Translations under genes and position numbers: made by a program
Notes under the pieces: generated by a model
Database searches by the model: none
What the model was told of the DNA's origin: nothing
Seen by the model: the letters and a program-made list of their open reading frames with translations, nothing else
In this document: in pieces, positions 1 to 33,023 of the stretch
Position numbering within the stretch: position 1 is the first letter of the stretch
Layout: the number at the start of each line of letters is the position of its first letter
Origin: Chloroflexi bacterium OHK40
GTDB lineage: Bacteria > Chloroflexota > Chloroflexia > Chloroflexales > Chloroflexaceae
DNA length: 33,023 nucleotides
Direction of reading: 5' to 3'
Assembly (NCBI GenBank): GCA_004367505.1
Contig: SFCB01000288.1
Location: 1 to 33,023 of the forward strand

Positions 1-1
1 G

Positions 2-2596
2 CCTCCCCCTTCGTCCTTCCCCTCACCCCAGCCTGGCACCTCCCAGCCCTCCTGGCGCGGTGGCCAGGTGCGGATCATCCTGGCTCTGGTGGCCCTGCTC
101 GGCTTCGCGCTGATGGCTGGACTGGCTGGTGGGATCTTCCTGCTCACCCGTGGCGGCCTCGCGGGCGGTGGTGGCCAGGGCGCCTTCGGCGACCCGACGC
201 CCGCCGGTCCCGCGCCCACCCGTGGGCCGGTGGCTGAGGGCGCGGCCCGCTGGACGGTGCTCGTCTACCTCGATGGCGACAACAACCTGGAGGCCGATGC
301 CCTCGACGACTTCCGCGAGATGGCGACGGTCGGTTCCAGCGACGAGCTGAAGATCGTGGTCCAGCTGGACCGGATCAGCTCGCGCGAGAGTTGGGACGAT
401 ACCTCAGCCGGCGATTGGGACGGCACCATGCGCTTTCTGGTGGAGCGCGGCATGGAGCCCGAGGCCGAGGCAGCGATCGAGGATCTCGGCGAGCTGAACA
501 TGGGCGATGGGACCACCCTCGCCGACTTCATCGAGTGGGGAGTGACAAACTACCCGGCCGAGCGCTACGCCCTGATCATCTGGGACCACGGCGCCTCCTG
601 GCTCGGCATTGCCAGCGACGATACCGACGGCGGGGATGTGCTCTCGCTCCCTGAGTTGAGCGCCGCCCTGGAGACGGCCCGCGACCGGAGCGGCTACGGC
701 ACCTTCGATCTGATTGGCTTCGATGCCTGCCTCATGGCCCAACTCGACGTCTTCCAGGCGATCGAACCCTACGGCCAGGTGGCGGTGGCCTCGGCTGAGC
801 TTGAGCCCAACCAGGGTTGGGCCTGGGATGTCTGGCTTGCTGCTCTCGCCGCTGACCCGGCACAAGATGCTGCCACGATTGCTCCCGTGATTGTCGAGAG
901 CTACATCGACTCGTTCGAGGGTTCGGGCGTTGATGATGTGACGCTCTCGGCCTTCGATCTGGCGCAGCTCCGCGAGGTGAGCGACCGGCTGGCCGGGTTG
1001 AGCAGGGCCATGATTGATGGAATTGCCGAGGGGTACACCGCGATTGCCGAGGCGCGCTCCTACGTGGCTGTCTACGCCCCGAGCTACCCGGAGGAGTTCA
1101 ACGCGGTGGATCTCGGGCACTTTGCGCAGTTGCTTCCAGAACGGGGTGCCGGGCCGGAGGTGGTGGCCGCGGCCGAGGCCCTGGAGAGCGCGATTGACCA
1201 GGCCCGCCTTGCCAACGGCGCCGGCAGCTATCACCGCAACACCAGCGGGCTGTCGATCTATTTTCCGCAGATCCCTGAACTCTACGTTGATGCCTACGAG
1301 CGTGGCTCGCCGCTCCCGCGTCTGACGGGATGGCATGACTTCCTACAGGCCTTTCACAGCGCCGGCACCACCGCCGTTACCCGGCCGACGGTGGGCGGCC
1401 TGGAGTTGAGTGACAGCACCGTGAGTGTGAACAGCCCCGTGAGTCTCACGGGCAGCGTCACCGGCGAGGGGATCGCCTACGTCTTCTCTTTCATTGGCAT
1501 CCCAAATGCTAGCCGCGACACCGTGGACCTGATCGCGGTAGATTTTATCTACCCGCCGGGGGCCGCGCCGAGCGGCGATGCGCCCAGATGGGAGAGTGGC
1601 TCGTTCGATCTGCGGCTGGAGTGGGATGCGACGAACTGGTTCCTGAGCAATGGGAGCGAGGAGATCGAGGTGCTGCTCGGGCCTGTGCGTTACGGGACGA
1701 ACCTCTACGGTGTCGAGGGAGTCTATACCTCGCAGGCCACCGGCGAGCAGATCGACGCGGGCCTGATCTTCAATGTGAGCCAGGGCCAGGGCACCCTGGC
1801 CCGGATCTGGGGCTTCCCACGGGGCACCAGCGGCCAGGAGCCCCAGCCCTACGAGTTGATCCCGGCGCCGGGCGACCGCTTCACCGCCTTCACCCGCTCC
1901 TACACCGACACTGGCGCTGAGCTGGAGCCGGGGCGTGTGGAGGGCCAGACGATCACCTTTGGCGACGGGCCGCTCACCGCGCGCCTCGGCGGCACCAGCA
2001 GCGGCGACTATGTGATGGGCTTCCTGGTGCGCGATATTGCCGGCAGCTTCAGCTACGATTACGTCGACGTGACCGTAGATAACAGCGGGGCCAACAACCA
2101 GCCGGCCCCTGCTGGCGGCATCTCCGGGCCTGGCGCGCAGGCGGGCTTCCTGGCCTACAGCAACCCGAGCCTGGGCTTTCGGATCGAGTACCCGGAGCTC
2201 TGGGAGCCCTTCGACACCGGTCGCGACAAGATCGTCTTCTACAACCCCGCCGTGGCCGACGATGTGTACGTTTCGGTGGATGTCTACAGCCTGGGCCTGA
2301 GCGAGGCCGAAGCCAACGCCGAGATCATGCGGCAGTTGCTGGATCTGGCCCGGGAGACGGCTCAGGGCGAACTGCGGGTGCCCGAAGAAGCCTTCACGGC
2401 GGCCGGGCGCGATGGCCTGAAAGCCGAGTATGTCTACCGGAACAGCGCGGGTGCGCCGATCTATGTTGTGGCGATCGCCGTGACGAGCCCGGCCAGCGGG
2501 CGCACCTACCTGCTGACGATCGAGGCGCCCGAAGAGCGCTTCGACGGCCAGCTTGCCACCTTCAACACGATGCTCGAAACTTTCGAGATCGACTAA
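2..2596 (+). CDS. Membrane-anchored clostripain-like (C11) cysteine protease, probably 5'-truncated by the window edge
   Basis: Residue numbers count from the GTG at 68. Residues 3-27 form one hydrophobic segment (signal anchor), so the rest should lie outside the membrane. The C11 core starts near residue 61; the catalytic His is H174 in IWDHG and the nucleophile is C221 in FDACLM, as in clostripain. A beta-rich middle part (about 440-680) follows, then a C-terminal PsbP/LpqN-like domain (about 695-842). The frame is open, Pro/Ser-rich and without a stop back to base 2, and the GTG at 68 has only a weak ribosome site, so the true start may lie left of the window; if not, it is GTG 68. C11 enzymes cleave after Arg/Lys and are often self-processed. 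The substrate is unknown. The family call is firm and the start is uncertain. Confidence 0.88.
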   Translation, partial: PPPSSFPSPQPGTSQPSWRGGQVRIILALVALLGFALMAGLAGGIFLLTRGGLAGGGGQGAFGDPTPAGPAPTRGPVAEGAARWTVLVYLDGDNNLEADALDDFREMATVGSSDELKIVVQLDRISSRESWDDTSAGDWDGTMRFLVERGMEPEAEAAIEDLGELNMGDGTTLADFIEWGVTNYPAERYALIIWDHGASWLGIASDDTDGGDVLSLPELSAALETARDRSGYGTFDLIGFDACLMAQLDVFQAIEPYGQVAVASAELEPNQGWAWDVWLAALAADPAQDAATIAPVIVESYIDSFEGSGVDDVTLSAFDLAQLREVSDRLAGLSRAMIDGIAEGYTAIAEARSYVAVYAPSYPEEFNAVDLGHFAQLLPERGAGPEVVAAAEALESAIDQARLANGAGSYHRNTSGLSIYFPQIPELYVDAYERGSPLPRLTGWHDFLQAFHSAGTTAVTRPTVGGLELSDSTVSVNSPVSLTGSVTGEGIAYVFSFIGIPNASRDTVDLIAVDFIYPPGAAPSGDAPRWESGSFDLRLEWDATNWFLSNGSEEIEVLLGPVRYGTNLYGVEGVYTSQATGEQIDAGLIFNVSQGQGTLARIWGFPRGTSGQEPQPYELIPAPGDRFTAFTRSYTDTGAELEPGRVEGQTITFGDGPLTARLGGTSSGDYVMGFLVRDIAGSFSYDYVDVTVDNSGANNQPAPAGGISGPGAQAGFLAYSNPSLGFRIEYPELWEPFDTGRDKIVFYNPAVADDVYVSVDVYSLGLSEAEANAEIMRQLLDLARETAQGELRVPEEAFTAAGRDGLKAEYVYRNSAGAPIYVVAIAVTSPASGRTYLLTIEAPEERFDGQLATFNTMLETFEID

Positions 2597-2609
2597 CGAA
2601 AGCTCAGCA

Positions 2610-3860
2610 ATGAGATTTGGCGATATGGCGCGCACAGCCCTGGAGAACCTCGGGCGGCGCAAAGTTCGTACCATTCTGACCTCAACCGGCGTGATCGTCG
2701 GCATCCTCACGATCGTGACCATGGTCTCGCTGGGGGTTGGGGTGCAGCGGGAGATCCGTGCCCAGTTTGCCGCCCTGGGCCTGGAGAATGTGTTTGTGCG
2801 GCCGGGCGAGCAGCGGGAGCCGGACTTTTTCACCCAGTTTGGTCTGCCGGAGCGCGAGCAAGCGATTACCCCCGAGGTCGTGGCGGCCTGGGAGCGGCTG
2901 CCCAATGTGCAGAGCGTGACGGCCCGGGTGGATCTGGAGGGTGTGGCGACACTGCTGGAGTTGCCCGGCGGTGAACGCTGGCCCGTGCAAGTGACGGGCG
3001 GAGAGCTGATTGGCAACCCCTTCCGGGCACCGGCCAGCGCGCTAGCCGGTACGATCGATGCGGTGGACCGCCCGGGCACGATCGTCGTGGCGGCCGGGGC
3101 GCTTCCACGGGGGGTGCGACCGGAGGATCTGGCGGGGCGCGAGCTGGCAATCGTGTTGCAGAGCCCGCGTGGCGAGAGCCAGCGCTTCCCGCTGACGGTG
3201 GCCGGGGTGAGCGACCTCGACGAAAACGAAGTGCAGGCCAGTGTCATCGACATGGCGGCCATGAAGTCGTGGTGGTTCAACACGCCGAGCTACCTGGAGA
3301 CGCAGGGCTACGATAGCGCGGTGATCCGCGCGAGCGATGTGCAGGCGGCGGCGGAGTTGGTGCGACAGCTGCGGGGCGAGGGCTACCGGGTGCAGTCACT
3401 CGAGCTGATCCTGGAGCAGGCAAACCGCGTGTTTGCCGTGATCAATGTGATGCTCGCTTCGGTGGGGGGGCTGGCCCTGTTCGTCGCGAGCCTCGGGATC
3501 ATCAACACGATGATCATGGCGATCTACGAGCGTACCCGCGAGATCGGCACCCTGAAGGCGATTGGCGCATCGCGCGGCGACATCCGAGGGATGTTTATGC
3601 TTGAGGCAGGGTTGATCGGGATGCTCGGGGGTGCTGTCGGGATTGTGGGCGGCTGGCTGATGGGCCTGCTGCTCAACCGGGTGATCGCCTGGTACATTGA
3701 GCAGGAGCGCCTGCCGATTGATGCAACCTTCTTTGTGACACCCTGGTGGCTGGCTCTGGCGGCTCTTGGTTTCGCCGCCTTAGTTGGCGTGCTGGCGGGA
3801 CTCTACCCCGCCGCGCGGGCAGCCCGCCTCGACCCGCTGGTGGCGCTACGCTACGAGTAG
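2610..3860 (+). CDS. MacB/FtsX-family ABC transporter permease
   Basis: The protein has 416 residues. It opens with a basic stretch (about 1-20) and a membrane segment (about 21-44), then an extracytoplasmic MacB_PCD-like domain (about 45-275). A C-terminal FtsX module of three membrane helices follows, with the usual loop YERTREIGTLKAIGAS after the first of them. This layout is that of MacB/LolC-type permeases, which act as mechanical pumps and not as channels. I chose ATG 2610, 14 nt after the protease stop, because MRFGDM begins the family-like N-terminus; an upstream in-frame start at 2553 would overlap the protease. No ATP-binding subunit is adjacent, so it may use an ATPase encoded elsewhere, possibly the one at 11041. 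The substrate cannot be read from the sequence. Confidence 0.9.
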   Translation: MRFGDMARTALENLGRRKVRTILTSTGVIVGILTIVTMVSLGVGVQREIRAQFAALGLENVFVRPGEQREPDFFTQFGLPEREQAITPEVVAAWERLPNVQSVTARVDLEGVATLLELPGGERWPVQVTGGELIGNPFRAPASALAGTIDAVDRPGTIVVAAGALPRGVRPEDLAGRELAIVLQSPRGESQRFPLTVAGVSDLDENEVQASVIDMAAMKSWWFNTPSYLETQGYDSAVIRASDVQAAAELVRQLRGEGYRVQSLELILEQANRVFAVINVMLASVGGLALFVASLGIINTMIMAIYERTREIGTLKAIGASRGDIRGMFMLEAGLIGMLGGAVGIVGGWLMGLLLNRVIAWYIEQERLPIDATFFVTPWWLALAALGFAALVGVLAGLYPAARAARLDPLVALRYE

Positions 3861-3867
3861 GGTGGCG

Positions 3868-3882
3868 CCGGCTCTGAGCCGG
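3868..3882 (+). terminator. Short GC-rich hairpin after the permease gene
   Basis: CCGGCT and AGCCGG form a 6-bp stem with a CTG loop, starting 8 nt after the permease stop codon. No T run follows, so it may act as a weak terminator or as an mRNA 3' end stabiliser. The remainder of the gap up to 4020 shows nothing clear. Confidence 0.3.
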
Positions 3883-4020
3883 AACCTGTGGACAAGTGGC
3901 GCTGAGGTAGGTGTCTCGTCCGGTGATGGGAGTGGGGGGGGCCGCTGCACCCGTGTGGCGACGACGAGGCAAGCCTGTAGCTGGGGCGGACGAGAGCTGC
4001 CACGGGATGGAGGAGTGGGG

Positions 4021-5274
4021 ATGTCGCACCCGATCAGCGCGTTTCTGGCCAGGCTGCCGGGCTCAGACCCGGAGATTGTGCGGGGCACCTACACGCCCGC
4101 CACGCTCGGGCAGCTGGCCCAGAGTCTGAGCCGCCTGGTTTTTACCGCACCGGGCGGGGCACTGCTGGTGGCGGAGGGCGAGCAGCCCCGGGCCTGGGCC
4201 AACGTAGCGCTGCGCGGCGTGGGGGTGCCGGTGCGGCGGATCACCCTCCCGGCGGCCCCCGGGCCAGGGCCGGGCTTCGCGCTGATCGGGATGGGTGCGG
4301 AACTTGGCCTGGCGCTCGTTGGCACACCCGCCGACCCGGGAGTGGAGATGGATGAGGCGATGCGGCTCTACGAGGTGCGCTGGAGCCTCAGCCCGCGCTG
4401 CCTGGGCGCCGTGCTGGGGCTGGTGGCCGCTGATCTTCCAGAGGAGTTGACCGCCCGGGCTCAGGGGCTGCGGGAGCCGAGCAGTGTGCAAATGCTGCGC
4501 CTCACGGCTGAGTTGCTCGACTTCACCGCGCGCCAGCACGCCACCCTGGCCGTGACAATGCGGGCGCTCAACGACCGGCTGCGCAACCACGAGGACCAGA
4601 CGCGCATGATCGTCCACGATATGCGGGCCCCGCTGCACACGCTGCTGATCAGCATCCGCGCCTTGCAGCGCCAGCACTTTGACCCGGAGGGCCAGAGCGA
4701 GTTGCTCACCGTGGCCAGCGACAGCGCCGGCTACCTGCTGACGCTCACCGAGACGGTGCTTGACTCGGCGCGCCTGGAGACGAGCGGCTGGTCGCTCAAG
4801 CGCCAGCCGATGCGTCTGCACGTGCTGGTGCAGGCCGTCTGCGACCCCTTCGAGATGGCTGCCCGCCCCGACCAGGCCCGCCTGCGCCGCGCCGTTGCGG
4901 AGGATCTGCCGCCGATCTGGCTTGATCGTGGGCTGATGGAGCGGGTGCTGACGAACCTGGTGACGAATGCGATCAAGTATACGCCGCCGAGTGGCGAGAT
5001 CCGCGTGAGTGCCAGGCTCGTCCACGATGGCCATGCGGTGGAGTTGAGCGTGAGCGATACGGGCCAGGGCATCCCGCCTGAGGCTCAGGCTCACATTTTC
5101 GAGCGCTTCTACCAGGCCAGCGACAACGACCGGCGGCGCGGAACGGGCCTCGGGCTCTACTTCTGCCGGCTGGCCGTAGAGGCCCACGGCGGGAGCATCG
5201 CCGTGCAGAGCGCCCTCGGCCAGGGAAGTACCTTCACCATCCTGCTCCCGATCACCGGCGAGGGTGAGGGATAA
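4021..5274 (+). CDS. Soluble sensor histidine kinase
   Basis: The protein has 417 residues and no membrane segment. Residues 1-160 form an unassigned sensor region that resembles DICT-type sensory domains in its hydrophobic pattern; this is a tentative reading. The dimerisation domain carries the phospho-acceptor H199 in VHDMRAPL. The ATPase domain shows the N box (N316 in TNLVTNAIKY), G1 (DTGQG, 346-350), the F box (FERFYQ) and G2 (GTGLGL, 374-379), so the kinase should be active. ATG 4021 follows GGAGTGGGG and begins the conserved part; a longer in-frame reading from 3784 overlaps the permease and looks non-coding. No response regulator gene is next to it, so its partner is elsewhere, unless it signals to the large regulator downstream. 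Confidence 0.9.
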   Translation: MSHPISAFLARLPGSDPEIVRGTYTPATLGQLAQSLSRLVFTAPGGALLVAEGEQPRAWANVALRGVGVPVRRITLPAAPGPGPGFALIGMGAELGLALVGTPADPGVEMDEAMRLYEVRWSLSPRCLGAVLGLVAADLPEELTARAQGLREPSSVQMLRLTAELLDFTARQHATLAVTMRALNDRLRNHEDQTRMIVHDMRAPLHTLLISIRALQRQHFDPEGQSELLTVASDSAGYLLTLTETVLDSARLETSGWSLKRQPMRLHVLVQAVCDPFEMAARPDQARLRRAVAEDLPPIWLDRGLMERVLTNLVTNAIKYTPPSGEIRVSARLVHDGHAVELSVSDTGQGIPPEAQAHIFERFYQASDNDRRRGTGLGLYFCRLAVEAHGGSIAVQSALGQGSTFTILLPITGEGEG

Positions 5275-5454
5275 CGACCAGTGGGCGTTGGTGCTCATAC
5301 CTGCTCTGGCGTTTGCTCCACGGGGTGACCGCCCTCGCACCAGGCCGTGTAACGCGGTGGAGCGGTGAGCTTGTGGGAGCCGGGCCAGAGTAGCGGCGTC
5401 ACGTCTATTCAGTATACGATCGGCATGCTGGCACAGGTGCCCTACGGAGACCGT

Positions 5455-8400
5455 ATGTTCGCGATCGTACTCCTCGGCACACCGCAGTTGCTCGCCGACG
5501 GCGCGCTGCTGGAGTTGCCGCGGCGCCGCTCGCGGGCGCTCATCTACTACCTGGCTGCCCAGCCCGCACCCGTGGCTCGCGAGCAGCTCCTCGGCCTGCT
5601 CTGGCCCGACCACGAGCGCAGCGCGGCCCAGCAGATCCTGCGCACCACGCTCCACGGGGTGCGTCGCGCCCTCGGCTCCGCCCTGATGGGTGACGACACG
5701 CTGAGTATCGCGCCGGAGGTCGATGTGGACTACCGGCAGCTCGCGGCGGCGGTTGGCGCGCCCGACACCGGTGAGGCGGCTCTGGCGGCGGCCCTGGCGC
5801 GCCATCGGGGTGAACTGCTCGCCGGCTTCACTCTGCCGGACGCCGAGCCCTTCGAGGCATGGCTGGCCGCCGAGCGCGAGCGCGCCCGCATGCTCGCGAT
5901 GCGTGGCCTGGGCCGGCTGGCCCGGCTGGCCGAAGCCCGAGGTGCCTACTCCGAGGCCCTGGCCGCCCTCGGGCGGTCGCTCGAGCTCGACCCGTTGCAG
6001 GAGGATCTGCAGCGCGACGCGATCCGTTTGCACTACCTGGCCGGCGACCGGGTGGGCGCCATTCGTCGCTTTGAGCAGCTGCGCGATCTGCTCGACGCCG
6101 AGATGGGTGTGCCGCCAATGCGCGAGACCCGCGAGCTCTACGACGCGATTGTGACCGACTCGCTGGTGGTGCATGCCCGAGGCGCGGGGGAGGGGATCGC
6201 GAGCATCGCGCTGGACGGCGCGCGCCCGGTGGTAGCTCCCGCGCGGCCTGCCCCGCTCCCACCCAGGCTTCCGTTCACCGGGCGCGAGGCGGAGCTCGCG
6301 CGGCTGGAAGCGGCGACAGCGGCGGGGCGTCTGGCGCTGATCGAAGGCGAGGCGGGGATTGGCAAGACGCGCCTGGCCGACGAGTTCGCGGCGCGACACG
6401 CCGGGGCTGGCGGCGTGGTGCTGCTGGGCGTGGCCCGCGAGCTGGAGCAGAGCATCCCCTACCAGCCGGTGATCGGTGCGCTCCGCTCGCTGATGGCCCG
6501 GCCTGACTGGCCAGCACTGCGGGCCGGGCTTGACCTGGAGCCAGTCTGGCTGCGCGAGCTTGCCCGCATGCTCCCCGAGCTAGCTGGCGAAGCCGATACG
6601 AGAGCGCCGCTGGCCACGCGCCCGGACGAAGCCCGGCTCTGGGAGGCAGTGGCCCGGCTCATCGGTGCGCTGGCGCGGCGCGTGCCGGTGGCCCTGGTGC
6701 TGGACGACGCCCACTGGGCGGACGCGAGCAGCCTGGGGCTGCTGGGCTACCTGCTGCGGCGCGTTGAGGGCGCACCGCTGCACCTTCTGGTCACGGCGCG
6801 CCCGCCCGCCCCACGCAGCCCTCTGGGTGTCCTGATGCACGCGCTCACTCGCGAGGGCCGCCTGGAACGCCTGGCCCTGCGCCGGCTCAGCCTGCCCGAG
6901 ACACTTGCCCTGGCCGGCAGCCTCGGCGCCACCGATCCAGCGGCCCTGGCTGGCTGGCTCCAGCGCAGCTCCGAGGGTAACCCCTATATGATCGACGAGT
7001 TGGTGCGCCACGCCCGCGCCAGCGGCCTGCTAGGCGATGGTGGCGAGGTGAACCTGCGCGATGCGCCGAACGGACTGGTGGTACCACCCACGCTCTACAG
7101 CCTGATCGAGGCCCGTCTCGCACCCCTGAGCGACGAGGCACGCCGTGTGCTCGACGCCGCCGTCGCTGCGGGGCGCGAGTTCGAGTTTGAGGTAGTGGCG
7201 CGGGCGGCGGCCCTTTCCGAGAGCGCTGCCCTGGATGCGCTCGATGAGCTGCGGGCGGCGCGGCTGGTGGAGCAACGGCCGGATGGCCGGTGCCGCTTCG
7301 ACCACACGCTGACGATGGAGGTCGCCTATCGCCAGGTGGGTGAGCCGCGCCATCGCGCCATGCATCGCCGCGTGGCCGAGGCGCTTGAGGCCCTGCACCG
7401 TGACCGGCTCGATGAGGAGGCGGGGTTGATAGCCTCCCACTTTGCCGAGGGCGGGGCGCCCGAGCGGGCGGCGGCCTATGCGCTGCGGGCCGCCCGGCGC
7501 GCCGCCGGCATGGCGGCCTGGGCCGAGGCGGTGGGCTTCTACGAGCAGGCTCTGGTGGGGGTGCCTCCTTCCCAGCGCCAGGCCGTGCTGAGCGGGCTCG
7601 GGAGCGCCCTGTTCATGGGGGGCCAGGCGGCCCGTGCCGCCGAGCGCTACCGCGAGAGCCTTGCCCTTGCCCGCAGCCCCGCCGAGCAGCGCCAGGCCCG
7701 CGCCAACCTCGCCCGCACGCTGCTGCCCCAGGGGCGCTTCGCCGAACTGATCGGCCTGGTGCGCCATATTGACCCCGATGCTACCCCTGCCGAACGGGCC
7801 ACCGCCCTCTTTCTCTGGGGCACGGCCCTCTCCGTCGAGGGTTCCGACCTGGCCGAGGCGGCCTTGCGGCTGCGCGAGGCTGAGCGGATCATCGTTGAGC
7901 AGCCTGAGCCCGACCAGACGGCTCTGGCTCAGGTGCGCTTCGAGTTGGGTAGTGTGGCCGCCCAGCAGGGCGATCTGCCTCGTGCCGTGGCCTACTACCA
8001 CGAGGCCCTCGCCGTGGCCGACGGCGCCGCCAGCGACCCGCTGATGGCCGAGGGCGCGATGAGCTGGCGAATTCTTGCCCGCAACAACCTTGCCTATCAT
8101 CTGCTGCTGCTGGGCGACCCGGTGGCCGCCGCGCGCTATGCCGCCGAGGGGGTGCGCCTGGCCGAGGAGTGGGGCGCGGTGGGCATGCAGCCCTACCTGC
8201 TCTCGACCAGCGGCGAGATCGCCCTGGCGAATGGTGATGTTGATGGAGCCGAGGCCGCTTTTCTGGCGGGGCTGGCCCTGGCCGAGAGTCTGCCACTGCC
8301 CGAGCGGGTGGCCGGCCTCACCGCCAACCTGGGCCTGGTGGCGCTTCGTCGTGGTGAGACGAGCCTGGCCATCCATCGGCTCTCGGCCGCGCTGGCCCAG

Positions 8401-8613
8401 GCCGACACGCTGGGGCTCTGCCACCTGGGCGCCCAGGTGCGCATCTGGCTTGCGCCCCTGCTCCCCCAGGCCGAGGCCCGCGCCGCGCTGGCCGAGGCCC
8501 GGGCAATCGCCGAGAGTGGCAACCGCCGCCGGCTGCTGGCTGAGATTGCCCAGGTTGAGGTTGCCCTCAGTGGCGCCGCGCCCATCGGCCAGAAGGCCGA
8601 TCTGCCCGCTTGA
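5455..8613 (+). CDS. BTAD/AAA/TPR transcriptional regulator (SARP/MalT-like large regulator)
   Basis: The protein has 1052 residues. Residues 1-95 look like a short OmpR-type winged helix (MFAIVLLGTPQLLADG..., then RRRSRALIYYLAA and LLGLLWPD). Residues about 97-235 form the bacterial transcriptional activation domain with helical repeats. Then come an ATPase module with Walker A GEAGIGKT (298-305) and Walker B VALVLDDAHW (412-421), and a long C-terminal TPR-like region (about 680-1040). Such proteins activate genes when ATP and a ligand or partner bind. ATG 5455 is preceded by GGAG at 5-nt spacing and starts the family-typical N-terminus. Only 50 nt separate it from the efflux operon downstream, which makes that operon a possible target. 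The ligand is unknown. Confidence 0.9.
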   Translation: MFAIVLLGTPQLLADGALLELPRRRSRALIYYLAAQPAPVAREQLLGLLWPDHERSAAQQILRTTLHGVRRALGSALMGDDTLSIAPEVDVDYRQLAAAVGAPDTGEAALAAALARHRGELLAGFTLPDAEPFEAWLAAERERARMLAMRGLGRLARLAEARGAYSEALAALGRSLELDPLQEDLQRDAIRLHYLAGDRVGAIRRFEQLRDLLDAEMGVPPMRETRELYDAIVTDSLVVHARGAGEGIASIALDGARPVVAPARPAPLPPRLPFTGREAELARLEAATAAGRLALIEGEAGIGKTRLADEFAARHAGAGGVVLLGVARELEQSIPYQPVIGALRSLMARPDWPALRAGLDLEPVWLRELARMLPELAGEADTRAPLATRPDEARLWEAVARLIGALARRVPVALVLDDAHWADASSLGLLGYLLRRVEGAPLHLLVTARPPAPRSPLGVLMHALTREGRLERLALRRLSLPETLALAGSLGATDPAALAGWLQRSSEGNPYMIDELVRHARASGLLGDGGEVNLRDAPNGLVVPPTLYSLIEARLAPLSDEARRVLDAAVAAGREFEFEVVARAAALSESAALDALDELRAARLVEQRPDGRCRFDHTLTMEVAYRQVGEPRHRAMHRRVAEALEALHRDRLDEEAGLIASHFAEGGAPERAAAYALRAARRAAGMAAWAEAVGFYEQALVGVPPSQRQAVLSGLGSALFMGGQAARAAERYRESLALARSPAEQRQARANLARTLLPQGRFAELIGLVRHIDPDATPAERATALFLWGTALSVEGSDLAEAALRLREAERIIVEQPEPDQTALAQVRFELGSVAAQQGDLPRAVAYYHEALAVADGAASDPLMAEGAMSWRILARNNLAYHLLLLGDPVAAARYAAEGVRLAEEWGAVGMQPYLLSTSGEIALANGDVDGAEAAFLAGLALAESLPLPERVAGLTANLGLVALRRGETSLAIHRLSAALAQADTLGLCHLGAQVRIWLAPLLPQAEARAALAEARAIAESGNRRRLLAEIAQVEVALSGAAPIGQKADLPA

Positions 8614-8628
8614 CACTGGTGCTACAAT

Positions 8629-8650
8629 CTTGATTGATTAGTCAATCAAG
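8629..8650. promoter_or_regulatory. Perfect 22-bp inverted repeat, probable operator of the efflux operon
   Basis: CTTGATTGA and TCAATCAAG are exact inverted copies around the centre TTAG. The site is AT-rich in a GC-rich context and lies between the regulator stop (8613) and the ribosome site of the permease (GGAG 8654-8657). The length and symmetry fit a TetR- or MarR-type dimer site; that is inference. TTGACA at 8610-8615 and TACAAT at 8623-8628 are close by, but only 7 nt apart, so they do not make one normal promoter. Confidence 0.55.
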
Positions 8651-8663
8651 AACGGAGCGCCAG

Positions 8664-11048
8664 ATGCGCCCACGCTGGTCCAAGGTTGCCCGAGACCTAT
8701 TCCATAACCGCACACGCACCGCGCTCGTCGTACTCTCGATCGCGGTTGGCGTCTTCGCCTTCGGCGCGATTATCGCCACCCGGATCGTGATCACCCGGGA
8801 GCTGCGGGAGAGCTTCCTGGCCACCAACCCGGTGAGCGCAACGATAACCACCGAACCCTTCGACGAGGAGCTGGTGGATGCCGTGCGCCACGTTCCCGGC
8901 GTTGCCCAGGCCGAGGGCGCCCGCGTGGTGAATGCCCGCATCCAGGTTGGCCCTCTCACCTGGCAGGACGCCGTGCTCCACGTGCTGCCCGATGACGGCG
9001 AGACGACCATCGGCATTGTACGGCCCTGGGAGGGCGCCTGGCCCGCCCCTGAGCGCGCCATTCTGATCGAGCGCTCGTCGTTGCCCAAAGTACGCGCGGC
9101 GGTAGGCGACAGCATCAACGTGGCGCTGAGCGGCCAGGAGCCGCGAGCGCTGCCCCTTGCCGGGCTCACCCACGACCTGAGCCTGCCTCCTGCCGCAATC
9201 TCCGGCCAGGCCTACGGATACATCACCTTTGAAACGCTGGAGTGGCTGGGCGGCCCCAGCGACTACAACCAGATCGAGTTCGTCGTCCAGGACGGACGGG
9301 ACGACGAGGCTCAGATCCGGGCCGTTGCCGCGCGGGTGGAGCGGGTGGTGGAGCGGAGCGGGCGCGAGGTGCTCAACACCGACGTGCCAACCCCGCTGCA
9401 GCACCCTGCCGAGGTGGTGCTGCCGACGGTGCTGCTCATCCTCACCACCCTGGGCGTGCTGGCCCTGCTGATCAGCACCTTCCTGATCGTGAACACGATC
9501 AGTGCCATCCTGACGCAGCAGACGCGCCAGATCGGCATCCTGAAGGCGATCGGCGCCCGTGCCGATCAGCTCGCCGGGATGTACTTCGCCCTCGCCGCCG
9601 CCTTTGGCGTGCTGGCGCTGCTGATCGCCGTGCCGTTTGCCGCGCTGGCAGCCTACGGCCTCAGCCGCTTTGTTGCCGGGCAGCTAAATGTGGACCTTAA
9701 CGGCTATCGTTTTCCGCCCCAGGTGATCGCCCTGCAGGCGGTAGCGGCGCTGCTCGTGCCGCTAGCGGCTGCCGCCGTGCCCATCCGAAGCGTCGTGCGG
9801 CGGCCAGCCCGCGAGGCACTCGCCGGTAGCACCGAGGCGCCGATCGGCCAGACACCGGTAGATCGGCTGATTAGCCACCTGCGGGGCCTCTCGCGCCCCA
9901 CCAGGCTCGCGCTGCGGAACACCTTCCGCCGACGCGGCCGCCTGGCGCGCACGCTCGTCGCCCTGGCCCTCGGCGGCGCCGTCTTCATCTCGGTGATGAC
10001 CCTCCGGGCCTCGCTCTACACCACGCTCGACGAGAGCATCGTCTCGCAGCGCTACGATGTGGAGGTGCAGTTCGGCCGGCCCTACCGCGATGCCCAGGTT
10101 ACCCCGGTGGCCGGGGCCGTCGCCGGGGTAACGAGTGTGGAGAGCCTGCTGCGCGACAGCGCCTTCCCGGTGCGGCCTGATGGTTCCACTGGCGAGGCGC
10201 TGATTCTGCGGGCGCTGCCCGCCGACACGACGATGTTCGCCCCGAAGATGGTCGCGGGCCGCTGGCTGCTGCCAGGCGATGATCGGGCCGTGGTGCTGAC
10301 GACGAACTATCTCACCCGAGATCCGGACGCGCAGGTAGGTGATCTGCTACGGCTGGAGATCGCGGGCGAGGAGGGTGACTGGCGGATCGTCGGCTTCATC
10401 GACGAGCTGATCCCGCCGGTGAGCCCGGCCTGGGCCTACGTGACGCTCGACGCCTACACCCGCGTGGCCGGAGGCGTGGGGCGCACCGATACGCTGCGCA
10501 TCACGACGGCGGACCACGGCCAGGCGAGTCACGCCGCCACGGTAGCCAACCTTGAGCATGCGCTGGAGGCCGCCGGTTTTGACGTGCGGCTCATCCGCAG
10601 CCGCTCGGAGGATCGGGCCATCCTGAGCGAGCGCTTCAACGTGCTCACCGTCATCCTCTCGGTGATGGCGCTCCTGATCGGCACCGTAGGCGGCCTGGGC
10701 CTCGCCGGCACCATGAGCATCAACGTGCTGGAGCGCACCCGCGAGATCGGGGTGATGCGCGCGATCGGCGCGGCCGACCGCGCGATCCGCCAGATCGTCT
10801 TGAGCGAGGGCGTGGTGATCGCCGGGCTGGCCTGGGTGCTTGGTACGCTCCTCTCGCTGCCGCTGAGCTACGCCATGTGCTACGCCTTTGGCAAAGGCTT
10901 GCTCAACGCGCCGCTCACGTGGGTCTACTCGCTGCCCGGTGTCGCACTGTGGCTTGTGATTGTGCTCTTGATCGCCGTCGTGGCGAGCCTCTTGCCCGCC
11001 CGCTCCGCCGTTCGCCTGACTGTCCGCGAGGTGCTCGCCTATGAGTAA
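8664..11048 (+). CDS. Two-module FtsX-type ABC transporter permease
   Basis: The protein has 794 residues with two FtsX modules in tandem. Membrane segments are seen near the N-terminus ([18 protein letters not shown]), in the middle (three helices around [32 protein letters not shown] and [15 protein letters not shown]), and again in the second half, ending with [17 protein letters not shown]. Both modules carry the characteristic loop after the helix: [14 protein letters not shown] and [14 protein letters not shown]. The extracytoplasmic loops are large. This is the layout of LolCDE/MacB-like exporters of lipids, lipoproteins or drugs. ATG 8664 has GGAG at 6-nt spacing; a TTG at 8634 inside the palindrome is less likely. 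Its stop overlaps the ATPase start by 8 nt, so the two are coupled. The substrate is unknown. Confidence 0.92.
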
Positions 11049-11769
11049 TGTCAATGGTCAGATGCCACCCGAGCCGATCATCGCCATGCGAGGAGTGGTG
11101 AAGCAGTACGAGACGGCGGCTGGCCCCTACACGGCGCTGCGCGGGATTGATCTCGTGGTTGGCCGTGGCGAGTTCGTCGCGATTGTTGGCAAGTCGGGCA
11201 GCGGAAAATCGACGCTGATCAACATGATCACGGGGATCGACCGGCCAACGGCGGGCACGGTGCGGGTGGCCGGCGCCGACCTGGAGCGACTGGACGAGGG
11301 CCAACTCGCGACGTGGCGGGGACGGAATCTTGGGATTATCTTTCAGTTCTTCCAGCTGTTGCCCACGCTGACGGTGGCGGAGAATGTGATGCTGCCCATG
11401 GACTTCGCCAACCTCGCTACGGCCCGTGAGCGCGAGGCCCGCGCCCGCGCATTGCTCGAGCGCATGGAGTTGGGCGAGCACGCCAATAAGCTGCCTGCGG
11501 CGCTCTCGGGCGGCCAGCAGCAGCGGGTGGCGATCGCCCGCGCCCTGGCCAACGACCCTCCACTGCTGGTTGCCGACGAGCCGACCGGCAACCTCGACAG
11601 CCGCACGGCCGCCGCAATCTTTCACCTGTTTGAGGAATTGGTGGCGCAGGGGACGACGGTCGTGATGGTGACGCACGATAACGACCTTGCTCGCCGCGCC
11701 GGTCGGGCCGTGACAGTGGCCGACGGGCAGATCGTTGCGGCGCTGGGCGTGCCGACGCCGGTGACTTGA
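11041..11769 (+). CDS. ABC transporter ATP-binding protein (LolD/MacB-like)
   Basis: The 242-residue protein has one complete nucleotide-binding domain. Walker A is GKSGSGKST, the Q-loop region is [11 protein letters not shown], the signature is [15 protein letters not shown], Walker B is [12 protein letters not shown], and the switch His is in [10 protein letters not shown]. The phrase EPTGNLD and the [10 protein letters not shown]-loop are typical of the LolD/MacB/FtsE group, which pairs with FtsX-type permeases. It overlaps the preceding permease by 8 nt and is followed by a fusion protein, so together they form an exporter. It could also serve the orphan permease at 2610. Confidence 0.95.
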
Positions 11770-11854
11770 TGGAACCCACCAGGCCGTAGCCCACGAATCC
11801 TGGTGAGCAGGATGGCGTGCGGCGTACCAGGAACAGAAAGTAGAGGGAATACCC

Positions 11855-13339
11855 ATGCGCAGGATCATGATCCTCGCCTTGATCGTCGTGCTCGCCGCTG
11901 CCGGTACCTTTGCCGTACTAGGCGGCCAGAGCCGGAGTGTGGCCCGGCCGGAAACCCCGACCGTGCCGGTGCAGGCCGCCGCCGCTGGCGTCGTGGCAGA
12001 TGGTACGGTGCTACCGCTGGCCGATGCGGCGTTGAGCTTCGAGCGCTCGGGCACAGTTGCCGCCATTCTGGTAGACGAGGGCGATGCCGTGACGGAGGGC
12101 CAGCCCCTGGCCCGGCTTGATACGCGGGCGCTGGAGCTGAGGGTCGAGCAAGCCCGGGTTGGCCTGGCTCGCGCCGAGGCCCAATACAATCAGATCGCCG
12201 CCGGCGCCGCGCCGGAGGTTGTGGCGGTGGCCGAGGCCGGTGTGGCGCAGGCCCGCGCCAACCAGGCGCAGGCCGAGGCGAGCGTTACGGCCACCGACCT
12301 TGCCGCCGCGCAGGCTGAGCTCGCCAATGCGCGCGCGGCCCTCGCCGCCGTGCTGAACGGCCCGAAGACGACCGAGGTGACCCAGGCCCAGGCCGCCGTA
12401 GAGCAGGCTCGCGCCAACCTCGCCCGGCAGCGCGATAGCCTCTCGGCGGCCAAGACGAATGCCGGCCTGGCGCTGGAGCAGGCCGCCAATACGTTGCGCA
12501 CCGCTCAGGATGAGTATAGCCGGATCTACTGGGACAACCGGGAGCTGGAGAAGCGGCCGGGCGATCTGCCCCAGGCCCGGATCGACCAGGAGGCCGCTGC
12601 CCTGCGCACTGCCGAGAATGCCGAGCGGGCCATGGCCCAGGCCCAGGTGAGCTACGAGCAGGCCCGCCAGGCTGAGGCGGAGGGCGTGCGTGACGCCGAG
12701 GCGCGTCTGCGCGACGCTGAGGCGCGCCTGGAGCAGTTGCTCGCCCCGCCCGACGCCGACCGGGTGGCTGCGGCCCAGGCCCGCGTGGCTGCCGCCGAGG
12801 CGAACCTTGCCCGGCTCGAAGGTCCTGCCCGCGCCACCCAACTGGAGGGCGCGGCCGCTGGTGTGGCCCAGGCCCAGGCGCAGCTCGAACAGGCGGCCGC
12901 CGGGCCACGTGAGGTGGATCTCGCGGCGGCCCAGGTGGAGATTCAGGCCGCCCGGGTTGCCCTGCGGCAGGCCGAGCTCGATCTGGAGCAGGCGACCCTG
13001 CGCGCCCCCTTCGCGGGCCTGGTCGCCCGGATTGATCTGACCATCGGCGAACTGGCCGGGCCGACCACGCCCGCGCTGGTGATCGCCGACATGAGCGGCT
13101 GGCGGATCGAGACCGACGATCTGACCGAGCTCGAGGTGGTGCGGCTGCGAGAGGGCGACCCCGTGACGGTTCGTTTCGACGCCCTGCCCGAGCTGCGCCT
13201 GCCGGGGCGCGTGCGACAGATCAAGCCGATCGGCAGCAACCGCCAGGGCGATATCGTCTACACCGTCGTGGTGGACCTGGAGCAGAGCGACCCACGGCTG
13301 CGCTGGAATATGACGGCTGTGGTCGAGCGGGAGGGGTGA
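11855..13339 (+). CDS. HlyD/MacA-type membrane fusion protein
   Basis: The protein has 494 residues. Residues 5-24 are a membrane anchor or signal. A split lipoyl-like domain flanks a very long alpha-helical hairpin: the first half is around GTVAAILVDEGDAVTEGQPLA (67-87) and the second around RAPFAGLVARIDLTIGELAG (about 385-405). Between them, an Ala/Gln/Arg/Glu-rich coiled coil of nearly 300 residues is unusually long for a MacA relative. A beta-barrel domain ends the protein. ATG 11855 follows GAGGGA. The gene lies 85 nt after the ATPase and completes a permease-ATPase-adaptor operon. In an organism without a classic outer membrane, the adaptor may deliver substrate across the wall; this is inference. 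Confidence 0.9.
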   Translation: MRRIMILALIVVLAAAGTFAVLGGQSRSVARPETPTVPVQAAAAGVVADGTVLPLADAALSFERSGTVAAILVDEGDAVTEGQPLARLDTRALELRVEQARVGLARAEAQYNQIAAGAAPEVVAVAEAGVAQARANQAQAEASVTATDLAAAQAELANARAALAAVLNGPKTTEVTQAQAAVEQARANLARQRDSLSAAKTNAGLALEQAANTLRTAQDEYSRIYWDNRELEKRPGDLPQARIDQEAAALRTAENAERAMAQAQVSYEQARQAEAEGVRDAEARLRDAEARLEQLLAPPDADRVAAAQARVAAAEANLARLEGPARATQLEGAAAGVAQAQAQLEQAAAGPREVDLAAAQVEIQAARVALRQAELDLEQATLRAPFAGLVARIDLTIGELAGPTTPALVIADMSGWRIETDDLTELEVVRLREGDPVTVRFDALPELRLPGRVRQIKPIGSNRQGDIVYTVVVDLEQSDPRLRWNMTAVVEREG

Positions 13340-13344
13340 GGGTG

Positions 13345-14748
13345 CTATGATCGGACGACGACCCCCCCGTGGAGGACGAGAACGGGCCGCGCAAGGGCCT
13401 CGATGTCGGCCAGGGGATCGCCAGCGACCACGAGGATGTCGGCGGCGCGGCCAGGTGTGAGCGTGCCGAGCTCGGCCTCAAGGCCGAGCACCCGGGCCCC
13501 GCCAGCGGTTGCGGCGACGATGATCTGCAGGGGGGTGAGGCCGGCCGCCGCCCAGTGGCGGATCTCCTCCATGGGCATTCCGAGGGTGAGGCCCGGTGCC
13601 CCGCCGTAGTCGTCGCCGAGGGCCAGGAGGCCGCCGGCGGCGGCGAAGCGGCGGAGGTTGTCATACATCACCGGCTGGATCAGGCGGCGCCACTCGACGA
13701 CATTGCCGCGCTCAATGGCCAGCCCTTCGTAGACAGCAATGGTGGGCACGAGTCCCACGCCACGGGCCACCATCAGATCGATCAGATCGTCGGGGATGGG
13801 GTCGCGGGGGCTATGGGCCGCGTCGCTGATGCCCTGTTCCACGGCGCGGCGCAGCGCGGATGCGCGGTCCACGTGGGAGGAGACACGGAGCCCACGGGCG
13901 GTGGCCGTGCTGATGATTGCGGCGAGCTCCTCGTTGGAGAGTTCGGCCCAGCTCACATCGGTGCGCCCGCTCACAGCGATCTTGATCAGGTCGACGCCAC
14001 GGCTGGCGAGGGCCTCGATCCCGGCGCGCGCGTCGTCGGGGCCCTCGACGAGGAGCAGACCGGGGTTGACGCCGTAGACTCGGGTGGAGAAGCTGCCCGG
14101 TACATTCACGATTGGGCCGGCGACGACGAGGCGAGGCAGGGTGGGGTCACCCCCGGCGGCGATACGATCACGTAGGGCGAGCACTTCGTCGGGGGGGCCA
14201 CCGAGGTCGCGCAGGGTCGTTACGCCAGCGCGGACCCAGGCCCGCAGTTCGTCGTCGGTGAGGCCGCGCGTGTGGGCGTGGGCATTGACGAATCCGGGAA
14301 GGATGGTGGCACCAGCGAGATTGCGTACCGGTGTATCGGCGCTGTAGGAGAGATCCGTGGCGCCGCCAATGGCGACGATGCGCCCCGCGCGGATTGCCAC
14401 GGCCGCGTCGGGAATGGGTGGGGCGCCTGTGCCGTCGATCAGGGCCGCGCCGAGGATCACCAGGTCGTACCGGGGTGCTGCCGGGGTTGGTGTTCTGGGT
14501 AGGGGTGTCACAAGCGCGCGCGTGGGGGATGGAGCCGGAGCCGTGGGTGTCGGGGTGGGTGCCGTGGGCAGCGGTGTCGCGACCAGTGGCGCGGGGGATG
14601 GGGCGGCTGGGAGCGTTGCAGCTTCTGGTGCGCATGCGGTGAGCAGCACGGCGGCGAGCAGCAGGCGTGTGCAGCTAGCGGCGATGACATGCGGTCGGGG
14701 CGGACGAGCAGGGCGCGGGGCGCCGCGCCCGGGTGCGGCAAGGCCCAT
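13345..14748 (-). CDS. Amidohydrolase-family lipoprotein
   Basis: The protein has 467 residues. Residues 27-39 form a lipoprotein signal ending LLTAC, so C39 should carry the lipid. A Pro/Thr-rich linker (about 45-92) follows. The metal-dependent hydrolase barrel shows HAH (157 and 159) in PGFVNAHAHT, K256 in VDLIKIA, H292, H312 and an Asp pair (379-380) in LALGDD, so the metal site appears complete. The tail LGTLTPGRAADILVV is typical of imidazolonepropionase/prolidase-like amidohydrolases. The start at 14748 has GGAGG six bases upstream; a start 63 bases further upstream lacks this. The substrate could be a cyclic amide, a dipeptide or another compound; the sequence does not tell. It converges on the fusion-protein gene with a 5-nt gap. 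Confidence 0.88.
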   Translation of the reverse strand: MGLAAPGRGAPRPARPPRPHVIAASCTRLLLAAVLLTACAPEAATLPAAPSPAPLVATPLPTAPTPTPTAPAPSPTRALVTPLPRTPTPAAPRYDLVILGAALIDGTGAPPIPDAAVAIRAGRIVAIGGATDLSYSADTPVRNLAGATILPGFVNAHAHTRGLTDDELRAWVRAGVTTLRDLGGPPDEVLALRDRIAAGGDPTLPRLVVAGPIVNVPGSFSTRVYGVNPGLLLVEGPDDARAGIEALASRGVDLIKIAVSGRTDVSWAELSNEELAAIISTATARGLRVSSHVDRASALRRAVEQGISDAAHSPRDPIPDDLIDLMVARGVGLVPTIAVYEGLAIERGNVVEWRRLIQPVMYDNLRRFAAAGGLLALGDDYGGAPGLTLGMPMEEIRHWAAAGLTPLQIIVAATAGGARVLGLEAELGTLTPGRAADILVVAGDPLADIEALARPVLVLHGGVVVRS

Positions 14749-14779
14749 AGATCCTCCGGGTGATTCGGAAAAGGTAGGA

Positions 14780-14828
14780 CCATGGTAGCGTGTGCCGGGT
14801 GGCGGCGCCATGGTAGGATGCCCCGGCT
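14780..14828 (+). promoter_or_regulatory. Divergent promoter region with a 21-bp direct repeat and extended -10
   Basis: Two similar 21-nt blocks (14780-14800 and 14808-14828, period 28) begin with CCATGGTAG and end in a CCGG-containing stretch. The second contains TGGTAGGAT (14811-14819), which reads as an extended -10 placed 9 nt before the ATG at 14829, so the glycosidase mRNA would have almost no leader. The same interval must also hold the promoter of the divergent amidohydrolase. The repeat could bind a shared regulator; this is inference. Confidence 0.4.
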
Positions 14829-16805
14829 ATGGTGAAACGACCGTTCTACACGCTCGTGGCGCTGCTAGCGCTGGCCAGCCTCTGCGCTCTCCCGGGGTCC
14901 GTGGCCCCGGTGGCATGGGCCCAGCCAGCGGGAGTGAGTTTCTTCGGGCTGAACACCTACTTCACTGGCCTGGAGCGCCACGGGCGCGACGGCGATGCCG
15001 GGGTTGCCACCCTGGTGGATCGAGGCCGGCAGATCGGCGCGGCGTGGGCTCGCGAGGAGCTGAGTTGGGCCAATCTCGAGCGGGATGGTAGGGGCCGCTG
15101 GAGCTGGGAGTACTATGACCGGCGCTTGCTCGCCGCCGCCGAGGGTGGCTACGGCATCGTTGGCATGCTGCTCACCACGCCGGCCTGGGCCCGTGTGAGT
15201 GACTGCGCGGCGCGTACCCAGCGCTATGCCTCAGCCGGTGTGCGCGCCCTCGATTACTGGTGCCCGCCCGCTCGCGCGCAGGACTTTGCCGACTACGTGC
15301 GCGCCGTGGTGGAGCGCTACGACGGCGACGGCCAGGACGACGCGCCGGGCTCGCCCCGGGTGGGCGCCTGGCAGATCTGGAACGAGCCCAACCATTGGGA
15401 GACATGGCCCGGCAGCGCGGCTGAGTACGCCGCCATCCTTCAGGCCGGGTACGCCGCAGCGAAGGCCGCCGATCCGGCCGCGATCGTGGCTACCGGTGGC
15501 CTCTACGTGCTCGATGGGGCCTGGTCCGACGGTGTAGGCCACCAGGACGGGCTGCGCTTCCTGGGGCAGGCGCTGGCCGCGCGGCCGGCCGCCTGGGCCA
15601 GCTTCGACGCCCTGGCGGTGCACCCGTACATGCCCGACAGCGCCCCGGACCAGCCGGGCCTGTACGGTGCCGCCACGCTCTGGGGCCGCCTGACAACGGC
15701 GCGAGCCTGGCTCGATGAGCGCACCAGGCTCCTGGGTGGCGAACCACGCCCGCTATGGGTCAGCGAGCTTGGCTGGTCTACCTGTTCGGCCGCCGAAGCC
15801 GACTGCTACGTTGGCGGCGCTTCGTCAGGTCTGGCCACGCTGGAGGTCGCCGGTGGCGCGCAGGTGCGGGTCTTTCCTGGCCCGAGCGCGGCCCATGGCT
15901 ACGTGGCGGGCGAAGAACTGGAGTGGGCCGGCGCAGGGCAGGCTGACGAGGCGCGCATCGCCGCGCTGATCGGCAAGAGCGAGCAGCAGCAGGCCAACTA
16001 CCTCGTGCGGGCTCACGCGATCGCGCTGGCCCTTGGCGTGCAGCACATGAGCTGGTTCCAGCTCGAAGACAAGTTTGACGGATCGGCGCGCAACTTCTGG
16101 GAGGAAGCGGCGATCTTCCGGACTGCCGCCCAGGGCTACGGGCCCAAGCCGGCCGCCGTGGCCTACGCTGCTCTCACCGCACAGCTGGCGGGGATGCAGT
16201 TCGAGGGCTTCGGGCCGCTTCACTCGTTCCGCTACAGCGCCGGAGGGGCGAGCCCGACCGCGCGCTTCCACCTGCGCTTCCGGAGCGATGACAACCGCCG
16301 GGTTGAGCTGATCTGGCGCAACGCCGGGAGCGAGGAGGTGCGCCTGGCGCTGGAGCCGGGTGTGACGCCTGCGCTCTTCAGCCGCGACGGCGCGCCGCTG
16401 GCCCTGCCCGTGGAGGCGGGCAGCGCCCGCCTGACGATCGGCGAGGCACCGATCTATCTACAACAGAACCTCCCACCCGCCCTCGGGCTCAGCCAGGGCC
16501 AGTTGACGCTGCTGGCGCGTCCCGGCGATGGCCCACAGCCAGTAGAGATCGGCCTGCGGAACCTGGGATCAGGCAGCCTGAGCTGGAGCGCCACCGTTGA
16601 CGCGCCCTGGGCCCAGTTGGAGACGCCGGCAGGCCAGGGTTACAGCAGCCGCCTGCGCCTGACGATTACCCCGGCTGGCCTGGCGCCGGCGATCTATACG
16701 AGCACCTTGCGCATCAACAGCAGCGGCGGCGCGCGCGAGGTGCCGCTGCGGCTAATCGTTGATCCGGGCGTCCAACGGGGTTACCTCCCGCTCGTCGCTC
16801 GCTAG
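14829..16805 (+). CDS. Secreted clan GH-A-like glycoside hydrolase (GH39/GH5-like) with BACON-like C-terminal domain
   Basis: The protein has 658 residues. A signal peptide covers about 1-31 (cleavage near AWA). A TIM-barrel glycosidase region (about 35-420) shows the acid/base Glu E186 in WQIWNEPN and a likely nucleophile E313 in LWVSELGWST, the two-Glu pattern of clan GH-A. About residues 420-560 form a beta region. Residues about 560-650 resemble a BACON/Ig-like module (LSWSATVDAPWAQL ... YTSTLRINSSGG). The protein ends GYLPLVAR, a hydrophobic LPLV-type tail that I associate with secreted Chloroflexota proteins. A cysteine-containing insertion (near SDCAAR and YWCPP) lies between strands. 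It probably cleaves a polysaccharide outside the cell; the exact family and substrate are uncertain. Confidence 0.85.
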   Translation: MVKRPFYTLVALLALASLCALPGSVAPVAWAQPAGVSFFGLNTYFTGLERHGRDGDAGVATLVDRGRQIGAAWAREELSWANLERDGRGRWSWEYYDRRLLAAAEGGYGIVGMLLTTPAWARVSDCAARTQRYASAGVRALDYWCPPARAQDFADYVRAVVERYDGDGQDDAPGSPRVGAWQIWNEPNHWETWPGSAAEYAAILQAGYAAAKAADPAAIVATGGLYVLDGAWSDGVGHQDGLRFLGQALAARPAAWASFDALAVHPYMPDSAPDQPGLYGAATLWGRLTTARAWLDERTRLLGGEPRPLWVSELGWSTCSAAEADCYVGGASSGLATLEVAGGAQVRVFPGPSAAHGYVAGEELEWAGAGQADEARIAALIGKSEQQQANYLVRAHAIALALGVQHMSWFQLEDKFDGSARNFWEEAAIFRTAAQGYGPKPAAVAYAALTAQLAGMQFEGFGPLHSFRYSAGGASPTARFHLRFRSDDNRRVELIWRNAGSEEVRLALEPGVTPALFSRDGAPLALPVEAGSARLTIGEAPIYLQQNLPPALGLSQGQLTLLARPGDGPQPVEIGLRNLGSGSLSWSATVDAPWAQLETPAGQGYSSRLRLTITPAGLAPAIYTSTLRINSSGGAREVPLRLIVDPGVQRGYLPLVAR

Positions 16806-16834
16806 TGGTCGACCACACTGGTCGTGCAGGGTAA

Positions 16835-16855
16835 AGACGCCCCATCGGGGCGTCT
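16835..16855 (+). terminator. Hairpin after the glycosidase gene
   Basis: AGACGCCCC and GGGGCGTCT form a perfect 9-bp stem with an ATC loop, 30 nt after the stop codon. There is no T run, so it is a stable GC-rich hairpin that probably ends or protects the transcript, not a textbook intrinsic terminator. Confidence 0.5.
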
Positions 16856-17148
16856 CAGCGGGGTCGCGATCCAGCGCAATCACCGTGATGATCCACTGGG
16901 AACGCGGGGTGAACGTGCCAGCGCGCGGTGGCACAACCGGCCCGGCAGACGCGCCACACCCGGACGGCTCACGCCGCAGCGTGTGGCCTTCGGGATCGAC
17001 GGAGCGGCGATGCCCGCCGCAAGCGTGCCCGTACAACCCGCCACGCCTTGCCGGTGCCGGGGCGCGATGTGGCCAAAGGAGAGCCAGACATGACCGCATC
17101 GGCCCGGCCCTCGGCCCAACGGCCTACATCGAGCTGGGCGCGAGGGAC

Positions 17149-17154
17149 TATAAT
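17149..17154 (+). promoter_or_regulatory. TATAAT -10 box for a probably leaderless mRNA
   Basis: A perfect TATAAT ends 7 nt before the ATG at 17162, which places the start of transcription at or next to the A of the start codon. No clear -35 is seen at 16-18 nt. No ribosome site lies before the ATG, which agrees with leaderless translation. Confidence 0.5.
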
Positions 17155-17161
17155 CAAAGCG

Positions 17162-17524
17162 ATGCAACGACGAAGGCGGAACCAGAGCCCGGTATGGGGC
17201 GAGCGCTCGCGCCGGAGTCCTCTGCCCCTGATCGGGCTAGCACTGGTGGCCCTGGCGGGGGTGGTGGGCCTCGGCGCTGGGATCGCGGCCCTGCTGCGAG
17301 CCGGCCTGAACGGCGGCTCGCCGCTGCTCACGGCCATCTGCCTGGGTGGCGTGATCCTGGCCTCGCTGGGCCTCGCGATCGTGCTACTGCGGGCTGGCGT
17401 GCGGCGCCTGGTCGAGGGCCAGGCGGAGCGACGAATGGCGACGATCGGCGGGCTGGCGGTGCTGATGGGCCTCGCGCCGCTGCTGATCATCCTGGTGGTG
17501 ATCTTGCTCGCGCGGTGGAGGTAG
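17162..17524 (+). CDS. Small membrane protein of unknown function
   Basis: The protein has 120 residues. A basic N-terminus (MQRRRRNQ...RSRR) is followed by three hydrophobic segments, about residues 22-46, 55-80 and 93-118, and it ends in LLARWR. By the positive-inside rule the N-terminus is cytoplasmic. I recognise no family. ATG 17162 is chosen because TATAAT lies just upstream and the hydrophobic part starts soon after; the reading frame stays open further upstream, but that part is not protein-like. A second small membrane protein follows 225 nt later on the same strand, and the two might work together. Confidence 0.6.
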   Translation: MQRRRRNQSPVWGERSRRSPLPLIGLALVALAGVVGLGAGIAALLRAGLNGGSPLLTAICLGGVILASLGLAIVLLRAGVRRLVEGQAERRMATIGGLAVLMGLAPLLIILVVILLARWR

Positions 17525-17555
17525 GGGAAGAACCAGGAACTGGGAACTACGCCCA

Positions 17556-17592
17556 CCAGGGGCGGGAGTGCCGGGACGGGTGGGACCCCTGG
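17556..17592 (+). terminator. Weak hairpin between the two small membrane protein genes
   Basis: CCAGGGG (17556-17562) and CCCCTGG (17586-17592) could pair across a 23-nt loop, 32 nt after the stop of the first gene. The long loop and missing T run make this only a possible terminator. The rest of the 225-nt gap shows no other feature. Confidence 0.25.
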
Positions 17593-17749
17593 CGGCCACG
17601 ATCCGGCGCAAGCAGCGTCGTGAGCCAGTCAGGGCTGCCTGGACCCTGGTGGCTGGAGCCCGGGCAGCGGCAAGCTATCGATGGGCTCACCTGCTCGGAC
17701 AGGCTGGAACCTGAACCTGAGATCCCGTACGACAGAAAGGGGGTCGCGT

Positions 17750-18154
17750 ATGGGGCGCGACGTAACGGATAGGACAGGCTGGTCCCAGGAGCGGCGGCTA
17801 CGGCGACCAGGCGAACTCCCCGATGAGCCGTTGTGGCAGGTCGTGATCGGCGCCGCAGGCTGGGCGCTGCTCACTTTCACGCTGCTTGTATTGCTGGGCG
17901 TCGGGCTGCCGATCTTGCTGGCGGCTACCCTCGCGAGCGCCTTCCCGAGTTGGGCGATCCTGATCGGCACCGTCGTGGGCCTGGCGCTCACCATCGGGGC
18001 CGTGACCTTGCTCGGGCGGGAGACGCAGCGCCGCGCGGCAGAGCGGCCCAGATTGCGGCGGGCGCTGATGGGCGGCTACGGCTTCGCGCTCATGATCGGC
18101 GTGCCCGCGCTGATCCTCTGGTTCGGCTACTGGCTGATCACCGGGACGGGTTAG
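17750..18154 (+). CDS. Small membrane protein of unknown function
   Basis: The protein has 134 residues. A charged N-terminus (about 1-28, including RRLRRPGELPDEPLW) is followed by three hydrophobic segments at about 30-50, 54-86 (long, perhaps two) and 108-131. A basic loop (RETQRRAAERPRLRRAL) lies between the last two. I recognise no family. ATG 17750 has AAAGGGGG six bases upstream, a strong ribosome site that decides the start. The stop codon overlaps the stop of trpE on the other strand by 4 nt (18151-18154), so the two genes converge with no space for a terminator. Confidence 0.7.
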   Translation: MGRDVTDRTGWSQERRLRRPGELPDEPLWQVVIGAAGWALLTFTLLVLLGVGLPILLAATLASAFPSWAILIGTVVGLALTIGAVTLLGRETQRRAAERPRLRRALMGGYGFALMIGVPALILWFGYWLITGTG

Positions 18155-19674
18155 CTCAGTTCCTCGGCGAGATCGATGGCGCGCAGGAGGGCCGCAGCCT
18201 TGTTGCAACTCTCCTGGTACTCGGCCTCGGGGTCGCTATCGGCGACCACGCCACCGCCGGCCTGCACGTAAGCCACCCCATCCTTCACGACCATGGTGCG
18301 CAGGGCGATGCAGGTATCCAGATCGCCGTTGAAGCCCACGTGGCCCACGGCGCCGGCGTAGATCCCGCGCCGGGTGCCCTCGAGCTCCGCGATGATCTGC
18401 ATGGCGCGAATCTTGGGCGCGCCGCTCACGGTGCCGGCGGGAAAGCACGCCCGCAGTGCGTCGAGAGCCGTCATATCGTCGCGCAGACGGCCCGTCACGT
18501 GGCTCACCAGGTGCATCACGTGGCTGTACTTCTCCACGAACATAAAATCCGGCACGCGCACCGTCCCGGGCTCGCTCACCCGGCCGATATCGTTCCGTCC
18601 CAGGTCTACCAGCATCAGGTGCTCGGCGCGCTCCTTCTCATCGGCGAGGAGCTCCTCGGCCAGCGCGCTGTCCTCGGCGTGGTCGCGGCCGCGCGGGCGG
18701 GTGCCGGCGATCGGGTGGGTGAGCACCTCGCCCTCCTGGACGCGCACCAGCAGTTCCGGCGATGAGCCCACCAGGTCGCCCTCGGCGGTGCGCAGCAGGA
18801 ACATATAGGGCGAGGGGTTGACAGTGCGGAGGGCACGGTAGATCGTCACCGGGTCGGCGCTCGTGGGCCGGATGAAGCGCTGGGAGGGCACCACCTGGAA
18901 GATGTCGCCAGCGGCGATATACTCCTTGGCGCGGCGCACATTGGCGTGGTACTGCTCGCGGCTCACATTGGACGATGGCTGCCTTACGGCCGGAGGCCGC
19001 TCCGGGCCGATACTAGAATGGGGCTCGTAGTTGCGCGGCTGGCCGGCGGTCGGTCGCCGGTCGTCGAGCGTGAGCGGCCGGCGCAGACGCTCAACGAGCG
19101 CTTCGATCCGCGCGGTGGCCCGGAGGTACTCCTCGTCCAGGTCGGGCGCGTCGAGATGGACGTGGGAGAGCACCTTGATCTTGTGGCGCAGGTGGTCGAA
19201 GATCAGCAGCGTGTCGACGAACATCCACAGGCCCTCCGGCATCTCGTAGTCGCAGGGGCCGGGTACAGGCAGCCGCTCAAAGTAGCTGACTGTCTCGTAG
19301 CCCAGGTAGCCTACCGCCCCACCCACAAAGCGCGGCAGGTCGGGCAGGCGAACCGGTCGGTAGCTACCCAGGTAGCTCCCGAGCACGGTCAGCGGGTCGC
19401 TGTAGGGCAAGCTTTGCTTGTAACCGCCCTGAAGGGCCTGGGCGGTGCCGTGGTTGAGGCGCAGCACCATGTACGGGTCGCTGCCGATGAAGGAATAGCG
19501 GGCGATGTGCTGGCCGCCCTCGACACTCTCCAGCAAGAAGCTGTGGCTGCCACGGGCCACTTTGAGATAGGCCGACACCGGAGTCTCCAGGTCGGCGAGG
19601 ATCTCGCGGTAGATCGGGCAGAGATTACCCCTGTCGCGCAGGGCCCGCACGTCATCACGGCTCGGGGTGTACAT
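18151..19674 (-). CDS. trpE: Anthranilate synthase component I
   Basis: The 507-residue protein converts chorismate and ammonia or glutamine-derived NH3 to anthranilate, the first step of tryptophan synthesis, with a TrpG partner. The N-terminal domain has LLES (47-50) followed ten residues later by S61, the feedback site for tryptophan, so the enzyme should be inhibited by tryptophan. The chorismate-binding domain shows PIAGTRPRG, DLGRNDIGRV, FPAGTVSGAPK, ELEGTRRGIYAGAVG and the C-terminal GGGVVADSDPEAEYQE. Start ATG 19674 follows GGAGAG; longer readings upstream are not protein-like. trpG is not in the window. trpS lies 262 nt upstream on the same strand. Confidence 0.96.
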   Translation of the reverse strand: MYTPSRDDVRALRDRGNLCPIYREILADLETPVSAYLKVARGSHSFLLESVEGGQHIARYSFIGSDPYMVLRLNHGTAQALQGGYKQSLPYSDPLTVLGSYLGSYRPVRLPDLPRFVGGAVGYLGYETVSYFERLPVPGPCDYEMPEGLWMFVDTLLIFDHLRHKIKVLSHVHLDAPDLDEEYLRATARIEALVERLRRPLTLDDRRPTAGQPRNYEPHSSIGPERPPAVRQPSSNVSREQYHANVRRAKEYIAAGDIFQVVPSQRFIRPTSADPVTIYRALRTVNPSPYMFLLRTAEGDLVGSSPELLVRVQEGEVLTHPIAGTRPRGRDHAEDSALAEELLADEKERAEHLMLVDLGRNDIGRVSEPGTVRVPDFMFVEKYSHVMHLVSHVTGRLRDDMTALDALRACFPAGTVSGAPKIRAMQIIAELEGTRRGIYAGAVGHVGFNGDLDTCIALRTMVVKDGVAYVQAGGGVVADSDPEAEYQESCNKAAALLRAIDLAEELS

Positions 19675-19936
19675 AGACTCTCCAAATGCACCATGCAGGC
19701 GCCATGTCGCGCTGGCTGGAACCGCGATAGCGTTTCGATGCCGTGTATGGGGAGGTCGCAGCACGCGGCTTCAGGGCGTGTGCAACCGGGCAAGGATGGT
19801 TGTTTGCGCCCTGTTCTGAGCGTCGCACCGTGCAGTTCCAATGTGTATTGGACGCATGTGTCTCTTGTTCGGTAGCTCATCGATGCCGCTCGCCCCGTCC
19901 TGGCGTCCGCGACCAGATGAATAATCGTGGTCCCAC

Positions 19937-20941
19937 TCAGGTGGGCAGAACGAAGCCCATCCGCTCTTTGACCTGTACGAGCTTGGGCTCGGCGACGGCG
20001 CGGGCCTGGTCGGCGCCGATGGCGAGGATGCGATCGAGCTCGGCGGGCTCCTGCATGAGGCGCTCAAAGCCCTCGCGGATGGGCCGCAGGGCCTCGATCA
20101 CGATCTCAGCGACCTCGCTCTTGAGCGCGCCATAGCCTTTGCCCTCGAAGTGGGCTTCGATCGCCGGGCGGCTGAGGCCGCTGAGCAGTTCGTAGATCTG
20201 CAGCAGGTTATTCACGCCGGCCCGGGCCGGATCATCGCTAAAGCGGATCTCGCGGCCCGCGTCGGTGACGGCCCGCTTAAAGGCCCAGCGGATCTCATCG
20301 GGGCTGTCGGTGAGGCGAATCGCATGGCCACGGGTCGGGTCGCTCTTGCTCATCTTGGCGGTGGGGTCGTTCAGGCCCATAATCCGGGCGCCGCTCTCGC
20401 GGATGACGGGCCTGGGGATCACGAAGGTCTCGCCGTAGATCCCGTTGAAGCGCTGGGCTATGTCGCGGGTGAGCTCGATATGCTGCTTCTGGTCCTCGCC
20501 CACAGGCACCTCGTCGGTGTCGTAGAGCAGGATATCGGCGGCCTGGAGCACGGGGTAATCGAGCAGGCCGGTGAGCACGCTTTCCTGCCTGGCCGCCTTG
20601 GTCTTGTATTGCGTCATACGCTCCAGCCAGCCGAGCGGGGTCACACAGTTGAGCAGCCAACAGCACTCGGCGTGGGCGCGCACGTGGCTCTGCACAAAGA
20701 GGGTGGTCTGCTGCGGGTCAATGCCGCAGGCGATCAGCAGCGCGGCGAGCTCGCGTGTCTGCCGGCGCAGCACCGCCGGCTCCTGCGGCACAGTGATGGT
20801 GTGCAGGTCGACGATGCAGATGAAGTTGATCTTCTCGCCCTGGCCGGCGACCCACTGCTGGATCGCGCCGAGGTAGTTGCCGAGTTGGAGCATTCCCGAG
20901 GGCTGAATTCCCGAGAAGACGCGGACCTTTCGTGGTGTCAT
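19937..20941 (-). CDS. trpS: Tryptophanyl-tRNA synthetase
   Basis: The 334-residue length is typical of bacterial TrpRS. The HIGH-equivalent motif is in GIQPSGMLQLGNYLGA (11-26), and KMSKS is at 196-200 within NDPTAKMSKSDP. DYPVLQAADILLY with EVPVGEDQKQH forms the usual tryptophan/ATP-binding wall. It charges tRNA-Trp. ATG 20941 follows GGGAG at about 7-nt spacing. Its stop overlaps a T-box-like decamer that I do not accept as a riboswitch. trpE lies 262 nt downstream; the gap shows a CCAAT/ATTGG inverted repeat but no clear terminator or promoter, so cotranscription is possible. Confidence 0.96.
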   Translation of the reverse strand: MTPRKVRVFSGIQPSGMLQLGNYLGAIQQWVAGQGEKINFICIVDLHTITVPQEPAVLRRQTRELAALLIACGIDPQQTTLFVQSHVRAHAECCWLLNCVTPLGWLERMTQYKTKAARQESVLTGLLDYPVLQAADILLYDTDEVPVGEDQKQHIELTRDIAQRFNGIYGETFVIPRPVIRESGARIMGLNDPTAKMSKSDPTRGHAIRLTDSPDEIRWAFKRAVTDAGREIRFSDDPARAGVNNLLQIYELLSGLSRPAIEAHFEGKGYGALKSEVAEIVIEALRPIREGFERLMQEPAELDRILAIGADQARAVAEPKLVQVKERMGFVLPT

Positions 20942-21041
20942 GGACGTTCTCCCTGCAATCTGAACCAAGGCTCTGGTAGGACGAAGCCCGCCGATGATCT
21001 GATGTAAGGTCTACAAGGGCGGGCCGCCCGACCGATGGGGT

Positions 21042-21068
21042 GTCGTTCCCACGCGAGCGGGAACCCAG
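21042..21068 (+). repeat. REP-like palindromic repeat, copy 1
   Basis: This 27-nt unit begins GTCGTTCCC and ends GCGGGAACCCAG. GTTCCC and GGGAAC pair around an 8-nt centre (ACGCGAGC). It differs from copies 2 and 3 only in the loop. It resembles short REP/dRS3-like palindromes found in many bacteria. Confidence 0.75.
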
Positions 21069-21113
21069 CCCTGCGTCCCGATGTGATGTTTAATTGCCAC
21101 TGGCCAATAGAGT

Positions 21114-21140
21114 GTCGTTCCCGCGCAAGCGGGAACCCAG
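21114..21140 (+). repeat. REP-like palindromic repeat, copy 2
   Basis: Same 27-nt unit as at 21042, with the centre GCGCAAGC. It runs directly into a second perfect palindrome, ACCCAGCGCTGGGT (21135-21148). It starts 72 nt after the start of copy 1. Confidence 0.75.
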
Positions 21141-21174
21141 CGCTGGGTCTGTATGCGTACTCCCCCTCGCGTGA

Positions 21175-21201
21175 GTCGTTCCCGCACAAGCGGGAACCCA
21201 G
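21175..21201 (+). repeat. REP-like palindromic repeat, copy 3
   Basis: Same 27-nt unit, with the centre GCACAAGC. It starts 61 nt after the start of copy 2. The sequences between copies are 45 and 34 nt long and unlike each other. Confidence 0.75.
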
Positions 21202-21289
21202 CCCCTACTTGCGCGGGGGCAAGCCGCCCGCGTACGCGCTGACCTGTGCAGTACCATACGTCATACCCGTCTGGGGGAGCGCCACGATC

Positions 21290-21298
21290 TGCTATACT
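21290..21298 (+). promoter_or_regulatory. Extended -10 (TGC-TATACT) of the six-hairpin glycosidase
   Basis: TGCTATACT matches an extended -10 element, 43 nt upstream of the GTG start. A good -35 is not present at 16-18 nt, which extended -10 promoters tolerate. The predicted start of transcription is near 21305. Confidence 0.5.
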
Positions 21299-21341
21299 CC
21301 CCTCATCCCACGTGTTCCTGGCAAGCTGGAAAGGTTGCGTT

Positions 21342-23297
21342 GTGTCCCGCCCGCAGCGGTTGCTCCTCCCCGCCCTTCTCCTGCTCGTGGCTGTGTTTTG
21401 CGCTCCGGTTGTGCCCGCCCGGGGCCAGGGTGGCGCCTCCTTCACCAGCGTGCAGCCGATCGTCGAGCCGCTCACGCCGGTAGTCGTCAACGTGAATATC
21501 GCGGGCTACAGCGGCCCGGCCACCCTGATCGTCTTCGATGCCAGGGGCCGCAGCGCGGGCGCCTTCCCCCTGATGCTCGCCGGGGGCTTCGGGGCCACAG
21601 CCGTGACGCCCCGGGGGGCGCCCGGCGCGCACTGGGCCGCCCTGGTGTTCCCCGACGGTCGGCAGGCCGCATCCGGCACGCTCTACCGCCTCGAGGCCGC
21701 TACAGTGGTGCGTGCCGGCGTCCCGGCCTTCGACCAGCTCTACGAGCGGGTCGAGGGCTTTATGGCCACCAAGCGCCTGAGCTACGCGCTCGACGGCGGC
21801 CAGGTGTCCGGCTACCGCTCGCCCGACAGCCCCCTGCTCTGGCTGCGTGACCACTACTACCAGAGCCGGGCCTTCCGCTACTTCGAGCGCGACCTCACCA
21901 GCCTGCCTGAGGCGAACCGTCGGGCCCTGGAGCGCGACGGCCTGCTGCCTGATTTTCTGGCCCGTCCCGAGTGGGCGATCCCGGCCTTCCGCACCCCCGT
22001 CGAGGCCGACGTGGAGTATCTCTACGTGCAGCTGATCTACGAGACGTGGAAGATCACCGGGGATACGGCCTGGATGCTCGGCATGCTGCCATCGGCCCAG
22101 CGGGCGCTCAACGTTACCCTCACCGCGCCAGAGCGCTGGGAGCCCACCCTGGGCCTGGTGAAGCGCCCCTTCACGATCGACACCTGGGACTTCGAGTATG
22201 GCCCCACCACCACCGACCCCATCACCGGGAGACCGGCGCCGCGCCACTGGATCGACAGCGAGACGAAGTGGGGCATCTTCCACGGCGACAACACTGGCCT
22301 GGCCGAGGCCCTGCGCTCGCTGGCGGCGATGGAGGAGCAGGCAGGCCAGCGCGAACTGGCGGCCCAGCGCCGGAGCCTGGCCGACGACATTATGGTGCGC
22401 CTCAACCGGCTGAGCTGGAACGGCAGTTTCTACACCCACCATGTCAAGCTCGTACCCTACGATGTGCCAGGGGTGGACGAGGCCACCCAGCTGAGCCTCT
22501 CCAACGCGATCGCGCTCAACCGTGGCGTGCTGACGGTCGAGCAGGGTCGCGCGATCGTGGCGGAATACCAGCGGCGCCTGAATGACCCGCAGCGCACCGC
22601 CTTTGCCGAGTGGTACAGTATCGACCCGCCCTTCCCGGCCGGGGCCTACGGGCTGGCCGGGAGGTTGGGCGAGCGACCGGGCGAGTACGTGAACGGCGGC
22701 GTAATGCCTCTCGTGGGCGGCGAGTTGGCCCGGGGCGCTTTTCGCTTCGGCTACGAGAGCTACGGCTTCGACATCCTCTACCGCTACGACGAGCTGATCC
22801 GCCGCACAGGCGCGACCTACCTGTGGTACTTCCCTACGGGCGGGATCGCGCCGGCCAATGAGTTCCTCCCCACCGACGGCTGGGGATCGAGCGCGATGCT
22901 CGGCGCTCTGATCGAGGGGGCCGCTGGCCTGGAGGATGCGGGGATCGCCTTCGGAGCGGCCACGATCAGTCCGCGCTGGCTGGCGGCCCCTCGCCACACG
23001 ATCCGCGGGGCCTACGCCTCGGCCCGCTACGCCGCCTCGGGCGGCTACGCCGCCTATCGCTGGGGCTACGAGCCGGCCCCCCGGGATGGGGGCGAGGCTC
23101 GTCTTACCCTTGAGGCCACCGGCTCGGGCGACAGCCTGCGACTGCGGATGCTACTGCCGCCCAGCGCCAGGGAGGTACGCTCCGTACTCCTGAACGGCCA
23201 GCCCGTACCGCTGCGGCTGGAGGCGCTCGGCCCGAGCCGGTACGTCGTCGTTGACGCGCAAGGACCAGTTGTGAATGTGCAGGTGACGGTACGATAA
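21342..23297 (+). CDS. Secreted six-hairpin (alpha/alpha6-barrel) glycosidase-like protein
   Basis: The protein has 651 residues. A signal peptide covers about 1-27 (hydrophobic LLLPALLLLVAVFCA). A short beta domain (about 38-120) comes before an all-helical catalytic region that starts near residue 130. WLRDHYYQSRAF (167-178) and later SETKWGIFHGDNTGLAEAL, YVNGGVMPLVGGELARG and DGWGSSAMLGALIEG are typical of the GH15/GH63/GH78-type barrel. A C-terminal beta segment ends the protein. The specific family, substrate and catalytic acids are not certain from reading alone. Start GTG 21342 has GGAAAGG seven bases upstream and the signal peptide directly after; an in-frame ATG at 21246 would put charged, non-signal sequence first. 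It lies between trpS and trpB on the opposite strand and is not obviously linked to tryptophan. Confidence 0.8.
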   Translation: MSRPQRLLLPALLLLVAVFCAPVVPARGQGGASFTSVQPIVEPLTPVVVNVNIAGYSGPATLIVFDARGRSAGAFPLMLAGGFGATAVTPRGAPGAHWAALVFPDGRQAASGTLYRLEAATVVRAGVPAFDQLYERVEGFMATKRLSYALDGGQVSGYRSPDSPLLWLRDHYYQSRAFRYFERDLTSLPEANRRALERDGLLPDFLARPEWAIPAFRTPVEADVEYLYVQLIYETWKITGDTAWMLGMLPSAQRALNVTLTAPERWEPTLGLVKRPFTIDTWDFEYGPTTTDPITGRPAPRHWIDSETKWGIFHGDNTGLAEALRSLAAMEEQAGQRELAAQRRSLADDIMVRLNRLSWNGSFYTHHVKLVPYDVPGVDEATQLSLSNAIALNRGVLTVEQGRAIVAEYQRRLNDPQRTAFAEWYSIDPPFPAGAYGLAGRLGERPGEYVNGGVMPLVGGELARGAFRFGYESYGFDILYRYDELIRRTGATYLWYFPTGGIAPANEFLPTDGWGSSAMLGALIEGAAGLEDAGIAFGAATISPRWLAAPRHTIRGAYASARYAASGGYAAYRWGYEPAPRDGGEARLTLEATGSGDSLRLRMLLPPSAREVRSVLLNGQPVPLRLEALGPSRYVVVDAQGPVVNVQVTVR

Positions 23298-23299
23298 CC

Positions 23300-24655
23300 T
23301 TAGAGGCTCGGCAGCCCGGCCAGGGCCATCGCGACCTCCTCGTCGGAGTACTCGAAGTCCTTCAGCTTGCCGGCCTGGAAGTCCATATAGGCCTGCATAT
23401 CAAAGTGCCCGTGGCCGCAGAGGTTGAAGAGGATCGTGCGGCTGGTGCCCTCCTCCTTACAGCGCAGGGCCTCGCGAATCGCGCCAGCGACGGCGTGGTT
23501 GGCCTCCGGGGCGGGGAGGATGCCCTCGGCGCGGGCAAACTGGATGCCGGCGGCGAAGGTCTCGAGCTGCTGGAGGGCCACGGCCTCGATCTGCCCGAGG
23601 TTGAGCAGATGGCTCACCAGCGGCGCCATGCCGTGGTAGCGCAGGCCGCCCGCGTGGATGCCGGAGGGCACGAAGGTGCTGCCGAGGGTGTGCATCTTGA
23701 CGAGCGGTGTGAGGTGGCCGGTATCGCCGAAATCGTAGACGTAGCGGCCTTTGGTGAGCGAGGGGCAGGCTGCGGGCTCCACGGCTACAACGCGCACCTC
23801 GCGCTCACCGCGTAGCCTGGCGCCGATGAACGGGAAGGCGATCCCGGCGAAGTTGGAGCCGCCGCCGGTGCAGCCCACGATCACGTCGGGATAGTCACCG
23901 GCCAGTTCCAACTGGGCCAGGGCCTCCTGGCCCACCACGGTCTGGTGGAGCAGCACGTGGTTGAGGACGCTGCCAAGGGCGTACTTCGTATCGTCGCGCT
24001 GCACGGCCCGCTCCACGGCCTCGCTAATGGCGATGCCGAGGCTGCCGGTGCTATCGGGGTGCTCGGCGAGGATCGCGCGGCCAGCGGCGGTCTCCTCGCT
24101 GGGGCTGGCCACTACGCGGGCGCCGTAGGCCTCCATCAGCGCGCGGCGGTAGGGCTTCTGGTTATAGCTCACCTTGACCATATAGACCTCGACTTCGAGG
24201 CCGAAGAGGGCCCCGGCAAAGGCCAGCGATGAGCCCCACTGGCCGGCGCCGGTCTCGGTCACGATGCGCTTCACACCCTCCTGCTTGTTGTAGTAGGCCT
24301 GGGCCACGGCGGTGTTTGGCTTATGGCTACCGGCAGGGCTGACACCCTCGTACTTGTAGTAGATCTTCGCCGGGGTATCGAGGGCCCGCTCCAGGCGCCG
24401 GGCGCGGTAGAGCGGGGTGGGCCGCCACTGCCGGTAGATCGCCTGTACCTCCTCGGGGATCTCCACCGCTCGCTCCGTGCTTACTTCCTGGAGAATAAGG
24501 GCCATGGGGAAGAGCGGCGCGAGATCGGCCGGGCCGACCGGCTGGTGGGTGCCCGGGTGCAGCACGGGCGGGGGCGGCGACGGCAGGTCGGCGGCGATGT
24601 TGTACCAGGCCGTGGGCATGCGATCTTCGGTGAGCACATACTTGACGGTCTCCAT
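23300..24655 (-). CDS. trpB: Tryptophan synthase beta chain, TrpB2 type
   Basis: The 451-residue length is close to TrpB2 and longer than TrpB1 (about 400). PLP-binding Lys is K112 in AGSHKPN, the catalytic Glu is E134 in TETGAGQWG, and the phosphate cup is GGGSN (264-268). The N-terminal extension (about 1-75, with MPTAWYNI and HPGTHQPV) is typical of TrpB2. TrpB2 joins serine and indole and often works without the usual TrpA contact. ATG 24655 has AGGAGG six bases upstream; an ATG at 24661 directly abuts the ribosome site and is less likely. A T-box specific for tRNA-Trp lies upstream, which supports a real role in tryptophan supply. No trpA is in the window. Confidence 0.95.
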
Positions 24656-24674
24656 CCCCATCCTCCTTGATTGG

Positions 24675-24690
24675 ACGCAGCATGCTGCGT
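24675..24690. repeat. Perfect 16-bp palindrome just upstream of the trpB ribosome site
   Basis: ACGCAGCATGCTGCGT is its own reverse complement. It lies between the T-box terminator and the AGGAGG of trpB, so it could be a protein-binding site or a hairpin in the read-through mRNA. Next to it, two exact 11-bp copies of CCACCACGGCG stand in tandem (24703-24724). Confidence 0.5.
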
Positions 24691-24734
24691 TGATACGGGT
24701 GGCCACCACGGCGCCACCACGGCGCCCCGACAAC

Positions 24735-24769
24735 AAAAAACCCCTCGACCCACTCTGGGGATCGAGAGG
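24735..24769 (-). terminator. Intrinsic terminator of the T-box leader
   Basis: On the minus strand an 11-bp stem (5' arm starting CCTCTCGATCC, 3' arm GGGTCGAGGGG, two G-U pairs) with a 7-nt loop is followed by six T. Its 5' arm includes CTCTCG, which the antiterminator also needs, so the two structures exclude each other. Confidence 0.85.
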
Positions 24770-25076
24770 CGAATGATCGCGGTGCCACTCTCGTTCGCGG
24801 GTGCCACGTTGGTGCGGCTGGCCCACGCACTCTGGGGTGCTGTCGGCGCGGCTCGGGCCGTGCTCGCTCTACACCCTTCGCCTTGATAACGGTGGCGTCT
24901 CCGGCGGGGACTACTCAGCCGATGCTTCGTGCACCGCAGGTGGCTACCGTGCACGTTGGCGTCGCATCGCTTTTCGGTCCGCAACTCCCAGGCCCATTCC
25001 ACCACGCCGTACGCACCGGCCTCGCACCATCTGCCGGTTCGCTGGGCCGCCGTACGTGGTGTACTCTTCCTGATCC
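24735..25076 (-). promoter_or_regulatory. Tryptophan-specific T-box riboswitch controlling trpB
   Basis: T-boxes sense uncharged tRNA. Read on the minus strand, Stem I starts near GGATCAGGAAGAGTA, with the AGTA motif. ACCACG pairs with CGTGGT, CAGG with CCTG, and the specifier loop GGAATGGGCC carries TGG (24994-24996), the tryptophan codon. The 3' part has the T-box core GAGTGGCACCGCGA (24777-24790). GCGA/TCGC and CGAGAG/CTCTCG form the antiterminator, and the alternative terminator follows. The bulge TGGC would pair with the GCCA end of a tRNA with discriminator G73, as bacterial tRNA-Trp has. Uncharged tRNA-Trp should thus turn on trpB. The spans of Stems II and III were not resolved. Confidence 0.85.
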
Positions 25077-25102
25077 TTGTTGCTGGCTGTGTAATTGGCG
25101 GG

Positions 25103-25132
25103 AGTATAGCACGGCTTCAGCGGAGGTGTCAA
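25103..25132 (-). promoter_or_regulatory. Sigma70 promoter of the T-box/trpB transcript
   Basis: On the minus strand TTGACA (25127-25132) and TATACT (25103-25108) are separated by 18 nt, and TGC before TATACT makes an extended -10. Transcription should start near 25096, about 20 nt before Stem I of the T-box. Confidence 0.8.
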
Positions 25133-25224
25133 TCAGCCCTGCGACCGGGGGTGGCGTTATCTTTCTGCCCGCCAGCACGACGAGGGGAGAGGCGCCGGCT
25201 GCTGGCTTCCACCTGGCCTCGCCG

Positions 25225-25253
25225 TTGACGCCCCCCGTTGTGGGGGCTATAAT
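25225..25253 (+). promoter_or_regulatory. Sigma70 promoter of the cyclic-di-AMP receptor/glycosyltransferase operon
   Basis: TTGACG (25225-25230) and TATAAT (25248-25253) are 17 nt apart, the ideal spacing. Transcription should start near 25260, about 30 nt before the ATG. It diverges from the trpB promoter, with about 90 nt between the two -35 boxes. Confidence 0.8.
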
Positions 25254-25288
25254 GCCGCGCAGTTGCACCCTGCGCGTGGAGAACCGTT

Positions 25289-25531
25289 ATGAAACTGATT
25301 ATTTTCGTCACCGACGATGCCCACGCCGACGCCAGTGTCGATGCGCTCGTCGAGCAGGGTTTTCGTGTTACGCGCCTGGCGACGACGGGCGGCTTTCTGC
25401 GCCGTGGCAACACGACCTTGCTCGTGGGCGTTGAGGATAACCAGGTTGAGCGGGCCCAGGAGCTCGTGAAGCGCGCCGCCCCTGGTACGCTCGCGATCAC
25501 CATGGATCTGGAGCGCTACGAGCGGCTGTGA
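25289..25531 (+). CDS. Short cyclic-di-AMP receptor-like protein (PstA/DarA family)
   Basis: The 80-residue protein has the PII-like fold pattern of the DarA/PstA family. MKLIIFVTDD, the middle block FRVTRLATTGGFLRRGNTTLLVGVED and a short final strand near GTLAITMDLERY match the family. Known members have about 109 residues; here the roughly 25-30-residue loop between the second helix and the last strand is missing. Such proteins are trimeric and bind cyclic-di-AMP or a similar nucleotide in the cell. ATG 25289 has GGAG seven bases upstream. Its stop overlaps the start of the glycosyltransferase by 4 nt (GTGA), so translation of the two is coupled. Whether ligand binding survives the loop loss cannot be told from sequence. 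Confidence 0.85.
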   Translation: MKLIIFVTDDAHADASVDALVEQGFRVTRLATTGGFLRRGNTTLLVGVEDNQVERAQELVKRAAPGTLAITMDLERYERL

Positions 25532-26805
25532 GGATCCTCTACATCGCCGCCGGTATTCCTGTGCCCGGCGGTCTCGGCGGCAGTACACACGCCTACGAGG
25601 TGGCCCGCGGCCTGACTCGCCGGGGCCACGAGGTGCACCTCGTGGCCGCTAGCAGCGCAGCTCCGCCCCTGCGGCTCTACGGTGGCCTCGCGCCGTTTGC
25701 TCGTCCCGTCTCGCGCCGCCTCGACGGCTTTCACCTCCATCACCAGGATGTGCCCAGGGTGCTGAGCCTGCTCGGCGCCGCCCCCATCCTCCGCCTCGCC
25801 CGCGCGCTCCGCCCGGACGTGCTGATGGAGCGCTACTACAACTTTGCCGGCGCCGGCATGCTCGCTGCGCGCCGCCTCGGTGTGCCTGCCCTGCTCGAGG
25901 TGAATGCCCTGATCGTGGATCCGCCGGCGGTGTTCAAGCGGCGCCTCGACGACGCCCTCGGCGGCCCTATGCGCCGCTGGGCCGAGTGGCAGTGTCGCGC
26001 TGCCGACCGGATCGTGACCCCGCTCCACACGACTGTGCCCGCGAGCATTCCCCGCTCGAAGATTGTTGAACTGCCCTGGGGCGCCGATGTGGAGCGCTTC
26101 GTGCCGCCAGATGAACAGGCAGCAGGCCAGGAGGCCACAGCCGTGGATGCCCGCCAGCCGTCCCCGATTGCTTCCTCCTCCGGAGCGCCCCGGGCTGCGA
26201 ACATCGTTTTCATGGGCTCGTTCCGCTCCTGGCACGGTGTGGGCGACTTTGTGCGGGCCGCGCTGCTCCTGCTCGCCGAGGGTCGCCAGCTACGCTTTAC
26301 GCTGATCGGTGATGGGCCGGAGCGCCAGGCCGCCGAGGCCCTGGCCGCAGCTCGGGCGGAACACTTTCACTTTACCGGGCCCGTGCCCTACGAGCGCATT
26401 CCTGCGCTCCTCGCCGAGGCCACAGTGGGCGTGGCGCCGTTCAATACCGCGCCCCACCCGGCGCTCCGCGCCGCTGGCTTTTTCTGGTCGCCGCTGAAGA
26501 TCTACGAGTACATGGCGGCTGGCCTCCCGGTCGTCACCGCTGATCTCGCGCCGCTCAACCAGGTGATCCGCGAGGGCCTGGAGGGCGCGCTCTTCCCTGA
26601 GGGCGATGTGCCCGCCCTTGCTGCCGCCATCGGCCGGGTGATCGCCGACCCGGCCGCCGCCCGGGAGATGGGCCGGCGCGCCCGGGCGCGTGTAGTTGCG
26701 CGCTATTCCTGGCAGCGCCACTGTGAAGAGTTGGAGCGCATCTTGCTGGGCATGCTTGAGGAGCGGAGCCATCCCGCCGTCGCCCGCCTCTCGGGCGAGT
26801 TGTAA
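25528..26805 (+). CDS. GT4-type glycosyltransferase
   Basis: The protein has 425 residues with a GT-B layout. The N-terminal domain begins MRILYIAAGIPVPGGLGGSTHAYEVARGL, with the glycine loop of retaining GT4 enzymes. The C-terminal nucleotide-sugar domain has LIGDGPERQAAE, HFTGPVPYERIPALLAEATVGVAPF and KIYEYMAAGLPVVTADL with a conserved Glu (the E-x7-E type region). A flexible Ala/Ser/Pro-rich stretch (about 190-225) connects the domains and is longer than usual. It should transfer a sugar to a cell-surface or lipid acceptor; donor and acceptor are unknown. GTG 25528 lies in the GTGA overlap with the receptor gene. Confidence 0.9.
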   Translation: MRILYIAAGIPVPGGLGGSTHAYEVARGLTRRGHEVHLVAASSAAPPLRLYGGLAPFARPVSRRLDGFHLHHQDVPRVLSLLGAAPILRLARALRPDVLMERYYNFAGAGMLAARRLGVPALLEVNALIVDPPAVFKRRLDDALGGPMRRWAEWQCRAADRIVTPLHTTVPASIPRSKIVELPWGADVERFVPPDEQAAGQEATAVDARQPSPIASSSGAPRAANIVFMGSFRSWHGVGDFVRAALLLLAEGRQLRFTLIGDGPERQAAEALAAARAEHFHFTGPVPYERIPALLAEATVGVAPFNTAPHPALRAAGFFWSPLKIYEYMAAGLPVVTADLAPLNQVIREGLEGALFPEGDVPALAAAIGRVIADPAAAREMGRRARARVVARYSWQRHCEELERILLGMLEERSHPAVARLSGEL

Positions 26806-27014
26806 TCACGGGGCGCTTTCAGCGGCTCACAGACGCGGGACGCTGTGTCGGGTGTGTGCGACCGAACGATGATGGTGGTTCCGGCGGGAGTTGGGGTGGC
26901 CGGCGGACGGGCGGGGGGCGCGCGCCGAAGCGTGGGCGGTACGCGGCGGGGCCGGCAGAGTCACGGCGGCTTGTACAACCCGCTGCGAGGGGCACGCCCT
27001 CCGCCATGGGACGG

Positions 27015-27043
27015 TTGACAGGCCAGCACCCCTTAGACATAAT
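27015..27043 (+). promoter_or_regulatory. Sigma70 promoter of the ABC-F gene
   Basis: TTGACA (27015-27020) and CATAAT (27038-27043) are separated by 17 nt. Transcription should start near 27050, which leaves a leader of about 90 nt before the ATG at 27141. Confidence 0.75.
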
Positions 27044-27057
27044 GCGTAGGGTTTGTA

Positions 27058-27090
27058 TGCCGCAGGCCACACGGTGGCCCCGCCTGCGGC
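27058..27090 (+). promoter_or_regulatory. Strong leader hairpin upstream of the ABC-F gene
   Basis: GCCGCAGGC and GCCTGCGGC can pair over 9 bp. An inner stem GGCCAC/GTGGCC with an ACG loop competes for the same GGC, so two forms are possible. An ATG at 27057, in frame with the gene, lies at the foot of the hairpin and near the predicted transcript start. Leader structures with attenuation are known for ABC-F genes; here this is inference. Coordinates of the hairpin are approximate to 1-2 nt. Confidence 0.45.
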
Positions 27091-27140
27091 CAGGCCCTGC
27101 ACGCTACGACATAGCTTCTGTCAGCGCTGAAGGACTTCCC

Positions 27141-29111
27141 ATGACCCTCCTGAGTGTCGGCGGCCTGGGTAAATATTATGGCGCCGAGCTGATCTTCGAG
27201 AACCTGAGCTTCCAGGTGGCTCGCGGCGATAAAGTGGCCCTCGTGGGTGTGAACGGCGCGGGCAAGAGCACTCTGCTCAAGATCATCGCCGGCATCGAGA
27301 CGCCCGACACCGGCCAGGTGGCCCTGGCGCGGGGAACGCGCGTTGCCTACCTGGCCCAGGAGGTCCGTTTCAGCGGCGACCGCACCCTCTGGGAGGAGAT
27401 GGAAGCCGCGCTCGCCGATTTGCGCGAGCTTGAGTCCGCGATCACCGCCCTGGAGCCCCTGATTGCCGATACGGCCGCCCCGGGGTGGGAGCAGGCCATG
27501 GAGCGCTACGGTGAGCTCAGCGCCCGCTTTGAGCACATGGGCGGCTACGAGGTGGAGCCCCGCATCAAGCGCACGCTTCAGGGCCTGGGGTTCCACGAGT
27601 CCCAGTATCACCAGCGCCTCGCTCAGTTCTCCGGCGGCCAGAAAACGCGCGCCGCTCTTGCCGCTACGCTGCTCTCCGACCCGGACTTGCTCCTGCTCGA
27701 TGAGCCCACCAACCACCTGGATATGCAGGCTCTTGAGTGGCTTGAGCAGTTCCTGCGGAGCTGGGACGGCACACTGATTGTGATCTCCCACGACCGCTAC
27801 TTCCTCGACCGCGTTACGAGGCGTACCCTGGAGATCGCCTTTGGGCGCCTGGAGGACTATCCCGCGCCGTATAACAAGTATCTGGAGCTCAAGGCCGAGC
27901 GTATGGAGCGCCGCCTCAAGGAGTTCCAGGCCCAGCAGGAGTTTATCGCCAGGACCGAGGAGTTCATCCGCCGCTACAAGGCCGGCCAGCGCGCGCGTGA
28001 GGCGAAGGGCCGGGAGAAGCGTCTCGAGCGCCTCAAGCGCGACCAGGCGCTTGAGCGGCCGCGTGAGCAGGCGAAGCTGCGCCTGTTCATGGACTCGAAG
28101 CTGCGCAGCGGCGAACTGGTGCTCGCCCTCGACGGTCTCGTGGTGGGCTACCCGGGCGATCGCCGCCAGGACTCGGATCCTCGGGTGCTCCTGCGGGCCG
28201 ACGGCCTCGAGATCCATCGCGGCGAGCGAGTGGCGCTCCTCGGGCCCAACGGCGCCGGAAAGACCACGCTGCTCCGCACGCTGATCGGCGAGCTGAAGCC
28301 CTTGCAGGGCCAGCCGCGCCTCGGCCACAAGGTGCAGATCAGCTACTACGCCCAGGGCCACGACGTGCTCAACTGGAACGCCACCGTGCTCGAAGAGCTC
28401 ACCCGCGTGAGCCCCTCCCTTGGCGAGCCCGCTGCCCGCAATTTGCTTGGCCGCTTCCTCTTCAGCGGTGATGATGTCTTCAAGCGCGTGGGTGATCTCA
28501 GCGGCGGTGAGCGCTCCCGCGTGGCCCTCGCCCAACTCACGCTGCTCCCCGGCAACCTGCTGGTGCTCGATGAGCCGACGAACCACCTCGACATCGGCGC
28601 CCGTGAGGCGTTGGAAGGGGTGCTCAAGGAGTACCCTGGCTCCATCCTCTTCGTGTCCCACGACCGCTACTTCATCGATGCGCTCGCTGATAAGGTGTGG
28701 AATGTCGAGCATGGCCGGGTGCGCGAGTATCTCGGAGGCTACAGCGACTTCGTCGCGGCCCGCGAGGCTTCGTCCGCTCCCAGCCCGAGGGATGCGGGAT
28801 CGCAGCCGGAGACTGCCGGCGGCCCGCGCGGGGGATCAGCCGCTGCCGCTGAGAAGGCAGCGACGGCCCATCCGTCCGCGCTCGTTACCGGTGCGTCGTC
28901 CCCGGAGGATCGGCAGCGCAAGAAGCGCCTCGCCGCCCTGGAGGCCGAGGTGGCCCTGCTGGAGCAGGAGCTGACACGGCTCAAGGCCGATCTTGAGCAG
29001 GCCAGCACCGCTCAGGATGTCAAGCGTGTGACGGCCCTTGGCACGCAGTACGCCGAGCTTGAGACGCTGCTCGCCGCCAAGTATGCGCAGTGGGAGCAAC
29101 TCGCCGCCTGA
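27141..29111 (+). CDS. ABC-F family ATPase (ribosome-associated translation factor)
   Basis: The 656-residue protein has two nucleotide-binding domains and no membrane segment. The first has Walker A GVNGAGKST (36-44), FSGGQKTRAALA and LLLLDEPTNHLD. The second has Walker A GPNGAGKTT (368-376), LSGGERSRVALA and LLVLDEPTNHLD. A basic helical linker (about 240-325) between them is the tRNA-contacting element of ABC-F proteins. A C-terminal Lys/Glu-rich coiled coil (about 590-656) resembles Uup-type proteins. It should act at the ribosomal E site in translation or antibiotic protection. ATG 27141 follows AAGGA and starts the typical MTLLSV sequence; an in-frame ATG at 27057 would add 28 residues. 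Confidence 0.95.
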   Translation: MTLLSVGGLGKYYGAELIFENLSFQVARGDKVALVGVNGAGKSTLLKIIAGIETPDTGQVALARGTRVAYLAQEVRFSGDRTLWEEMEAALADLRELESAITALEPLIADTAAPGWEQAMERYGELSARFEHMGGYEVEPRIKRTLQGLGFHESQYHQRLAQFSGGQKTRAALAATLLSDPDLLLLDEPTNHLDMQALEWLEQFLRSWDGTLIVISHDRYFLDRVTRRTLEIAFGRLEDYPAPYNKYLELKAERMERRLKEFQAQQEFIARTEEFIRRYKAGQRAREAKGREKRLERLKRDQALERPREQAKLRLFMDSKLRSGELVLALDGLVVGYPGDRRQDSDPRVLLRADGLEIHRGERVALLGPNGAGKTTLLRTLIGELKPLQGQPRLGHKVQISYYAQGHDVLNWNATVLEELTRVSPSLGEPAARNLLGRFLFSGDDVFKRVGDLSGGERSRVALAQLTLLPGNLLVLDEPTNHLDIGAREALEGVLKEYPGSILFVSHDRYFIDALADKVWNVEHGRVREYLGGYSDFVAAREASSAPSPRDAGSQPETAGGPRGGSAAAAEKAATAHPSALVTGASSPEDRQRKKRLAALEAEVALLEQELTRLKADLEQASTAQDVKRVTALGTQYAELETLLAAKYAQWEQLAA

Positions 29112-29120
29112 GCGGGCAGC

Positions 29121-29945
29121 ATGAATCGCACCGACGGCGCGGCTCTGGTGTTCACCGGCTGCCGCGCCACCCGGGACGGTGCATCCTGTCTCCTACCGGT
29201 GATCTACGCAGATTACGCACCGATCTACGATGCCATCGGCCAGGGGGCCTTCGCCGAGGGCCTGGTGGCGTCTATCCTCGCCGATGGACGGCCAGCCCGG
29301 GCGCTTGATCTTGCCTGTGGCACGGGCGCCGCGACCCTGGCGCTCGCGGCGGCGGGGAGCGAGGTCTTCGGCGTCGATCGCTCGCCCCACATGCTGGCGA
29401 TTGCGCGAGCGCGGGCGCGCCAGCGGCGCCTCGCGGTGAGCTTCAGGCAAGGCGACATGCGCTATCCTGGCGCGCTCGCCCCTGAGCTGCGGCCGGGAAG
29501 CTTCGACCTGATCACCTGCCTCTACGATAGCCTCAATTATCTCACGGGCGACGACGATCTGCGGCTGACCTTCACCGGGGTAGCTCCGCTGCTGCGACCC
29601 GGTGGGCGCCTGATCTTCGACCTGAATACGGAGCACGAGTTTCGCACCTGGGACGATAGCGACCAGGTGGTCTATGATGGCGGGGGCATCCTCGTGTACA
29701 ACCGGCTGAGCTATGAGCCGGAGACGCGCCTGGCCCATGGCCGGATCGTCTGGTTTGTTCGCTCTGGCGAGCGCTGGCAGCGAGGGGAGGAGCATCACAT
29801 CGAGCGGGCCTGGAGCGACGATGAGGTGCTGGCGGGCCTGGCCGCAGCCGGCCTGCGGCTCGTTGCGCGCCGGACGCCGCGCTGGGAGGTTGCCCACGCC
29901 GAAGCGCCGCGAGTGGTGTACGAGGCCACGCGCGACGAGCGCTAG
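29121..29945 (+). CDS. Class I SAM-dependent methyltransferase
   Basis: The protein has 274 residues. The AdoMet-binding motif I is LDLACGTGAATLALA (62-76), followed by an acidic strand end VFGVDRSPHML (82-92), a GDMRYP segment (111-116) and FDLITCLYDSLNYL. Family members usually start shortly before YADYAPIYD (29-37), so the first 26 residues look like an extra piece; a GTG at 29199 is an alternative start, but neither start has a strong ribosome site. The gene is 9 nt downstream of the ABC-F gene and probably cotranscribed. The substrate, small molecule or macromolecule, is unknown. Confidence 0.85.
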   Translation: MNRTDGAALVFTGCRATRDGASCLLPVIYADYAPIYDAIGQGAFAEGLVASILADGRPARALDLACGTGAATLALAAAGSEVFGVDRSPHMLAIARARARQRRLAVSFRQGDMRYPGALAPELRPGSFDLITCLYDSLNYLTGDDDLRLTFTGVAPLLRPGGRLIFDLNTEHEFRTWDDSDQVVYDGGGILVYNRLSYEPETRLAHGRIVWFVRSGERWQRGEEHHIERAWSDDEVLAGLAAAGLRLVARRTPRWEVAHAEAPRVVYEATRDER

Positions 29946-30146
29946 CGGCGCGAGGCGATGGAGGTGCTGCGGGCGCGCCCTGGAAAGACGCGGCGTCCCG
30001 CCGTTCCGCATCACCTGGCGACGTTAGCTGTCGGAACACGAGCGCAAGCGCTGAGCATCAAGAAGCCCAGCACCGTGCATGCGCAGGGGCGCGCCAGCGC
30101 CAGCCATTCGCCGACGGTGCCATCGTGCCGCGACATGCGCGAAATC

Positions 30147-30186
30147 CACCCCGCCGGGACGCCATATGCGGCGATCCGGCGGGGTG
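30147..30186. terminator. Long hairpin between convergent genes
   Basis: CACCCCGCCGG (30147-30157) and CCGGCGGGGTG (30176-30186) form a perfect 11-bp stem, with a smaller CGCC/GGCG stem inside the 18-nt loop. It lies between the methyltransferase gene and the convergent minus-strand gene ending at 30212, and could end transcription from either side. No T run is present on either strand. Confidence 0.5.
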
Positions 30187-30211
30187 CGCTAGCGTGGCTC
30201 GGTGGCCCGGC

Positions 30212-30745
30212 TCAGATTCCGGCCGGCTCCACCTGGCCCTTGCGGGAATCGGAGGGGACAACGCCCCGGGCTTCGCTGAAGTCCCAGTACCCTGCCCGCT
30301 GCGCCTCCTCGGCGGAGTGATCGAGTGGTATCGCAGCGGCGAGTGGAGCACCAGGGGCATTCGAGGAAGTGCCACCGGCCGCCACGGGTGCCACAGCCCC
30401 GGCGCTGAGCCCGCTGGTGCCCTGCTGCGGGCCACCGGCACCGGGGATGGCGTTCACCACGAGCGAATCGCTGCGATTGGTCGCGTCCTCGCGGTGGTCG
30501 GAGTGATCACCGTCCCGGGGTGCGACATCCCGCACCACGTCGCGCTCGGTGCCTGTGACATAACGGATGCGACCGGCCTCAAGCAGGCGCTCCAGGGTCT
30601 CCTCGGCCCGGGCCCGATCGAGACGCAACTCTTCGGCGATGGTCTCGACAATCCGGGCCCGTCCATCGTCGATGCTGGCGTAGTAATGTACCCCAAGGCG
30701 CTCGGACAGGATATCGACGATGTCGCGGCTCTGCTGCTCAGTCAC
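30212..30745 (-). CDS. Hypothetical protein with winged-helix-like N-terminus
   Basis: The protein has 177 residues. Residues 1-66 look helical with a final beta hairpin (IVETIAEELRLDRARAEETL, then LLEAGRIRYVTGTE), as in winged-helix domains; this is pattern reading, not a family match. Residues about 70-177 are low in hydrophobics, rich in Ala, Gly, Ser and Asp, and probably disordered. GTG 30745 has AAAGGAG six bases upstream, which supports the start. It lies 247 nt downstream of the lipoprotein gene on the same strand. Function is unknown; DNA binding is only a possibility. Confidence 0.65.
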   Translation of the reverse strand: MTEQQSRDIVDILSERLGVHYYASIDDGRARIVETIAEELRLDRARAEETLERLLEAGRIRYVTGTERDVVRDVAPRDGDHSDHREDATNRSDSLVVNAIPGAGGPQQGTSGLSAGAVAPVAAGGTSSNAPGAPLAAAIPLDHSAEEAQRAGYWDFSEARGVVPSDSRKGQVEPAGI

Positions 30746-30992
30746 GGTGTGCTCCTTTCATGCGCGCCAGTGCGCCATCAGCCCCCCGAAGGTCTGATGC
30801 AAGGAAGCAAAGACCGTGCCAGGGCATGTCGGCGGTGGCGGGCAGCCAGGGAGCGCCGTCGCCCCCGAGCGAGCGCTGGTGGCCACAGTACGCTGCGGAT
30901 GACCAGGGGGCGGGCACGGCGTGGAGCGGGCGTGGTCAATGGGCCAGGCAGTGGCATCGCGCTATGCGCGGCCCCGTCACGCCTTTCGTCGC

Positions 30993-31526
30993 TCAACCCT
31001 CGGTCATATACCAGCTACTCCCTACCCGCAGCACCGGCAGGCCGCCGCTCTCCTGACCGATCAGCTCGGTGAGGCCACTGCGGCGCTCGCGCACCACCTC
31101 GCCTGTCTCATCGAGCCAGCGCAGGGTGATCACCCCATCGACCACACGCACGAGGGCCTCATCGCCCTGGCGGGAGATCAGCTCGATGCTGCTATAGCTG
31201 ATCTCCAGGCGCACCTGGCTGCCAACCACCGGCCGCGAGGCGCTATCGATGAAAGCGGCGAGCATCGCGCCCATGGCCGCCCGCTGGTCGGCTCGCTCGC
31301 TCGGCGCGAAGTAGGCTGCCAGGCGTTCGGCCCAGCCCCGGCGGGTTGCCGGATCGGCCAGGTTAGGGTCTCCCAGGGCCGAGTTGAGGCTATCGAGGAA
31401 GCTCTCAACGGCGCCCTGGGGAGTGGGGCTCCCGCGCCCGATCAGCTCCTCCTCATCCGGTGGCGCGGCGCAACTGGCGAGGGGAAGGAGGAGCATCGCG
31501 GTGACGAGGGCGAGGATCAGCCTCAT
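30993..31526 (-). CDS. Putative lipoprotein of unknown function
   Basis: The protein has 177 residues with a lipoprotein signal: MRLILALVTAMLLLPLASC, so Cys19 should be lipidated. The mature part has a Gly/Pro spacer, a helical region (about 37-95) and a strand-rich C-terminal half. The pattern GAVESFLDSLNSAL ... LRVGSSWYMTE recalls NTF2-like or DUF4878-type lipoproteins, but I cannot assign a family with confidence. ATG 31526 overlaps the stop of the upstream gene in ATGA, so the two are translationally coupled. It may be an extracytoplasmic partner of that membrane-anchored protein. Confidence 0.75.
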   Translation of the reverse strand: MRLILALVTAMLLLPLASCAAPPDEEELIGRGSPTPQGAVESFLDSLNSALGDPNLADPATRRGWAERLAAYFAPSERADQRAAMGAMLAAFIDSASRPVVGSQVRLEISYSSIELISRQGDEALVRVVDGVITLRWLDETGEVVRERRSGLTELIGQESGGLPVLRVGSSWYMTEG

Positions 31527-33023
31527 GGCGTGGCGGTGGCACCGGGCGCGGGCGTGGCCGCGTTGGGGTCACGGAAGGGTCGGGGCGGGGCGGGCAACTC
31601 GGCGCGAATAATCTGGCCGGCGTTGACGAGATAGAGGATCGGTCGGGCGCCGCTATCATCCACTGTCAGGCTTGCCAGCTCGGCGAGCGAGAGCGCGCTA
31701 TCGGGGCGCGCCTTGATCTGCTGGATCACCTTGCCGGTGAGCTTCTCCACCTGAATAATCCGCTCGTTCAGCGTGTCGACGAGGAAGAAGTAGCCGTCCT
31801 CCGGGGCGCTGCCGGTGACGAAGAATCCAGTGACGATACTGATCGGCGGGGTGATCGCCTCGGGCGTAATCTGGCCTACCGGCTGACCACCGCTGAAGAT
31901 CAGCACCGTCCCATCGGAGCGAAGCAGGAAGATACTGCTCTCGACGGCCATATCCACCACGGTGCTCAGGTCAACATCGGCGACTCCAGCCGGGTCGAGC
32001 CAGAAGTCAGGCGTATCGCCGTAGAATCCGGAACGGAACCGCAGGATCTCACCGGGCTGGGCTCCCCAGACGTAGAGATTCCCATCGTACTCCTCGACGT
32101 CGAGCCGGTCGCGCAGGCTCCAGATCTCGCTGGCGCCGAGCTTGGAGTAGTTCCAGGTGCCGCCAGTGCGAAAGTAGTAGCCGAACCCGGTGGGGGCTTC
32201 GTCTACGGCGACAACCTGGTCGATCCGCCAGACGGCCGCGCGGAGCGGGCCAACCACCGCCGTCCCGACGGCCTGGCCGGGGCTCAGGTAGGCCTGGGGA
32301 GGGCCGCCATCGCGGGGGATGCGGTAGAGGCGGGCATTCTCCGCATCGGCGTCGAGGGCGTAGATATAGCCGAGACCCTCGAGCACATTGGTGTCGGTGA
32401 TATTGGCGAGGGCGGGCGGAACCACCACGCTCGCGAATCGCCCAGCGGGCAGCGGATGCGTAGCGAGCACCGTCGGCTCGTCGAAGAAGGTGACGCGCTG
32501 GACGGCGGCAAGGGCGCGCTCGTACTCGCGGTTGAGCTCCTGGAAGCGGGTCCAGAGGGCCACGTTGGTGCGGGTAACCTCGGGGCTCGCGCGGACCTCA
32601 TCGATCGCCTGGCGGGCGAGCTCAAGGGCCTCGAGGGCGCTCGCCTCGTCGGGGGCATCGCGGACGGCGCTGAGCCGCTGGTCGGCGGCGGCGAAGTACT
32701 CAAGGGCGAGTTGCTGGTCGTTCTGGCGAGTAAGGGTGAGGCCGTAGAAGATCAGGGCGGCCACCACGAGCACCAGGCCGGTGAGCAGCGCCCAGGGGAA
32801 GGGCGGGCGGGTCCGGCGATAGGAGAGGCCCTGGCCGCGCGGGATGGGGCGCTGCTGGGGTGCGGGCCGGCGGACGCGGCTGGCGCGGAAGCGGTCTTCG
32901 GCGGCAAGCGCCAGGCGGCGGAAGGGCAGGGCCAGCCGCTCGGGCCAGCTCAGGTCCACCAGCGGGCGGGCTTCGTAGCGCGGTCGGTAGGGGCGCGCCG
33001 GGGCCAGGGCCTGCGGATCGCCA
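31523..33023 (-). CDS. Membrane-anchored beta-rich protein, 5' part beyond the window
   Basis: About 500 residues are visible. The frame is open to the right edge with normal protein-like sequence (ALAPARPYRPRYEARPLVDL) and no stop, so the real start and an N-terminal domain lie outside; a GTG at 32959 is unlikely to be the start. After a basic region, a single membrane helix (PFPWALLTGLVLVVAALIFYG) comes first, then a helical stretch rich in Ala/Glu/Arg with EYFAAADQRL and LELARQAIDEV, then a beta-strand-rich region that resembles a beta-propeller (repeated GYIYALD, GNLYVWG, GTVLIFSGG). It ends in a Pro/Ala/Thr tail. I cannot name a function from this part. Confidence 0.75.
   Translation of the reverse strand, partial: GDPQALAPARPYRPRYEARPLVDLSWPERLALPFRRLALAAEDRFRASRVRRPAPQQRPIPRGQGLSYRRTRPPFPWALLTGLVLVVAALIFYGLTLTRQNDQQLALEYFAAADQRLSAVRDAPDEASALEALELARQAIDEVRASPEVTRTNVALWTRFQELNREYERALAAVQRVTFFDEPTVLATHPLPAGRFASVVVPPALANITDTNVLEGLGYIYALDADAENARLYRIPRDGGPPQAYLSPGQAVGTAVVGPLRAAVWRIDQVVAVDEAPTGFGYYFRTGGTWNYSKLGASEIWSLRDRLDVEEYDGNLYVWGAQPGEILRFRSGFYGDTPDFWLDPAGVADVDLSTVVDMAVESSIFLLRSDGTVLIFSGGQPVGQITPEAITPPISIVTGFFVTGSAPEDGYFFLVDTLNERIIQVEKLTGKVIQQIKARPDSALSLAELASLTVDDSGARPILYLVNAGQIIRAELPAPPRPFRDPNAATPAPGATATP

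Follow-up and report, generated by a model that had tools for sequence, protein, structure and literature searches.

A trpB2 gene in the genome of Chloroflexi bacterium OHK40 is preceded by a structured leader, which raises the question of whether this leader senses tRNA-Trp and, if so, what purpose a TrpB2 enzyme under such control would serve. Leader and gene lie on the minus strand of the window (the whole stretch of DNA analysed, 33,023 nt). A sequence-only reading had described the leader as a tryptophan-specific T-box with a promoter, AGTA motif, TGG specifier, TGGCACC core and competing stems, and these parts are all present:

25103..25132, minus: sigma-70-type promoter, TTGACA (25132-25127), 18 nt, TATACT (25108-25103); 11 of 12 positions match, 0.1 such sites expected in shuffled sequence
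24762..25086, minus: T-box leader, by match to RF00230
24984..25080, minus: Stem I with specifier loop and distal AG-bulge/GGUG loop motifs, by RF00230 alignment and covariation in 75 leaders
25062..25065, minus: AGTA motif of the specifier loop (S-turn), in sequence and RF00230 alignment
24994..24996, minus: UGG specifier (Trp codon), in the columns of the other specifiers of this genome; UGG also precedes trpB2 in 76 other genomes, a set extracted with UGG in the pattern
24887..24905, minus: CCGG...CCGUUA element (CCGUUA at 24892-24887), Stem II/IIA-B region, by alignment to the RF00230 consensus
24781..24787, minus: T-box bulge UGGCACC, in sequence and RF00230 alignment; UGGC is complementary to the GCCA end of tRNA-Trp
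24764..24792, minus: antiterminator, helices GAGAG/CUCUC and GCG/CGC flanking the bulge, by alignment; predicted -12.6 kcal/mol
24735..24770, minus: intrinsic terminator, hairpin 24770-24741 (-19.4 kcal/mol) and U-run 24740-24735; its 5' arm is common to the antiterminator
24662..24667, minus: Shine-Dalgarno sequence AGGAGG, 6 nt before the ATG at 24655
23300..24655, minus: trpB2, 451 aa, TrpB-like PLP enzyme (TIGR01415, PRK12391; best PDB relatives 6hul, 4qys and 6hte)

The search with the Rfam T-box model RF00230, which had been proposed as a check, gave a match over the full model (1-219) at 25086-24762 (-), with 54.5 bits and an E value of 4.4e-11 (1.0e-10 against the whole genome). The score is below the curated cut-off of 93 bits, so the default Rfam scan at the gathering cut-off was empty for the leader and the match came from a permissive search. 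Unlike typical members of RF00230, the leader is G+C-rich and carries long insertions, which explains the low score. All seven T-boxes of the genome fall below the cut-off, and orthologous leaders of relatives exceed it, reaching 105 bits. With the transcriptional class of RF00230 the leader shares a Stem I with AGTA and specifier loop, the CCGUUA element, a UGGN bulge in the antiterminator, and a competing terminator. Antiterminator and terminator are mutually exclusive, as had been proposed, sharing the strand 24771-24764. The leader is thus a genuine T-box with all of the listed parts. Other weak Rfam matches in the region (NsiR1, small SRP, ST7-OT3_4) were rejected as chance-level or as the terminator itself.

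Two details of the first description need adjustment. The span of 24735-25076 covers a real element, but the predicted transcription start lies at about 25096 (-), slightly upstream of that end. The T run placed directly before the gene is indeed there, but 80 nt separate it from the start codon of trpB2.

Two further features of the region were seen. A second UGGCACC occurs at 24806-24800, upstream of the antiterminator and 12 nt before the true bulge, where the model alignment places Stem III. It is possibly a decoy or a chance occurrence, and that alignment does not make it the functional bulge. Another strong promoter-like site (TTGACG-17-TATAAT, 25225-25253, plus strand) diverges from the trpB2 promoter and points toward a short ORF at about 25289 and a glycosyltransferase gene at 25528.

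The tRNA that the leader would read can be predicted from the register of the specifier. In the alignment columns that hold ACC in the T-box of thrS, AUC in that of ileS, GAC in that of aspS and GGC in that of glyS, all in the same genome, the trpB2 leader has UGG, as the sequence-only reading had it. That reading had also paired TGGC with a tRNA ending in GCCA, and the single tRNA-Trp found in the genome has the anticodon CCA and a 3' end of G73-CCA, matching UGGC. By register and by the match to G73, the leader is assigned to tRNA-Trp. Of 76 leaders before trpB2, 69 have C and seven have U as the variable base of UGGN, both compatible with G73. UGG is invariant in these 76 only because it was part of the pattern used to extract them; the unfiltered evidence comes from the RF00230 matches, where every one adjoining trpB2 whose sequence was then inspected had UGG. 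Met and Gly tRNAs carry discriminators other than G73, and the T-box of glyS in this genome has A as its variable base. A specifier frame shifted by one, giving AUG (Met) or GGG (Gly), is therefore disfavoured, as C in the bulge pairs with G73 and all trpB2 leaders have C or U there. Shifts of one step do occur in some T-boxes (PMC7778990), but with the columns of known specifiers reading UGG, there is only a minute chance that the leader serves another tRNA. Many Trp T-boxes have U opposite G73 according to TBDB (PMC7778990).

The other T-boxes of the genome include two unusual elements. One (L006, C272:4451-4711; 58 bits) is T-box-like with a GGCACC bulge and a poorly matching Stem I, and it precedes and partly overlaps an ORF that encodes a NUDIX hydrolase, not a synthetase. 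The other (L004, C220:25956-26184) is a second Thr-type T-box before a thrS-like frame that meets a stop after about 105 residues; this is a truncated copy of thrS, the full copy being at L001. The RF00230 search detected no T-box on trpB1, trpE, trpA or trpS of the OHK40 genome.

The earlier naming of the downstream gene as TrpB2 is borne out by profile searches. Its product scores 640 bits against TIGR01415 (cut-off 518.85) and 742 against PRK12391 (cut-off 366), versus only 159 against the TrpB1 model TIGR00263 (cut-off 392), which on sequence grounds places it in the TrpB2 group. The motifs GSHKPNTA and ETGAGQWG, with the PLP-lysine and the catalytic glutamate, align with 6hul, 4qys and 6hte and are invariant in the TrpB2 alignment (A1). 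The genome also encodes a canonical trpB1 on another contig and trpA, with trpE and trpS in the window.

The pairing of T-box and trpB2 recurs in relatives. Within the same family, trpB2 was found in 39 of 41 genomes, and 33 of 37 upstream regions carry a T-box, the four without one being L072, L074, L076 and L077. In a sample of the phylum, 111 of 201 Chloroflexota genomes have trpB2. Beyond the family, 96 regions upstream of the gene were covered and 43 have a UGG leader, 39 of the 43 being independently listed as RF00230 matches. Two motif matches (L095, L170) were dropped for want of a specifier context. Over 75 distinct leaders, the 19 pairs of Stem I are paired in 95.8% of cells and 17 of them have changed on both sides; none of 300 shuffles was as good. 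Since 76 other genomes have a homologous leader before trpB2, with UGG at the equivalent position and covariation in the stems, the OHK40 match is not a chance event. Most leaders have a competing terminator hairpin and U-run, and some have weaker tails (e.g., those of family f12). A motif scan of 80 named TrpB2 loci (Proteobacteria, Acidobacteria and other phyla) found T-boxes in three loci only, all of them from Chloroflexota. The trpB2 leader of one genome (L050, G017) gives a match of only 169 nt, in which Stem I and the antiterminator are retained and little is left of the Stem II/III region.

The same comparison bears on whether the OHK40 leader is a decayed, non-functional remnant. Its bit score is the lowest of the seven T-boxes in the genome, as decay would predict, but no damage is seen in the specifier, bulge, antiterminator, terminator, promoter or Shine-Dalgarno site, and the whole structure is kept in close relatives, making a remnant highly improbable.

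In four distant genomes (G133, G049, G221 and G129), the T-box heads a trpS-trpB2 operon. A gene of 1.0-1.2 kb lies between T-box and trpB2, and its translation looks like a tryptophanyl-tRNA synthetase in all four cases; the three submitted to the NCBIfam trpS model (G133, G129, G049) passed its cut-off. Other genes are also found in this position. In G019 (L071), the gene inserted between the Trp T-box and trpB2 is RidA-like (PF01042). RidA clears the enamines that PLP enzymes produce, so this arrangement would place an enamine-removing enzyme under the same switch. In four genomes of family f9 (L160, L163, L166 and L154, from G099, G091, G061 and G121), the intervening sequence is a short ORF of about 36-57 aa; it is similar in all four and has a hydrophobic F-[VI]-P at its C-terminal end (for instance MDAQIEISNMQPADAIPLEDRSLPASETLKEQQADIAEKDFAPVFVP). 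The three of these ORFs that were tested had no Pfam match; a small protein or peptide controlled together with trpB2 is possible.

TrpB2 could instead be some other PLP enzyme, catalysing beta-replacement or deamination, that came under a Trp T-box by chance. The cautious NCBIfam name 'TrpB-like' and the RidA-like gene of G019, RidA being the scavenger of PLP-enzyme enamines, would suit this explanation. The conserved motifs, however, align with those of solved TrpB2 enzymes, and Trp-specific control together with the trpS operons points to Trp supply, so that it is an unlikely one.

A further indication of the function of TrpB2 comes from genomes lacking the rest of the pathway. Among 61 genomes with trpB2 that were tested, trpB1 is absent from 18, and 17 of these 18 also have no trpA or trpE over the cut-off; all 17 keep the T-box and trpB2. 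One of them (G167) has a single weak trpE match, and trpC is absent from 16 of the 17. These 17 belong to nine families and are draft assemblies, 92-100% complete, on which the absence of genes rests; as positive controls, trpA and trpC were detected in 14 of 14 reference genomes and trpB in 13 of 14. Since T-box and trpB2 are kept where trpA, trpB1 and trpE are not, TrpB2 is most likely a Trp-forming enzyme, with salvaged indole as its probable substrate, and the simplest reading of these genomes is indole salvage turned on by uncharged tRNA-Trp.

A different division of labour has to be weighed here, in which the leader is a Trp sensor but TrpB2 works mainly in de novo synthesis, as an additional beta subunit for TrpA, and less in indole salvage. 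The OHK40 genome retains trpA, trpB1 and trpE, with trpE near trpB2 in the window, and the closest solved structure, 6hul_B, is a Sulfolobus TrpA-TrpB2 complex. Another genome (G040) has trpA, trpC, trpE and the T-box with trpB2 but no TrpB1 match; its TrpB2 may be the beta subunit that partners TrpA, or an assembly gap may hide trpB1. Against this stands the retention of T-box and trpB2 in the 17 genomes that have no trpA, trpB1 or trpE over the cut-off, and we regard a mainly de novo role as possible but rather doubtful. In OHK40, where those three genes are still present, TrpB2 may have a role other than salvage.

The reading we prefer is that a transcriptional tRNA-Trp T-box controls trpB2 and that TrpB2 makes Trp, most likely chiefly from indole and serine, to which we give a probability of roughly 0.88. 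It draws on the observed anatomy, register-based specificity, homologous covarying leaders, gene identity and genomic distribution, from which we infer both the switching and the indole-salvage chemistry. In characterised T-boxes, the specifier recognises the anticodon and the antiterminator is stabilised by the free tRNA end, an effect that charging blocks (PMC7778990). By analogy, transcription would start near 25096 and the UGG specifier in Stem I would read the CCA anticodon. The GCCA end of uncharged tRNA-Trp would then pair with UGGC in the bulge, stabilising the antiterminator and allowing trpB2 to be transcribed; with charged tRNA-Trp this pairing would be blocked and the terminator would form. 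The enzyme would combine serine with salvaged indole, either in addition to the de novo route through TrpA and TrpB1 or in its place. The suggestion that TrpB2 has a true role in Trp supply, already made from this one locus, is most likely correct given the phylum-wide conservation, the trpS-trpB2 operons and the retention in genomes lacking the pathway.

As an RNA element, the trpB2 T-box is ordinary and not the first of its kind, although it is a clean example and informative for the role of TrpB2. We know of no T-box on archaeal or Thermotoga TrpB2 genes, and expression of trpB2 here would, unlike theirs, be tied to the charging of tRNA-Trp. The archaeal and Thermotoga enzymes belong to the same group and their genes also lie outside the trp operon (PMC1854888), and T. 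kodakarensis TrpB2 is cited as acting in indole salvage (in PMC11085991). Bacillota trp operons with T-boxes (PMC12452182) likewise combine a Trp specifier with control of Trp synthesis, but there the T-box precedes the whole trp operon, whereas in Chloroflexota it precedes a lone trpB2. Nearest to the present case is Dehalococcoides, of the same phylum, for which the main text of Wels et al. 2008 (PMC2494555) gives three T-boxes: one upstream of ileS and two linked to Trp synthesis, of which one precedes trpE and the other a 'trpB-like' gene. One of the genomes sampled here (G045, 1.5 Mb) has two Trp T-boxes of this kind, before trpE and trpB2. That main text does not take up TrpB2 or where it occurs, nor trpS-trpB2 operons or persistence in genomes lacking the pathway, and our literature search found no study of T-boxes and TrpB2 beyond its 'trpB-like' sentence. 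The association of a T-box with a trpB-like gene has therefore been known in one genus since 2008; its spread through the phylum, the trpS operons and its survival in genomes lacking the pathway were not found in the literature searched.

The function of TrpB2 in organisms that also possess TrpB1 has long been a question. A tRNA-Trp switch on trpB2 across much of the phylum, even where the other Trp genes tested are missing, suggests an enzyme that is used when charged tRNA-Trp runs short. We lean, with some reserve, towards viewing the Trp T-box and trpB2, sometimes with trpS, as an old Chloroflexota module that ties indole salvage to the charging of tRNA-Trp and has outlived the de novo pathway, TrpB2 being the sole Trp-forming enzyme of many Trp-auxotrophic lineages. 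The culturable genera Chloroflexus, Roseiflexus and Dehalococcoides allow indole salvage to be tested directly against support of de novo synthesis as the role of the enzyme.
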